Shown: positions 1-51,806 of the stretch, one piece after another | Layout: every line of letters starts with the position of its first letter | Position numbering within the stretch: the stretch's first letter is position 1 | From: a bacterium | GTDB lineage: Bacteria > Hydrothermota > DG-26 > JAUXAN01 | Length of the DNA stretch: 51,806 bases | Assembly (NCBI GenBank): GCA_030619885.1 | Contig: JAUXAN010000014.1 | Coordinates: 1 to 51,806 of the forward strand | Reading direction: 5' to 3' | Translations under genes and position numbers: made by a program | Notes under the pieces: model-generated | Databases searched by the model: none | What the model saw: only the letters and a program-made list of their open reading frames with translations | What the model was told of the DNA's origin: nothing

Positions 1-27
1 AACCACAGAGACTACTACTCTGTGGTT
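1..27. repeat. Short palindromic dispersed repeat
   Basis: A perfect 10-bp inverted repeat (arms 1-10 and 18-27, 7-nt loop). The text after it, reading ATCCGTGTCAACATC then GTGGTAC, recurs at about 3081-3105. It belongs to a loose family of CCGTG/CTGTGGTT-type intergenic repeats also seen near 2835-2870, 19025-19050, 29495-29530, 39000-39024 and 49960-50015. No gene is seen here. Confidence 0.6.
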
Positions 28-100
28 ATCCGTGTCAACATCCGTGGTACTTCCATATCCATACGGATCCGTAGGGACGGGTTTGCGACCGTGTTTTTTT

Positions 101-362
101 CTTGACCCCTTGAGAGAGTGTTGAAAAATCTTTTCCCATAATGAAGGCAGGGGTTTTTGGTGAGTGCAGATCCGTCGACAATCCTTGGCACAAAACTCGT
201 CACTTTGGTTAACCCTTTTAGTATGAAAGACATACGGATACTAAGCGACATTTGTAAAGTTAGGAGCAAGGGAACCAAATACCCCTACCGAAACTCATTG
301 ATGGTTTTTTCAACACTCCCCTTGAAGGAGGTATAAGGCGTGGGGTCAGATTTTTCTTGACA
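101..362 (+). repeat. Copy A of promoter-carrying dispersed repeat, interrupted by an insertion
   Basis: The outer parts match copies at 29533-29759 and 41880-41970: TTGACCCC on the left, and GGTATAAGGCGTGGGGTCAG followed by a T-run and TTGACA on the right. In the other copies TGACCCC and GGGGTCA are only 20-25 nt apart and could pair. Here they are split by about 200 nt of extra DNA. The right end forms the -35 box of the next gene. Confidence 0.6.
114..317. mobile_element. MITE-like insertion with terminal inverted repeats and target duplication
   Basis: The sequence begins with AGTGTTGAAAAA (117-128) and ends with its reverse complement (306-317). It is flanked on both sides by CCCCTTGA (106-113 and 318-325), which occurs once in the uninterrupted repeat copy at 29533. 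This is the pattern of a transposed element with a target-site duplication of 8 bp or slightly more. No transposase is encoded. An open frame on the minus strand crosses it, but its product is not recognised. Confidence 0.5.
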
Positions 363-385
363 AATCTATTGTAACCATTTATAGT
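357..385 (+). promoter_or_regulatory. Promoter of the 393 gene, leaderless type
   Basis: TTGACA at 357-362, a 17-nt spacer, and TATAGT at 380-385. Seven nucleotides then separate the -10 box from the ATG at 393, so transcription should begin at or one base before the start codon. No Shine-Dalgarno sequence fits between them. Confidence 0.65.
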
Positions 386-392
386 TATTCTA

Positions 393-1646
393 ATGAATCG
401 TATAAGAGTTGCTCTCTGTTATCTACTTTTTGTTGCAACCTCCTTGTTTGGAGAACGGATACTCATATATATGGATCTTGCCCAGACAGACCATTTGAGG
501 GCATATGGAGCAGCATACTGGGCAATAGATAATGGGTGGAGTGTAGAATGGTTTCTAAATTATAGAAGCGGTTCTTTTATGACCGATGCGTCAAAAGATA
601 TAGAGAGAGTGTGTAAACTCAAAGGGGTTTCTTATACGGTCATATCAGGCTCTGAAGTGGCACAGATTTACAGAACAATAGAAGAGAACAATATGGAAGT
701 TATCCTGCTTGAGAAACCACCCAAAATTGCCGTTTATATTCCCCCAAATAGTGAACCGTGGGATGATGCGGTTACACTTGCTCTAACATACGCTGGCATT
801 CCTTATGATAAAGTGTGGGATGAGGAAGTACTTTCAGGTAGACTGGATGAATACGACTGGCTCCATCTGCATCATGAAGATTTTACAGGACAGTATGGCA
901 AATTTTATGCGAGCCATAGAAATGCGGACTGGTATAAAAAAGAGGTAGCCACGAATGAGAGAATGGCTTCTAAACTTGGTTTCAAAAAGGTTTCTCAGTC
1001 GAAACTGATGGTGGCTAAAATGATCAAGGAGTATGTATCAAAGGGTGGTTTTCTCTTTGCGATGTGTTCTGCAACCGATACATACGAGATTGCCCTTTCA
1101 GCCGAAGGGGTGGATATTGTGCCTCAGGAATTCGATGGCGATAAGGTAGACCCGAACTGTCAGGAAAAACTCGACTTCGAACGGAGTTTTGCATTTGAAA
1201 ATTTCAAAGTGGAAGTGAATCCTTCTGTTTATGAGCACTCAAATATAGATACTTATATGGAATCCTATCGAAGGGGGTCCAATACTTACTTCACATTGTT
1301 CGACTTTTCTGCAAAATATGACCCTGTTCCAACCATGCTCACACAGAATCATGTAGCACTCATTAAAGAGTTTCTGGGGCAGTGTACAGGTTATCATAAA
1401 AAGTGTGTAAAGAGTTCGGTTGTGATAATGGCTGAGGTTGAGGGGACGAATGAGGTCAAATATATTCATGGCAACTATGGTAAAGGGACTTTCACCTATC
1501 TTGGCGGACACGACCCCGAAGACTTTGCACATCGTATAGGTGACCCACCGACAGAACTCGAACTCCATAAGAATTCACCTGGTTATAGATTGATTCTGAA
1601 CAATGTACTTTTTCCTGCTGCAAAGAAGAAGGAATTGAAAACTTGA
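393..1646 (+). CDS. Secreted protein of the family often mislabelled asparagine synthetase B
   Basis: A 417-residue protein with a hydrophobic signal peptide at residues 1-20 ending near SLFG, so probably exported. Recognisable family motifs are YMDLAQTDHLRAYG just after the signal, LHLHHEDFTG near 157-166, and GKGTFTYLGGHDPE near the C-terminus. From memory, databases call this family asparagine synthetase B. However, there is no N-terminal nucleophile cysteine (the protein starts Met-Asn) and no SGGxDS ATP-pyrophosphatase loop, so that function is not supported. The HHED and GGHDPE motifs suggest a metal- or sugar-binding fold, perhaps ThuA or glutamine-amidotransferase-like. The start is fixed by the leaderless promoter directly upstream. 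It is followed by repeats and tRNA-Leu, so it is probably monocistronic. Confidence 0.8.
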   Translation: MNRIRVALCYLLFVATSLFGERILIYMDLAQTDHLRAYGAAYWAIDNGWSVEWFLNYRSGSFMTDASKDIERVCKLKGVSYTVISGSEVAQIYRTIEENNMEVILLEKPPKIAVYIPPNSEPWDDAVTLALTYAGIPYDKVWDEEVLSGRLDEYDWLHLHHEDFTGQYGKFYASHRNADWYKKEVATNERMASKLGFKKVSQSKLMVAKMIKEYVSKGGFLFAMCSATDTYEIALSAEGVDIVPQEFDGDKVDPNCQEKLDFERSFAFENFKVEVNPSVYEHSNIDTYMESYRRGSNTYFTLFDFSAKYDPVPTMLTQNHVALIKEFLGQCTGYHKKCVKSSVVIMAEVEGTNEVKYIHGNYGKGTFTYLGGHDPEDFAHRIGDPPTELELHKNSPGYRLILNNVLFPAAKKKELKT

Positions 1647-1670
1647 ATGTAAAATTAGGGACGTTGATGA

Positions 1671-1752
1671 ACCCTGTTAGGAAGTTCATTTATAAGGTAA
1701 AAGGAAATAATTCATTAGAAGAAACTTCTGTACTCGTACTTTCTAACGGGGT
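1671..1752. repeat. Imperfect palindromic repeat (AACGGGGT family)
   Basis: The arms ACCCTGTTAGGAAGT (1671-1685) and ACTTTCTAACGGGGT (1738-1752) pair with two G-U wobbles. The loop of about 52 nt contains its own small hairpin (AGAAG AAA CTTCT). The TCTAACGGGGT arm and the following AACGC are shared with the compact palindrome at 44703-44734. It lies between the 393 gene and tRNA-Leu. Downstream at about 1800-1820 is a GTCCTGAGCGAAGCCGAAGG stretch of the kind found as dispersed repeats in many uncultured bacteria. Confidence 0.55.
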
Positions 1753-1915
1753 GAACGCAGATTCTCAGGATTTTATTAGCTACAAAGACTCGAAGCATGT
1801 CCTGAGCGAAGCCGAAGGGACACAAAGAAAAAAATATTTCTTAGTGGCTTTGCTTTGCCTTGGTGGTAAAAATTATCTGCGGTTATCTTCGAAAATCTGC
1901 GTCCAGTTTTTTATT

Positions 1916-1999
1916 GCCGAAGTGGCGGAACTGGTAGACGTGCTGGGTTCAGGGTCCAGTGTCCTTACGGGCGTAGGGGTTCGAATCCCCTCTTCGGCA
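1916..1999 (+). tRNA. tRNA-Leu, anticodon CAG
   Basis: An 84-nt cloverleaf. The acceptor stem is GCCGAAG with CTTCGGC and discriminator A. The D-arm is leucine-like with GGTAGACG, and the anticodon stem CTGGG/TCCAG encloses CAG at 1950-1952. The long class II variable arm (TGTCCTTACGGGCG) is close to that of bacterial leucine tRNAs, and the T-arm is GGGGTTCGAATCCCC. CCA is not encoded and must be added after transcription. It reads CUG codons. Confidence 0.95.
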
Positions 2000-2156
2000 T
2001 ATATTCATCTCAATGTAAATCTGAACGGTATCGTTATCCCCTCCTCTACAGGCTCCCCATCCCACCATTTCACATCTTTTCTCAGATAGTAAGTGACTTC
2101 TTAAGTCGGCAGAATATTCCCATGATGAGGCGAGTTCTGGGACAACCTTGAGATTT

Positions 2157-2681
2157 TTAAGATTGGGGGAGTACTTCCTTCAGAGTTTCGAATTTATCTT
2201 CAAACTCTTTTTTGAGATCTCCTGGAAGCAGGTTCGTCACATACTCCATTATATGCAAAACAGGGATAGCGAAGGCAGACCCTTTCAGCCAATCACTACC
2301 CTTTGGAATGAATGTGAGAATGACCAAACAGATAATGCCGAATATCAATATCCCTTTTAAAAGACCAAACAACCCACCGATGGTTCTATTTATCCAGTTC
2401 AGTTTAACGAACTTAACCAATCTCTCGATAAAAATACCAACGGTAATTATAGTGGCAGCTATTGCTATAAAAATGACGACAAAACTTGTGATTGTGGATG
2501 CCGTCTTATTATGAAGAATGGGAAGCAGTGCTTGAGCAAATTTAGCATATCCTACACCTGCCAGGACCAGTCCTGCAACGATTCCAACTATACTAAAAAT
2601 CTCTCTTACGAATCCTTTTATTATACTGTATATCATACTGAGTCCAACTATTACAAGAAAGATATAGTCTATAGTATTCAA
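2157..2681 (-). CDS. cvpA: CvpA family membrane protein
   Basis: A 174-residue integral membrane protein with four hydrophobic segments (about residues 6-26, 28-48, 62-84 and 104-126) and the typical N-terminus MNTIDYIFLVIVGLSMIYSI, all hallmarks of the CvpA (colicin V production) family. CvpA proteins sit in the inner membrane; family members have been linked to envelope homeostasis, but the biochemical role is unsettled. The start is a TTG codon 15 nt beyond the 3' end of the selenocysteine tRNA on the same strand. No promoter lies between them, so selC and cvpA are probably one transcript from the promoter at 2798-2825. Confidence 0.85.
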   Translation of the reverse strand: MNTIDYIFLVIVGLSMIYSIIKGFVREIFSIVGIVAGLVLAGVGYAKFAQALLPILHNKTASTITSFVVIFIAIAATIITVGIFIERLVKFVKLNWINRTIGGLFGLLKGILIFGIICLVILTFIPKGSDWLKGSAFAIPVLHIMEYVTNLLPGDLKKEFEDKFETLKEVLPQS

Positions 2682-2696
2682 TTCTTCACACCCTTC

Positions 2697-2791
2697 TGGC
2701 GGGAATGTGTAGGAATCGAACCTACCATCCTGATTTCTCGGGATTACTGGATTTGAAGTCCAGAGGGGTCACCAGATCCCCATCCATTCCC
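2697..2791 (-). tRNA. selC: Selenocysteine tRNA, anticodon TCA
   Basis: A 95-nt tRNA read on the minus strand. The acceptor GGGAATG pairs with CATTCCC, followed by discriminator G and an encoded CCA. The D-arm has GGGG/CCCC around TCTGGTGA. The anticodon arm CTGGACTTCAAATCCAG is the same as in E. coli tRNA-Sec as I recall it and presents TCA, which reads UGA. A long variable arm (TAATCCCGAGAAATCAGGAT) and the T-arm GTAGGTTCGATTCCTAC follow. It would be charged with serine, converted by SelA, and delivered by SelB to in-frame UGA codons. No selA, selB, selD or clear selenoprotein is in this window. Confidence 0.93.
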
Positions 2792-2797
2792 TCTATT

Positions 2798-2825
2798 ATT
2801 GTAAACCATAATCTTGTGATGTCAA
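2798..2825 (-). promoter_or_regulatory. selC promoter with start site at tRNA base 1
   Basis: On the minus strand TTGACA (2820-2825), a 16-nt spacer and TACAAT (2798-2803). Six nucleotides separate the -10 box from tRNA position 1 at 2791. Predicted transcription start therefore coincides with the mature 5' end, leaving no leader for RNase P to remove. Confidence 0.65.
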
Positions 2826-3119
2826 GAAAAAAAATAACCGCAGAGAACGCAAAGTTCACAGAGAAAAAAAACAGAATAAAAAATAATTAAAAAAGAGAAA
2901 GACATTGGGCTCGGATCTTGACAAAGTTGACATTTTTCAGACGGATTCTGTCGTACAGCTCTGTGAGGGGATATGGGAGGACACAGAGATTGTGAAGAAT
3001 AAAATTGAATCTCTTCCACAGGATCCGTATGGACTGTGTGCTCTTTGATGTCTTTGTGACTCCGTACTTTTTTCCGTGCCTATCCGTGTCAACATCAGTG
3101 GTACTCGATGTCTTTTTAC
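2826..3119. other. Intergenic region with dispersed repeat fragments
   Basis: No gene is supported. It holds fragments of repeats found elsewhere: CCGCAGAGAACGCAAAGTTC (about 2839-2858) and the CCGTGTCAACATC/GTGGTACTC block (about 3083-3107) also seen near position 30. It separates the divergent selC-cvpA and 3156 transcripts. Confidence 0.5.
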
Positions 3120-3148
3120 TTGACTTGATAAGAGATTTTATTTATTCT
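3120..3148 (+). promoter_or_regulatory. Promoter of the 3156 operon, leaderless type
   Basis: TTGACT at 3120-3125, a 17-nt spacer, TATTCT at 3143-3148, then 7 nt to the ATG at 3156. There is no Shine-Dalgarno sequence; the bases just before the start (CTTTATAAA) resemble those before the leader ORF at 41999. Confidence 0.6.
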
Positions 3149-3155
3149 TTATAAA

Positions 3156-4892
3156 ATGAAAAAAACGATTCTTCTGTTCTTTACCCTCTTCCTCATCGTT
3201 TATGTGGGGTGCAAGAAGAAAGGCGAGGAAGAACATCTACGAAAAAAGGTAGATGTTCCATCTCCTGTGAAAGTATATAAAGAAGATTTTGCCGGACTTT
3301 TTGGGTATGGACTGACTCACGATGGCCTGGTTCTGGTATCTTTAAAAGATAATAAACCATTGATAAAGATCTTTCTTGCTTTGGGTATGAAAGAGGTAGT
3401 AAAAAATGAGAAACACCTCTATGCTATCTCTTCGAATGAGAGAAAACTATTTTATGTAGATTTCAGGAAGGGGGAAAAAGTAAAAGAGATTTCACTGAAT
3501 GGGACACCAGTTCATATAATAAAAGACCCCAAAGATGGACTTTATATTTTGTTAAAAGATGGAAGAATATTGAAGATAGACGAAGATGGAAAACAGAGCG
3601 AAGTCATCTCTGTCACGCAGGATTTAGAACTCGAAGTTCTCGAAAAGGGTCTCATCTCACCGAGAGGAGATAAGATCTATGCACTAACTAAATTTAAGAA
3701 TAGAAACTTGCTCAAGGTAGTAGATATTCAAAAGAAAAAAGTGGAGAGAGAGACAATCTGTGATGAAGTAGCCGATTTTTTACTCACCCCTTTTGGAGAG
3801 AGAATATATCTTTTATTAAAAAATAGAGTTATATCACTCGACTCAAAAAATTTGGAAAAGATAGCAGAAATAAGTCTATCCGGGGTGTGCAGAAAATTTG
3901 TGAGTAACCCTGGGGGAGAAAAGATATATTGTCTTCAGACAAGACCAACCGCAATATCTGTTATTGACCGAGCACAGAATAGAGTTATGTATGAACTTTT
4001 GACTCAGGGTATACCCGAAGATATTGTATTTTCGAGAGATGGCACACATGCGTACATTATTCAGCGGACTATCGATGCACTCATATTCCTCGATGCCACA
4101 GTTGACAGTGCCTATGGAACGATTGGTCTACCACACGAGCCAAGGCGAATTTTTCTATCCCCCAAAGAAACGACACTATGGATTATCGACAAAAATATAT
4201 CAGTGGTCAATGTGGCAAGGAAAGAAATTACAGATTCCATTACTGTATCTGCCTCAATCTCTAATTTTATCCTGTGCGAAAGGGATACCATAACGATTCA
4301 ATCATCGTACATAGATACTACAGATAAAAAACCCGACACCCTCCGGGTGCTACCTCATAAAACGGAGATTGAATGCTATACAATTCAGGTTAGTTCATGT
4401 AAAGATAGGACGATAGCGGAGAAGGTCGCTTCAAAAATATTGTCGTTAGGTTATCCATCATATATCTTCACATTGCCAGAATCAGACTGGAACAGGGTAA
4501 GGGTGGGTGCATTCAAAAACTCGAAAGATGCAGAAATGATAAGTGGTAAGATAGACCGCAACCTTAATACTTCCTCGTGGATACTAAAAGCGACTATCTC
4601 TCCTTCCACTCTACCACGTATCCCTTCAGCGGGTAGAGATGTGAATGGTGATGGTTGCCCGGAGGAGATTGTCCGGCAGGGAAATAAAATATTGCTCTAT
4701 ACGATAAAGGATGGAGTCTACAGTAAATTGTGGGAGACATCTGGAGAGAGAAAAGTTTACCGTAGCACTTCAGTCTTCTATGATACGGATAAAGATGGAA
4801 CAGAAGAAATCCTCACGCCAGTAGAGGGGGGAGAGTATTCGATTATCAGTTGGGATGGAAAAAATTTTAGAGAAATATTTTCTACAAGATGA
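3156..4892 (+). CDS. Lipoprotein with beta-propeller-like, SPOR and Ca-binding-like repeat regions
   Basis: A 578-residue exported protein. Residues 1-19 form a lipoprotein-type signal ending in VGC, with Cys19 as probable lipid anchor. Residues about 40-390 show repeating beta-strand blades (for example HGLYILLKDGRI-like units and SRDGTHAYII) as in YVTN-type propellers. Residues about 405-480 match a SPOR domain, which binds denuded peptidoglycan (YTIQVSS, ASKILSLGYPSY, RVRVGAF). The C-terminus has two acidic repeats, DVNGDGCPEE and DTDKDGTEE, like FG-GAP or EF-hand-type calcium loops. It probably works at the cell wall or outer membrane. It leads an operon and overlaps ricT by 4 nt (ATGA). 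The exact role is unknown. Confidence 0.8.
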   Translation: MKKTILLFFTLFLIVYVGCKKKGEEEHLRKKVDVPSPVKVYKEDFAGLFGYGLTHDGLVLVSLKDNKPLIKIFLALGMKEVVKNEKHLYAISSNERKLFYVDFRKGEKVKEISLNGTPVHIIKDPKDGLYILLKDGRILKIDEDGKQSEVISVTQDLELEVLEKGLISPRGDKIYALTKFKNRNLLKVVDIQKKKVERETICDEVADFLLTPFGERIYLLLKNRVISLDSKNLEKIAEISLSGVCRKFVSNPGGEKIYCLQTRPTAISVIDRAQNRVMYELLTQGIPEDIVFSRDGTHAYIIQRTIDALIFLDATVDSAYGTIGLPHEPRRIFLSPKETTLWIIDKNISVVNVARKEITDSITVSASISNFILCERDTITIQSSYIDTTDKKPDTLRVLPHKTEIECYTIQVSSCKDRTIAEKVASKILSLGYPSYIFTLPESDWNRVRVGAFKNSKDAEMISGKIDRNLNTSSWILKATISPSTLPRIPSAGRDVNGDGCPEEIVRQGNKILLYTIKDGVYSKLWETSGERKVYRSTSVFYDTDKDGTEEILTPVEGGEYSIISWDGKNFREIFSTR

Positions 4893-5665
4893 ACGAAGTT
4901 ATATTTAGAAATTGGGAAAAGGGTCATTTTAAAGAACCCAATGGTATTGATATAAAAGTGGGTGATTGTGTTATCTGTAAGCTATCAAAAGGCGAAAAAA
5001 TAGGTGAGGTAGTAAGAACAGAGACAGCTGCCAAAAGAAGCAAAGGGGAAATCCTTAGAAGATGCACTGAAGCCGATATCAAAATATTTGAAGAGAATAA
5101 AAAATTTGAAGAGAGAGTCTATTCGGAATGTAAAAAAGGACTGAAAGAAATCGCCCAACCAATCAAACTTGCTTTTGTAGAATATCAGTTTGATCATCGT
5201 AAATTAACCTTCTATTTCACTGCTGCCAAGAGAATCAATTTTAAATCCATCGTGGAATACCTTTCAAAGAAGTATTCAATGAATATTGGAGTACATCAAA
5301 TAGGCGTGAGGGAGCATGCAAGACTGCACGGCGGATTGGGCCCCTGCGGGAGGGATCTATGCTGCAGAACTTTTTTGTCCAACTTTCAACCCGTCTCTAT
5401 TCGTACTGTTAAAGAACAGAACCTTTCTTTATCTATGTTGAAGATGGCAGGGGCGTGTGGAAGACTCGCCTGCTGCCTGGCGTTTGAAAGAGATTATTAT
5501 GTAGAAGAACTAAAAAAATATCCTCCGATTGGAACACCCGTTACTACAGAGAGAGGAAAAGGAGTAGTATCGACGATAGATATATTCAAGGAAAGGATAT
5601 TCATCAAGTACGAAGATGGGATTGAAGAGGGAATCAGCAAGGATGGGGTAAAAATAGGAGGATGA
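4889..5665 (+). CDS. ricT: PSP1/RicT family protein
   Basis: A 258-residue PSP1-domain protein of the RicT (YaaT) type. In Bacillus, RicT forms a complex with RicA and RicF that binds [4Fe-4S] clusters and controls RNase Y processing and phosphorelay. The diagnostic cysteine clusters are CGRDLCC (near residue 152) and CGRLACCLAFE (near 189), with GGLGPCGRD upstream of the first. The gene overlaps the previous one by ATGA and shares ATGA with metG downstream. Proximity of ricT and metG is common in bacteria and supports the call. RicA and RicF partners are not in view. Confidence 0.9.
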   Translation: MNEVIFRNWEKGHFKEPNGIDIKVGDCVICKLSKGEKIGEVVRTETAAKRSKGEILRRCTEADIKIFEENKKFEERVYSECKKGLKEIAQPIKLAFVEYQFDHRKLTFYFTAAKRINFKSIVEYLSKKYSMNIGVHQIGVREHARLHGGLGPCGRDLCCRTFLSNFQPVSIRTVKEQNLSLSMLKMAGACGRLACCLAFERDYYVEELKKYPPIGTPVTTERGKGVVSTIDIFKERIFIKYEDGIEEGISKDGVKIGG

Positions 5666-7329
5666 GATTACTGGTTACATCTGCACTCCCCTATGCAAAT
5701 GGGGATATACATCTTGGACATTTAGCAGGCGCTTACCTGCCAGCCGACATATACACTCGATACCATAGATTGAAAGGAGATGATATAATACACATCTGCG
5801 GCTCTGATGAGCATGGTGTTCCCGTTACCATCACCGCCGAACAGGTCGGTATTTCACCAGAGGTATTCACGACTAAATATTATAAGAGAATGGCTGAAAG
5901 TTTTAAGAAATTCGGAATAATCTTCGATAACTTCTCCCGTACTTCATACCCTCTCCACCATAAGACTGCACAGGATTTCTTTACAAGGATTTATGAAGCC
6001 GGCGATATTAAACCAAAAACTGTTGAACAGTTCTACTGCACAAAATGTAAGAGATTTCTTGCAGATAGATATGTGGAGGGTATCTGTCCTTACTGCAGGA
6101 GTCCCAATGCGAGGGGCGACCAGTGCGAAGCATGTGGAAAATGGCTTGAGCCTACTATTTTAATCGAGCCTAAATGCAAAATCTGTGGTGGGAATCCGAT
6201 GATTAAACGAACAAAACACTGGTTCTTCAATCTATCCAGTTATCAGAAGAAACTGGAGGGGTGGATTGGTGGAAAGAAACATTGGAAGTCGAATGTGATT
6301 ATGTTCTGCAGCGGTCTATTTCGCGAAGGGTTGAAAGAGAGGCCGATAACGAGAGACCTTAACTGGGGTGTTAGTGTTCCCATTGCAGAAGCAAAAGGAA
6401 AGGTAATATATGTCTGGTTCGAAGCACTCATAGGTTACATCTCGTCAACAAAAGAATGGGCAGAGAAGAAGGGGGATGCTAATCTGTGGAGGGATTATTG
6501 GCAAAATGAAGAGACCAAACTTGTTCAGTTTTTGGCGAAGGACAATATAGTCTTTCACGCAATCGTATGGCCAGCAATGCTTTTGGCTCATAAGGATTAT
6601 ATCCTCCCATCTGAAATTCCTGCAAACGAATTTTTGAATATAGAAGGCGAAAAATTGTCCACCTCAAGAAACTGGGCAGTGTGGCTGCCAGAATATTTAA
6701 ATGATTTTGAACCGGATCCCTTGCGGTATACACTCGCTGTAAATAATCCCGAAACTAAAGATTCAGATTTCACCTGGAAAGATTTTCAAGTTCGGAATAA
6801 TAATGAACTGGCTGATATCCTCGGAAATTTTATAAATCGCACCTTCACTTTCGTAATTAAATACTTCGACAGCAGGATACCCCCATCTCATAAATTGGAT
6901 GAAGAGGATAAGAAGTTTTTTAAAAAAATCGAGGTGTTACCAAAAACAGTAGGTGAGTTGATAGATAGATTTGAATTCAAAAAGGGGTTAAAGGAAATTA
7001 TGTCACTTGCAGGTGAAGGGAATAGGTATTTCGATTACAAAAGACCCTGGGAAACGAGGAAGAACGATGTTGAAGTAAGTGAAAAGACTATCGCACTGTG
7101 CTGCAGTTTGATAGCCACACTTGGAACAGTTCTTGAACCATACCTTCCTTTTTCTGCTAAAAAGATTCGAGAATCTCTTGGTATTGAGAAAAGTGTATGG
7201 AAAAATTCAGCGGATAATAAACTGACGGGAAAGAATGTGCGAAATCCTGGTATATTATTCAAAAAGATAGAGGATGAAGAGATCGAAAAGCAGGTTACTA
7301 AATTAAAAGAGATGAGAGCTGATGCATAA
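5662..7329 (+). CDS. metG: Methionyl-tRNA synthetase
   Basis: Class I aminoacyl-tRNA synthetase of 555 residues that attaches methionine to initiator and elongator tRNA-Met in the cytoplasm. The HIGH signature is HLGH at residues 17-20, following TSALPYANGDI. The KMSKS loop is the variant KLSTS near residue 331. A connective-peptide insertion carries four CxxC-type pairs (CTKC, CPYC, CEAC, CKIC), the four-cysteine-pair zinc form. The C-terminus is the helical anticodon-binding domain; the extra EMAP/tRNA-binding dimerisation domain found in longer MetRS is absent. The start overlaps ricT (ATGA), indicating coupled translation. Confidence 0.95.
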   Translation: MRLLVTSALPYANGDIHLGHLAGAYLPADIYTRYHRLKGDDIIHICGSDEHGVPVTITAEQVGISPEVFTTKYYKRMAESFKKFGIIFDNFSRTSYPLHHKTAQDFFTRIYEAGDIKPKTVEQFYCTKCKRFLADRYVEGICPYCRSPNARGDQCEACGKWLEPTILIEPKCKICGGNPMIKRTKHWFFNLSSYQKKLEGWIGGKKHWKSNVIMFCSGLFREGLKERPITRDLNWGVSVPIAEAKGKVIYVWFEALIGYISSTKEWAEKKGDANLWRDYWQNEETKLVQFLAKDNIVFHAIVWPAMLLAHKDYILPSEIPANEFLNIEGEKLSTSRNWAVWLPEYLNDFEPDPLRYTLAVNNPETKDSDFTWKDFQVRNNNELADILGNFINRTFTFVIKYFDSRIPPSHKLDEEDKKFFKKIEVLPKTVGELIDRFEFKKGLKEIMSLAGEGNRYFDYKRPWETRKNDVEVSEKTIALCCSLIATLGTVLEPYLPFSAKKIRESLGIEKSVWKNSADNKLTGKNVRNPGILFKKIEDEEIEKQVTKLKEMRADA

Positions 7330-7372
7330 GAGCGGGGTGAATGAAAAATTCGTGTTTATACTTTCATTATAG

Positions 7373-8344
7373 ATGAACAGAAAGTGTGTTCTATTATACT
7401 CGGGTGGGCTCGACAGCATCCTTGCCTGTAAAATCCTTTCAGAACAGGGTATAAAGATATTTGCAATAAATTTCACTACCCCATTTTTACCCAAAGCAGA
7501 TCTTCCCCCTGTTGAATTTCCTCTAAAAGTTATCAACATCGGTGAGGAATATTTAGAATTGGTCAAAAATCCAAGATATGGATATGGAAAGAATTTAAAC
7601 CCTTGCATAGACTGCAAGATAGCTATGTTTGAACGGGCTAAAGAATATATGGACGAAATAGGGGCATCGTTCATCGCTACAGGCGAAGTAGTGGGCGAGC
7701 GCCCAATGTCACAGAGAAAAGATGCGTTGAATATAATAGATAGAGATTCCGAAATGAGAGGAATTGTCGTAAGACCTTTATCGGCTAAACTATTGAAACC
7801 TACCATCCCAGAAGTGGAGGGGATTATAGATAGGAAGAAACTATTGGATATATCAGGGAGGTCGAGAAAACCTCAATTAGAGTTAGCAAAGAAATATGGA
7901 TTAAAGGACTATCCAACACCCTCTGGAGGTTGTCTTTTGACCGACCCCATATTTTCAAAAAGGATAAAGGATACAATGGATAATGATGAGTTCTCAATAG
8001 AGAAGATTTACCTTCTGAGATATGGCAGACATTTCAGGCTGAACGACGGGTGCAAGGTAGTTGTGGGAAGAAACGAAATCGAAAACAATATGCTTTTAAA
8101 CCTCTGTGCAAGAGATGACTATATTTTTCGAGTTGTAGATTATGTAGGTCCTGTAGTCATATTACTCTTTTCTACATCTATTAAAGATTCGACTATTTGC
8201 ACTGCCGCATCCTTAACAGCAAGTTACAGCAAAGGTAAAAATGAGAAGGAAATAAAGGTGGTTTTTGGAAAGAGGGGAAAAGAAAAAAAGACAATCTTTG
8301 CTAAAAAAATGGAGAGAGATAAGATAAAAGAATATATGATATAA
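7373..8344 (+). CDS. ThiI/MnmA-like tRNA thiolation enzyme
   Basis: A 323-residue protein with an adenine-nucleotide alpha-hydrolase fold: the PP-loop YSGGLDS is at residues 9-15, with a CIDCK motif near 77 and PSGGCLLTD near 182. These features fit the ThiI/MnmA-like family that adenylates tRNA uridine and transfers sulfur. The C-terminal part (from about residue 225) looks like the NFACT-R-type RNA-binding segment (VVVGRNEIENN) that accompanies this subgroup. It lies 43 nt downstream of metG, probably in the same operon, and a TATACT sequence 10 nt before the ATG could allow a second start. Substrate position on tRNA cannot be told from sequence. Confidence 0.75.
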   Translation: MNRKCVLLYSGGLDSILACKILSEQGIKIFAINFTTPFLPKADLPPVEFPLKVINIGEEYLELVKNPRYGYGKNLNPCIDCKIAMFERAKEYMDEIGASFIATGEVVGERPMSQRKDALNIIDRDSEMRGIVVRPLSAKLLKPTIPEVEGIIDRKKLLDISGRSRKPQLELAKKYGLKDYPTPSGGCLLTDPIFSKRIKDTMDNDEFSIEKIYLLRYGRHFRLNDGCKVVVGRNEIENNMLLNLCARDDYIFRVVDYVGPVVILLFSTSIKDSTICTAASLTASYSKGKNEKEIKVVFGKRGKEKKTIFAKKMERDKIKEYMI

Positions 8345-8524
8345 AGCCAAATAATGCGTGAATCCAAGAAATCCCAATGTTACCAAATCCAAAATTCAAA
8401 GTAAATCCCAATTTCCAAATCCCAAAGTTTGCTAGTATTTTAATTTGGGGTTTCTTTACGCACAATCTGGTATAAGAGGTCAAATGTCAAGCACCATTCC
8501 CGGGTTTTGTTTAAAACATTCTCT
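8345..8524. other. Convergent intergenic region with weak hairpin
   Basis: No gene. Stem AAATCCCAAA (8417-8426) with TTTGGGGTTT (8444-8453) is followed by a short T-rich stretch and may act as a weak terminator between the convergent genes. Near 8482 is the repeat phrase AAATGTCAAGCACC, also found near 11288 and, in diverged form, near 50814. Confidence 0.4.
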
Positions 8525-8926
8525 TCAAGTCAGCCAATTTTCAATTTTTAGCCTTTGAATTCTATCGAAATCACTGTCATCCGATACGAGAACAAAGTCC
8601 CGTACTTTTACTGAAGAAGCTATCAAAATATCTGCGTCTTCAATCAGGTCTCCTTTTTTCTGCAAATTTGCATATATCTCTGCGGCTTCATTAAAGACAG
8701 ATTTAGTATCTAACAATAACAACCCAAATTTTTTACAAAGTAGTTCAAATTTTTCTAACTGCGCTGTAGCACTCTTTGCTAAAAGACCTCGTTTTATTTC
8801 ATAATAACTGATGCCGTTTATAAAAATCTCTTCTCCCTCTAATATGACTTCTTGGATTTTCTTCTTTACTCTCTCATTACCCTTTAAGATTGCTGTAATA
8901 ATATTTGTATCAAGCATATATGTCAT
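8525..8926 (-). CDS. VapC-like PIN-domain toxin
   Basis: A 133-residue PIN-domain ribonuclease. Acidic metal-binding positions are visible: Asp6 in MLDTN, Glu in YYEIKRG, Asp in EDADILIA, and SDDSDFDRI near the C-terminus. VapC toxins cut tRNA or rRNA and are held by a cognate antitoxin. The start overlaps the upstream small gene by 4 nt, the usual antitoxin-then-toxin arrangement. The operon also contains the DUF4209/HEPN gene, so VapC may be part of a larger defence-type unit. The RNA target is unknown. Confidence 0.85.
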   Translation of the reverse strand: MTYMLDTNIITAILKGNERVKKKIQEVILEGEEIFINGISYYEIKRGLLAKSATAQLEKFELLCKKFGLLLLDTKSVFNEAAEIYANLQKKGDLIEDADILIASSVKVRDFVLVSDDSDFDRIQRLKIENWLT

Positions 8927-9264
8927 TTGAAAAAAGGCCTCCTCTTGACCGCTTTTTCAAAAGCCTCTCTTTGTTCAGGAGTTAATTCGTTCAACATACC
9001 AAAGACAGCCTCAAGGGCATTGAGTTTTTCTGATATTTTTTTCATTCTCTCCCAATCTCGCACCTCAAAGATTTGGAGAGGCAAAGGATGTACTTTTATT
9101 TCTTTCACATATTCTGAATTTTCAAATGATTCTATTTCTTTATTCTCTTTCAGAAATTTAGAAGGTTTACTAAGTTCTTCGTGCTCTTCACAAGGGTCTT
9201 TTTGAGGTTTTATAAAAAGGTCATATTTTCTTTCTACAGTTAGTGACTCGGTTATTAACTCCAT
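8923..9264 (-). CDS. Putative antitoxin partner of the VapC-like toxin
   Basis: A 113-residue charged protein with no family I recognise. It is inferred to be an antitoxin from position: it sits directly before the PIN toxin with a 4-nt overlap, and its Glu/Lys-rich C-terminus (TPEQREAFEKAVKRRPFFK) could wrap the toxin. The N-terminus does not show a clear AbrB, RHH or Phd motif. Its Shine-Dalgarno sequence (GGAGG) lies inside the last codons of the DUF4209 gene, so translation is coupled to that gene. Confidence 0.6.
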   Translation of the reverse strand: MELITESLTVERKYDLFIKPQKDPCEEHEELSKPSKFLKENKEIESFENSEYVKEIKVHPLPLQIFEVRDWERMKKISEKLNALEAVFGMLNELTPEQREAFEKAVKRRPFFK

Positions 9265-9265
9265 A

Positions 9266-11086
9266 TTAATCCTCCTTTTTTGATTTACTATCAGTTAAAG
9301 TAAAACGGGTAAGTATTAAAAAAAGGTGGAATACTGTATCAGCAAGTTCACGAGTACAGGAAGCCTTACTCAAAAGTCCATGTGCTACAATATTTCTCAG
9401 GTTACATCCTGTTTTTTCTGTCATTACAACACTTATATAAGTAGTTAAATCATCTCCAAGAATATCTTTTACTTCTGGTTGAGATAAATAACTTCCGAAT
9501 GTCTTTTCTTCAAAGCCGCCTGCATAAAATCTGGTAATATCAGCCCCGCCTCTTGCCAATAAACGCCTTAGAAAACTTTCAAATTGTGGAACAAGTATAT
9601 GGAGTGCACTAACATAGTCTTCATTAAAATAGGACTCGAAACCGACTTCTATTACACTCAAATTTTCTGGATCCATAAGTCCCCATGTTGCAAAATATTC
9701 CATTAATGATTCAGTATCAAGTCCTTTTTTAGCACGTAGACGGTCTATCACTTCTTTAAGAATCAAAGTAGTTTGAATATTTATGTAAAATAAAATATGA
9801 CGATTCAATGACCATCTGAATTTATCTTTTTCTCCTTTAATATCAGCAACTTTTAAATCATCAGCAATTGGAGTAGTGGATACAAGATGCCTGATAGACC
9901 CCTTTATTTCTTTTTCTACTTCCTTCTCAGCTTTAGCAACATTGGGAACAAGGGTTGGATGGTTAGCTAAAAGCTTTAGGGAATCGTAAAGAGAAGATTG
10001 ATTAACAAAATAATTACAAATCTCGTTAATTTTTTTCTTGGGGACTCCAATAGTTGCTTCTATCTTTTTAAATTCACCGCTCTCCTTCGCTTTTTTGTAT
10101 GCCTTTCGGATTTCTGCTTTTAATTCTTTGAATTTTTTCTCCTCACCTATATTCATATACTCGCGCATTGCGAGCTCAAGGAAATGTGCGCGAAGTAAAA
10201 AACTGGGGGGTTTTGTTTCAGTATGAAATTCTGCCTCTTCCTCAAAAGATCGTGCAAATTCGAGGCGTGCATTCTGTATACCTGTGTCATTTTTCCTTAA
10301 CCGATCAAGATTGACAATTATTTTTAGTGTTTCTCTCCGAAGATGAAGATTTTTTTTATCTTTAAAGGAAGTTTGTATAATATACAATATTTTTTTAAAC
10401 TTATCTAATAAAGAATTTGAAATTAAATTTCCAAGTTTACTCCCTTTAATCAAAAATAAGATTTCAACCAGGTCAAGGACATAGCGCTCCTTATTTTGTT
10501 TCTGAAGAAGATCAATAATTCCTTCTATCGTTGGTATAATTTTAGTTAACTTTGGCTTCAAATTAAACGATAAACAACCTGCTACTGCACGATGATAGCA
10601 ATCAGTCAATAGAAGTTCCGCTCCTTCCACAGTTTCACAGAGTTTTGCGAGTTCTAAATGAGAATCAACTACACCATCAGCAATTTTTAGTCTCTTATCC
10701 TCAGAAGCATTCTCCCAATATTCAAACAAAATATCAAAATATCGCGCTTTTAGAACAGGGTTTTTTGATTCCTGCGCTCTTTCGAAATAATAATTGAAAG
10801 CCTCATCGGTAATCTGGCCGGGGTCGGGATATTTACCCTTGCTCGTTTCAATCAGAGGAACAAATCGGGTATTAGGTTTATAAAGAACACCCCATTGGGC
10901 ATGAAGGTCGAAAGCTAACCTGTCCCACTGACATTTAGTTAATCTTTCAGTGTCTCCGGCTTCCTTCAGCAGGTTATAGACCTGGCTTAATTTATCTCCG
11001 ATTTTGGCATAAACAGTATCGGAAGGTTCAATATCCTCGATATCCGCCAAGATTTTTAATGCCTTCTCTCTTTTATTGTCCTGCAT
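9266..11086 (-). CDS. DUF4209-domain protein with HEPN-type motif
   Basis: A 606-residue, helix-rich protein. The C-terminal part (about residues 470-600) matches the DUF4209 pattern: GFESYFNEDYVSALHILVPQ followed later by NLRNIVAHGLL. The RNIVAH segment (about 564-569) has the R-x4-H spacing of HEPN ribonucleases or their nucleotidyltransferase-linked relatives. The N-terminal two thirds are alpha-helical and resemble a TPR-like scaffold. From memory, DUF4209 proteins are frequent in defence islands; catalytic activity is not proven here. It leads an operon with an antitoxin and VapC. The promoter at 11096-11123 would leave only a 2-3-nt leader. Confidence 0.7.
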   Translation of the reverse strand: MQDNKREKALKILADIEDIEPSDTVYAKIGDKLSQVYNLLKEAGDTERLTKCQWDRLAFDLHAQWGVLYKPNTRFVPLIETSKGKYPDPGQITDEAFNYYFERAQESKNPVLKARYFDILFEYWENASEDKRLKIADGVVDSHLELAKLCETVEGAELLLTDCYHRAVAGCLSFNLKPKLTKIIPTIEGIIDLLQKQNKERYVLDLVEILFLIKGSKLGNLISNSLLDKFKKILYIIQTSFKDKKNLHLRRETLKIIVNLDRLRKNDTGIQNARLEFARSFEEEAEFHTETKPPSFLLRAHFLELAMREYMNIGEEKKFKELKAEIRKAYKKAKESGEFKKIEATIGVPKKKINEICNYFVNQSSLYDSLKLLANHPTLVPNVAKAEKEVEKEIKGSIRHLVSTTPIADDLKVADIKGEKDKFRWSLNRHILFYINIQTTLILKEVIDRLRAKKGLDTESLMEYFATWGLMDPENLSVIEVGFESYFNEDYVSALHILVPQFESFLRRLLARGGADITRFYAGGFEEKTFGSYLSQPEVKDILGDDLTTYISVVMTEKTGCNLRNIVAHGLLSKASCTRELADTVFHLFLILTRFTLTDSKSKKED

Positions 11087-11095
11087 ACTTCTATT

Positions 11096-11123
11096 AAGAT
11101 ATACAAAGAAAGATGAATGTCAA
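11096..11123 (-). promoter_or_regulatory. Promoter of the DUF4209-vapC operon
   Basis: Minus strand TTGACA (11118-11123), 16-nt spacer, TATCTT (11096-11101), then 9 nt to the ATG. Predicted leader is 2-3 nt with no Shine-Dalgarno site. Confidence 0.55.
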
Positions 11124-11488
11124 TAAAAATATGTTTTAATGTATAAATGGAAACACACTCTAATTTTTACGAATGGTGTGAAGGATTTGCGAAAATTTTT
11201 TCTTGATGGAGTGTATCCAAGCGGGCTCTTGTAATATACATCCGAGTCTGCAACCTTGTGTGCATCTGGGATAAAATGTCAAATTGTCAAGCACCGTCCC
11301 CGAATTTTCAAGTTCGCCTGTCATTGCGAAAGCACCGCAGGTGCTCGTGGCAATCTCATTTTTTATATTTCAATCCCACCCCAAGGGTGGGATTTTGTAA
11401 TCATTAAGATTCAATGATTTCCGAAAACCGTCCCCAATGGATTTTTAAAGATTTGAGGGTATGGAAAGGTTCTTGTTGGATGTTTTAA
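11124..11488. other. Repeat-rich intergenic region
   Basis: No gene is seen. In order it holds TGTCAAGCACCGTCCCC (about 11286-11302), a CATTGCGAAAGCACCGCAGG/TGCTCGTGGCAATCTCAT palindrome (about 11323-11359), the REP palindrome at 11372-11394, and ATTCAATGATTTCCGAAAAC followed by CGTCCCC (about 11409-11436). That last block is the reverse complement of a block at about 50090-50116 near the REP transposase. Convergence of several repeat families marks this as a recombination-prone junction between two accessory operons. Confidence 0.5.
11372..11394. repeat. REP palindrome
   Basis: Arms AATCCCACCC and GGGTGGGATT separated by 3 nt. The same palindrome, with a CCCCAGGGG centre, occurs three times around the REP-associated transposase at the right end of the window. 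Confidence 0.75.
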
Positions 11489-12793
11489 TCAGAAATGTCT
11501 ACCCCGTTTGACTATTCTCCGCACTTCCTCGATGTTGAGGATTTTCTCTGTACTTTCTATAAAATTACGGTAACTTATTTCGTCTTTCTTCCAATGATAT
11601 CTGAACACCCCCTTATCAAGAGTCAAGGATATATCCTTTCCTTTCGGCAAACCTGCCTTCTCAATCTGATCTTCTTGAAAATATGGACGTTCCCAGCTGT
11701 GAATTTCGTCAGATAGAATTAACAGGAACGCAAGTGGAGCATCTTTGATCTTGAAAGTAAAGTTATTTAAACACTGCAACCTGTGTTTTTTTCTTTGCCA
11801 ATCGGACAAGATGTTATTTCTTACATGATGAATCGCAATGGGTGGGATTGCCAATTTCATAAATCCGAGTTGGTCATTAAAATTCTGCTCAAAACTCCTG
11901 TGAATGTTCCCTGCTCTGTTCAAGAGTATCATGTAAAGTTTATAATAAGCATAAGACAGTTTATAGAGCAAAGCAGCGCTCAGAATTCCATGATCATAAT
12001 ATTCCTTCCTTCTCCCGTTTCTTGCATTTTCATTTCCTTTCTTTCTCAAAGCATCATAATAAGACTTTACTGCAAACTGAGAGAGATTAATCTTTTGCTC
12101 GAAATCTCCTATTATTGACCATATTCCACTGTTTTCGGGGGTAAGAGCATCTACAGGACTGATGCCGCCGTGAGAAGTGGAATTCAATAGTGGAGTCCAT
12201 GTTTCCTCGGCAGTTTTTTTGAATGTGTCTTCACTGATGTAATTTCCCAACAAGTTTTCGAGAGAAAAAGAGTACGGGGTATGTTCTATCCAAGATGCAC
12301 GGGTTTCGAAGATAGAATCGAGATCTCGCGCACTTTCGTACATATACTTTTTCAACTTCCCTACAAAGATATAACCTATATCATGAAATAGAGAAGCATA
12401 AAGCCATGTTTTTAAAAATCTATCCTGATTTTGATCAAGTCCGCTTTTCTTTAGTTCCCTTTGGAAGAAAGAAGAATATTGGGAAATATACAGTCCTATC
12501 AGAAAAACATAGAGAGAATGGCAGAAGTGATCTCGATATTCTGTGAGTCTTAGACCTATTTGCATCTCAATCATTCTTTCAAGAGGAGAGGAATCCAATA
12601 ATAATGAGTTATTTTTTACAATTTGTTTGATAGCAGTCTTAGCATTTGAACATTTATCTGAGATGTCTTCTGTTTCAAGGAAAATCTCAAGTGGTCTATT
12701 AGAGAGTTGCCCTTTTGCAATGTGTAATTTTTCTAGTAAGGGACAAGAACTATTAATGAAGATAGAGAGTTGTTCATCAATACATTCACGCAT
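11489..12793 (-). CDS. HD-domain phosphohydrolase in a PLD-HD pair
   Basis: A 434-residue protein of the HD metal-dependent phosphohydrolase superfamily. Motifs in order: DHFCHSLYVF near residue 88 (first His), FHDIGYIF near 136 (His-Asp pair), YDHGILSAALL near 275, and AIHHVRNN near 325. This order fits HD/PDEase-type enzymes acting on nucleotides or cyclic nucleotides, but no specific substrate is indicated. It starts 6 nt after the stop of the 1146-residue PLD-like gene, so the two are one operon and probably one system. A role in anti-phage defence is inference from the island context. Confidence 0.7.
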   Translation of the reverse strand: MRECIDEQLSIFINSSCPLLEKLHIAKGQLSNRPLEIFLETEDISDKCSNAKTAIKQIVKNNSLLLDSSPLERMIEMQIGLRLTEYRDHFCHSLYVFLIGLYISQYSSFFQRELKKSGLDQNQDRFLKTWLYASLFHDIGYIFVGKLKKYMYESARDLDSIFETRASWIEHTPYSFSLENLLGNYISEDTFKKTAEETWTPLLNSTSHGGISPVDALTPENSGIWSIIGDFEQKINLSQFAVKSYYDALRKKGNENARNGRRKEYYDHGILSAALLYKLSYAYYKLYMILLNRAGNIHRSFEQNFNDQLGFMKLAIPPIAIHHVRNNILSDWQRKKHRLQCLNNFTFKIKDAPLAFLLILSDEIHSWERPYFQEDQIEKAGLPKGKDISLTLDKGVFRYHWKKDEISYRNFIESTEKILNIEEVRRIVKRGRHF

Positions 12794-12799
12794 TTCAGA

Positions 12800-15700
12800 T
12801 TAAGAGACATTTTTCAGCAACTCTGCAAGATCAGGTAATTTTGCTTCCTTTAGGCGTTTAATTAAAAATTCTTCTTCTCCTTTTTGTTTTGCTTGTTTTA
12901 CACGGTATGGAAAATCTGGAGATTCAACTACTTTTTTGAGCATTTGTTTGTTATTTTCGGGGGTCTTTTCCCCTTGTGCCAGAAGACGAATTATGTGCGA
13001 GATATCGAGTAAAGTAGGGAGAGTCTCTTCAATATATTTACAGTAATCTTCTTTCTCAATTACTGAGAAAGTTTGACCAAGAATGGTAAAAAAGAGTGCG
13101 AAAATACCTGCGTTTGGTCCTAATTCTTCCGAGATATTATTAATAGAAAATTTATTCTTCTCTATTCCTAAAGTGTCATACTGAACTCGCCATTCTAGAT
13201 CTTTTGCGTAACAAAGATATTTTTCCCATATATTTTTAATGAGAGTTCTTGCTTCTTTTATGTTGATCCCCGATAATTCAATGCCAAGAAATAACCCAAA
13301 AATTGAGGCGTAAATATAATATTGAAATGCTTTATACCATCTATCATACTTGAGGTTATACCACTGCTCGTCCATGTCTTTTTCTATTGAATTTACCAAG
13401 ATATTCTCCCAGAACCACTGAGGAACTTCCTTCTTAAGTAGATCATAAATTGCTTGAGATACGATAAGAAGATAATTTATTTCCTCAACAGGGTCAAGTA
13501 TTATTAGATAGGCTTCTCGAGACAAAGAAATCCTTTCTTTAAAATGGTTAGCAATTTCTCTGGATATAAGGAGAGCAGATTCTTGATTTTTATTCTTGTA
13601 AAACTGCCGTTTAAGCTTATCTGCAAAGGTTATTAATGCAATATCTCTCTTGGAAGTTTTTAATGCTTCCAAAAATGTTAGGAGAAACAATTGGCCTTTT
13701 TTCTGTGAGAATACATGATCAATTAAATACTCAATGATGATATTCTCAAATTTTTGATATATCTTTTTAACCTGCAAGAAGTTTGTTTGTTTAGAAAGAG
13801 TGGATTTGAAAAAAATTAATTTATCCAAAAACAGCTCCCAAAAGGTTACTTTTTGTTCTGTTGGTTCCGTAAGTAGAGTTGTGAGCAACCATTTTAGATC
13901 TTGTTCCCCTTTTTCCTGAATTTTAGATTCGTCATTATTTATGTCTTCCGCTCTTAAGAAACGGAAACTCCTGGGATTTACTTTATCCATAGTCCTTGAG
14001 CAGCAATACTCTGCGGCTGCGCCCCATACTAAAATTGAAGCACTGCGGAGAAAAATTTCTAGTTCATTGATTTCTTTATTGCGTTTCATAACTACAAAGT
14101 AATAGGTAAGCAGGTAAGGGTTAGGATATTTCTCAAAGAATTCTAGAACTTTGCTCTGAGAGAAGTGAGAGATAAGCAATAGAAGAACTTGAACCTTGTG
14201 GTCAAGAGAGTGCATGTAAGAAGCAAATCTCTCAATCGATTCTATGATGTCCCATACTTCCTTTAATCTTTGAGCTTCTTTATATCTTTTATCTAACTGC
14301 TGGTATCCCTCTTTCTCTTTCTCGATATATCCAGACGCCCATTCCTCTCGTCTTATTAGTTCCTCCAATAACGCAAACGAAATAGTTTCTAGCTGTTTCC
14401 TTATTTTTTCTTTTTCTAAAATTCTGGGGAGATACTCTTGATATTCGGTAGTCTGATGGTATGTCCAATTCAGAAACGCTGTAAGGTTGCGTTTGGCTTC
14501 TCTAATCGAACATTGAGTATGAGAAATCTGCATTAACATTTCTTCTACAACTCTTTTTTGCCAATTCTTCTCTTGGGAAAATGTAGGACAATTTCTTTCA
14601 TTTTTAATCAATAGACCTTTGGAAATTGCCTCTTTGATAAGTTTATTTTTATTGGTAGAGCCAAGTCCAATGGTAATTTGAATAACTCTTTCCCATCCTG
14701 CAAATTGAGTTTTTCTTTCCCTTTTGCCCTTTACGAGTTTCTTCTCAATAGGAAAGAGGTCAATTATTTTGTAAGATTTTGGTGCTCCCTTTCCAGCGGG
14801 ATGTAATACCATGCCATTCCATATTCGTTCAAAATCATTTTTCAAGTCCTCATAATATGGAAATTGAACGATGCCAGTATATGATTCGCCAATAGCATCG
14901 AGAGAGTTCCCAAGCATCCATGCTCGGTCTTTAGTAATGATGAATCTGTCATGAAATGCCCGGTTTCCTCCTTTAGTAAGAATATTACGACATTCCAAAT
15001 CGAGATTTAGTTTTTTCTGTAGTCTTTTTAGAGATTCTTTAAGTTTGTTCCTTCGTTCGTCTTTATCTAAAGAAGTCATTATCCGAATCTTGAGTGGTGA
15101 GACACATTGTATAAATGGAAGCAACCATTCTGCTGAAGTTATATCGAAGAAAGGATCCCATATGTAGATATATTCCTCTGTATGGTTTTGTATTAGGTTT
15201 CGCACTGCCTCTCTTGCTTGTTCTATTCTGTTGGAATGAAAATAAAAATTCAGCTGAGGAGTTTTTTCTCCTGTCCTATAAATTCTCTGGAGTTCTACCC
15301 ATGGGTCATCTTTAAAGCTTCCTGATATGATTTTAGTAGAGCTATATCTATCGAATACTCTGTTTTTGATAACAACACGGTCGCTCAATGCCTGCATATC
15401 TACTATTATTTGTCGCACTAGTGTGAAATTCTCCCTGTAAATACATTGCCCTTTGTAAGGACCCTCAAGAGGCGTCAAAGTTATTATCCCCTCACTCGCA
15501 GGCTCATGATATGTAACTTCGATAAAACGTTTGTCTTTAGGAACTACTTCGGAGTAAGCACAAATAACCTCTTCTCCATTTCTAATATTAATCGATACAA
15601 TGTAATCCCATCGATGATCTGGGGATCTATCAATTTCAAATAATCTGTAGTACTTATTTGGTATTTGTCTCACTCTAACAACATTGTAGGGATAGAAAAG

Positions 15701-16240
15701 AAGAATATTGCCCACTCTTTCGTTGAATCGCAGGAGATCTGGACCATAGCCTCTTTTGACGCATTCCAGAACTTTTTTTATGTTAACCGAAAGTTTTCTG
15801 CTTACATAAGCTTCTTTTATTTCATCAAAGACCTCTTTTTCTTTTTCCCACCACTCCTCCAGAGCACAGGAATAATCTCTTACAGGATCAAGTCCTGTTA
15901 TGTGAACTGGCAGAAACACAAGGGGTCTTTTTATGAGTGAAGGTGTTTTTAAGATTACATTTCTGGAGGTAGTACAAAGTTTTATTTCATGGTTTTGTAT
16001 GCCTTTGTCTATAATATTGCTAAGGTTATTTAGAGGAAGAATTCGAGTGAATCTAACAACTTTATTTTTCTTCTCACCTTCTTCCCATTGGTTTTGAGGT
16101 TTTCCCATCTTTATAGGGATGCCACGACCTGCCAAATTATAACAGAGCTCTTTTTTGAATTCAAACCCATAAAAGGCCATAAAGAAAAGAGAATCAGGGG
16201 AAATATGTGGTTTAATCACTGTATTTGATATTCCTTTCAT
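12800..16240 (-). CDS. Large PLD-like protein, VPA1262-type motifs
   Basis: A 1146-residue protein. Around residues 355-460 it has a phospholipase-D-like half: YIWDPFFD (near 358), AFHDRFII (near 426, with Arg in place of the usual Lys of the HxK motif), and MLGNSLDAIG (near 440). The HDRF...WMLGNSLDxIG pattern is the one I associate with VPA1262-type proteins. The N-terminal 350 residues are beta-rich and unassigned; the C-terminal 650 are helical and contain no recognised motif. PLD relatives in defence systems act as nucleases. It is translated directly before the HD protein. The start lacks a clear promoter or ribosome site: TTGACC about 90 nt upstream has only a poor -10. Confidence 0.65.
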   Translation of the reverse strand: MKGISNTVIKPHISPDSLFFMAFYGFEFKKELCYNLAGRGIPIKMGKPQNQWEEGEKKNKVVRFTRILPLNNLSNIIDKGIQNHEIKLCTTSRNVILKTPSLIKRPLVFLPVHITGLDPVRDYSCALEEWWEKEKEVFDEIKEAYVSRKLSVNIKKVLECVKRGYGPDLLRFNERVGNILLFYPYNVVRVRQIPNKYYRLFEIDRSPDHRWDYIVSINIRNGEEVICAYSEVVPKDKRFIEVTYHEPASEGIITLTPLEGPYKGQCIYRENFTLVRQIIVDMQALSDRVVIKNRVFDRYSSTKIISGSFKDDPWVELQRIYRTGEKTPQLNFYFHSNRIEQAREAVRNLIQNHTEEYIYIWDPFFDITSAEWLLPFIQCVSPLKIRIMTSLDKDERRNKLKESLKRLQKKLNLDLECRNILTKGGNRAFHDRFIITKDRAWMLGNSLDAIGESYTGIVQFPYYEDLKNDFERIWNGMVLHPAGKGAPKSYKIIDLFPIEKKLVKGKRERKTQFAGWERVIQITIGLGSTNKNKLIKEAISKGLLIKNERNCPTFSQEKNWQKRVVEEMLMQISHTQCSIREAKRNLTAFLNWTYHQTTEYQEYLPRILEKEKIRKQLETISFALLEELIRREEWASGYIEKEKEGYQQLDKRYKEAQRLKEVWDIIESIERFASYMHSLDHKVQVLLLLISHFSQSKVLEFFEKYPNPYLLTYYFVVMKRNKEINELEIFLRSASILVWGAAAEYCCSRTMDKVNPRSFRFLRAEDINNDESKIQEKGEQDLKWLLTTLLTEPTEQKVTFWELFLDKLIFFKSTLSKQTNFLQVKKIYQKFENIIIEYLIDHVFSQKKGQLFLLTFLEALKTSKRDIALITFADKLKRQFYKNKNQESALLISREIANHFKERISLSREAYLIILDPVEEINYLLIVSQAIYDLLKKEVPQWFWENILVNSIEKDMDEQWYNLKYDRWYKAFQYYIYASIFGLFLGIELSGINIKEARTLIKNIWEKYLCYAKDLEWRVQYDTLGIEKNKFSINNISEELGPNAGIFALFFTILGQTFSVIEKEDYCKYIEETLPTLLDISHIIRLLAQGEKTPENNKQMLKKVVESPDFPYRVKQAKQKGEEEFLIKRLKEAKLPDLAELLKNVS

Positions 16241-16465
16241 AATTTATTCATTCATTTCGACAGGCAAACTCTGCATTTAGCCAGAAAAACAGATGGTGGG
16301 TCAAACCTTTATTTTTTACTTGATAAAGCATCAGAAGATTCTTAATACAAGTTATAAATTTTATTTGATTCTGACAGTCTCTCCAATTTTTGAAAAGTTT
16401 CAAGCTAAATTGTTTTGTATATACCTCCTTATATTTCTGTTTTACAAAATACCAAAACTTGGTCT
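16241..16465. other. AT-rich intergenic region
   Basis: It separates the PLD-HD operon from the secreted repeat protein, all on the minus strand. A TTG-initiated 73-codon frame spans it and overlaps the preceding stop, but its product has the composition of untranslated AT-rich DNA. A GGAGG-like site near 16425 is not followed by a convincing gene. Nothing else is seen. Confidence 0.4.
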
Positions 16466-18196
16466 TCAAAAAATAACCGCTTTCCCTGTTTTTCTCTGAT
16501 AAGATGATTGCAATTTGTAAAAATAAATTCCTTTTGTTTCAGGTTTGAAAGGAATCTTGTAAGAGCCAGATAAATATTCACCTGACACAGGTATAGCAAT
16601 AACTCGCCCTGCTACATCGTAAATCTTTAAAGAAATCCTACTTTTTTCAGGAAGAGAAAATTTGAAAAGAATCTTTCCTTTTGCAGGAGAATTAACTGAG
16701 AAAGAAAATCTATCAATATCAGACTTTGTAAAAGATTCTTCTACACCAACGGTATTTGCAACAAAAGAATAATAGTTTGCAGGTGCACCAAGTGGGTCCG
16801 TAGATTCATTTGCAGGCTGAAGTACATCCCTTGCGTAGATATAATATTTTACGGTATCATCTAGTAAAAAAACCTGAGGTATTTCTCCGTAATACCAGTT
16901 GTTTGTACTATCTGACATTTCAGTGGAAAACCATGGAGGATCTTCTGTTCTTTTGAAATAGAGAATAACAGTATCAATAACACTAATGTCTGTAACCTTG
17001 GTATAAACAGGGAAAGGACCAATATAACTTGAATCACACCAAACGGTTGTGGAATCAATTAGCGGTGGAGATGCGTCAATATAAATAGTCCAAATTTGGT
17101 TGGATTGGGTTGTATCATCGAAACTATCATTAGCAACAACATACCAGTTATGAAAACCATCTGACAAATCATAATCTGCTGTCCAGATGGTGCCAAGAAT
17201 ACTGGCTCTTGATGTATCATCAATAAAAACTTCGTAATTCTTTATTCCTGCAGGGGTATTTAAAGATTCCCATATAAAGGTTGGCCTTGTTGTAGAGAGC
17301 ATCGAGGAATCTGAGGGAGAAATTAAGTTAAAGGGAGGGATATTTTTGATCGTCCTTATAAGCCAAACATCAACCCCACTTGCACCGAACGATTCTGTTC
17401 CTCCTGCAATGATATATCCACCATCTGAGGTCTGTTGAACTGAATAGCCTTTATCATAGAGCGTATCTCCGTAAGTCTGTGTCCAGAGGGGATATCCATT
17501 TGAATCTGTCTTTACAAGCCAAACATCACAGTTACCCGCACCGAACGACCATGTCTCTCCTACAACAATGTATCCGCCATCAGAGGTTTGTTGAACTGAC
17601 CAACCTTCATCATCATTTGTCCCTCCATATGTCTGTGTCCAAGGGAAATATCCAAGTGAATCTGTCTTTATTAGATAAACATCCTTACCACTTGCACTGA
17701 ACGATTCTGTTCCTCCTGTAATGATATATCCACCATCAGTGGTCTGTTGAACTGAACGGCCTGCTTCATCATTAGTTCCTCCATAAGTCTTTGTCCAGAG
17801 GGTATCACCAAGAGAATCTGTCTTTATAAGCCAAACATCACGCTTGCCTACACCGAACGAAGATGTATATCCTGCAACAATGTATCCACTATCTGAAGTC
17901 TGTTGAACTGAATAGCCTTCATCATTACTTGTATCTCCATAGGTCTTTGTCCAGAACGTATCACCGTGTGTATCTGTCTTTATTAGATAAACATCAGATT
18001 TACCTGCACCAAACGAATATGTAAATCCTGCAATGATGTATCCCCCATCGGAGGTCTGTTGAACAGCCCTACCTTCTTCATAACTTGCTCCTCCGTAAGT
18101 CTTTGTCCAGAGGGTGTCAGAAGTATGGGCAAACAGGTTAGCCACCCAGCAGAGCATTACCATTCCGATAAAAAGATTCGTAAATTGTCTTAACAT
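16466..18196 (-). CDS. Secreted repeat protein with Por/T9SS-like C-terminal sorting domain
   Basis: A 576-residue exported protein with a signal peptide (residues 1-24, ending near LFA). Five tandem units of about 51 residues follow (about 27-285), each reading roughly WTKTYGG..., EGxSVQQTSDGGYI, and SDVYLIKTDSLGD; such units are known in delta-60-like or propeller-type secreted proteins. A fibronectin/Ig-like middle region (about 290-480) leads to a FlgD-like C-terminal domain (from about 490) with SLKIYDVAGRVI and KGIYFYKLQ, the form used as a sorting signal by type IX secretion in Bacteroidetes and neighbours. It is probably displayed on or released from the cell surface. Near-identical units make it prone to repeat-number change. 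Confidence 0.8.
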   Translation of the reverse strand: MLRQFTNLFIGMVMLCWVANLFAHTSDTLWTKTYGGASYEEGRAVQQTSDGGYIIAGFTYSFGAGKSDVYLIKTDTHGDTFWTKTYGDTSNDEGYSVQQTSDSGYIVAGYTSSFGVGKRDVWLIKTDSLGDTLWTKTYGGTNDEAGRSVQQTTDGGYIITGGTESFSASGKDVYLIKTDSLGYFPWTQTYGGTNDDEGWSVQQTSDGGYIVVGETWSFGAGNCDVWLVKTDSNGYPLWTQTYGDTLYDKGYSVQQTSDGGYIIAGGTESFGASGVDVWLIRTIKNIPPFNLISPSDSSMLSTTRPTFIWESLNTPAGIKNYEVFIDDTSRASILGTIWTADYDLSDGFHNWYVVANDSFDDTTQSNQIWTIYIDASPPLIDSTTVWCDSSYIGPFPVYTKVTDISVIDTVILYFKRTEDPPWFSTEMSDSTNNWYYGEIPQVFLLDDTVKYYIYARDVLQPANESTDPLGAPANYYSFVANTVGVEESFTKSDIDRFSFSVNSPAKGKILFKFSLPEKSRISLKIYDVAGRVIAIPVSGEYLSGSYKIPFKPETKGIYFYKLQSSYQRKTGKAVIF

Positions 18197-18260
18197 CTTG
18201 ACCTGCTTTATTTTACACGATTTGAAATCATGCCTACTTTTACAGCATCTCTCTTAAACA

Positions 18261-18710
18261 TCATGCTTTCCTTTCCAATTCATGGAAGATCAATTCTTCT
18301 TTCTCTATAGTATATACCAATTTGAACCTCCCGATAATATCACGACCTATTATTGAGGGAATTGATAGTATCTTAATTCGCTCATCCTTTGATAGTTTAT
18401 CTAAATCATGCCTTACTACAAAAATAGGGCAGTTAAATTCCACTTTTCCTTGGTCTGACTTAAAACAGAGAACCGTATCATCTATTATATATGTCTCTAC
18501 TGACCCACCAATACCACTTAAATTTCGGTCAAATTTTCTTAGTCGATTATAGTCTATATCCAACAATAAAGCATCTTTATCAAGCAAGACAGTCTTGCTT
18601 GCTCCAGTATCCACCAAAAAGGCAATGTTTTCATCTATATCTGCCACACTTGAATTCATATGGACTCTTATAAATCCAATGTCATCTCTGAAAAATCCAT
18701 GAATTTTCAC
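18261..18710 (-). CDS. Retropepsin-like aspartic protease
   Basis: A 149-residue protein with the retroviral-type aspartyl protease signature FLVDTGASKTVL near residue 32 and the matching C-terminal strand PSIIGRDIIGRFKLVY near 118, which forms the flap-side psi loop. A single Asp-Thr-Gly per chain means it would act as a homodimer. Its first codons overlap the DUF5678 gene by 4 nt, so the two are co-translated. Pairs of DUF5678 and retropepsin-like genes recur in prokaryotes as far as I recall. Natural substrate is unknown. Confidence 0.75.
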   Translation of the reverse strand: MKIHGFFRDDIGFIRVHMNSSVADIDENIAFLVDTGASKTVLLDKDALLLDIDYNRLRKFDRNLSGIGGSVETYIIDDTVLCFKSDQGKVEFNCPIFVVRHDLDKLSKDERIKILSIPSIIGRDIIGRFKLVYTIEKEELIFHELERKA

Positions 18711-18946
18711 AATATCAATTCCGGTGGGTTATCAGTTACATATTCCACATAGACCGCTCTTGGCTTTCCCTTCTTATGTATTTTCTCTCGGAGTGCAATT
18801 AAATCCTCATCAGCAGCAAATATACCTTCGCCCCAAACAGCAACAAACTTACCATTATATTTTTTTAGAATTTCATCAAAGTGTTCCATAAGCCATTCCT
18901 GATTGGTTTGAAATTCCTCTAAATGCTTGATTGGATCTTTACACAT
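18707..18946 (-). CDS. DUF5678-like small protein
   Basis: A 79-residue protein whose core FVAVWGEGIFAADEDL followed by KPRAVYVEYV matches the DUF5678 pattern, in which a strand-turn-strand is followed by a helix and a final strand. Function is not known. It precedes and overlaps the retropepsin-like gene. Unlike most leading genes here, it has a proper leader: a promoter at 18992-19019 and a strong AGGAGGT site 8 nt before ATG. Confidence 0.65.
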   Translation of the reverse strand: MCKDPIKHLEEFQTNQEWLMEHFDEILKKYNGKFVAVWGEGIFAADEDLIALREKIHKKGKPRAVYVEYVTDNPPELIL

Positions 18947-18991
18947 CGCTTTTACCTCCTTGCAATCTTCTTACAAAAATTGTCTTATATT

Positions 18992-19019
18992 TATATAACA
19001 AATTTTCTCAATCTGTCAA
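18992..19019 (-). promoter_or_regulatory. Promoter of the DUF5678-retropepsin pair
   Basis: Minus strand TTGACA (19014-19019), 16-nt spacer, TATATA (18992-18997). Start of transcription near 18985 gives a leader of about 38 nt containing an AGGAGGT ribosome site. Confidence 0.65.
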
Positions 19020-19242
19020 GGAAAAAGACAGCCACAGATTACACAGATTAAAAAGAGAAATAAGGAAAAAGCAATGAGATTGTTTCGCCTGCCTAACGAG
19101 ATTGCTTCGTCTTCGCCTCGCAGTGATGAAAAGGAATTTGCCTCTTTTTGGACAGCCTCAATTGCAAAATGAAAAAAAGAAAATAATTTGCATTCTTCAT
19201 TTATCATATTAATCTGCGTTAATCAGCGTCCAATTTTTGACT
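19020..19242. other. Intergenic repeats
   Basis: Contains ACAGATTACACAGATT near 19025, a GCAATGAGATTGTTTCGCC / GAGATTGCTTCGTC inverted pair (about 19070-19128) typical of dispersed palindromes, and AATCTGCGTTAATCAGCGTC near 19210. No gene. Confidence 0.5.
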
Positions 19243-20277
19243 TTATTTTCTGTACTCCGGGAAAAAGTCTCCCGCAATGATTTCTCTTCCCGCTTTACTC
19301 TCTTGCTTCCTCCTTTCTGCAACGAGTCTGTTGTATGCATCCTCGATATGTATTTTTTTGTAGATGTAGAATGGTAAGGTCTTTTTTGAAAAAGATGATT
19401 TGAATCGGTAAATACCATCATCAGGGTCTTTGCCACCCCCTAAAATAAAATACTTGAATCCATTCGCCTTTGCCCGGAGTGCTGCCTCGTAAATGAGCAA
19501 ATTATTTGGTCTTGCATGAAAAAAACTTTCATCGCCTCCGCCCAAGAAGGCATATATAATATCAGAAGAGTGGAGGAATAATACAGCGGCTATTATTTTA
19601 TCTTGATATTTTGCAAAGAAAAAAGAAGCATTGTCCCCAAGAATTTTTGCAATGTCCTCAAAAAACCCACAAGGGAAAAAATAGAATTTTTTAGCCCTAT
19701 CTCTTTCCATAGTGTGAATATAGAGGGAGTAGAATTTTTCAAGATGGGTGCTATCTTTTGACTCGAAAATTTTTACACCTTCCCTGACTGCTTTGTTTAT
19801 ATTTTTTCTGCATGCGTGATTGAAACCACACCATATCTCTTTTTCACTTAAAGAAAGATCTATGCACACAACTTCCCTATTTTTTTCTAAAAGTCCTGTA
19901 GATTTAAATGGTCTGTGGTTTTTGAAGAGCGGATGAAATCTTACAAATTCTGATACTATCTTCTTTGATAGACAGTAGTTATGAAAGTCGTTGAGAAATT
20001 CATCGATAGATCTTTTAGATGGATTTTTCTTAGAATGAAATTGCGGTCCTCCATAGTTATAGGTTGAAATAATATCATAGTTATGCGAATCTATCTTTCT
20101 GACAAAGTAGGGGTATATCACATATACTCTGTCACTCTTCCAAAGAAATAGTTCCGCTTTCCATCCAAAAACTTTTTCATACAGATGGCAGTATTGTGAA
20201 GAATAATGAATGTCACTGTTTTTTGTAATAGACTTCCACTCTGGCTCCGAAGTATTGTAAATCTCGTACATCTTCAA
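19243..20277 (-). CDS. FemAB/BioF2-like GNAT acyltransferase
   Basis: A 344-residue protein with two GNAT-like lobes as in FemAB and related acyltransferases: the segment FNHACRKNINKAVREGV near residue 155 and the second-lobe motif AALRAKANGFKYFILGGGK near 285. Relatives use aminoacyl-tRNA or acyl-CoA donors to modify peptidoglycan or surface sugars. The start overlaps the end of the DegT-NeuC fusion gene (ATGA), so it probably N-acylates an amino sugar or acts on the same surface glycan; this is inference. There is no signal peptide, consistent with cytoplasmic action. Confidence 0.75.
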   Translation of the reverse strand: MKMYEIYNTSEPEWKSITKNSDIHYSSQYCHLYEKVFGWKAELFLWKSDRVYVIYPYFVRKIDSHNYDIISTYNYGGPQFHSKKNPSKRSIDEFLNDFHNYCLSKKIVSEFVRFHPLFKNHRPFKSTGLLEKNREVVCIDLSLSEKEIWCGFNHACRKNINKAVREGVKIFESKDSTHLEKFYSLYIHTMERDRAKKFYFFPCGFFEDIAKILGDNASFFFAKYQDKIIAAVLFLHSSDIIYAFLGGGDESFFHARPNNLLIYEAALRAKANGFKYFILGGGKDPDDGIYRFKSSFSKKTLPFYIYKKIHIEDAYNRLVAERRKQESKAGREIIAGDFFPEYRK

Positions 20278-22541
20278 TAAGTAAGTCTCTTCATCAAGAG
20301 TCTGGGCGTGATTTTTGTCTTTTTTATAACTTCAATAATGGTCTTTGCCCCTCCATAAGGTTTAAATGGAGTGCTCATACCTTTTTTTAATTTCGGGTTG
20401 GACAAAATTTCTCTTATTGCTTTTGAGATTGAGAGATATTTATGTGGAACATCCATGATTCCTTCCCCCCTTTCTCTCCCCCTCTGTCTTATCCCAATAT
20501 TCACCACAGGGGTTCCAAAGAACGGTGCTTCTACAATACCACTGCTTGAATTTCCAGCAATAACATCCGCATACTTGAGTGCACTCAGATAGTCTCGAAA
20601 TGGAAGGCTTTTACAGATATGAAGAAATGGAAGATGTTGATATTTCTTTATCACTTCTATCATTTCCTTACCACCTGGGTCACAATTTGGATAGATGAGA
20701 AGTGTTTGTATTTTGAGTCTTTTTATAGCTTTTAGACTTTGTTCCATCTGTATACCTGCTTTATCCTGTTGCACACTGACAGGGTGTTGAATGAATAGAA
20801 TCAGCGGCTCTTCAGTATTCAATCCATATTTTCGGAACAGACTCTTTTTCCTATCTATTACACAACCCATATCATAGATACCTAATGGTCCAACGATATG
20901 TATCCGCCATCTCTCTTCTCCCATTCTTGCTAATCTTTCAGCAGATCTTTTTGTGGCAGGAAAATGGAGGTGTGCGAATTTACTGATGGAATGTCTTATA
21001 GGTTCATCTATGCATCCACCTGTTGTCGCATCCCCGCCATGAATGTGTCCGATAGGAATCTGCATAAAAGAAGCAGCAATGGCAGCAGAAAGCATTTCCC
21101 ACCGATCGCAAGGTATTAGAACAAAATCTAACTTTAGAGTGTTAAAAATATCTGTAAACTTGACCACTCCAATGCCAACTGATTTCGATATATCCGCTCC
21201 GCTGTCTCCACCCAATGCACAGCATCCCGTGGAGTGTAAATTTACAGTTGCAGAAATTTTGAAACCGTCTTTTCTTATCTCTTCAACAGTCAACCCAAAT
21301 TCAGAAAAAAGATGCATTCCTGTAACCAGGAGGGAAAGTTTCAACTCTCTATCTCTTTTGAGGGCAGACAAAAGCGGGAAGAGCAAGCCGTATTCCGCTC
21401 TGGAACCTGTTACGACCCCTACTTTTCTTTTATTGCGTGTATTCACCCCGCACCATGATTTGGTGTGGGGTTCATCTATAACCTTAACAATTCTCTCCAT
21501 ATCCCTTTCTGTATACCTCTGGTCTACGGGTAAGGTCAAAACATGGTTTGATAGTTTGTAACTCTCAACGAATGCAGTCTTGGGTATTGTGGCTGGTAAT
21601 TCCCAATGAATCGGTGGATAAATCCTGTTCTTAAGGAGTTTGTACTTTAAAGCCAACCTGTCCTTTGCCCATACAGGAAAACCGAGTGGAACTACACCAG
21701 AAGGGAGTCTTCGGAAGATAAACTCAATTTTTGCGGTTTCTTTTATATTATTGAGAAGATATAAAAAGTTACTCCGTCTCTTTTTAATTATCTCCTCAAA
21801 GTTCAATCTCAAAAGCACCATTTCTGAAATTTCAGACATAGAAGAAGGTTCGATATATCCATCAAAAATTTCTTCTACTTTCTTATCAAACCAGAAAGAC
21901 CATTCAAAAAATTCAGTGTTGAATATGTATGGAAAATAGTAGTGCAGGCTTTTGGATACAAGACTTGAGGTTTTAAAAACGGAGACCGCATATTTCTTTG
22001 CATCATTTCTTGGCTTAAAATTTAGAGGGATTTTTGAAGAGAGGAGTCCACCTCCTGAGATAGGGAATAATTTTCGCAGACTCGCAATTGAAATTTCACC
22101 CAAATTCTCATCGCTCTGAGAGAGAAAATTGTGTGTGCAATCTTCTATTATTTTCACTTTTTCGTCTTTTAAAAAGTCTATATTCTGAGGGAAGCCAAAA
22201 TAATGGATGATAAAAACGACCTTCGCATCGTCTAATTTGGAGAGTAAATCTGACTCGTCCAAGACGAATGGATGTTTAATCTTATAAAAGAGAGGCTCAA
22301 TCTTCTCTTCTACGAATGGCTGGAGGATGGAATAACAGAGGTATGAAGGTAGAAGAACTCTATCTCCTGCTTTTAATCCCAATGTTTTAATACTTATTTT
22401 TATAGCATCTCTGCCACTTTTGAAAAAATAATTAAACTTATTTGGAAGAAAATCTTTAAAGTTATTTCTCCGATGGAAGAATATCTGCACTGGTAGATAG
22501 AATTCGCTGCCGATGGGTTTCATAATCCGTATGGATTTCAT
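20274..22541 (-). CDS. DegT-type aminotransferase fused to NeuC-like UDP-sugar 2-epimerase
   Basis: A 755-residue fusion. Residues 1-350 resemble the DegT/DnrJ/EryC1/StrS PLP aminotransferases: SGRDAIKISIKTLGLKAGD, IIEDCTHNF and SLRKLFPISGGG, where the Lys (near 155) is the expected PLP anchor. Residues about 370-745 match hydrolysing UDP-GlcNAc 2-epimerases of the NeuC/LegG type: VVTGSRAEYGLLFPLL, CDRWEMLSAAIA, HIHGGDATTGG and NSSSGIVEAPFFGTPVVNIG. Together they suggest synthesis of an amino-nonulosonic acid precursor or bacillosamine-type sugar. The junction is encoded by a palindromic repeat (21445-21471). I chose the start at 22541 because a perfect promoter ends 7 nt before it; a frame open to 22601 would begin upstream of that promoter. 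Confidence 0.8.
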   Translation of the reverse strand: MKSIRIMKPIGSEFYLPVQIFFHRRNNFKDFLPNKFNYFFKSGRDAIKISIKTLGLKAGDRVLLPSYLCYSILQPFVEEKIEPLFYKIKHPFVLDESDLLSKLDDAKVVFIIHYFGFPQNIDFLKDEKVKIIEDCTHNFLSQSDENLGEISIASLRKLFPISGGGLLSSKIPLNFKPRNDAKKYAVSVFKTSSLVSKSLHYYFPYIFNTEFFEWSFWFDKKVEEIFDGYIEPSSMSEISEMVLLRLNFEEIIKKRRSNFLYLLNNIKETAKIEFIFRRLPSGVVPLGFPVWAKDRLALKYKLLKNRIYPPIHWELPATIPKTAFVESYKLSNHVLTLPVDQRYTERDMERIVKVIDEPHTKSWCGVNTRNKRKVGVVTGSRAEYGLLFPLLSALKRDRELKLSLLVTGMHLFSEFGLTVEEIRKDGFKISATVNLHSTGCCALGGDSGADISKSVGIGVVKFTDIFNTLKLDFVLIPCDRWEMLSAAIAASFMQIPIGHIHGGDATTGGCIDEPIRHSISKFAHLHFPATKRSAERLARMGEERWRIHIVGPLGIYDMGCVIDRKKSLFRKYGLNTEEPLILFIQHPVSVQQDKAGIQMEQSLKAIKRLKIQTLLIYPNCDPGGKEMIEVIKKYQHLPFLHICKSLPFRDYLSALKYADVIAGNSSSGIVEAPFFGTPVVNIGIRQRGRERGEGIMDVPHKYLSISKAIREILSNPKLKKGMSTPFKPYGGAKTIIEVIKKTKITPRLLMKRLTY
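21445..21471. repeat. Palindromic repeat inside the DegT-NeuC junction
   Basis: Arms ACCCCGCACCA and TGGTGTGGGGT around TGATT, pairing over 11 bp with one G-T. Read on the minus strand it encodes the linker PHTKSWCGV (about residues 357-365). A diverged copy of the same palindrome is at 22637-22663, just upstream of this gene. Confidence 0.7.
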
Positions 22542-22548
22542 GAAATGT

Positions 22549-22576
22549 ATTATATATCTCATTTGGCATATGTCAA
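22549..22576 (-). promoter_or_regulatory. Promoter of the sugar operon, leaderless type
   Basis: Minus strand TTGACA (22571-22576), 16-nt spacer, TATAAT (22549-22554), then 7 nt to ATG at 22541. Both boxes are full consensus, and this decides the start codon. Confidence 0.75.
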
Positions 22577-22636
22577 GGAGGTTTGGTATTTTTATTCTCA
22601 CTAATGACTATAGTTCTTCTGTGTACATTTGTGTAA

Positions 22637-22663
22637 ATCCAGCACCAAATTATAGTGCGGGGT
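22637..22663. repeat. Second copy of the DegT-NeuC junction palindrome
   Basis: ATCCAGCACCA-AATTA-TAGTGCGGGGT lines up base by base with the palindrome at 21445-21471 read on the minus strand, with the same 11-5-11 layout but less complete pairing. It lies between the divergent promoters of the sugar operon and thrS. Confidence 0.6.
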
Positions 22664-22708
22664 AAATCTGCGTCTACTGTCTGAATCACAGTTTTCTGCA
22701 AAAAATGG

Positions 22709-22736
22709 TTGACAAGTTGTTATTTTAAATTAAAAT
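22709..22736 (+). promoter_or_regulatory. thrS promoter, leaderless type
   Basis: TTGACA (22709-22714), 16-nt spacer, TAAAAT (22731-22736), then 7 nt to ATG at 22744; no Shine-Dalgarno sequence. No T-box-like leader could fit. Confidence 0.7.
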
Positions 22737-22743
22737 ACGCCTT

Positions 22744-24609
22744 ATGAGTCGTAAAAAGGTCAACCTTTTAAATATGATGAAGGGTAAAAAATTTTCTACT
22801 GAGCCTATTGTTGCAAGGGTCAATGGAAAATTGGTAGACCTTTCAAGTGCAGTAGATAGTGGTTCCAAAGTGGAATTTTTAGGTTTTGAGAGCGAAGAGG
22901 GCAGAAAGGTTTACTGGCATTCTACCGCCCATATTATGGCACATGCGGTGGGAGAACTTTTTTTAGGTGTTAAATATGGTATAGGACCATCCATAGAGGA
23001 CGGATTCTACTACGATTTTGACATTGAACACAAATTCTCACCAGAGGACCTCGAAAAAATAGAGTCGAAAATGAAGGAGATAATAGAAAGGGATACCTCT
23101 TTTATTAGGGAAGAGTTATCAAAAGAAGAAGCGATAAAATTCTTTAAAAATAAGGGCGAGAAGTATAAGGTAGAACTTTTAGAAGAGATGGAAGAGTCTA
23201 AAGTCAGTATTTATGAAGAGGGGGAATTTGTGGATTTGTGTAGGGGACCTCATGTGCCTTCTACAGGTAGAATCAGATATTTTAAACTCACCTCCATTGC
23301 AGGTGCATACTGGCGTGGTGATGAGCGTAATCCAATGCTTCCAAGAATCTATGGAACTTCTTATGAGAAAAAAGAAGACCTTGACGCACACCTTATACGA
23401 ATCGAAGAGGCAAAGAAGAGAGATCACCGTAAACTTGGTCCTGAATTGGATCTCTTTAGCATATATGAAGAAGCGGGTCCAGGACTGGTTATATGGCATC
23501 CGAAGGGTGCAATAGTTAGAAAAATTATCGAAGATTTTTGGGTAAAAGAACATAGAAAGAGGGGATACGAACTTCTCTATACACCGCATATAGCGAGAGG
23601 AAAACTCTGGCAGACCTCAGGACACTACGATTTCTATAAGGAGCGTATGTACCTTCTGAAATCAGGTGATGAAGAGTATGTCTTGAAACCAATGAACTGC
23701 CCCTACCACATACTTGTCTTCAAGTCAAAGGTGAGGAGTTACAAAGAGTTGCCAATTAGATATGCAGAACTCGGGACCGTTTACAGATATGAACGCTCGG
23801 GTACACTTCACGGTGCTATGAGGGTGAGGGGATTCACTCAGGACGATGCCCACATATTCTGCAGCCCTGAGCAGATAAAAGACGAATTGGTCGATACGAT
23901 AGATTTAGCATTGCATATTTTGAATACCTTTGGATTTAAAAAATTCAAGATAGATTTGAGCGTAAGAGACCCAAATCACCTCGATAAATATATGGGGAAA
24001 GATGATGATTGGAAATTGGCAGAGGAATCTTTGGAGGAAGCATTGCAGAAGAAAGGACTTTTGTTTAGAAGGATAGAGGGTGAAGCCGTCTTTTATGGAC
24101 CCAAGATAGATATGCAACTGGTCGATGCATTGGGAAGGAAATGGCAGGCTACTACCATTCAGTTTGACTTCAATATACCTAAAAAGTTCGATGTAGAGTA
24201 TGTTGCTAAAGATGGTAAAAGACACCAGATTATTATGGTTCATCGAGCAATTTTGGGTTCACTCGAAAGATTCTTCGGTGTACTCATTGAACACTACGGT
24301 GGCAGTTTTCCTCTATGGCTTGCTCCTATTCAGACAATTGTTATGACCGTAACCGATGAATATAAGGAGTATGCATCATCCGTGTATAACCGTCTTGTAG
24401 CCGACAATTTCAGGGTTGAACTCGATGTTAGAAATGAGAAGATAGGATTCAAAATAAGAGAAGCGGAGCTAAAAAAGATACCCTATATGCTGATTATTGG
24501 TAAAAAGGAATTGGAAAACAAAACCGTCTCCCTGCGCAAAAGGAAAGAGGGTGATTTAGGGGACTTCTCACTTGAGGATGTGTTGAAGAAAATGAGAGAA
24601 GATAGATGA
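22744..24609 (+). CDS. thrS: Threonyl-tRNA synthetase
   Basis: Class II synthetase of 621 residues that charges tRNA-Thr and edits mischarged serine. An N-terminal TGS-like domain (about 1-60) is followed by the editing domain with HIMAHA near residue 64 and by the catalytic core: motif 2 region RYERSGTLHGAMRVRGFTQD, the zinc/active-site CPYH near 318, and motif 3 with HRAILGSLERF. The C-terminal anticodon-binding domain ends near 615. It lacks any 5' leader, so T-box control is excluded. It overlaps the next gene by ATGA. Confidence 0.96.
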   Translation: MSRKKVNLLNMMKGKKFSTEPIVARVNGKLVDLSSAVDSGSKVEFLGFESEEGRKVYWHSTAHIMAHAVGELFLGVKYGIGPSIEDGFYYDFDIEHKFSPEDLEKIESKMKEIIERDTSFIREELSKEEAIKFFKNKGEKYKVELLEEMEESKVSIYEEGEFVDLCRGPHVPSTGRIRYFKLTSIAGAYWRGDERNPMLPRIYGTSYEKKEDLDAHLIRIEEAKKRDHRKLGPELDLFSIYEEAGPGLVIWHPKGAIVRKIIEDFWVKEHRKRGYELLYTPHIARGKLWQTSGHYDFYKERMYLLKSGDEEYVLKPMNCPYHILVFKSKVRSYKELPIRYAELGTVYRYERSGTLHGAMRVRGFTQDDAHIFCSPEQIKDELVDTIDLALHILNTFGFKKFKIDLSVRDPNHLDKYMGKDDDWKLAEESLEEALQKKGLLFRRIEGEAVFYGPKIDMQLVDALGRKWQATTIQFDFNIPKKFDVEYVAKDGKRHQIIMVHRAILGSLERFFGVLIEHYGGSFPLWLAPIQTIVMTVTDEYKEYASSVYNRLVADNFRVELDVRNEKIGFKIREAELKKIPYMLIIGKKELENKTVSLRKRKEGDLGDFSLEDVLKKMREDR

Positions 24610-25604
24610 ATGTAGTTAGCATCTTGCAAAATAAGAAATTCCAAAAAATTGCAAGAACAGGTGTTGCGGTCTTATTGCTCTGGATCCTTTTTTTGAAAAT
24701 AAGTGTTCGAGAGGTTCTCCATCTATTATTTTCGCTTCATCCATTATATTTCTCTCTGGCTATCGGGCTTAACATAGTGATCGTAATCCTATGTACATAT
24801 CGCTGGCAACTTCTCCTTATTGCGAGGGAGATGAAGATTCCATTCACAACAGCACTATCATATTATTTCATTGGTATATTTTTCAATAATTTTTTACCTA
24901 CTACTGTTGGCGGTGATATAATTCGTGCAACATACACTGCGCGAGCACTTGAGAAAAAAAAAGCGGATGCACTTGCATCTGTCTTGGTGGAGAGGGTGGT
25001 AGCTGTTGGTGCTATGGTTGCAGTTGCAATAGTTGGAATGATAATCATCTATTCAAAAATAAAAAATCCGCTCTTCCTTTCTATAATTATACTCGTGACC
25101 GCCCTCTTCATCATTCTATACTTTATCATCTTAGACCGGAGGGTATTTGAAAAGGTTAAACATCCAGTCAATAGGATTAAATTTTTCAATCTTGGAAGCA
25201 AACTCGTCAGTCTTTATGAAAGTATGACACTTTTCAAAACCTATAAACGAGCTACGCTTTATCTGTTCTTGATCTCGCTTCTTGTTCAAATATGTTTCCC
25301 TCTCGTCTGTTTCGCCCTTGCACACTCTCTCGGTTTTTATGTGCCTGTCGTCTATTTCTTCGTTTATATACCGATCATCTCTATCGTCTCAATGGCGCCG
25401 ATATCTATAAACGCAGTTGGACTCAGAGAAGCCAGTTTTGTATTACTTTTTACCTCTATAGGGGTTCTTAAAGAACAGGCACTTGGACTTTCGCTGCTAT
25501 TTTATATCACGACAATACTCGTCAGTCTGATGGGAGGTATTCTTTTCCTTGTAGGTCATCACAAAAAAGAAGAGATACCCGTTGAAATAAGGGAGGAACT
25601 TTGA
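24606..25604 (+). CDS. Flippase-like membrane protein of the UPF0104/LPG_synthase_TM family
   Basis: A 332-residue polytopic membrane protein with about eight hydrophobic segments. The family signature FNNFLPTTVGGDIIRA is near residue 94, and SVLVERVVAVGAM follows; the second signature SINAVGLREASFV is near 271. The family covers the membrane part of lysyl-phosphatidylglycerol synthase MprF and related lipid-linked transporters. The substrate is unknown. It is translationally coupled to thrS (ATGA) and to the corrinoid gene (TTGA overlap), an unusual trio. Confidence 0.8.
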   Translation: MNVVSILQNKKFQKIARTGVAVLLLWILFLKISVREVLHLLFSLHPLYFSLAIGLNIVIVILCTYRWQLLLIAREMKIPFTTALSYYFIGIFFNNFLPTTVGGDIIRATYTARALEKKKADALASVLVERVVAVGAMVAVAIVGMIIIYSKIKNPLFLSIIILVTALFIILYFIILDRRVFEKVKHPVNRIKFFNLGSKLVSLYESMTLFKTYKRATLYLFLISLLVQICFPLVCFALAHSLGFYVPVVYFFVYIPIISIVSMAPISINAVGLREASFVLLFTSIGVLKEQALGLSLLFYITTILVSLMGGILFLVGHHKKEEIPVEIREEL

Positions 25605-26254
25605 ATATTTTTGAAGAGATGGCTCAATCTATCGTATCGCTCGACAGCGCAAAGGCAAAGCGTCTTGCCAATGCTTCTATTAAAAAGAATATAGATCCTG
25701 TTCAATCTATAGAATTGGGCTTCGCCCCTGGCATTCAGAAAGCAGGAGAACTCTACGAACAGGGTGAATATTTCATTCCCCAGTTGATTCGTTCGGCAGA
25801 AGTGATGAAGGAAGTTTTAAAGATACTCCAGCCGGCTATTCTTAAAAGTGGAGAATCGCTCCCTTCTTTTGGAAAGATTGTAATTGGCACTATAGAAGGT
25901 GATATACATGACATAGGAAAAAATTTAGTGGGTGCGATGCTCGATGCATCAGGTTTTGAAATCATAGACCTTGGAGCCGATGTTCCAGTCCACTTGTTCA
26001 TCGAAAACGCCGAAAAAGAAAATGCGGAACTGATCTGCACCTCCGCACTTCTCACAACTACTATGACAGGTCAGAAAAGATTGATTGAATATCTCATGCA
26101 GAAAGGTCTGAGGGACAAATTTTTTGTGATGGTAGGTGGTGCTCCAGTCAGTAAAGATTGGGCAGAAAAAATTGGTGCAGATGGTTATGCCGAGAATGCG
26201 CAGCAGGCTGTAAAAGTTGCAAAAAGACTCGTATCCCGTACAGATCACGGATGA
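25601..26254 (+). CDS. Corrinoid (B12-binding) methyltransferase protein
   Basis: A 217-residue protein with a helical cap domain (about 1-90) and a B12-binding Rossmann domain. The cobalt-coordinating histidine is in GDIHDIGKNLVGAML (near residue 103), with the companion motifs TSALLTTTM near 148 and MVGGAPVS near 177. It resembles the MtbC/MttC/MtaC corrinoid proteins that carry methyl groups from methylamines, methanol or glycine betaine-type donors. The TTG start overlaps the preceding stop, and GGGAGG lies 4 nt upstream. No methyltransferase partner (MttB/MtbB/MtaB type) is adjacent, so donor and acceptor are unknown. Confidence 0.85.
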   Translation: MNIFEEMAQSIVSLDSAKAKRLANASIKKNIDPVQSIELGFAPGIQKAGELYEQGEYFIPQLIRSAEVMKEVLKILQPAILKSGESLPSFGKIVIGTIEGDIHDIGKNLVGAMLDASGFEIIDLGADVPVHLFIENAEKENAELICTSALLTTTMTGQKRLIEYLMQKGLRDKFFVMVGGAPVSKDWAEKIGADGYAENAQQAVKVAKRLVSRTDHG

Positions 26255-26295
26255 TCGTCTTTTTTCCTTAATTCTGTGGAAAGTATAAACCACAG

Positions 26296-26637
26296 TTATA
26301 CGACCCGTATGGGTGGTTTCTTTTTCCTTGTCTCTTCGCTGATCCAGTTCAAGAAATCCTTTGAGCCTTTTTCAATTGGGAAAGAGACCACAGCGGGCAC
26401 TTCATAAGGATGGAGTTCTTTTATCCTCGATTCCAAATCTGTCCAGAGTTCCTCTTTTGTCTTAAAGAAGACACCATACTCCCCTGTCTCTTGCACCTCA
26501 CCTTTCCATCTATAGATGGAATCTATCTTAAAAATGTTGGCACAGGCAATCAGTCTCTCTTTTAATAGAACTTTTGATAGCTGTCTTGCCTTTCTCCTTT
26601 TTGGCAGGGTCGTATAAACGATGATGAACTTTGCCAT
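26296..26637 (-). CDS. cutA: CutA1 family protein with repeat-encoded tail
   Basis: A 113-residue trimeric cytoplasmic protein of the CutA1 family, once linked to divalent metal tolerance; the molecular role is unsettled. Family motifs: TTLPKRRKARQLSKVLL, CANIFKIDSIYRWKGE and LHPYEVPAVV. Typical CutA ends shortly after the WLxxxT helix; here about ten extra residues, RKKKPPIRVV, and the stop codon come from a 30-bp repeat (26299-26328). The inverted copy lies upstream of the promoter. The gene is monocistronic and leaderless. The basic, proline-containing tail is specific to this context. Confidence 0.9.
   Translation of the reverse strand: MAKFIIVYTTLPKRRKARQLSKVLLKERLIACANIFKIDSIYRWKGEVQETGEYGVFFKTKEELWTDLESRIKELHPYEVPAVVSFPIEKGSKDFLNWISEETRKKKPPIRVV
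26299..26328. repeat. 30-bp inverted repeat, left copy (inside cutA 3' end)
   Basis: Perfect reverse complement of 26673-26702. Its GACCCGTATGG core is shared with intergenic repeats near 29589 and 50719. It encodes the last ten residues of CutA. Confidence 0.85.
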
Positions 26638-26643
26638 TTTTTC

Positions 26644-26671
26644 ATAATACAGTTTCGATTCTCAATGTCAA
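26644..26671 (-). promoter_or_regulatory. cutA promoter, leaderless type
   Basis: Minus strand TTGACA (26666-26671), 16-nt spacer, TATTAT (26644-26649), then 6 nt to ATG at 26637. The right copy of the 30-bp repeat ends one base before the -35 box. Confidence 0.7.
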
Positions 26672-26672
26672 C

Positions 26673-26702
26673 AGGAAAAAGAAACCACCCATACGGGTCG
26701 TA
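26673..26702. repeat. 30-bp inverted repeat, right copy (upstream of cutA promoter)
   Basis: Perfect inverted copy of 26299-26328, so the pair brackets the whole cutA transcription unit. Confidence 0.85.
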
Positions 26703-26998
26703 CAACAGAGAACACAAATTCTTTTACAGTTGCTCGTTTGCATTGATCGGTTACTCGTCTGCCAAAGTCTTGTACGGTGGGCAGGCGATGTCCGTTTCGT
26801 TATTATTAAACTCTTAATTTTGTGTTAATTCGAAAATCTGAAATCTAAAAGGCTGACCCCCAAATCACTACGAGAAATAACCATAAAGAGATAGCCAAAG
26901 GAGGGAGGTTAAGATGGAAATATCCAGACCCTTCCAGATTCGCCTTGATTCTTCTTGAGGAAACCCAGGGTTCCAGGTATATCCTCCGAAACATCTCA

Positions 26999-27023
26999 AT
27001 GTTTTGATATTATATCAAAACAT
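26999..27023. promoter_or_regulatory. 12-bp-arm palindrome, possible operator
   Basis: ATGTTTTGATAT and ATATCAAAACAT around a single T. The arms are perfect, and the 25-bp size suits a dimeric regulator site. It lies about 110 nt upstream of the promoter for the 27321 pair, so direct repression is uncertain. Confidence 0.35.
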
Positions 27024-27133
27024 AAAAGATTTGTCTATTCAGAAATACAACCTACGAAAATTTTATTAAAAAATAGTATTCCAGTCTCTTTTGTGAAAAA
27101 TCACTCTGCAGAGCTATATTCTGTGCTTTTTAG

Positions 27134-27162
27134 TTGACTTTTAAATATAATTATAATAAAAT
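27134..27162 (+). promoter_or_regulatory. Promoter of the PBECR-like/DUF2283 pair
   Basis: TTGACT (27134-27139), 17-nt spacer, TAAAAT (27157-27162). The next ATG at 27171 begins after 8 nt and is followed by only eight sense codons, so a short leader peptide may be made. Confidence 0.5.
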
Positions 27163-27219
27163 TAAGGGAGATGAGGATTGAAATACACCTGTTTTAGGCA
27201 AGCAAAACCAAAGGAGATT

Positions 27220-27318
27220 ATGAAAAATCAAATGTCAAGGATTGGCACCAGCATAAACGTTAAAAAAACTAACATAGCGAAGAACGGATTTTTCCATAGT
27301 ATCCGAGGGAGCCAATAA
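27220..27318 (+). CDS. Possible 32-residue small protein
   Basis: An open frame of 32 codons with a good ribosome site (AAAGGAG, 4 nt before ATG) that stops 2 nt before the next gene's start. No family is recognised. Part of it (AAATGTCAAGGATTGGCACC) resembles the intergenic repeat phrase near 8482, so it may be a chance frame. If real, it would be coupled to the toxin-like gene. Confidence 0.3.
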   Translation: MKNQMSRIGTSINVKKTNIAKNGFFHSIRGSQ

Positions 27319-27320
27319 TT

Positions 27321-27638
27321 ATGGCTATTTTTGAAATAGAATCAAAACTTGATAAGAAAATAAGGCTTACAGAGACTCAATGGTTTCATATCAGACACAA
27401 GCATCCAGAATTAGAGAGTCAAACAGGTAAAATGGTCTATACCTTACAAGAATCTGATTCTATCTATTACTCTTCTGGTGACGATGTCTATCATTACTAC
27501 AAATATTTTGAGGAGACTCCAGTTACTAAAAAGCATCTTTTGGTAATTGTGAGACATCTTAACAAGGAGGGTTTTGTAATAACATCTTTTTTTGTTGCAC
27601 GAATTCATATAGGAGATAAGGGGGTAATATATGAATAA
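27321..27638 (+). CDS. PBECR-like putative RNase toxin
   Basis: A 105-residue protein with the pattern LTETQWFHIRHKHPEL, YHYYKYF, LLVIVRHL and FVITSFFVARI, reminiscent of the PBECR (phage-Barnase-EndoU-ColicinE5/RelE-like) nuclease families; the His in HIRHKHPE and the final strand are typical. The assignment is by pattern only. It overlaps the DUF2283 gene by 8 nt, an arrangement seen in toxin-antitoxin pairs. No clear Shine-Dalgarno site lies close to its ATG, so translation may depend on the short ORF upstream. Confidence 0.55.
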   Translation: MAIFEIESKLDKKIRLTETQWFHIRHKHPELESQTGKMVYTLQESDSIYYSSGDDVYHYYKYFEETPVTKKHLLVIVRHLNKEGFVITSFFVARIHIGDKGVIYE

Positions 27639-27849
27639 GAAGAAAATGTTTATAAGTTATGATAACGAGGCAGATGTTGTTTACTTAAGTTTTGGAAAAC
27701 CTATCAAAGCAGAAGCAGATGAAATATCCAATGGTGTTTTTGCAAGATACAAACCAGAGACGAAAGAACTCGTTGGATTGACAATAGTTAGTTTCTCAAA
27801 GAAGTTTGACAAACATCCGAAGGAAGTTGCAATTCCAATGTATAAATAA
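27631..27849 (+). CDS. DUF2283 protein, putative antitoxin
   Basis: A 72-residue protein matching DUF2283: SYDNEADVVYLSFGKP at the start, followed by GVFARYKPETKELVGLTI. DUF2283 proteins are commonly found beside small RelE-like or DUF4258-like genes, and an antitoxin role has been proposed. Here it overlaps the putative nuclease gene. The family call is firm; the function is inferred. Confidence 0.75.
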   Translation: MNKKKMFISYDNEADVVYLSFGKPIKAEADEISNGVFARYKPETKELVGLTIVSFSKKFDKHPKEVAIPMYK

Positions 27850-27982
27850 ATTATAGAACTGATGCGGCAAAAGTTTGCACAGAAAAATCTAAGGTTGTTA
27901 TAGTTCAATGCCTTCCATTCCTTTGGAAAAATTTTTTCTGCGGAATGGACAGGTCGGAGGGTGCTTTGGGGTCAAATCTCGA

Positions 27983-29315
27983 CAGGCTGTGTCATAATTT
28001 TAAAAATACTCTGTTTAGTAAAAATTCTCTGAAAACCAAGTTCTGACTCAAATTCCCTAACGCGGGTTCAACAGTTATTTTCCGTATCCCAAATATCTTT
28101 TTCCCTTCTGCTGTAGAAAGTTTTTGCCTCATCTTCATGGTGAGATGTGCATATTCAGACAACCAAATGCTTCGACCTTTCTTATCAGTTGTACATCTTC
28201 CAAAATATTGACAGTCGTTACATTCTTTGCAAGTGTAGATTGAAACCAGTCTATTACGATGTTTTTTCTGCTTGATGTAATTGAGCCTTTTGCCAGCAGG
28301 ACATATAAAATAGTTCTCTTCTCGATTTAAAATAAACTTTCTCATATGGAAAGGCGAATCTTCGTCAGTCTTCTTTCCTCGTCTTTTTGCCTGGTCTCTC
28401 ATATCAGGAATATAAGCATCAACCTCTTTCCTCTCTTCTAATTCGGCTAAATTCAGTTCTAAATTGTATCTACTGTCTGCTATAATTTTGAGCTTCTCTT
28501 CATCATCACTATTAGTTTCCTTTTTGAATTCTCTTATATTTTCACACGTTTGATCAACCATCGGTATTAAACAAGTAGTATCATTTTGTTCATTCGTAAC
28601 ATCATTTGCAACTATTATCTGTTCCTTGGAATCTATAGCAACTTGTGCCCGATATCCAGAGATTATTCTCGCCCCATCTTTTTGAAATTGTGCATCTTCA
28701 TCTGTAATATTAATCTTCTTCTTGCCACTCGCTTTTAGTTTCTTCTGTGCTTGCTTCAATTCTTCCACTATTTCTTTCATTCTATTAATACGCTTCTCTT
28801 TCTCTTCAATATCTTCTGGTAATTCATCCCCTCTTTCCTCGGCTCCATATTTTTCGTCTTCTTCAAGATCGGTCTGGTTCGCTTTCTCTAAGTATTCCTC
28901 TATTGCTTTCTTGAGTTTTTCTCTATCCTTAATAATCCTTTTATCATCATAGGTTCTCCTTGCTGCCGCATTTGCTTTTATTACTTTTGAATCAATTGAG
29001 ATTTCCCCAAGTTTAGTCATACCCAAACGATGATAAATCTGCAGTATATCTACAAAAGAATCCTTTAACTCTTTGAGATTATTCCTGCGAAACTATGATA
29101 TCGTTTTAAAATCAGGTTTCTGCATCCCAGACAGATATATGAAAGCAACATCAGTATTTAGTCTTTCCTCAATTTTTCTTGAACTGTATACTTTAGTTGC
29201 ATACCCGTAAAACCAGATTTTTACCATCAGTGCTGGATGATATGAAGGGTTACCTTTGGCAAATTGTCAATCTTTTTACCGACGATAAAAATCGAAGGGG
29301 TTATGACACAGCCTG
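27983..29315 (-). mobile_element. IS1182-like element, decayed
   Basis: Bounded by 15-bp inverted ends CAGGCTGTGTCATAA (27983-27997) and its complement (29301-29315). The length of 1333 bp is shorter than usual for the family, and the transposase is broken at both ends. No target duplication could be identified. Outside the right end a short AT-rich stretch carries a GGAGG site but no gene. Confidence 0.8.
27992..29266 (-). pseudogene. IS1182-family transposase remnant
   Basis: The frame can be read from about 29266: GNPSYHPALMVKIWFYGYAT, SSRKIEERL, AFIYLSGMQKPDFKTIS, then an in-frame TAG at 29093-29095, then FRRNNLKELKD and the DDE core starting KLGEISIDSKVIKANA (from 29026). The N-terminal first residues are missing. 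The C-terminus stops soon after VEPALGNLSQNLVFREFL, where intact relatives continue for several dozen residues. A CxxC region (CKECNDCQYFGRC) is present. The amber codon replaces the usual Asp or Asn of ISDFR-type motifs, and together with both truncations this means it is dead. Confidence 0.85.
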
Positions 29316-29532
29316 CTTAGATAAGTATTCGGGCCTCCTAAATAATAAATTAATAAATAAGGAGGGAAAATGTAAAGCAAAAAATTATGAAATTTTGGAC
29401 TTGACAACCTTTTTATAGAAGTAAAAAATATCATTTTGGTGCAAAAAAAATTTTCTATAGAGGCGCTGTCCCTATTTTTTAATCTGCTCCCGTGCCTTAC
29501 TCTGCGGATTCCGCGAACTTTGCGGTTTCTTT
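29316..29532. other. Intergenic region beside the IS remnant
   Basis: AT-rich with no recognisable gene. The last 40 nt (ACTCTGCGGATTCCGCGAAC, then TTTGCGGTTTC) are a dispersed repeat of the kind found near 2840 and lead into copy B of the promoter-carrying repeat. Confidence 0.4.
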
Positions 29533-29759
29533 TTTCCTTGACCCCTTGAATGAGATATAAAGTGTGGGGTCAGTCCCTACGGTCGCAGACCCGTATGGGA
29601 TCCGTATGGAAAAAATCTGACCATTAGCACCTCGTTTTACTCGGTACATAGCACCTCGTTTTACTCGGTACATAGCACCTCGTTTTACTCGGTACATAGC
29701 ACCTCGCTCCGCTCGGTGCATTCCGTACGGATCCAGAGATAGGTCGATTTTTCTTGACA
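29533..29759 (+). repeat. Copy B of promoter-carrying dispersed repeat
   Basis: TTGACCCCTTGAATGAGATA, GTGTGGGGTCAGTCCCTACGG, CGTATGG and CTGACCATTAG match copy C (41880-41970) in order. Copy B has about 115 nt of extra sequence (29628-29742), mostly a 24-nt tandem array, inserted between CCATTAG and GTCGATTTTTCTTGACA. It ends in the -35 box of pilT. Confidence 0.7.
29627..29722. repeat. 24-nt tandem repeat, four units
   Basis: Three identical units that begin GCACCTCGTTTTACTCGG and end TACATA, plus a fourth diverged unit (GCACCTCGCTCCGCTCGG). GCACC and GGTGC in the fourth unit can pair. Not a CRISPR array: units abut with no spacers. Confidence 0.9.
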
Positions 29760-29782
29760 TTTTATAATTGGTATTATATAGA
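29754..29782 (+). promoter_or_regulatory. pilT operon promoter
   Basis: TTGACA (29754-29759), 17-nt spacer, TATAGA (29777-29782). Transcription would begin near 29789, giving a leader of about 19 nt with a G-rich ribosome site (TGGGGGGAAAG) before ATG at 29808. Confidence 0.65.
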
Positions 29783-29807
29783 GATTAATCGAAACTTGGG
29801 GGGAAAG

Positions 29808-30905
29808 ATGGAATTAAAAGACATGTTAAGTAAGATGATGAAAGAGAGCGCATCTGACTTGCATCTTAAAGCAGGGGTACCACCTGTCTTTAGAATTGAC
29901 GGGACACTGCGTCCTACTAAAGATGAAGCACTCTCGCCAGAAGTTCTGAAAAAAATTGCCCTCCAGTTGATGAATAAGCGTCAGGCTGAAATTTTTGACC
30001 GCACCAAAGAACTCGACTTCGCCGTCGGTGTTGCAGGACTCGGAAGGTTCAGGGTGAATGTCTATATACAGAGAGGAAGCGTTGCACTCTCTTTGAGGGC
30101 AATACCCGTATCGGCAAAGCGAGTCGATGAACTAAATCTCCCTCCCGTTTTGAAGGATATGGCTTCAAAACCAAGGGGCTTGATTCTTGTGACAGGTACT
30201 ACAGGAAGTGGTAAATCCACAACCCTGGCCGCTATGATAGAATATATCAATGAGAATTTGAACAAAAATGTAATAACCGTGGAAGACCCTATAGAATTTC
30301 TGTTCAAGGATAATACCTCTGTCATATCACAGAGGGAACTTGGAACCGATACAGAATCGTTCGATTCTGCTTTGAAGCATGTCTTGAGACAGGACCCCGA
30401 CATTATCCTCATAGGTGAGATCAGGGATAGAGCTACAATAGATGTTGCTGTGAAGGCTGCTGATACAGGTCATTTAGTTATGTCAACTCTCCATACCCTT
30501 AATGCTACTGAGACGATAAACAGAATAATCTCCTTCTTCCCACCGCATCAGCATCAATATATACGTGTCCTTTTATCAGCAACTTTAATTGGAGTAGTAT
30601 CCCAGCGTCTTATACCAAGAGCAGATGGTAAGGGAAGGGTTCCAGCAGTTGAGATTATGGTTTCAACACCTACAATAAAAGATTATATAATTGACTCTAC
30701 CAAGAGCCCTCTTATCCAAACCGCCATAGAAGAGGGAGGACAGTATAAGATGCAATCATTCGACCAATCGATTATGAAACTTTACAAAGAGAATCTCATC
30801 TCTTACGAAATGGCGATGCAGTATGTGACGAATCCAGACGAATTCAACCTCAGATTAAGGGGAATTAAAACTACTGCCGATAAAGGATGGCAGGATATGG
30901 GTTGA
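29808..30905 (+). CDS. pilT: Type IV pilus retraction ATPase PilT
   Basis: A 365-residue secretion-superfamily ATPase. It starts with MELKDMLSKMMKESASDLHL; Walker A GTTGSGKST is near residue 130, the Asp box EDPIEFLF near 160, Walker B DIILIGEIRD near 197, and the His box ADTGHLVMSTLHT near 218. PilT hexamers power pilus retraction and twitching. The ATG at 29808 follows a G-rich ribosome site; a longer open frame upstream would begin inside the promoter and is rejected. No other pilus gene is in the window; it heads an operon with accC and ppdK. Confidence 0.95.
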   Translation: MELKDMLSKMMKESASDLHLKAGVPPVFRIDGTLRPTKDEALSPEVLKKIALQLMNKRQAEIFDRTKELDFAVGVAGLGRFRVNVYIQRGSVALSLRAIPVSAKRVDELNLPPVLKDMASKPRGLILVTGTTGSGKSTTLAAMIEYINENLNKNVITVEDPIEFLFKDNTSVISQRELGTDTESFDSALKHVLRQDPDIILIGEIRDRATIDVAVKAADTGHLVMSTLHTLNATETINRIISFFPPHQHQYIRVLLSATLIGVVSQRLIPRADGKGRVPAVEIMVSTPTIKDYIIDSTKSPLIQTAIEEGGQYKMQSFDQSIMKLYKENLISYEMAMQYVTNPDEFNLRLRGIKTTADKGWQDMG

Positions 30906-30908
30906 TAG

Positions 30909-32255
30909 ATGTTCAAAAAGGTCCTCATAGCCAACAGGGGTGAGATCGCACTCCGTATAATCAGGTCATGTAAGGAGCTCGGGATAAAGACGGTTGCAAT
31001 ACATTCAGAGGCTGATGCCAATTCACTCCATGTGAGATTTGCAGACGAGGATGTCTGTATCGGTCCTCCACCTTCTACAGAGAGTTATCTGAATGTACCG
31101 AGGATTGTCAGTGCTGCTGAGGTGACCAACGCCGAGGCGATTCATCCTGGTTATGGATTCCTTGCTGAAAATCCCAACTTTGCTGAGATATGCGAGTCGT
31201 GCGGTATAAAGTTCATTGGACCACCGTCTGATGTCATACGTAAATTAGGCGATAAGGTATTTGCAAGAAACATAATGGGCCGATCTGGTATTTCTGTCCT
31301 CCCGGGTAGCAAAGAGTCCGTCACCGATTTTAAAGAAGCTTCGAAGATTGCGGGTGAGATCGGCTACCCCGTGATACTCAAAGCAACCCTCGGTGGTGGA
31401 GGAAAAGGAATGAGAATCGCATACGACAAAAAATCACTTGGGGATTTTTTCACTATAGCCAGAGCCGAAGCAGGTGCTGCCTTCGGAGATCCGAGAATAT
31501 ACATAGAGAAATATATGGAACGACCGAGACATATCGAGTTTCAAATATTGGGCGATAACTTCGGTAATGTAGTTCATCTAGGCGAAAGGGAGTGTTCTAT
31601 CCAGAGAAGACATCAGAAACTGATTGAAGAATCTCCTTCTGTGATAATGAATGATGGATTGAGAAAGAAGATGGGCAAACTTGTAGTGAAGGGTGCCAGT
31701 GATTTAGGTTACAGAAGTGCTGGAACTATGGAATTTTTAGTGGATGCCCAAATGAATTTCTATTTCTGCGAGATGAATACCAGAATACAGGTGGAACATC
31801 CTGTTACAGAGTTTGTTACAGGGGTGGATATCGTGAAAGAACAGATAAAAATTGCAGCAGGAGAAAGACTGAATACACGACAGAAAGATATTCACATAAA
31901 GGGACATGCGATAGAGTGTAGAATAAATGCAGAGGACCCTCAAAAAGGGTTCATCCCTTGTGCAGGTAAGGTCAAGGGGTTCCATATTCCAGGTGGCTTC
32001 GGTGTAAGGGTGGATACCCATGTATATGCCGAATATGAGATTCCACCCTATTATGATTCTATGATAGGTAAAGTCATAGTATACGGTGATACGAGAGAGG
32101 AGGCTATAGCAAGGATGAAGAGAACTCTCGAGGAGTTCTATATAGATGGAGTGAAGACTACTGTCCCATTCCATCTGAGTTTGATTGGCAATGATAAATT
32201 CAAAAAGGGCGAGTTCGATACAGGATTCGTTGAAAGAATGGGGGTTCAGTTATGA
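30909..32255 (+). CDS. accC: Biotin carboxylase (AccC or PycA type)
   Basis: A 448-residue ATP-grasp enzyme that carboxylates biotin using bicarbonate. It starts MFKKVLIANRGEIALRIIRS; the glycine-rich ATP loop GGGGKGM is near residue 161, the metal-binding EMNTRIQVEH near 288, and the C-terminal domain contains RINAEDP. It is the stand-alone form. No biotin carrier or carboxyltransferase gene is adjacent, so it could serve acetyl-CoA carboxylase or act as subunit A of a two-part pyruvate carboxylase. The downstream, 4-nt-overlapping ppdK makes a pyruvate/oxaloacetate/PEP role attractive but unproved. Confidence 0.92.
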   Translation: MFKKVLIANRGEIALRIIRSCKELGIKTVAIHSEADANSLHVRFADEDVCIGPPPSTESYLNVPRIVSAAEVTNAEAIHPGYGFLAENPNFAEICESCGIKFIGPPSDVIRKLGDKVFARNIMGRSGISVLPGSKESVTDFKEASKIAGEIGYPVILKATLGGGGKGMRIAYDKKSLGDFFTIARAEAGAAFGDPRIYIEKYMERPRHIEFQILGDNFGNVVHLGERECSIQRRHQKLIEESPSVIMNDGLRKKMGKLVVKGASDLGYRSAGTMEFLVDAQMNFYFCEMNTRIQVEHPVTEFVTGVDIVKEQIKIAAGERLNTRQKDIHIKGHAIECRINAEDPQKGFIPCAGKVKGFHIPGGFGVRVDTHVYAEYEIPPYYDSMIGKVIVYGDTREEAIARMKRTLEEFYIDGVKTTVPFHLSLIGNDKFKKGEFDTGFVERMGVQL

Positions 32256-34948
32256 GTAAATTTGTATATTTCTTCGGTAAAGGTAAAACGGATGGGAATA
32301 AGGATATGCGTGATACTCTTGGGGGTAAGGGCGCCAATTTAGCAGAACTTGCTAATCTTGAAATAGATGTGCCCCCAGGATTTACTATCTCTACCGATGT
32401 ATGTAGATATTATTACAAAAATAATAAATCTTATCCTGATGGGATGAAAGCAGAAGTGGAAGAGAATTTACACAAAGTCGAAGATGTGATGGGCTCAAAA
32501 TTCGGCTCCAGTGACAATCCACTCTTAATCTCCGTCAGGTCTGGGGCGGCTGTCTCTATGCCGGGTATGATGGATACCGTGTTGAATATTGGATTGAATG
32601 ACTCGACAGTTACAGGACTCGTTAAAAAGACTAACAATGAAAGATTTGTATACGACTGTTACAGAAGGTTCGTGCAGATGTATGGAAATGTAGTGCTCAA
32701 AGTATCACATGATGAATTTGAGAAGATACTTGAAGAAAAGAAAAAAGAACGGGGTGCGAAACTCGATACAGAACTTTCAGGTGACGATATGAAAGAAATC
32801 GTGGCGAGGTATAAAAGGAAAGTTAAAGAATTCACGAACAAAGATTTCCCTGATGAGCCAGAAGAGCAGTTATGGGGTGCCATATCTGCTGTTTTCGAAT
32901 CGTGGGATACAGAGAGAGCCATCTCTTATCGAAAATTGCACAAGATTCCTGACGACCTTGGCACTGCTTTGAATGTACAGGCGATGGTGTTTGGAAATAC
33001 AGGAGAGTCGAGTGCCACGGGGGTTGCCTTCACACGAAATGCTGCAACAGGTGAAAAACAGAGGTATGGTGAATATCTTGTAAATGCACAGGGTGAGGAT
33101 GTGGTTGCAGGCATTAGAACCCCCCATCCGATAAAAGATCTTGAAAGGGATATGCCTGATATATATCGGCAATTGGTTAGCATTTTCGATAACGTGGAAC
33201 GACATTATAAGGATGTGCAGGATATGGAGTTTACAATTGAGAATGGAAAGTTATGGATGCTACAGACAAGAACAGGTAAAAGAACGGCACAGGCTGCAAT
33301 AAAGATAGCAGTAGATATGGTTGAGGAAGGACTCATTGATAAGGCTACCGCTGTGAGTAGGGTTGACCCAACACAGCTCGACCAGATCCTCCACAAGATG
33401 TTCGACCCAAAAGCAAAGAAAGAAGTGATAGCATCTGGTCTGAATGCTTCACCTGGTGCTGCTGCAGGGAAGGTGGTCTTTACTTCAAATGATGCCATTG
33501 CTTTACACGAAAGGGGAGAACCTGCAGTGTTGGTCAGAATAGAGACTTCACCTGACGATGTGGCAGGAATGGCTGTGAGTGAGGGGATACTTACTGCAAG
33601 GGGTGGTATGACATCTCACGCCGCTGTAGTAGCGAGGGGGATGGGTAAATGTTGTGTTGCAGGTTGCGGTGCGCTCGATATAGACTATGGTAAAGAAGAG
33701 TTAAGAGTGGGACCCCGTACTATAAAAAAGGGCGAGTTCTTATCTTTAAACGGCACGACTGGCGAGGTGATGCTCGGTAGGGTGGAAACGATAGATTCTG
33801 AAATAACAAGGGTAGTAAAGGGAAAGATAAAACCAGACGAGTCTGAAATCTATCAGTATTATAGCAAATTACTCTCGTGGGCAGACGAAATCAGGAAATT
33901 AGGTGTCAGAACGAATGCGGATACATTTCACGATGCCAAACTTGCAAGAGATTTCGGTGCTGAAGGGATAGGCCTTGCCAGAACAGAACATATGTTTTTT
34001 GGAGAAGAGAGGCTGCCCGTAGTTCAGAAAATGATACTTGCAAAAGATGAGAAAGAGAGGCAGGAGGCTATAGATAAACTGCTCCCTATGCAGAGGGAGG
34101 ATTTCAAAGGAATTCTCCTGGCTATGGATGGACTGCCTGTGATAATAAGACTTCTGGACCCACCCTTGCATGAATTTCTGCCAAAGTATGAGGAACTCTT
34201 AGTAGAATTTGCAGAAGCTCGCAGGCAGGATGACTCAGCAAAAGCAGAAAGGATAGATGGGATGCTGACGAGTGTACGCAGACTGAAAGAATTCAATCCC
34301 ATGCTCGGGCACAGGGGGTGCAGACTGGGAGTAACATTTCCAGCCATATACAAGATGCAGGTACAGGCGATAGCAGAAGCATCCTGTGAACTTAAACTCG
34401 AAGGGCATAATCCGAAACCTGAGATTATGGTTCCACTCGTAGGGCATGTAAATGAGTTGAAGGTGATAAAGGAATATTCTCTTGAGGTTATGAACAAGGT
34501 GATGGAGGAGAAGGGGGTAAAGTTAGATTTTATGATTGGAACGATGATTGAACTACCAAGGGCTGCCATTACCGCTGACGAGATTGCGTCTGAGGCTGAA
34601 TTTTTCTCATACGGCACCAACGACCTTACCCAGATGACATTTGGTTTCTCGAGAGATGATATAGAAGAGAAATTTCTGCCTGTTTACATAGATAAGAAGA
34701 TTTTGCCCGTCAATCCTTTCGCCATATTAGACCGGAATGGTGTAGGTAAACTTGTGGAAATAGGGATTAAGAAAGGAAGAGAAACGAAGCATAATCTTGA
34801 AGTAGGAATATGTGGAGAGCATGGTGGAGAACCGTCGTCGGTGGAGTTCTGCCATATAGTTAATATGGATTATGTCTCCTGTTCGCCCTACAGGGTACCT
34901 ATAGCGAGACTCTCCGCCGCCCATGCGGCACTACATAATAAAAAATAG
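32252..34948 (+). CDS. ppdK: Pyruvate phosphate dikinase
   Basis: An 898-residue enzyme that interconverts pyruvate + ATP + phosphate and PEP + AMP + pyrophosphate. The N-terminal nucleotide domain has GGKGANLAELANL and SVRSGAAVSMPGMMDT. The swivelling domain carries the catalytic His in GGMTSHAAVVARG (near residue 455), and the C-terminal PEP barrel has GTNDLTQMTFGFSRDD and GICGEHGGEP with the expected Cys. Length is typical. It overlaps accC by 4 nt. In an anaerobe it may run in either glycolytic or gluconeogenic direction. Confidence 0.96.
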   Translation: MSKFVYFFGKGKTDGNKDMRDTLGGKGANLAELANLEIDVPPGFTISTDVCRYYYKNNKSYPDGMKAEVEENLHKVEDVMGSKFGSSDNPLLISVRSGAAVSMPGMMDTVLNIGLNDSTVTGLVKKTNNERFVYDCYRRFVQMYGNVVLKVSHDEFEKILEEKKKERGAKLDTELSGDDMKEIVARYKRKVKEFTNKDFPDEPEEQLWGAISAVFESWDTERAISYRKLHKIPDDLGTALNVQAMVFGNTGESSATGVAFTRNAATGEKQRYGEYLVNAQGEDVVAGIRTPHPIKDLERDMPDIYRQLVSIFDNVERHYKDVQDMEFTIENGKLWMLQTRTGKRTAQAAIKIAVDMVEEGLIDKATAVSRVDPTQLDQILHKMFDPKAKKEVIASGLNASPGAAAGKVVFTSNDAIALHERGEPAVLVRIETSPDDVAGMAVSEGILTARGGMTSHAAVVARGMGKCCVAGCGALDIDYGKEELRVGPRTIKKGEFLSLNGTTGEVMLGRVETIDSEITRVVKGKIKPDESEIYQYYSKLLSWADEIRKLGVRTNADTFHDAKLARDFGAEGIGLARTEHMFFGEERLPVVQKMILAKDEKERQEAIDKLLPMQREDFKGILLAMDGLPVIIRLLDPPLHEFLPKYEELLVEFAEARRQDDSAKAERIDGMLTSVRRLKEFNPMLGHRGCRLGVTFPAIYKMQVQAIAEASCELKLEGHNPKPEIMVPLVGHVNELKVIKEYSLEVMNKVMEEKGVKLDFMIGTMIELPRAAITADEIASEAEFFSYGTNDLTQMTFGFSRDDIEEKFLPVYIDKKILPVNPFAILDRNGVGKLVEIGIKKGRETKHNLEVGICGEHGGEPSSVEFCHIVNMDYVSCSPYRVPIARLSAAHAALHNKK

Positions 34949-34957
34949 AATTAAAGA

Positions 34958-35029
34958 GGGCTGTAGAGGTTACCCTACCTAAAATAACCCCTCTGTTTAG
35001 TCTCCTCATTTTTTAGTCCTCTGCAGCCC
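34958..35029. terminator. Long-range stem between ppdK and the MBL gene
   Basis: GGGCTGTAGAGG (34958-34969) pairs with CCTCTGCAGCCC (35018-35029) with one G-U, followed by TTTTA. The 48-nt loop can form a smaller GAGG/CCTC stem. It could end the ppdK transcript, or be a structured leader of the next gene, whose ATG follows 11 nt later. Confidence 0.4.
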
Positions 35030-35040
35030 TTTTACACAAA

Positions 35041-35982
35041 ATGGCCGAGCTATTTCCTGTTATTAAGAAGAATGATATTAGACTGAATAATATCCCACTA
35101 TGGTTGGATGCGAGAAAGAAAAAAGACTTCTCCTTCGTCTCCCATGCCCACTCAGACCATATTGGGAGGCATAAGAAGATACTCGCTTCAAAGGAGACGA
35201 TAAGACTTTTTGAGTATCGAATTGGAAAGGTGTCTGCAATTGAGTGTGAATACAATACACCCTTCACCCTTTGGGGCAAGGTCTTCAACTGCTTTCCATC
35301 AGGGCATATCCTTGGTTCCTTGCAGATTTTGATAGAGGATGAAATCAGGTTGGTATATACGGGCGACATAAAACTCAAAACCGGACTGACTACACGAAAA
35401 ATAGAGATAAAAAAGTGTGATGGTCTAATAATAGAGTCCACCTTCGACGACCCCCGATATATCTTTCCTCCCCTTGAAGAGATTCAACAGCGGATAATGG
35501 AATTCATATCATCTACTGTAAAGTTGGGTGCAGTTCCCCTCTTCTACACATACCCCCTTGGGAAGAGCCAGGAACTAATAGCCATGCTTGGCAATTTAGG
35601 ATTTCGTATGAGTGTCCATCCAACCATCTATGCAATCTCAAAAATCTATGAGGAATGTGGAGTCCCTTTGAAAAATTACGAATCTTTAAATTTTAATCGA
35701 ATTAAAGGAAAGGTTTTCATCTTGCCCCCATCTGCGAGAGTGGAATTTCCAAAGCCAGTCAGGACCTGTGCACTCACAGGGTGGGCGATTGATAAAAGTA
35801 CGAAATACAGATACGGAGCGGATGAGGCGATTCCTATGAGTGATCATGCGGATTACAACGATTTGATAAACTACATATCAACAGCAAATCCCAAAAAGGT
35901 GTGGGTAATAAAGGGAGCGCCAAAATTCATAAACTATCTAAAAAAAGAGGGTTTCGAAGCAGTCTCAATCACTTCCAGTTGA
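35041..35982 (+). CDS. Metallo-beta-lactamase-fold nuclease, exonuclease-like
   Basis: A 313-residue MBL-fold protein. The metal motif HAHSDH is at residues 35-40; later motifs are SGHILGS near 87, YTGDIKL near 108 and MSDHADY near 272. The latter motif and the layout fit the DNA-ligase-associated or YSH1-like exonuclease subgroup rather than a glyoxalase. No DNA ligase or helicase partner is adjacent. No clear promoter or ribosome site is visible, so it may be read from the ppdK operon through the stem at 34958-35029. Confidence 0.8.
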   Translation: MAELFPVIKKNDIRLNNIPLWLDARKKKDFSFVSHAHSDHIGRHKKILASKETIRLFEYRIGKVSAIECEYNTPFTLWGKVFNCFPSGHILGSLQILIEDEIRLVYTGDIKLKTGLTTRKIEIKKCDGLIIESTFDDPRYIFPPLEEIQQRIMEFISSTVKLGAVPLFYTYPLGKSQELIAMLGNLGFRMSVHPTIYAISKIYEECGVPLKNYESLNFNRIKGKVFILPPSARVEFPKPVRTCALTGWAIDKSTKYRYGADEAIPMSDHADYNDLINYISTANPKKVWVIKGAPKFINYLKKEGFEAVSITSS

Positions 35983-36022
35983 TTCAATCACCATCATTTC
36001 TCATAGCAACTTTCAAGACCCA

Positions 36023-36046
36023 ACCCTAATGTCATTACTTTAGGGT
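36023..36046. terminator. Weak hairpin between convergent genes
   Basis: ACCCTAA (36023-36029) pairs with TTAGGGT (36040-36046) around a 10-nt loop. It lies between the MBL gene and uvrA, which converge. There is no good T-run on either side, so termination is only possible. Confidence 0.3.
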
Positions 36047-36074
36047 CAATGCAGGAGATGTAAAAGGGATATTT

Positions 36075-38888
36075 TCATAGAATTTGTTTTAAGAATTCGC
36101 CTGTATAGGATTTTTTGTTTTTAGCGATTTCTTCGGGTGTACCTTCGCAGATTATCTCACCACCCTCATCACCACCCTCCGGTCCCAAATCTATTATATA
36201 ATCTGCACATTTTATCACATCGAGGTTGTGTTCTATTACCAATACTGTGTTACCCTTCTCTACAAGCTTGCGCAACACCGCTAATAACATCTTCACATCT
36301 TCAAAGTGAAGTCCTGTGGTTGGCTCATCCAATATGTAGAGTGTTCTTCCTGTGGCAATCTTGGACAGTTCCTTCGATAATTTTATCCTCTGTGCCTCTC
36401 CACCAGAAAGATTTGGTGCTGGCTGTCCCAATTTTATATAACCCAGCCCTACATCATATAAAAGCTTTAATTTCCGTTTTATCTTTGGTATAGCATCGAA
36501 GAATTTCATCGCCTGTGTTACCGTCATATTCAAAACATCGGATATGTTCTTCCCTTTGTAGTTTATCTCCAGAGTCTCTCTATTATATCTTTTCCCCTTA
36601 CATACTTCACAGGGAACATAAACATCGGGTAAGAAATGCATCTCTATTTTTATCAACCCATCTCCCTGGCAGGCTTCACACCTTCCACCCCTCACATTGA
36701 AGGAAAATCTTCCTGGTCTATAGCCCCTGATCTTCGATTCTGGAATTATGGAGAAGAGTTCTCTTATATAGGTAAAGACGCCTGTGTAGGTGGCAGGGTT
36801 CGACCTCGGTGTGCGTCCTATTGGAGATTGGTCTATGTTTATTACCTTATCTATATACTCTACACCTAAGATTTTTTCATGCTTTCCCGGTTTTACATGA
36901 GAACGGTAAAATCTCTGTGCAAGTGCTTTGTGCAGTATATCATCAACCAAGGTAGACTTACCTGACCCCGATACGCCGGTGATACAGACGAACAATCCAA
37001 GTGGCATGCGAACATCTATTTTTTTTAGATTATTTTCGCTTGCTCCAACTATGGTCAGATATCGACCCTTTGCCTTTCTCCTCTTTTTTGGTATATCTAT
37101 ATCTCTCCTTCCCGAAAGGTAGTCTCCTGTAAGGGAGTGTGTGCATTTTGATATTTCGAGCGGGGTGCCTGTCGCAATCACCTTACCACCAGACTCACCT
37201 GCACCGGGTCCCAGGTCAATCACATAATCGGCAGATAGGATTGTCTGCTTATCGTGTTCAACCACCAAAACGGTGTTTCCCAAATTCCTCAATTTCTTCA
37301 ATGTGTTTAAAAATCTTCGGTTATCTCTCTGATGGAGCCCAATACTCGGTTCATCTAAGATATACAACACACCAACAAGCCCAGAGCCTATCTGGGTTGC
37401 AAGTCTTACTCGCTGTTCCTCACCCCCTGCGAGGGTTTCCGCCTTTCTGTCGAGAGTAAGATAATCTACTCCAACATCTAACAGAAAGCCGAGCCTTTCG
37501 CACAGTTCTTTTACTATCTGATGAGCTATAAGGGTTTCCCTTTTGCTCAAGCGCAAATTTTTAAAGAATCTGTATGCATCCGTCACCGACAATTTTGCAA
37601 CATCATGTATTGAACGATCGTCTATCTTTATAGATAGACTTTCGGGTTTGAGTCTTGTTCCACCGCAGTTAGGACAGGGTTGAATGGTCATATACTTCTC
37701 AATCTCGTATCTGATCCAGTCGGAATCTGTCTCCTTGTATCGTCTTGTCAGATTCGGTACAATCCCCTCAAATTCAGAGTAATATTCACCGTGTGCCTTT
37801 CCATCTCTCCTTTCATAGTGGATGCTTATCTCCTTTTTTGTTCCATATAATAATATATTCTGTATCTGTTCTGGGATTTCTCCCCATGGTGTATTGAGGT
37901 CGAATTTGTATAATCTTGAGAGAGAGTTCAGTTGAGAAAGTAACCAACTTCCTTTCGGTTCTCCCCAGGATCCAACTGCACCTTCAAGGATGGATAGCTC
38001 AGAATTGATTATGGCAAGATTTGGGTCAATTTCCATCTTCGTACCGAGTCCACTGCATGCAGTGCAGGCACCGTATGGCGAGTTGAAAGAGAACATTCTT
38101 GGAGAGATTTCCTCATAACTGACACCGCATCTGATGCATGCTAATTTCTCACTGAACAAGATCTCATCACCACCAATCACATCTACGATGACTATCCCCT
38201 CACCTTCTTTCAATGCTATCTCCAATGAATCTGCCAGTCTTTTTTTGACAGTAGGCTTGAGAATCAAACGGTCTATCACGAGTTCAATCTTGTGTTTTTT
38301 ATACTTATCGAGTAGAGGTGGTTTATCTAAGTCTACAACTGAACCGTCCACTTTAGTTCGGACATACCCACGCCTTTTCAATTTAGCAAATAGGTCCTTA
38401 TATTCACCCTTTCTGCTTCTGACAATTGGTGATAATATCTGGATTTTGGTACCTTCTTTCAACTCCATAGCTGTGTCTACGATTTTATCTATAGTCTGAG
38501 AAGTTATCTTCCTGCCACACTTATAGCAGTAGGGGATGCCTATACGGGCGAAAAGGAGTCTCAGATAGTCGTAGATTTCAGTAACTGTTGCTACAGTTGA
38601 GCGAGGATTCTTCGCTGCCTTTCGCTGTTCAATTGAGATGGATGGGGAGAGTCCTTCGATGTAGTCCACATCTGGTTTTTGCATTATTCCTAAAAACTGA
38701 CGTGCATAGGCAGAGAGCGATTCAACATACCTCCTCTGTCCTTCAGCATATATAGTATCAAATGCCAAAGAAGACTTTCCAGAACCGGAGATGCCCGTAA
38801 TTACGACAAACTTATTTCGAGGTATTTCCACATCGATGCTTTTCAAATTATGCTCTCGTGCACCCCTTATGATAATCTTATTCTTCAT
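36075..38888 (-). CDS. uvrA: UvrABC excision nuclease subunit A
   Basis: A 937-residue DNA damage sensor of nucleotide excision repair, with two ABC ATPase modules. Walker A motifs are GISGSGKSS (near residue 31) and GVSGSGKST (near 640). Signatures are [14 protein letters not shown] and [15 protein letters not shown]. Zinc fingers with CxxC pairs occur near 255 (CIRCGVSY then CTACSG) and 738 (CEACQGDG then [10 protein letters not shown]). Length is normal. It is monocistronic, with a full-consensus promoter that leaves a leader of only about 5 nt; no SOS box is recognised. Confidence 0.97.
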
Positions 38889-38899
38889 AGAATTATAAG

Positions 38900-38928
38900 A
38901 TTATAAGATAAAAACTTCTTTATGTCAA
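38900..38928 (-). promoter_or_regulatory. uvrA promoter
   Basis: Minus strand TTGACA (38923-38928), 17-nt spacer, TATAAT (38900-38905). A second TATAAT copy is at 38892-38897. Predicted leader about 5 nt. Confidence 0.75.
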
Positions 38929-39447
38929 TCCTGAAAAATCAAAATTTCTAAAATTGGGGTAAAAAAGGTATACTCCAGAAAGAGTCAGGAAAAAAGAACC
39001 CACGAATTACACGAACAGCACGAATGATATGAAACAAAGTCATAATTGGTTATTCGTTATTGGTTATTAGTTTTCGTTAATCGGTTACGATGCCCGTTTC
39101 GTCCATCGGTAACGGTATTAGTCATTGAGTTATTGAGTCATTAGTCATTGTCCACACCCTGACATCTGGTATCCGATATCTGTCATCCTTCTTTCGAATA
39201 ATATTGAACTAATAACGAATAACCTCTTCCGGTATCCGTGTCTCTCCGTCAAAGGAGCCGATCTTTTGCCGAGCGCAAGCTTTTCGATAAACATATATTA
39301 GACTTTTATATATGCAATCTCGTAAGTTCGTGATATCTACGTACCTACCAACAACAGACATAAAGTCAAAAGATAAGCGAGGCAAATATCGGCGACTACT
39401 CGAACGAATCACGAATAACTACTTTCTGCTATTTGAACAAAAAAATC
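38929..39447. other. Long repeat-rich intergenic region
   Basis: No gene over about 520 nt between the divergent uvrA and rocD. It contains CACGAATTACACGAACAGCA (about 39001-39020, related to 49976-49992) and a low-complexity series of TTATTCGTTATTGGTTATTAG and GTTATTGAGTCATTAGTCAT phrases (39045-39150). CGATGCCCGTTTCGT (about 39088) resembles CGATGTCCGTTTCGT near 26787. Short open frames here are not convincing. Confidence 0.5.
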
Positions 39448-39475
39448 TTGACTTTCTATTTCTTTCTATTATGAT
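39448..39475 (+). promoter_or_regulatory. rocD promoter
   Basis: TTGACT (39448-39453), 16-nt spacer, TATGAT (39470-39475). A leader of about 20 nt carries AAGGAGGAAG just before ATG at 39503. Confidence 0.55.
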
Positions 39476-39502
39476 GACACAAAAATATCGAAGGAGGAAG
39501 AT

Positions 39503-40705
39503 ATGTCCAGAACTGCTGAAATCATAAAAGAAACAGAAAAGTATAGTGCTCACAACTATCTACCACTGCCGGTTGTGCTTTCAAAGGGTGAGGGTGTCTG
39601 GGTGTGGGATGTAGAAGGGAATAGATACTTCGACATGCTCAGCTCTTATTCGGCAGTCAATCAAGGGCATCGCCACCCTGCACTGTTGAAGGCGGTCAGA
39701 GAACAGATAGATAGGATAACACTCACATCCAGAGCATTTCATAACGATAAAATGGGCGAGTTTCTCAAATACCTGTGCCAGATTGCAAAGTTAGATAAAG
39801 CACTTCCTATGAATACAGGCGCTGAAGCGGTCGAGACCGCAATAAAAGCGGCAAGAAAATGGGGCTACCTTAAAAAGAAGGTGAAGAAAGATAAGGCTGA
39901 GATAATAGTCTGCGAGAATAATTTTCACGGACGCACCACAACGATTGTTGGATTCTCATCAGAATTTCAATACAGGGACGGTTTCGGACCATTCACCCCA
40001 GGTTTTGTGCAAATTCCATACAATGACCCATCCGCTCTCAAAAGAGCTATTACAAAGAACACGGTTGGATTTTTAGTTGAACCTGTCCAGGCTGAAGGAG
40101 GCGTTATCGTCCCAAAAGGGGGCTATCTAAAGGAGACATACGAAATCTGTAAGAAGAACAATGTGCTTTTCATTGCAGATGAGATTCAGACAGGTTTTGG
40201 AAGAACGGGTAAACTATTCTGCGTTGACTGGGAAGGGGTGAAGCCCGATATACTCATAGTCGGAAAGTCACTTGGCGGTGGGCTCTATCCTGTCTCCGCA
40301 ATCCTCTCCAGGGATGATATTATGGATGTCTTCCAACCAGGCGACCACGGTTCAACATTTGCTGGAAATCCGCTCGCCGCAGCTATTGGTCTTGCGGCTT
40401 TAAGAGTAACCATTGAGGAGAACCTTGCTAAAAACTCAAAAGAGATGGGTGACTATTTTATGGGTGAGTTGAAGAATATTGAAAGTCCACATATAAAAGA
40501 AGTGAGGGGGAAGGGGCTTTTAATCGGTGTAGAGATAAAATCTTCCTCAGAAACTGCCCGTCCGTTCTGTGAACATTTGAAAGAAGAAGGTATACTCCTA
40601 AAGGAGACACACGAACAGATTGTAAGGTTTGCTCCGCCTCTGACTGTTACCAGAGGAGAGATAGATTGGGCGCTTCCCCGTATAAAAAAGGTTCTCTGTG
40701 AATGA
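39503..40705 (+). CDS. rocD: Ornithine aminotransferase
   Basis: A 400-residue class III PLP aminotransferase. The pattern MNTGAEAVETAIKAARKWGY, NFHGRTTTIVGFS, EPVQAEGGVIVPKGGY and DEIQTGFGRTGK is that of ornithine-oxo-acid transaminase, with the PLP lysine in LIVGKSLGGG (near residue 255). It converts ornithine and 2-oxoglutarate to glutamate semialdehyde and glutamate. Its position just before the polyamine genes suggests a role in arginine/ornithine flux. A strong GGAGG precedes the start. It overlaps the glycosyltransferase gene by ATGA. Confidence 0.9.
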   Translation: MSRTAEIIKETEKYSAHNYLPLPVVLSKGEGVWVWDVEGNRYFDMLSSYSAVNQGHRHPALLKAVREQIDRITLTSRAFHNDKMGEFLKYLCQIAKLDKALPMNTGAEAVETAIKAARKWGYLKKKVKKDKAEIIVCENNFHGRTTTIVGFSSEFQYRDGFGPFTPGFVQIPYNDPSALKRAITKNTVGFLVEPVQAEGGVIVPKGGYLKETYEICKKNNVLFIADEIQTGFGRTGKLFCVDWEGVKPDILIVGKSLGGGLYPVSAILSRDDIMDVFQPGDHGSTFAGNPLAAAIGLAALRVTIEENLAKNSKEMGDYFMGELKNIESPHIKEVRGKGLLIGVEIKSSSETARPFCEHLKEEGILLKETHEQIVRFAPPLTVTRGEIDWALPRIKKVLCE

Positions 40706-41787
40706 GAAGGTTGAAAATCACACTGACTACTACTCTCGGTGACTATGCCGGTGCGACAAATTCTATCTCTTACCTCCTCTCAGGACTCACAAGTAGAGGA
40801 CATAAAGTCTATCTGGCTGCAAGAAGGGAGAGCGAGATATACAAGAGATTTAAAGGAACAGGGGTTGAAGTTTTTCCCCTTAACATTAGAGGGCGTTTTG
40901 ATTTCAAGAGTGCAAAACTGCTCGCCAGATTTCTTAACCAGAATAGCATCGATGTGATAAATACTCAATCCTCATTCGATGGGTATGCGGCGATTTATGC
41001 AAAAAGGTTCTATAAGGCCCAATCGAAAGTCGTCTTGACAAGAAGAACGATGCCACTAAGTGCGGGCGGACCCATTCAGGGTTTTTTTTATGCTTCAGCG
41101 AACCGCATCATCGCTGTTAGCAACGGAGTGAAAAATGGATTGATTAAAAGGGGAATTCCTCCATGGATTATTAGTGTTGTCCATAACGGTATCCCGCTCA
41201 ATAGATTTGAAAATGTAAGAACAGAAGATGTAAATAGACTGAGAAGAAGATTGAGGATAGATAAAACTGATAAAGTGGTTGGAGTGATATGTAGAAGAAA
41301 AAATCAAGAAGATGTTCTATACGCCCTCAAGTATCTCCCTCAAGATATAAAAGTCTTATTTTTGGGTATAGAGGAGGATGAAAATCTTTCCCGCATCAAG
41401 CAGAAATTGAAACTCAAACATTACATCAGATACATCGGTTTCCAACGAGAGATAGGACCTTATTACCGATTGCTCGATTTGAGCGTGCTCCCATCTCTCA
41501 TCGAGGGGCTCTCCCAGACGATATTAGAATCTTTTCTTTCCAATGTTCCTGTGGTAGCAACCAAGGCGGGTGGAAATCCAGAACTTATTTGGGATGGAGA
41601 GAATGGTTTTCTTTACAACGCTGGTGATGCAGAGACACTCGCGTCTAAAATAAATCTTCTACTTACCAACAGAAAACTCAAACAAAGGATTGTCAGAAAT
41701 GCGCTTCAAACTGTCAAAAATGAATTCAATATAGAGAGAACCATCGATGGGATAGAAAATATCTACTATGATTTAATCGAGTTTTAA
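40702..41787 (+). CDS. Glycosyltransferase family 4 (GT-B) protein
   Basis: A 361-residue GT-B glycosyltransferase. The N-terminal lobe begins LKITLTTTLGDYAGATNSI; the C-terminal donor-binding lobe has VGVICRRKNQEDVLYAL (near 190), the EX7E-type stretch PSLIEGLSQTILESFLS (near 265) and NPELIWDGENGFL. Members transfer sugars from nucleotide donors to lipids or glycans in the cytoplasm. Donor and acceptor are unknown. It is co-translated with rocD (ATGA), an unexpected pair, and is followed by a TGACCCC/GGGGTCA hairpin (41882-41915) that may end the transcript. Confidence 0.85.
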   Translation: MRRLKITLTTTLGDYAGATNSISYLLSGLTSRGHKVYLAARRESEIYKRFKGTGVEVFPLNIRGRFDFKSAKLLARFLNQNSIDVINTQSSFDGYAAIYAKRFYKAQSKVVLTRRTMPLSAGGPIQGFFYASANRIIAVSNGVKNGLIKRGIPPWIISVVHNGIPLNRFENVRTEDVNRLRRRLRIDKTDKVVGVICRRKNQEDVLYALKYLPQDIKVLFLGIEEDENLSRIKQKLKLKHYIRYIGFQREIGPYYRLLDLSVLPSLIEGLSQTILESFLSNVPVVATKAGGNPELIWDGENGFLYNAGDAETLASKINLLLTNRKLKQRIVRNALQTVKNEFNIERTIDGIENIYYDLIEF

Positions 41788-41879
41788 AGAACACAACATT
41801 AGCACAAAATGAATAGAATGGGGACTATTCCACAACGCTTAATCCAATTAGAGGTTCAATCAGAGACTTGGTTTTTTGA

Positions 41880-41970
41880 CTTGACCCCATCAAAGAAGCA
41901 TAAGACACGGGGTCAGTTCCTACGGATCCGTATGGAGAAAGTCTGACCATTAGGTCGATTTTCCTTGACA
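41880..41970 (+). repeat. Copy C of promoter-carrying dispersed repeat
   Basis: The most compact copy: TTGACCCC, a 20-nt loop, GGGGTCAGTTCCTACGGATC, CGTATGG, CTGACCATTAGGTCGATTTT and CCTTGACA. TGACCCC (41882-41888) and GGGGTCA (41909-41915) can pair. The end of the repeat is the -35 box of the polyamine operon. Confidence 0.7.
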
Positions 41971-41992
41971 ACTTTTTATATTTTTTTATCTT
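41965..41992 (+). promoter_or_regulatory. Polyamine operon promoter
   Basis: TTGACA (41965-41970), 16-nt spacer, TATCTT (41987-41992), then 6 nt to an ATG at 41999. Transcription would thus start on a leader ORF about 120 nt ahead of speD. Confidence 0.65.
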
Positions 41993-41998
41993 TATAAA

Positions 41999-42085
41999 AT
42001 GGAAATTTTCAAGAAAAAGGAGGTGGTGGTATGCGATCCGACGAGGATCAACCTGGACGAAGATACACAACTTTTCTGTTTGTAG
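41999..42085 (+). CDS. Possible 28-residue leaderless leader peptide upstream of speD
   Basis: ATG lies 6 nt after the -10 box, the same geometry as the leaderless genes in this window. The frame gives a 28-residue peptide beginning MEIFKKKEVVVCDP and ending QLFCL. No family is known. It overlaps the 21-residue frame at 42031 in another phase, so translation of one would affect the other. A regulatory role over speD is inference. Confidence 0.35.
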   Translation: MEIFKKKEVVVCDPTRINLDEDTQLFCL

Positions 42086-42096
42086 ATAACTGGTAA
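42031..42096 (+). CDS. Possible 21-residue leader peptide with strong ribosome site
   Basis: A 21-codon frame (begins MRSDEDQPGRRYT, ends FVDNW) preceded at 7 nt by AAGGAGGTGG, the best Shine-Dalgarno sequence in the window. It stops 22 nt before speD. GATCC and GGATC within it form a small hairpin (42035-42049). Such short reading frames ahead of polyamine genes control translation in some organisms; here this is only a hypothesis. Confidence 0.4.
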   Translation: MRSDEDQPGRRYTTFLFVDNW

Positions 42097-42118
42097 AAAA
42101 TGAGAAAGGAGGCGCATA

Positions 42119-42478
42119 TTGGAAGCTTTAGGTCTTCACATTCTTTTAGAACTCTTCGGGTGTGATGCCAGGGCTTTAAATGATAAGAAAGCTCTTGAAA
42201 AAATATTTGTACATACAGCAAAAGAGTCGAATGCAGTGGTTTTGGAGACCGCCTTTCATAAATTTAATCCACATGGTATCAGCGGTGTGGTAATCATCGC
42301 AGAGTCACATTTTGCAGTTCATACATGGCCAGAATACGGGTATGCCGCCGTTGATATTTTTTCATGTGGCGAGAAGATGCATTATGAGAAGGCGGTTGAT
42401 TTGATTAAAAAGGCATTCTCGCCAACTCATATGACGATGCTTGCATTGAAAAGAGGCGTGTTATTCAAAGAAGTTTAG
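42119..42478 (+). CDS. speD: S-adenosylmethionine decarboxylase proenzyme
   Basis: A 119-residue prokaryotic AdoMetDC. It self-cleaves at Ser63 in the motif AESHFAVHTWPEYGYAA to form the pyruvoyl cofactor; the general-acid Cys is in DIFSCGEKM (near 82). It makes decarboxylated SAM, the aminopropyl donor for both aminopropyltransferases encoded next. The start is TTG, chosen because AAAGGAGG lies 6 nt before it. It begins a tightly packed gene set speD-speE1-pdaD-speE2. Confidence 0.95.
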   Translation: MEALGLHILLELFGCDARALNDKKALEKIFVHTAKESNAVVLETAFHKFNPHGISGVVIIAESHFAVHTWPEYGYAAVDIFSCGEKMHYEKAVDLIKKAFSPTHMTMLALKRGVLFKEV

Positions 42479-42484
42479 GAGAAA

Positions 42485-43405
42485 ATGAGTTCTGAAAGAC
42501 AGCCTCATAAGTGGATTTCAGAACCATTCACTCCCCATCTTCGTACTCTTTATGCTGTTAAAGAGATTGTAAAGAGCATACGCACCAAATATCAGAAAGT
42601 TGAGATAGTAAATACTTATCTCTATGGCAAGTGTCTGTTTTTAGATGATAAAATTCAATCTTCTGAATTAGATGAGTTCATCTATCATGAATCCTTGACA
42701 CATCCACCGATGTTCACACATCCACATCCGCGCAGTGTATTGATAGTCGGTGGTGGTGAAGGTGCTACTCTAAGAGAGGTCCTCAAACACAATTTGGTAG
42801 ATAAGGTTGATATGGTTGATATAGATGAAGAGTTGGTAAAAATCTGTGAGGAATATCTGCCCGACTTCTCTAAAGGTGCATTCAACGACCCACGTGTTTT
42901 ATTGAAATTTGAAGACGCAAGAAAATTTTTAGAAAAGAACAGAGGTAGATATGATTGTATCATAATAGACTTGCCCGAACCTTTGAAGGGGGGACCCTGT
43001 TACCTACTCTATACCAAAGAATTTTATTCTCTCGTATATTCGAACTTGGCTGATGACGGAACAGTCTCTGTCCAGTCGGGAACTACACATCTAAATTTGA
43101 CGGATCTTATTGCCAGTGTCTCGAAAACCCTTTCTTTAATCTTTCCAATCGTCAGAGTCTATCAATCGTTCATATCCTCGTTCCAGCAACCATGGGGATT
43201 CTGCATAGGCTCAAAAAAAGTTGACCCTCTTAACCTCTCTCCACCAGAGATCGAACATAAAATTGAAGAGAGAAATGTTGGGAAGTTGAAGTTTTATAGC
43301 GGAAGGTGCCACCAGGGGCTCTTTTCCCTGCCTGTATATCTAAAAGAGGCATTGAAAAAAGGAAGAGTAATCGAAGACAAGCAACCTTTGTACTGGGAAA
43401 TATGA
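42485..43405 (+). CDS. Aminopropyltransferase, thermospermine-synthase-like
   Basis: A 306-residue spermidine-synthase-family enzyme. The SAM-binding loop is GGGEGATLREVLKH (near residue 88), with acidic MVDIDEELV. It has DLPEPLKGGPCYLLYTKEF (near 160) instead of the usual DSTDPxGP. A D-x-GGPCYxLYT motif is, as I recall, characteristic of thermospermine synthases (ACL5 type) and of long-chain polyamine synthases of thermophiles. It probably adds an aminopropyl group to spermidine or agmatine derivatives. It lies 6 nt after speD and shares ATGA with pdaD. Substrate needs assay. Confidence 0.85.
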   Translation: MSSERQPHKWISEPFTPHLRTLYAVKEIVKSIRTKYQKVEIVNTYLYGKCLFLDDKIQSSELDEFIYHESLTHPPMFTHPHPRSVLIVGGGEGATLREVLKHNLVDKVDMVDIDEELVKICEEYLPDFSKGAFNDPRVLLKFEDARKFLEKNRGRYDCIIIDLPEPLKGGPCYLLYTKEFYSLVYSNLADDGTVSVQSGTTHLNLTDLIASVSKTLSLIFPIVRVYQSFISSFQQPWGFCIGSKKVDPLNLSPPEIEHKIEERNVGKLKFYSGRCHQGLFSLPVYLKEALKKGRVIEDKQPLYWEI

Positions 43406-43854
43406 CCCCAAATAAAGCTTTTCTATGTTATAGTGCAGCAGAAGGCGCCACCGAATTAAACGCCTTCGATAACGCCCTTCTATCCGCAGGGGTTGGAAAT
43501 TTCAATTTTTTAAAATTGTCGAGTATCCTGCCTCCTAAAACCATCGTTGTTGACAAAATTGACCTGCCAGATGGTTCTATTGTCCCGGCAGTTTATACTT
43601 CTATAGTAGGCAAAAGTCCAAAAGAGGTAATCTCCTCTTCAATATCGATTGCGATTCCAAACGCAGATAAAGCTGGCGTAATTATGGAATATTCTGGAAA
43701 ATGTTCACAGAAACTTGCAGAAAAGAAGACCGAAGAAATGATCAAAGAGGCGATGAAGGCAAGAAAGATTAAAACATACAAGATAAAGACTATCTCGATT
43801 GAACACACTGTTAAGAAGATAGGATGCACCTTTGCATGTGTTCTACTGATCTGA
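43402..43854 (+). CDS. pdaD: Pyruvoyl-dependent arginine decarboxylase
   Basis: A 150-residue proenzyme of the PvlArgDC family, which turns arginine to agmatine. Self-cleavage is expected between Ser40 and Ser41 in FLKLSSILPP to give the pyruvoyl group. Other family segments are SAAEGATELNAFDNALLSAG and GVIMEYSG. The start at 43402 gives the normal length; a longer open frame reaching 43306 would run far into speE1. It overlaps speE1 (ATGA) and speE2 (TGATG), so the four genes are translationally coupled. It supports the agmatine route to polyamines. Confidence 0.93.
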   Translation: MTPNKAFLCYSAAEGATELNAFDNALLSAGVGNFNFLKLSSILPPKTIVVDKIDLPDGSIVPAVYTSIVGKSPKEVISSSISIAIPNADKAGVIMEYSGKCSQKLAEKKTEEMIKEAMKARKIKTYKIKTISIEHTVKKIGCTFACVLLI

Positions 43855-44678
43855 TGGAAAATTGGTTTACTGAACTTCATACAAAAGATACAGGTATAAG
43901 TATAAAGGTAGCGAAGCCGATATACACTAAATTCTCCAAGTATCAGAGGATAGATATATTCCAGAATAAAACTTTGGGAAGGATTCTGACTCTGGATGGT
44001 CTGATTCAATTGACTGAATCGGATGAGTTCATCTACCACGAGATGCTCGTTCATCCATCCCTGGTAGTCCACCCTACATGTGAAGAGGTTTTGGTAGTTG
44101 GTGGAGGAGACGGCGGGACAGCAAGAGAAGCATTGAAACACAATCAGTGTAGAATTGACCTCGTTGAGATCGATGAGGCAGTGATAAAGGCTTGCATAAA
44201 ATTCTTCCCCACTTTAAGTCTCTCTCTATCAGATGAGAGAGTCAAATTATTCACTGAAGATGGGACAAAATTTACAAAGAAGAAAAAATCGAAATATGAT
44301 GTAATCATCGTGGATTCTACAGACCCAATAGGATTTGCCAAGGAACTGTTCAGAGCTCAATTCTACAAATCTTGCTACAGTGCGTTGAAAGAGAATGGAA
44401 TATTGGTTGCCCAGTCAGAATCACCGATACTACATAGGGGAATTATGAAGGGTATGTATAAAAATCTCTCTGCTATCTTTCCAACAGTACAGTTTTATCT
44501 CGTTCCTATTCCTACCTATCCTTCTGGACTCTGGAGTTTCGTTTTCTGTTCAAAAAAATATCAACCATTGGAATTTGCGAGAGAAGTCAATTTTACAACC
44601 AAATATTACAATTTAGAGATACATAAGGCGAGTTTTGCTCTACCCAATTTTGTAAAAGACATTTTCAATTCGGACTGA
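43854..44678 (+). CDS. speE: Spermidine synthase-type aminopropyltransferase
   Basis: A 274-residue canonical member: GGGDGGTAREALKH (SAM loop, near 83), VEIDEAVIKAC, the catalytic DSTDPIGFAKELF (near 155) and the C-terminal PSGLWSFVFCSK. It transfers an aminopropyl group from decarboxylated SAM to putrescine or, given pdaD next door, agmatine to give N1-aminopropylagmatine, as known in Thermus and Thermococcus. The start at 43854 overlaps the pdaD stop by one base (TGATG); an upstream in-frame ATG at 43824 would overlap pdaD by 31 nt and is less likely. Confidence 0.93.
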   Translation: MENWFTELHTKDTGISIKVAKPIYTKFSKYQRIDIFQNKTLGRILTLDGLIQLTESDEFIYHEMLVHPSLVVHPTCEEVLVVGGGDGGTAREALKHNQCRIDLVEIDEAVIKACIKFFPTLSLSLSDERVKLFTEDGTKFTKKKKSKYDVIIVDSTDPIGFAKELFRAQFYKSCYSALKENGILVAQSESPILHRGIMKGMYKNLSAIFPTVQFYLVPIPTYPSGLWSFVFCSKKYQPLEFAREVNFTTKYYNLEIHKASFALPNFVKDIFNSD

Positions 44679-44702
44679 AGATAACAATAAGAATTGGGGT
44701 CA

Positions 44703-44734
44703 ACCCCGTTAGATATGAAATTATCTAACGGGGT
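44703..44734. repeat. Perfect 13-bp-stem palindrome between convergent operons
   Basis: ACCCCGTTAGATA (44703-44715) and TATCTAACGGGGT (44722-44734) around TGAAAT. It shares the TCTAACGGGGT arm and the following AACGC with 1738-1757. It lies midway between the convergent polyamine and lol-mcs operons and might block both transcripts, but it lacks a T-run. Best seen as a mobile palindromic repeat. Confidence 0.7.
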
Positions 44735-44810
44735 CAACGCTTCAAAAGTGTAAAAAGTTCTTAACGGGTATGAAAAAATGGACAAAATTGAAAGGTTGAT
44801 CCTAACTGGC

Positions 44811-46445
44811 TTATTTTTTCTTGATAGGTTTTGCCAATATCATCCATCTGTTGGGTGTCATTAAACCGTGTTTTTTGTAGTACTCGGGATTTTTTGATAT
44901 GTCTGAAACCTTCTTTCTGGAGAGTTTTGGCGGTGAATCTACAACTATCACACTCCCTTTTTCAAATGAGAAACCAGCAGGTTTTTTTCCATCAACCTGG
45001 ACTGTTCCTCCTATCCATATCTGCCTATTATGTTTCATAGCCTCATCGAGTTTTTTTACACTCGATGGGTCTTCTGTTGAGATATTGAAAAACTTACCCT
45101 CACTCTCCACAACATACTTGGAAATTTTCCTAGTTTCATATTTAACACCAACCTTTTCTGCTGCAGATTTGATGCCATCCACTATTAAGGTTCCAAGGTT
45201 ATTCTTCTTTTCGCTCTTCTTTGCCGTAGCAACCATACTTTCCATCTCATCAGAACTGGTCTTTATTGTCTTTATCTCCGGTTTTCGTGCCACCGATGCT
45301 ACTCCCTTTTCCCAATCTTCATCTTCGAGTTCCTCTGCAAATGTAGATTCAACTTCGTAGATTTCCTTTCCCTCTTCCAAAATTTCTTTTCTCTCACCCG
45401 ATTCCGCTATTATCGTATGTTTATATGTCAAATAATTGAACGATGCATTCGTCTGTTTTGAGATCTCTTTAAATATCTTTCCCCCTCTCCCGTCCAGACC
45501 GCTACATCCTATAGAATTGATTGAGATACTAGACTCCCTTGCTTTTAAAATAGCCTCTTTGTATGTAAATTCTTCTCCGTAGTCCATGTGTGGTGGAGCA
45601 TCTGCTATGAGAAATAGACTTTTGCTCGTTTTGCGGTCTTCGTCCCAGTTCATATCACAGAGTGCAACTTTTAATGCCTCGTTCAATGATTCCTCATAAT
45701 CTCCTCCACCGCTTGCTGTGATTAAACTGAGATTGGTAAGTACCTCATTCAGATTCCTCGTTAATTTATATTTTCTCGTCACATAAGCATCACCCCTGTC
45801 TCTATAAGTCACAATACCAAATCTAACATCTGGTTTTGGATTGCCGTAAGATATATCCTTTGCTATCTCTTCTATCTTCTCCTTTACAGTCTCTATCTCA
45901 TCAGCCATACTTCCCGTTGAATCCAACAGAAATAGCACATCCATTCTTGGTCCAGAAACAATTTGAGCAGGTAGTTCTCCCGAAACCTTCCTGATTATAC
46001 GGAGCGCAGTCTCATCTACCATATCGAAAATGTAATGTTTTGAAGAACACTGGGATTTCTCTGCCGCTATAACCTTTCCTGTCTCTACATCGAGCAACCT
46101 TGCGTCCAGTCTGAATTTCGTCTCTATCACCGTCAATGAGCCGATTACTATTCTATCGGCATTTATCAACCTACCAACTTTTATTGCATTGGTCTCATCG
46201 GTGAAATCAGAGATGGAGAGTTTCTGTTCTTTTAAAATTTTCTCCAATTTCTCCCTCTCTACAACGGTAATCTCCTCTGATTGAGAGAGGTCTGTAATGA
46301 ACATCTCACATATTGCTTCACTCAGATAGTCAAACTCTGTAATATTCGCATTTATCTTGAAATAGAAAACAGCAACTACAGGTTTCTCTGTCGCATACAG
46401 AGAAAATGAAATTAAAAAAAGGAAAAACACGATCAATCTATTCAC
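44811..46445 (-). CDS. Exported CsgG-like plus von Willebrand A domain protein
   Basis: A 544-residue exported protein. A signal peptide (1-18, ending near LYA) is followed by a CsgG/TolB-like region (about 20-150: VAVFYFKINAN, FITDLSQSEEITVVERE, INADRIVIGSLT) typical of outer-membrane lipoprotein-related assembly proteins. Then comes a VWA domain with the MIDAS motif DSTGSM (near 175) and a conserved TASGGGDYEES (near 238), which would bind a divalent cation and a protein partner. The C-terminal 200 residues are unassigned. It is the last gene after mcsB, 13 nt downstream, so it is probably co-transcribed with lolCD-mcsAB. Function is unknown. Confidence 0.75.
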   Translation of the reverse strand: MNRLIVFFLFLISFSLYATEKPVVAVFYFKINANITEFDYLSEAICEMFITDLSQSEEITVVEREKLEKILKEQKLSISDFTDETNAIKVGRLINADRIVIGSLTVIETKFRLDARLLDVETGKVIAAEKSQCSSKHYIFDMVDETALRIIRKVSGELPAQIVSGPRMDVLFLLDSTGSMADEIETVKEKIEEIAKDISYGNPKPDVRFGIVTYRDRGDAYVTRKYKLTRNLNEVLTNLSLITASGGGDYEESLNEALKVALCDMNWDEDRKTSKSLFLIADAPPHMDYGEEFTYKEAILKARESSISINSIGCSGLDGRGGKIFKEISKQTNASFNYLTYKHTIIAESGERKEILEEGKEIYEVESTFAEELEDEDWEKGVASVARKPEIKTIKTSSDEMESMVATAKKSEKKNNLGTLIVDGIKSAAEKVGVKYETRKISKYVVESEGKFFNISTEDPSSVKKLDEAMKHNRQIWIGGTVQVDGKKPAGFSFEKGSVIVVDSPPKLSRKKVSDISKNPEYYKKHGLMTPNRWMILAKPIKKK

Positions 46446-46458
46446 CTTTCCTCCTTAC

Positions 46459-47505
46459 CTAAATTATTCTTTCTCTTATGTAGTTTGCACGGATGACATC
46501 GCGTTCTTCAGTATCCATTTTCTTTCCAAATATCTTCTGGAGGTGAGCTGGCTGGCTGATGATGAGTACATCATTTAAGGTCTTCATAGATATATTTTTT
46601 ATCATACCAAGCCCAACCCCAAGTCTTACTGCCGATGTTAGGTTTATCACCTCATCAGAAGAGAGTATTCTTGCATTCTTCAGCAACCCGTAAGCCCTGA
46701 ATATCTTATCTTCTACCTGTGGGCTCGCATCATTTAAAAGAGTATTACGGGCATTTCTTTCGTACTCGATTAGTCCCCTCACCACTTTGTCAAGCCCTTT
46801 GATAATATCTTCTTCTTTCTTTCCCAGGGTAGTCTGATTTGAAACCTGAAAAAAATTACCTTTTACCTCTGTTCCTTCACCATACAACCCTCTTACCGAA
46901 AGTCCTATCTGTGTTACCCCTCTCAAAACTTTTTCTATCTCCTTAGTGAGAACAAGACCCGGAAGATGCAGTAGAACCGATGCCCGAAGTCCTGTCCCGA
47001 CATTAGTAGGACAGGCAGTAAGATAACCCCACTCATTTGAAAATGCATAATCGAGATTTCTCCCCAATTCATCATCAATCTTATCAAGAAATGTATAGAC
47101 AGTAAAAAGATCGAGTCCAGATGCAAAAGTTTGAAGTCTGATGTGGTCTTCTTCATTTATCATAATTATCGATTTCTCATCCTCGCTGATCATCAATCCT
47201 CTGTCTTTATTATCACCAACCATTTCATAACTCACCAGATGTCTTTCGAGTAGAAATTTCTTGTCGAGTTGAGAAATACTTCTCATTTCTATAAATGCAC
47301 TTCCTTTCAACAGTTCCGAATCTGATGCAGCTTTCCGCACAACATCCAATATCGCTTTCAAATCTGATACTTTGGCCCTCTGCACGAAAGGATACTGGAT
47401 AAGATTTCTCGCGTATCTCACCCTGCTCGAGAGAACTATTTCAGGATAGGGTCCTGTTGCATCAAGCCAGATCGATGGTTTATCGAGCATCTTATCAAAA
47501 ATCAT
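46459..47505 (-). CDS. mcsB: Protein-arginine kinase McsB
   Basis: A 348-residue phosphagen-kinase-fold enzyme that phosphorylates arginine in proteins. Motifs are SSRVRYARNLIQYPF (near 28), EEDHIRLQ (near 118) and CPTNVGTGLRASVLLHLPG (near 165, with the active-site Cys). In Bacillus, arginine phosphorylation marks proteins for ClpCP. It overlaps mcsA by ATGA. CtsR and ClpC, the usual partners, are not in this operon, and the pair sits behind lolCD instead. Confidence 0.93.
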   Translation of the reverse strand: MIFDKMLDKPSIWLDATGPYPEIVLSSRVRYARNLIQYPFVQRAKVSDLKAILDVVRKAASDSELLKGSAFIEMRSISQLDKKFLLERHLVSYEMVGDNKDRGLMISEDEKSIIMINEEDHIRLQTFASGLDLFTVYTFLDKIDDELGRNLDYAFSNEWGYLTACPTNVGTGLRASVLLHLPGLVLTKEIEKVLRGVTQIGLSVRGLYGEGTEVKGNFFQVSNQTTLGKKEEDIIKGLDKVVRGLIEYERNARNTLLNDASPQVEDKIFRAYGLLKNARILSSDEVINLTSAVRLGVGLGMIKNISMKTLNDVLIISQPAHLQKIFGKKMDTEERDVIRANYIRERII

Positions 47506-48014
47506 CCTTTTGATCCCTTCTTCTTCATCTTGATGACAAATTCGTACGCTTTCATTCTATCTCTGATTTTGGCTGCATCTTCGAATTCTTCTGATGCAAC
47601 TGCTTTTTTCAACTCGTTGTCCAATTTTTTTAACTCACTTTTTATACGGAGAACATCCTCATCTTTGGTTATCATCTTCCCTATATGTTTAGTACTTCCG
47701 TGTATCTTGCGAAAAAGAAGAATGAGTTCATCCATGAACGTTTCGTAACACTTCGTACAGCCGAGTTTACCATTCTTTCTAAAGGAAGCAAAGGAGAGCC
47801 CACAACAAGGACATCTGATATTCGAATCTTTCTTCCCGTCCTTTTCCAGAGTACCTGCCATTCCAGCGATGAGATCGATAATTGAGAATTTTGTCTTCTC
47901 AACGCCCTTCTTCCTCGCACATTCTTCGCATAGATGATACTCCTTTACATTTCCATCCACTATTTCTGTATAGGTTACAGATGCCTCTACTTTGCCACAG
48001 ATTTCACAAAGCAT
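47502..48014 (-). CDS. mcsA: McsA-type activator of McsB
   Basis: A 170-residue protein with two treble-clef-like zinc modules: CEICGK and CEECARKKG at the N-terminus, CPCCG and CTKC near 70-90. A UVR motif near the C-terminus (AVASEEFEDAAKIRDRM) follows a helix. McsA activates the arginine kinase McsB. The start follows the lolD stop by 2 nt, with AAGGAG in the lolD tail, and the end overlaps mcsB. Confidence 0.9.
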   Translation of the reverse strand: MLCEICGKVEASVTYTEIVDGNVKEYHLCEECARKKGVEKTKFSIIDLIAGMAGTLEKDGKKDSNIRCPCCGLSFASFRKNGKLGCTKCYETFMDELILLFRKIHGSTKHIGKMITKDEDVLRIKSELKKLDNELKKAVASEEFEDAAKIRDRMKAYEFVIKMKKKGSKG

Positions 48015-48016
48015 CG

Positions 48017-48703
48017 TTAACTCCTTATTTCCAAAACCCTCCCATCTACGAGACAGAACTTTCTATCTGCCGTAGATGCTAAATCTTCATTATGTGTCAT
48101 AACTAAAAAAGTTACCTGTTTTTCTTTATTAAGTTTGAACATAAAATTGCGCAGAATATCAGAATTTTTTCTGTCTAAATTTCCCGATGGTTCATCTGCG
48201 AGCACTATCTCTGGTTCATTCATAAGTGCCCGTGCAACGGCAACCCTCTGTCGTTCGCCTCCTGATAATTCAGCAGGCCTATGTTCTGCTCTCTCTTCGA
48301 GACCAACTTCACACAGAAGGTCTTTTCCCCTCTTTACACATTCAGAATCCAACCTCCCCCCTATTCTCGCAGGCAGAACTACATTCTCCAGTGCAGTGAA
48401 TTCAGGTAAGAGATGATGAAATTGAAATACAAATCCAATGGCGTTGTTTCTGATTCGAGAAAGTGTTGTGTCAGAATTGGCGTACAGGTCAACGGAATTG
48501 AGATACACCTTACCTCTGGTAGGTCTGTCGAGGGTACCAAGGATATGGAGCAGTGTGCTCTTTCCAGAACCAGAAGGTCCGATAACCGACACGAACTCGC
48601 CCTTTTTAATCTCCAAATTCACACCTTTAAGTACCTCGAGCTCTTCCGCAGTTGTTCTATAGGTCTTGTGAAGATTCTCGGTTTTCAATATATAGTTATT
48701 CAT
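48017..48703 (-). CDS. lolD: Lipoprotein-release ABC transporter ATPase LolD
   Basis: A 228-residue ABC ATPase: Walker A GPSGSGKST near 42, signature LSGGERQRVAVARAL near 143, Walker B EIVLADEPSGNLD near 163, H-loop VMTHNEDLA near 200. The close homology to MacB/LolD ATPases and the adjacent permease support a LolCDE-like role: taking lipoproteins out of the inner membrane for transfer to the outer membrane. It overlaps the permease gene by 8 nt. Confidence 0.92.
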   Translation of the reverse strand: MNNYILKTENLHKTYRTTAEELEVLKGVNLEIKKGEFVSVIGPSGSGKSTLLHILGTLDRPTRGKVYLNSVDLYANSDTTLSRIRNNAIGFVFQFHHLLPEFTALENVVLPARIGGRLDSECVKRGKDLLCEVGLEERAEHRPAELSGGERQRVAVARALMNEPEIVLADEPSGNLDRKNSDILRNFMFKLNKEKQVTFLVMTHNEDLASTADRKFCLVDGRVLEIRS

Positions 48704-49919
48704 ATCTTATCGCCTCCACAGGCATCAGTTTACTCGCTTTGTAAGATGGGTAAATCGTTGCAATAAAACTTATCAAAACCGCTGCTAAAGATATTAGGAT
48801 ACAATCATTCAATTTGATTTTGCACGGAAGTTTGCTTATAAAGTAAATCTCTCCAGGTAGAGAGATGAACTCGTATTTCTGTAATAAAAGAGATATACCC
48901 ACTCCAACAAGAATTCCAATGACCGTTCCAACTATACCTACAGAAAACCCCTCAATAATAAATATCTTTCTTATAGATTTTGGAGTAGCGCCCATAGATT
49001 TGAGTATCCCAATCTCCTTCGTCTTTCTCATCACAATCATTATCAGAGACGATGATATTCCGAATGCGGCAACGATAATTATCAAGGTGAGTATAACGAA
49101 CATGGTCTTTTTTTCAAGACTCAGTGCTGAAAGAAGATTTCTGTTCAATTCCATCCATGTATTGGCTCTGAAAGGATACCCGAGTTTTTTAGTGATATGC
49201 CTTGCTACACTGCCAGCGCTATACATATCGAAGAGTTTGACTTCTATTCCGGTGACCGCCTCAGGAAGTTCAAAAAAATCCTGCGCATCCTCAAGTGAGA
49301 TGTATGCGAGGGAATTATTGTATTCAAAGAATCCTGAATCAAAAAGACCTGTTATGAAGAACCTTTGCATCTTCGGTATAAACCCAAATGGTGATGATTT
49401 GCCGCCGTATGGACTTGCTACTGTAACCACATCGCCTATATGGGCACGGAGTATGTCTGCCAAACCAACCCCAAGGATTATTCCCGGATGGGTATGTCCT
49501 TCAAAGTTAAGGTTTCCTGAAATCATATTCTTTTTAATATCTGTTACCTCTGTTTCGTATTTTTTATTTATTCCTCTGATGACTATCCCGTCCGCATAGT
49601 TTTCGTGAGAGACCATCGCTTTCGCATAGATAAATGGCGATGCGCCATTAATACCTTCTACTTCATTTATCTGAGTAACTATCTTATCGTATTCATTTAT
49701 GGGTTCATTGTGGTATTTAAGAACGACTATATGCGCATTCGTCCCAAGTATTCGATCTCTCAACTCTATATGGGCCCCATTCATAACCGCTAATACGACT
49801 ATCAAGGCAGCGACACCGACCGCGACGCCGAGAACGGAGATCACAGCAACTGCCGAAATGAAAGGGCTTCCCTTTTTTCCTCGGAGATACCTGCCAGCAA
49901 TATAAGCTTCGTATGACAT
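48696..49919 (-). CDS. lolC: Lipoprotein-release permease LolC/LolE
   Basis: A 407-residue permease with an N-terminal membrane helix (about 20-45, preceded by SYEAYIAGRYLRGKKGSPFIS), a periplasmic MacB-type domain (about 50-265) and three C-terminal helices ending near PSYKASKLMPVEAIRYE, the classic LolC/E finish. A single permease gene rather than LolC plus LolE suggests a homodimer. It indicates a diderm with outer-membrane lipoproteins. The leaderless promoter (49926-49954) fixes the start at 49919. Confidence 0.92.
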   Translation of the reverse strand: MSYEAYIAGRYLRGKKGSPFISAVAVISVLGVAVGVAALIVVLAVMNGAHIELRDRILGTNAHIVVLKYHNEPINEYDKIVTQINEVEGINGASPFIYAKAMVSHENYADGIVIRGINKKYETEVTDIKKNMISGNLNFEGHTHPGIILGVGLADILRAHIGDVVTVASPYGGKSSPFGFIPKMQRFFITGLFDSGFFEYNNSLAYISLEDAQDFFELPEAVTGIEVKLFDMYSAGSVARHITKKLGYPFRANTWMELNRNLLSALSLEKKTMFVILTLIIIVAAFGISSSLIMIVMRKTKEIGILKSMGATPKSIRKIFIIEGFSVGIVGTVIGILVGVGISLLLQKYEFISLPGEIYFISKLPCKIKLNDCILISLAAVLISFIATIYPSYKASKLMPVEAIRYE

Positions 49920-49925
49920 ATATTT

Positions 49926-49954
49926 ATAATACTATCAAATCCCAAATATGTCAA
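49926..49954 (-). promoter_or_regulatory. lolC operon promoter, leaderless type
   Basis: Minus strand TTGACA (49949-49954), 17-nt spacer, TATTAT (49926-49931), then 6 nt to ATG at 49919. A GTGGTTTC plus T-run repeat stands directly upstream of the -35 box. Confidence 0.7.
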
Positions 49955-50152
49955 GAAAAAAGAAACCACGAATCTCACGAATTACACGAATACAATTCAG
50001 ACACTGATTACCACAGATATTGACTGATCGGATATCTTTCTTTTTATCTCTGGCAACTGCAAAGGATTGCAGATTTAAGAGGACTTTTGGGGACGGTTCT
50101 CGAAAGTCATTGAACCCCAGCAACTTGGACAAAATTTTAAATAGGAAAATTC
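49955..50152. other. Intergenic repeats
   Basis: Contains CACGAATCTCACGAATTACA followed by CGAATAC, and GGGGACGGTTCTCGAAAGTC followed by ATTGAACC (about 50091-50117). The latter recurs as TTCTCGAAAGTCATTGAATC near 51746 and, inverted, near 11409. No gene. Confidence 0.5.
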
Positions 50153-50659
50153 TCATTTTTTCACCTCCGTTTTGTAAGTGTCCCAAACAACTCGTTTCTT
50201 TTCAACAAGGGACTTTTTGTTTTTGTTTCACCATGAGCTGGGAATGACCTGTCTTAATGTCTGAGAATATAATTTTATTCACAGTGCCTTTTTTGCTTAA
50301 ACCCTCAAAGATAACATAGTCAATGGGATCGAACAAAGAACGACAATCATTTCGGTCAAAATGGAACTCCTTCATCGAAGGTGCAATGCGTTCTAAAACG
50401 AAGCCAATGTTAACGGCTTTAGCGCCAATTTCTGAAGTTCTATAAATTGACTTCCGTCTTTCTCGAAGTCCTTTTTCCTGTTCCTTTAATTCCTCAAGCC
50501 GCTGTTGATAAAGTTTCTCAGCATCAGGTGAAAAATCGTCAAGTAGAACAAACCTGCGTCTTTCAGTAAGATAGACTCCCTACAACACGGACACTCCGCA
50601 TAGAAGCGATTTGCCTCAAGTGTGCGTATAATCTCTTTTGCTTCTTTCGCGTGACTCAT
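50153..50659 (-). pseudogene. Holliday-junction-resolvase-like endonuclease (COG4741 type), two frameshifts
   Basis: Read on the minus strand from an ATG at 50659 with a GAGGT site. Frame 1 gives MSHAKEAKEIIRTLEANRFY and CPCCRESILLKDAGLFYL, then breaks near 50541. The next frame continues DDFSPDAEKLYQQRLEEL, RTSEIGAKAVNIGFVLERIA, SLFDPIDYVIFEGLSKKG and IIFSDIKTG, then breaks near 50220. A third frame finishes KSLVEKKRVVWDTYKTEVK. The combined product resembles predicted endonucleases related to archaeal Holliday junction resolvase. Two single-base losses or gains make it inactive unless they are sequencing errors. Confidence 0.8.
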
Positions 50660-50950
50660 AAAATTACCTCATTACAGCCCCCTTATCCACAGGTCATACG
50701 ATCCGTCCGTACGGTCGCAGACCCGTATGGATATGGAATCCTTCGGACAATCATATTTTTTATTTTCCGCCCCCTTTCGTCCTAAATTTCTAAGGTTATC
50801 TATTTATGATATGTCAAGCATCGTCCCTACCCAAGTACTCCGAAAGTAAATTTTCGGATGATTCAGACGAATGACCCCATTACATTACCATTGTTTTGAT
50901 CCTCTTAATCAGCCACATATTAAAGCCATCTACTCCCATTAAATCCCACA
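50660..50950. other. Intergenic repeats between pseudogene and REP transposase
   Basis: Contains ACGGTCGCAGACCCGTATGG (about 50711-50730), an exact 20-nt match to part of copy B near 29579, and ATGTCAAGCATCGTCCC (about 50812-50828), a version of the phrase near 8482 and 11288. No gene is seen. Confidence 0.5.
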
Positions 50951-50973
50951 AATCCCACCCCAGGGGTGGGATT
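50951..50973. repeat. REP palindrome at the transposase stop codon
   Basis: AATCCCACCCC, A, GGGGTGGGATT: perfect 11-bp arms around one base. The TAA stop of the transposase (complement of 50972-50974) uses its last two bases. Confidence 0.85.
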
Positions 50974-51649
50974 AAGGTTGCTTCAAAAGTAAGTGCTTAA
51001 TCTTTGCTAATTCTCTTTGGTAAGAAATTCTATCTTCCGCAAAATTTTTGTAAGATACAGGATTAATTTTTAGAATGTCTTCATATTCACAAATTCTTTC
51101 ATCTTCATTAACCTCTGATAAGTACTCCAAATAAGAAGATGTCGACCAATCTTCTGGCTTTTCAACCAGGTGGGCAGTAACAGAGTTAAGGTGTATATAC
51201 CGGGTTAAATGAAGCAGTTGCTCGTCAGTTTCAACCAGTACATTTCGAAATTTATCTTCCCATAAAGGTCCTTTTCTTCTGGTCTGAATATTGAAATAAC
51301 GGCTATAACTATTGAGCAGATTACCCATAAATATTGAAATACCTTTATCTTTTAATTGTTTTAAGGCTAAATGTATATGGGTGGGCATAATGCAATAGCA
51401 AATTATCTGAACAAGTTTTTCTTTTCCATGTAATGCGGAAATGAAAACATTATTAAACCCTTTTTCTTTAACTTCCTTTAACTTTAGAAACTTGGAAAGC
51501 TTGAAAGGCATATTTTCTACTTGATAGTATCTTATCGCATTTTTGATTCTTAAAAACTGTCTATTACTATTAAATATTTTAAATTCAGCAATACTTCTGG
51601 CAAAAACATGATAAATCTCTCTTGTAACTAATGGTGTACTTCTACGCAT
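50972..51649 (-). CDS. REP-associated tyrosine transposase (Y1, IS200-like)
   Basis: A 225-residue Y1 HUH-superfamily transposase. The metal-binding HUH motif is PTHIHLALK, the nucleophile is in NSYSRYFNIQTRRKGPLW, and TRYIHLNSVTAHLVEKPEDW is typical of the TnpA-REP (RAYT) family. Such proteins cut and join single-stranded DNA at REP hairpins and spread them. The start at 51649 follows TAGGAGGGAAT; a frame open to 51760 would begin outside the right-hand REP and is rejected. REP palindromes flank it at 50951, 51701 and 51777, and a fourth is at 11372. Confidence 0.92.
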   Translation of the reverse strand: MRRSTPLVTREIYHVFARSIAEFKIFNSNRQFLRIKNAIRYYQVENMPFKLSKFLKLKEVKEKGFNNVFISALHGKEKLVQIICYCIMPTHIHLALKQLKDKGISIFMGNLLNSYSRYFNIQTRRKGPLWEDKFRNVLVETDEQLLHLTRYIHLNSVTAHLVEKPEDWSTSSYLEYLSEVNEDERICEYEDILKINPVSYKNFAEDRISYQRELAKIKHLLLKQP

Positions 51650-51700
51650 ATTCCCTCCTATAAAAATTCTTTTATACCTTATACCTATTTTCAGATTTAG

Positions 51701-51719
51701 TCCCACCCCTGGGGTGGGA
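51701..51719. repeat. REP palindrome upstream of the transposase
   Basis: TCCCACCCC, T, GGGGTGGGA, followed by a T-run. It has opposite central base (T instead of A) to the copies at 50951 and 51777, as expected for an inverted pair. Confidence 0.85.
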
Positions 51720-51776
51720 TTTTTTCCAGACAATTCATTGGAATTCTTCTCGAAAGTCATTGAATCTCAGTGGCTT

Positions 51777-51805
51777 CCAAGTCCCACCCCAGGGGTGGGA
51801 CTTGG
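51777..51805. repeat. REP palindrome, extended
   Basis: The arms CCAAGTCCCACCCC and GGGGTGGGACTTGG are perfect over 14 bp around a single A, the longest REP in the window. It sits at the window edge, so a larger repeat cluster may continue beyond. Confidence 0.85.
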
Positions 51806-51806
51806 T

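Follow-up and report, generated by a model that had tools for sequence, protein, structure and literature searches.

The window (51,806 nt, the whole stretch of DNA analysed here) carries a gene for a 1146-aa protein with a PLD-like half, followed by a gene for a 434-aa protein with HD-type motifs (Table 1). An earlier note on this DNA had proposed the two as a candidate defence system. This raised two questions: whether each protein belongs to a defence-associated family, and whether the two form one system.

The gene pair and its surroundings

The two open reading frames were confirmed at the proposed spacing of 6 nt, on the same strand. In view of this short gap, the two genes are likely to share one transcript. 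Around them, promoter and terminator signals did not rise above chance. The region was also AT-rich as described, with GC contents of 35.3% and 36.8% for the PLD/HD region versus 39.0% for the window.

The proposed bounding of the region by REP and other repeats did not hold. The exact pattern of the REP-like element at 11322–11357 recurs only once elsewhere in the 2.46-Mb genome, and with only two copies genome-wide a REP-bounded island was rejected. The other repeats near the two genes were weak and of the sort expected by chance. Elsewhere in the window, a 156-bp repeat occurs in about five copies inside a gene for a Por-secretion-tail protein (17352–18119), a 24-bp tandem repeat has 3.4 perfect copies at 29625–29721, and a tRNA-SeC gene is predicted on the minus strand at 2697–2791.

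The pair adjoins a gene for a DUF4209 protein, which matched the PADLOC candidate PDC-S39, and a VapC-like PIN toxin gene with a probable antitoxin gene. PDC families are computational candidates, most of them without experimental validation (PMC12988326). The DUF4209 protein had a match in one other genome only, among 20 genomes sampled. Beyond these lie ordinary genes, including those for Met-tRNA synthetase, Thr-tRNA synthetase and sugar enzymes. We therefore interpreted positions 8525–16240 as a short run of defence-like genes amid ordinary ones.

Table 1. Features of the window and of loci that carry relatives of either protein
Sequence	Feature	Coordinates	Strand	Basis
Window	VPA1262-family PLD-like protein, 1146 aa	12800..16240	(-)	open reading frame; NF040700 match
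Window	predicted half-PLD domain, residues 331–478	14807..15250	(-)	AlphaFold2 pLDDT mostly 60–84, strands and helices alternate; Foldseek
Window	HDRF...W..GNSLDAIG motif, residues 430–451	14888..14953	(-)	alignment; K437 where 14 relatives have D
Window	predicted all-helical C-terminal region, residues 531–1146	12803..14650	(-)	AlphaFold2 secondary structure, low confidence
Window	HD-family protein, 434 aa, downstream of PLD gene	11489..12793	(-)	open reading frame; family alignments
Window	predicted metal-ligand set of HD protein: H89, H92, H137-D138, H268, H322, D362	11708..12529	(-)	alignment
Window	DUF4209 protein, PADLOC candidate PDC-S39	9266..11086	(-)	PADLOC E=4.9e-52; PF13910 E=2.9e-12
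Window	VapC-like PIN toxin; probable antitoxin	8525–8926; 8923–9264	(-)	PF01850 E=4.3e-14; VapC models
L034	SIR2 and 888-aa gene directly upstream of A-B-C set	2015–9653		
L039	MkoC-like SF1 helicase directly upstream of A-B-C set	3398–11029		
L044	KAP NTPase directly upstream of A-B-C set	3433–11187		
L026	SMC-like ATPase directly upstream of A-B-C set	3955–12197		
L052	YhcG-type nuclease directly upstream of VPA1262 gene			
L080	GAF-HATPase histidine kinase adjoins receiver-HD fusion	5519–9349		
L081	PAS histidine kinase as HD partner			
L066	ParA/MinD-like ATPase gene overlaps HD gene	5298–8706		
L083	ParA/MinD-like ATPase gene overlaps HD gene	7766–11499		
L082	1584-aa protein with PRTase domain adjoins receiver-HD fusion	7711–14127		
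L067	PRTase-CE as HD partner			match below curated cut-off
L020	type I RM genes as HD partners			

The PLD-like protein

A Pfam scan of the 1146-aa protein gave no match. Residues 81–474 matched NCBIfam NF040700 (VPA1262_N_dom) with E=6.6e-34 and 117.5 bits, above the curated cut-off of 80. The earlier description, a PLD-type half with a helical C-terminus of unknown fold, was borne out for the PLD half and, at low confidence of the model, for the helical part, and has to be amended in that a named family exists. The HDRF and GNSLDAIG motifs on record for the protein were located at residues 430–433 and 444–451.

The AlphaFold2 model, built with 15 sequences, reached moderate confidence for residues 331–478 only. 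Foldseek matched this part with a probability of 1.00 to FAM83A (4urj), polyphosphate kinase (1xdo) and a Streptomyces PLD (1f0i); the E-values for PLD-fold chains were all >0.001, the best being about 0.003–0.04. It also matched TrmBL2, a DNA-binding protein. This suggested, with moderate confidence, that residues 331–478 adopt the PLD half-domain fold. The protein contains a single half-PLD domain with one HDR motif. Single-motif PLD nucleases work by pairing of two such half-domains.

Across 15 aligned PLD proteins of the family, His430, Asp431, Arg432, Phe433, Trp441, Gly444, Ser446 and Gly451 were invariant, and the HDRF/GxS and DP motifs were retained. Loss of the PLD motif in most relatives, which would have counted against a defence role, was thus not seen; all relatives aligned have kept it. 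The canonical HKD signature, HxKx4D, was not matched by the window sequence HDRFIITKD, in which R replaces K and the place of Asp is taken by K. The Asp at +7 of the HDRF motif is present in the other 14 proteins and is replaced by Lys437 in the window protein, with Asp438 beside it. This departure from the relatives suggested that the active site of the window PLD domain may be altered.

Searches of GTDB contigs with single-sequence patterns found no close relative of the whole protein. It is very probably an unusually long VPA1262-family member, nuclease-like and defence-associated.

Operons of the VPA1262 family

The type gene, VPA1262, sits in VPaI-6, a genomic island of 27 kb in Vibrio parahaemolyticus (PMC1464126). 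Scanning GTDB genomes yielded 22 named loci, and several more came from plasmids. The hosts included Gastranaerophilales, Pseudomonas, Magnetospirillum, Chromobacterium, Herbaspirillum, Gemmatimonadota, Myxococcus, Bacteroidota and others. The relatives were carried on islands and plasmids, with several loci on conjugative plasmids. The VPA1262 gene set and protein of Klebsiella gave no match in E. coli and phage collections.

Profile searches and gene tables revealed a recurrent operon order in about 20 other loci, namely A, usually B, then C. A is the VPA1262 PLD protein (about 490–600 aa), B is a second small protein with its own HDRF motif (about 190–230 aa), and C is a mostly helical protein (about 580–720 aa; 452 aa in Aliarcobacter). 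Some loci, such as those of Rhizobium and Bradyrhizobium, are without B. The genes directly upstream varied from locus to locus (Table 1). Avs1b lies near another locus (L042), and a SIR2 gene near a further one (L030).

We interpreted the A-B-C set as apparently an unnamed modular defence operon behind varied sensor or effector genes. An operon with two HDRF half-PLD proteins in such a position makes a concrete, testable candidate defence effector. In the open-access literature searched, VPA1262 was named only in two papers, both on Vibrio parahaemolyticus, and was not described as a defence family. The family already has an NCBI profile.

In the window's own phylum, the VPA1262 domain scored over the cut-off in 2 of 147 genomes. 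The other of these genomes (G120) also encodes the protein as a single long chain (1184 aa), without an adjacent HD gene. Two further loci of the same phylum (L016:249–1091 and L017:6530–7567) carry a short HDRF half-PLD fused to other N-terminal domains, of which, by eye, one resembles RhuM and the other contains an HTH-like region.

No B-like reading frame was found at 11–17 kb of the window, and a sensor ATPase gene upstream is likewise missing from it. In size and position, the helical tail of the 1146-aa protein matches the C proteins. Homology of the tail to C was not detected by hmmsearch, hhalign or phmmer; hmmsearch gave E-values of 0.03–0.09 in a 3-sequence search, and hhalign a probability of 0.1. 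Because sequence homology went undetected, an A-C fusion is an attractive guess, not a result. Overall, the window protein resembles an A protein lengthened by a helical tail of its own.

The HD protein and its partners

All 14 aligned family members share H92, H137, D138, H268, H322 and D362 of the HD protein, and H89 was present in 13. The earlier designation as an HD enzyme drew support from this metal-ligand pattern; in Pfam, the HD match stayed below the threshold (14.3 vs 22 bits). No Pfam or NCBIfam family scored over its cut-off, and there was no meaningful PDB match. Identification as Cas3'' (TIGR01596) was rejected, with 16.4 bits against a cut-off of 43.45.

The AlphaFold2 model had a pLDDT of 33, so that the HD fold was deduced from the motifs. 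On the expected ligand pattern, the protein would belong to an unnamed family of two-metal HD hydrolases, with both fold and hydrolysis predicted.

Profile searches found the family in 8 of 147 genomes of the window's phylum, in 5 of 396 of the phylum of a Bacteroidetes genome, and in 1 of 399 of the phylum of a Pseudomonas genome. Matches in the window's phylum at the level of single sequences were few and distant. No close match was found on plasmids.

The partners of the family changed from locus to locus and included histidine kinases, ATPases, PRTase proteins and type I RM genes (Table 1). The pairing of a ParA/MinD-like ATPase with HD recurs in two different phyla. Such a range of partners suggests an output hydrolase that is combined with different inputs. 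Nucleotide depletion, part of the logic proposed earlier, has no advantage over the other chemistries of HD enzymes. The family is genuine and, with its receiver-domain fusions and changing partners, a second uncharacterised output enzyme beside the VPA1262 proteins.

Do the two proteins form one system?

The co-occurrence of the pair, proposed as a check, did not materialise. HD relatives were absent from the about 20 other VPA1262 loci, from the plasmids and from 13 VPA1262 genomes searched whole; VPA1262 genes were likewise absent from seven HD loci of other phyla. The same HD profile does detect HD genes where they are present, as in the phylum genomes above. The HD protein as a constant partner of VPA1262 was thus rejected. 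The pairing is therefore a single occurrence, seen once in the collections reached, which are incomplete and hold few close relatives of the window genome. Among the papers listed in literature searches, none was an obvious match to a pair of PLD and HD.

What stood of the proposed defence system was the defence-type company and the patchy distribution of both families, and the neighbours of neither were conserved housekeeping genes. The company that they keep, with PDC-S39 and VapBC next door to the window pair, supports a defence association for both. It does not establish a system of PLD plus HD as such; with the pairing found in one genome only, the two make a promising candidate rather than a proven system. 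The 6-nt gap and the readiness of the HD family to change partners make one small phage-defence unit plausible, on the basis of one genome.

The reading that we prefer, and to which we give an even chance, is a small defence cluster in which a VPA1262 HDR-type half-PLD nuclease, fused to a helical scaffold or sensor, is co-transcribed with a two-metal HD hydrolase. The helical region would sense infection or bind a partner, and would keep the protein inactive. On a trigger, two half-PLD domains would pair and cleave nucleic acid through His430. Hydrolysis of a nucleotide or another phosphodiester-type substrate by the HD enzyme would provide a second output or a means of regulation, and the two proteins would act together. 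Weighing against this reading are the single occurrence of the pair, Lys437 in the PLD motif, and the lack of a B protein and of a sensor ATPase upstream.

The absence of HD from all other VPA1262 loci and from the 13 whole genomes also fits a self-contained VPA1262 defence protein, with the HD gene a hitch-hiker in the same island, co-transcribed yet uncoupled. The HD family has other partners elsewhere, and defence islands gather unrelated units, here PDC-S39 and VapBC. On the other hand, the gap is 6 nt on the same strand, and several HD relatives directly adjoin a large input-type gene, as in the window; we regard uncoupling as possible but doubtful. It is improbable, in our judgement, that the PLD domain has little or no catalytic activity and acts instead by binding nucleic acid or by dimerisation, with the HD enzyme as the effector under its control. 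His430, Arg432, Gly444 and Ser446 are invariant, and D438 adjoins the lost Asp position, which speaks against such a loss. In its favour, K437 replaces the conserved Asp at +7 and R432 the lysine of HKD, Foldseek matched the DNA-binding TrmBL2, and relatives of the HD protein occur as receiver-domain fusions and beside histidine kinases, as output domains do.

Both superfamilies include housekeeping enzymes, and the two genes could in principle belong to ordinary lipid or nucleotide metabolism rather than defence. This is very unlikely in view of the patchy distribution of both families in the phylum, the plasmid carriage, the defence-type neighbours and the absence of conserved housekeeping neighbours.

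If the nuclease and the HD enzyme are coupled as in the preferred reading, the pair would represent a defence architecture of a new kind, in which a VPA1262 HDR-PLD nuclease with a fused sensor scaffold is joined by an HD enzyme. The family of that enzyme would be a widespread and undescribed one of output enzymes, which elsewhere takes histidine kinases, ParA ATPases or PRTases as inputs. More broadly, the A-B-C set would be an unnamed modular split-PLD defence effector for SIR2, KAP, SF1 helicase and SMC-like ATPase sensors. We offer both proposals tentatively.

Comparison with known systems

PADLOC 2023 assigned neither protein to a named system; the hits to Cas9 (E=0.72) and Cas3-HD (E=0.002 at 16 bits) were insignificant. 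The PADLOC candidate PDC-S05 is PLD-type, and relatives in the VPA1262 family match its profile with their PLD domain, whereas the window protein itself gave no match at E≤1.

Mokosh (MkoA/MkoC) shares the PLD domain, and in one locus a MkoC-like SF1 helicase stands directly upstream of the VPA1262 gene (L039). It differs in that no helicase was found among the genes scanned around the window pair, and the match of the VPA1262 PLD to MkoC was marginal (E=0.009 for L008).

The H..HD..H..H..D ligand pattern is like that of two-metal HD hydrolases, such as cyclic-nucleotide phosphodiesterases, HD-GYP and Cas3-HD proteins. The window HD protein is set apart from these by its scores, none of which passed a Pfam or NCBIfam cut-off.

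The VPA1262 family (NF040700) matches the N-terminal and PLD region of the window protein, and its type gene also lies in an island. Its usual members have 490–600 aa and separate B and C proteins, whereas the window protein carries its tail in the same chain and has, without B, an HD gene instead.

Follow-up and report, generated by a model that had tools for sequence, protein, structure and literature searches.

Small palindromic repeats described so far

The small dispersed repeats of cyanobacteria, which Elhai et al. are said to have described in 2008, are reportedly very small mobile repeats. Rickettsia palindromic elements (RPEs), of 105–146 bp, lie both between genes and in frame inside ORFs, and the part of their description consulted holds no case of two genes welded by an RPE (PMC2229807). 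REPs are palindromes of 20–40 bp, mostly intergenic with some inside genes, according to the consulted part of a second account (PMC3733652), from whose text the phrase "target site" and words beginning "duplicat" are absent.

Here we describe palindromes of a bacterial genome (a 2.46-Mb draft in 86 contigs), one of which lies within a fused gene of the window, by which we mean the whole 51,806-nucleotide stretch of DNA analysed. They resemble RPEs, a likeness that the original prediction had drawn, in being dispersed palindromes that occur in frame within conserved genes (family D in the genes for an MBL-fold protein, CheR and YceD; family A in the fused gene); they differ in being 25–30 bp, in having exact 4-bp duplications, and in that one of them joins two genes. 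REPs of the GTAG/CGTC type likewise are repeated, mostly extragenic palindromes of 20–40 bp, but neither end of the present palindromes bears an unpaired GTAG/CGTC tag, and families A and D are flanked mostly by TRAA/TTYA on both sides. Families A and D are MITE-like in being non-autonomous, with inverted repeats and a target duplication (families C and E are without it, and B has it at 6 of 31 sites), but they are much smaller than MITEs and have nearly no internal sequence. The cyanobacterial repeats are probably the closest precedent in size; they occur in other hosts. Among titles and abstract openings in open-access PubMed Central, we found no account of these palindromes or of two genes fused by an element of this kind.

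The fused gene and its junction

The features of the locus, in window coordinates, are as follows.

20274..22601, minus strand: fused ORF, 775 aa counted from the first GTG
21471..22508, minus strand: DegT-type PLP aminotransferase part, residues 32–377
20277..21443, minus strand: NeuC-type hydrolysing UDP-sugar 2-epimerase part, residues 387–775
19243..20277, minus strand: FemAB/GNAT-like gene that shares 4 bp with the end of the fused ORF
21446..21470, no strand: palindromic element of family A, 25 bp, one mismatch to the consensus; encodes linker PHTKSWCG
21442..21445, no strand: 4-bp target duplication copy, TTCA on plus, TGAA on minus
21471..21474, no strand: 4-bp target duplication copy, TTCA on plus, TGAA on minus
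21444..21446, minus strand: in-frame GTG, candidate internal start, made of the element's last G and TG of the duplication; replaces the rebuilt NeuC ATG
22638..22662, no strand: diverged sibling element in the spacer that separates the fused gene from the divergently oriented thrS; TAAA at 22634–22637 and 22663–22666

Homologues suggest that the real start of the fused ORF is the ATG at 22508 (residue 32, MKPIGSEFYLP). Profile searches against Pfam and NCBIfam place DegT_DnrJ_EryC1 at residues 47–170 (E 1e-9) and NeuC_NnaA at residues 392–757 (E 1.3e-115). Both halves keep their key motifs, as had been claimed: the Lys of SLRK in the DegT part, which is presumably catalytic, aligns with a conserved SLRK across DegT homologues, and the NeuC part, for which the nearest solved structures include 5zlr and 4zht, carries GSRAEYG, HIHGGD and GNSSSG, to which we likewise assign catalytic roles by assumption. 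Family membership suggests that the fused protein would act in amino-sugar synthesis. NeuB has one match in the genome, on another contig (C38).

The original prediction placed a 27-bp palindrome at 21445–21471, as the encoded linker, and a diverged sibling at 22637–22663, and both lie at those positions. The palindrome does encode the inter-domain linker (residues 378–385 and the first base of codon 386), but the element proper is 25 bp, the outer A/T pair that extends it to 27 bp being part of the flanking TTCA repeats. In an AlphaFold model of the fused protein (mean pLDDT 73.6, pTM 0.53, 12 sequences) two parts are folded, and residues 379–389, which match the element-coded linker, have pLDDT below 50 and sit between the last DegT helix (365–376) and the first NeuC strand (392–398). 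Given the pTM of 0.53, the placement of the domains relative to each other is untrustworthy.

Since this is a draft assembly, known from contigs alone, and no close relative was among the genomes searched, one might ask whether a sequencing or assembly error has joined separate genes. We consider this extremely unlikely: the junction holds a standard 25-bp element with a perfect 4-bp duplication, so no indel is hidden inside it, and it lies well within a 51.8-kb contig.

Palindrome families and their target duplications

The strict palindrome pattern of the junction occurs once in the window, with an expectation from shuffles of 0.00. Genome-wide, family A has 13 distinct sites at no more than three mismatches (none for the reversed-pattern control), which bears out the expectation that further copies would exist. 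Eleven of the other 12 sites lie outside any ORF of at least 100 aa, and the remaining copy (L023) provides the final codons and stop of an ORF. No family A match was found in viral contigs.

More broadly, the pattern CCCCG-N10-30-CGGGG has 82 matches per strand in the genome versus 11 in the control, and these fall mostly into families A (25 bp), B (26 bp), C (25 bp), D (29 bp) and E (29 bp). Exact 4-bp flanking repeats are present at 12 of 13 family A sites (TAAA, TGAA or their complements), 22 of 33 D sites, 6 of 31 B sites, 0 of 2 C sites and 0 of 4 E sites, counted over 83 distinct sites among the fetched loci, with identical 15-bp flanks merged; this is not every copy, some B and D sites being left out (for example, D at C80:180, C32:177 and C80:154981). 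When right flanks were shuffled in 20,000 trials, the observed family A count was never reached (mean 4.2, maximum 11). The same procedure, in which D and B sites were merged slightly differently from the flank counts, gave a mean of 6.7 and a maximum of 14 for family D (observed 20 of 31), and a mean of 1.1 and a maximum of 5 for family B (observed 6 of 28). Exact 4-bp repeats flank none of 80 unrelated palindromes from loci of the same genome (stems of at least 8) and 4 of 81 CCCCGCAC hairpins of viral contigs. The latter serve as a control only, as the loose pattern CCCCGCAC...GTGCGGGG was swamped in viral contigs by hairpins with other cores. Family B, most of which sits within a longer repeat, probably spread as part of that repeat.

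Some palindromes are of related or mixed form. At loci L101, L102, L067, L108 and similar ones of the same genome, B and D occupy one position in a longer repeat, attcgattaacctg...tgaatgtgattcgtg, as if the cores within this shared flanking repeat were exchangeable. A 30-bp palindrome at C45:7945–7974 (L132, same genome) resembles family A with an extended or chimeric core, and the window holds one more of a related kind:

44704..44733, no strand: 30-bp palindrome of the related CCCCGTTAGA...TCTAACGGGG kind, TCAA on both sides

The junction rebuilt without the element

We rebuilt the junction by removing the element and one TGAA on the minus strand, 29 bp in all (2 mod 3). The upstream frame then encodes 380 aa and ends ...IVKVIDEYTQ-stop, and the second frame opens with ATG-MNTRNKRKVGVVTG, overlapping the upstream gene by 17 nt. 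Of 120 positions nearby at which 29 bp were deleted, 17 also pass a lenient test for such a stop and ATG; thus the rebuild by itself is modest evidence, supporting rather than decisive.

Separate homologues end and begin near the rebuilt boundaries. Separate DegT homologues (n = 7) end within a few residues of VID, and that of L150 ends EVIERCLK, identical in length to the rebuilt KVIDEYTQ end. NeuC homologues (n = 4, two of these ORFs being read from longer 5' ends) continue from an M a few residues ahead of the NeuC core. Separate DegT and NeuC homologues, which the original prediction had proposed to look for among orthologues, do exist. Matches at E ≤ 1e-20 occur in 12 of 147 genomes of the phylum, the present one included, and are fused in this one only; no second DegT-NeuC fusion, with an unrelated linker or otherwise, was found among the 147 genomes at this threshold. 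DegT and NeuC are not neighbors in any relative examined, so their adjacency is seen only in this lineage. In L153 and L154 neuC is a separate gene with another gene directly 3' of it, which resembles the FemAB-like neighbor as judged by eye. One alignment, in genome G045 (27–444), seemed to cross the junction; it contains nine stops, and comprises a DegT gene and, after it, a gene without a NeuC match.

None of the relatives searched belongs to the genus or family of this bacterium, and the ancestral unfused locus was not seen. With no unfused sister locus to fix the order of events, the fusion could have been old and come first, the palindrome having later been inserted into, or grown from, an existing linker. 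This has very little probability in our estimate: once the element and one duplication are taken out, the domains no longer share a frame and a stop separates them, and a palindrome-free fusion is present in none of the 147 genomes.

We think it very probable, instead, that a small mobile palindrome inserted with a 4-bp duplication at the degT/neuC overlap and so fused both genes, a reading of the DNA in which insertion and fusion are well supported. In the proposed mechanism, family A would be a non-autonomous mobile element of very small size (25 bp) that duplicates 4 bp of its target, mostly TRAA/TTYA, when it inserts, and one copy would have entered the TGAA within the ATGAA start of neuC, the first 17 nt of which had overlapped the end of the upstream degT-like gene. 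The net gain of 29 bp (2 mod 3) would have carried the degT frame beyond the TAA that used to end it, to continue in that of neuC, yielding a single ORF of 744–775 aa with a flexible linker of about 11 residues. The neuC ATG would have become GTG with its frame kept. The predicted welding of neighboring genes by a repeat thus stands, but its route would not be simple removal of a stop: 29 bp entering overlapping genes would have shifted the frame.

Nothing stops the aminotransferase before NeuC, and hence translation as one chain would follow. The GTG at 21444..21446 is a possible NeuC start, and because it remains in frame a separate NeuC may be made too; the aminotransferase half would be makeable only as the fusion. 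A working bifunctional enzyme is plausible. One-chain translation, activity of both halves, and an enzyme that moves the element are what we infer from these sequences.

Family D: in-gene copies and phage alleles

The sister family D adds 29 + 4 = 33 bp, or 11 codons, on insertion, and can thus reside inside genes. We found it inside an MBL-fold gene, cheR and yceD. The MBL-fold protein, compared with 7dck, has a gap of exactly 11 residues at the D element, and the joined flanks place FDNYPYKEGLETGWGFSC beside FDNYAYLEGFQTLWGFSC. For CheR, the gaps at the D element are 1 + 10 residues versus 1af7 and 14 versus 5xly, in a loop of variable length. In YceD the flanks match at 2 of 4 positions, the element precedes the start of the Pfam match, and no match was found among solved structures; here it is the open frame that suggests an interruption by family D. 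In L093 and L127 the ORFs that run across palindromes lack a Pfam match, and we left them out of the gene count. L085 was set aside: the gene is real, but the element sits right at its beginning, where it is ambiguous which start is the true one.

Filled and empty alleles of a family D site are found in phage. Three IMG/VR contigs have TTCA-D-TTCA, and 15 viral contigs have a single TTCA. Across the site, the filled L147 shares 88.6% identity with the empty L163 over 836 bp, and to either side of it L147 also aligns with L174 (88.7% over 471 bp, 91.0% over 609 bp); the remaining filled/empty pairs give shorter or partial alignments. The short GC-rich sequence around this insertion site is common to all 18 viral contigs (L147–L149, L163–L177), with flanks varying further out, and may be a recurrent phage intergenic motif.

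Of the 147 genomes of the phylum, 16 carry the D stem, the present one included (reversed controls 0), and an identical D 29-mer is shared by some genomes of different families. An exact 4-bp repeat flanks 4 of 9 D-stem loci looked at in other genomes, and 1 of 13 further viral stretches with the stem, several of which are longer hairpins. A search for family D in plasmids or phages gave no match at E 0.01.

As far as DNA comparison goes, the filled and empty sites show family D to be mobile; family A would be mobile by analogy and from its own duplications. Taken together, the duplications, the in-gene copies and the filled and empty sites mark the palindromes as insertions, and A and D, on these alignments, are mobile palindromes of very small size that duplicate 4 bp of their target.

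This bears on a further reading of the junction, that its palindrome is an ordinary regulatory hairpin (a terminator, an attenuator or an mRNA-stability REP), that the open frame is coincidental, and that NeuC is made from its own GTG. The junction RNA does fold strongly (-16.3 kcal/mol, z -3.5), 66 of the 83 palindromes examined overlap no ORF of at least 90 aa, and a GTG lies in frame where the rebuilt ATG stood. We hold this reading to be unlikely, both for the marks of insertion just given and since a ribosome finishing degT would meet no stop ahead of NeuC and would make the fusion. On the evidence set against each of them, the terminator-only, assembly-error and pre-existing-fusion readings were rejected in favor of fusion by insertion.

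Candidate movers

A 4-bp duplication is unlike insertion of the IS200/IS605 type. Y1_Tnp matches number 14 genome-wide; of the eight whose loci were fetched, only L062 has a CCCCG palindrome nearby (family B), and none has A or D. No larger element with the 10-bp ends of family A was found in the genome: matches to CCCCGCACCA outside known family A copies are single on their contig or tens of kb off, with no IS-spaced pair.

Transposase genes also lie in the window. A Y1 (RAYT-like) transposase ORF at 50972–51760 (minus strand) is bracketed by a different palindrome, approximately AATCCCACCCC-A-GGGGTGGGATT, with copies at 50951–50973, 51699–51721 and 51777–51805 and one more at 11372–11394; the stretch 50951–51805 looks like a REP-RAYT unit. 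A DDE_Tnp_1_6 transposase lies at 27992–29026, which we take to be IS1182-like.

Implications

Gene fusion is a main route to multi-domain enzymes, but the underlying DNA event is rarely visible. Here the proposed event can be read base by base, in the element, the duplication, the frame shift, the old stop and the old start. Palindromes of 25–30 bp that have duplications, in-gene copies and phage alleles also raise the question of what moves such small DNA. We suggest, tentatively, that the CCCCG...CGGGG palindromes could be a distinct minimal class of mobile DNA: 25–32 bp long and nearly all stem, with a 4-bp duplication, present in distant families of one phylum and in phage contigs, and with differing cores in the same flanking repeats. 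Of these, D (33 bp, 11 codons) could live within genes, and A (29 bp) could weld overlapping genes, leaving a GTG where it enters ATGAA.
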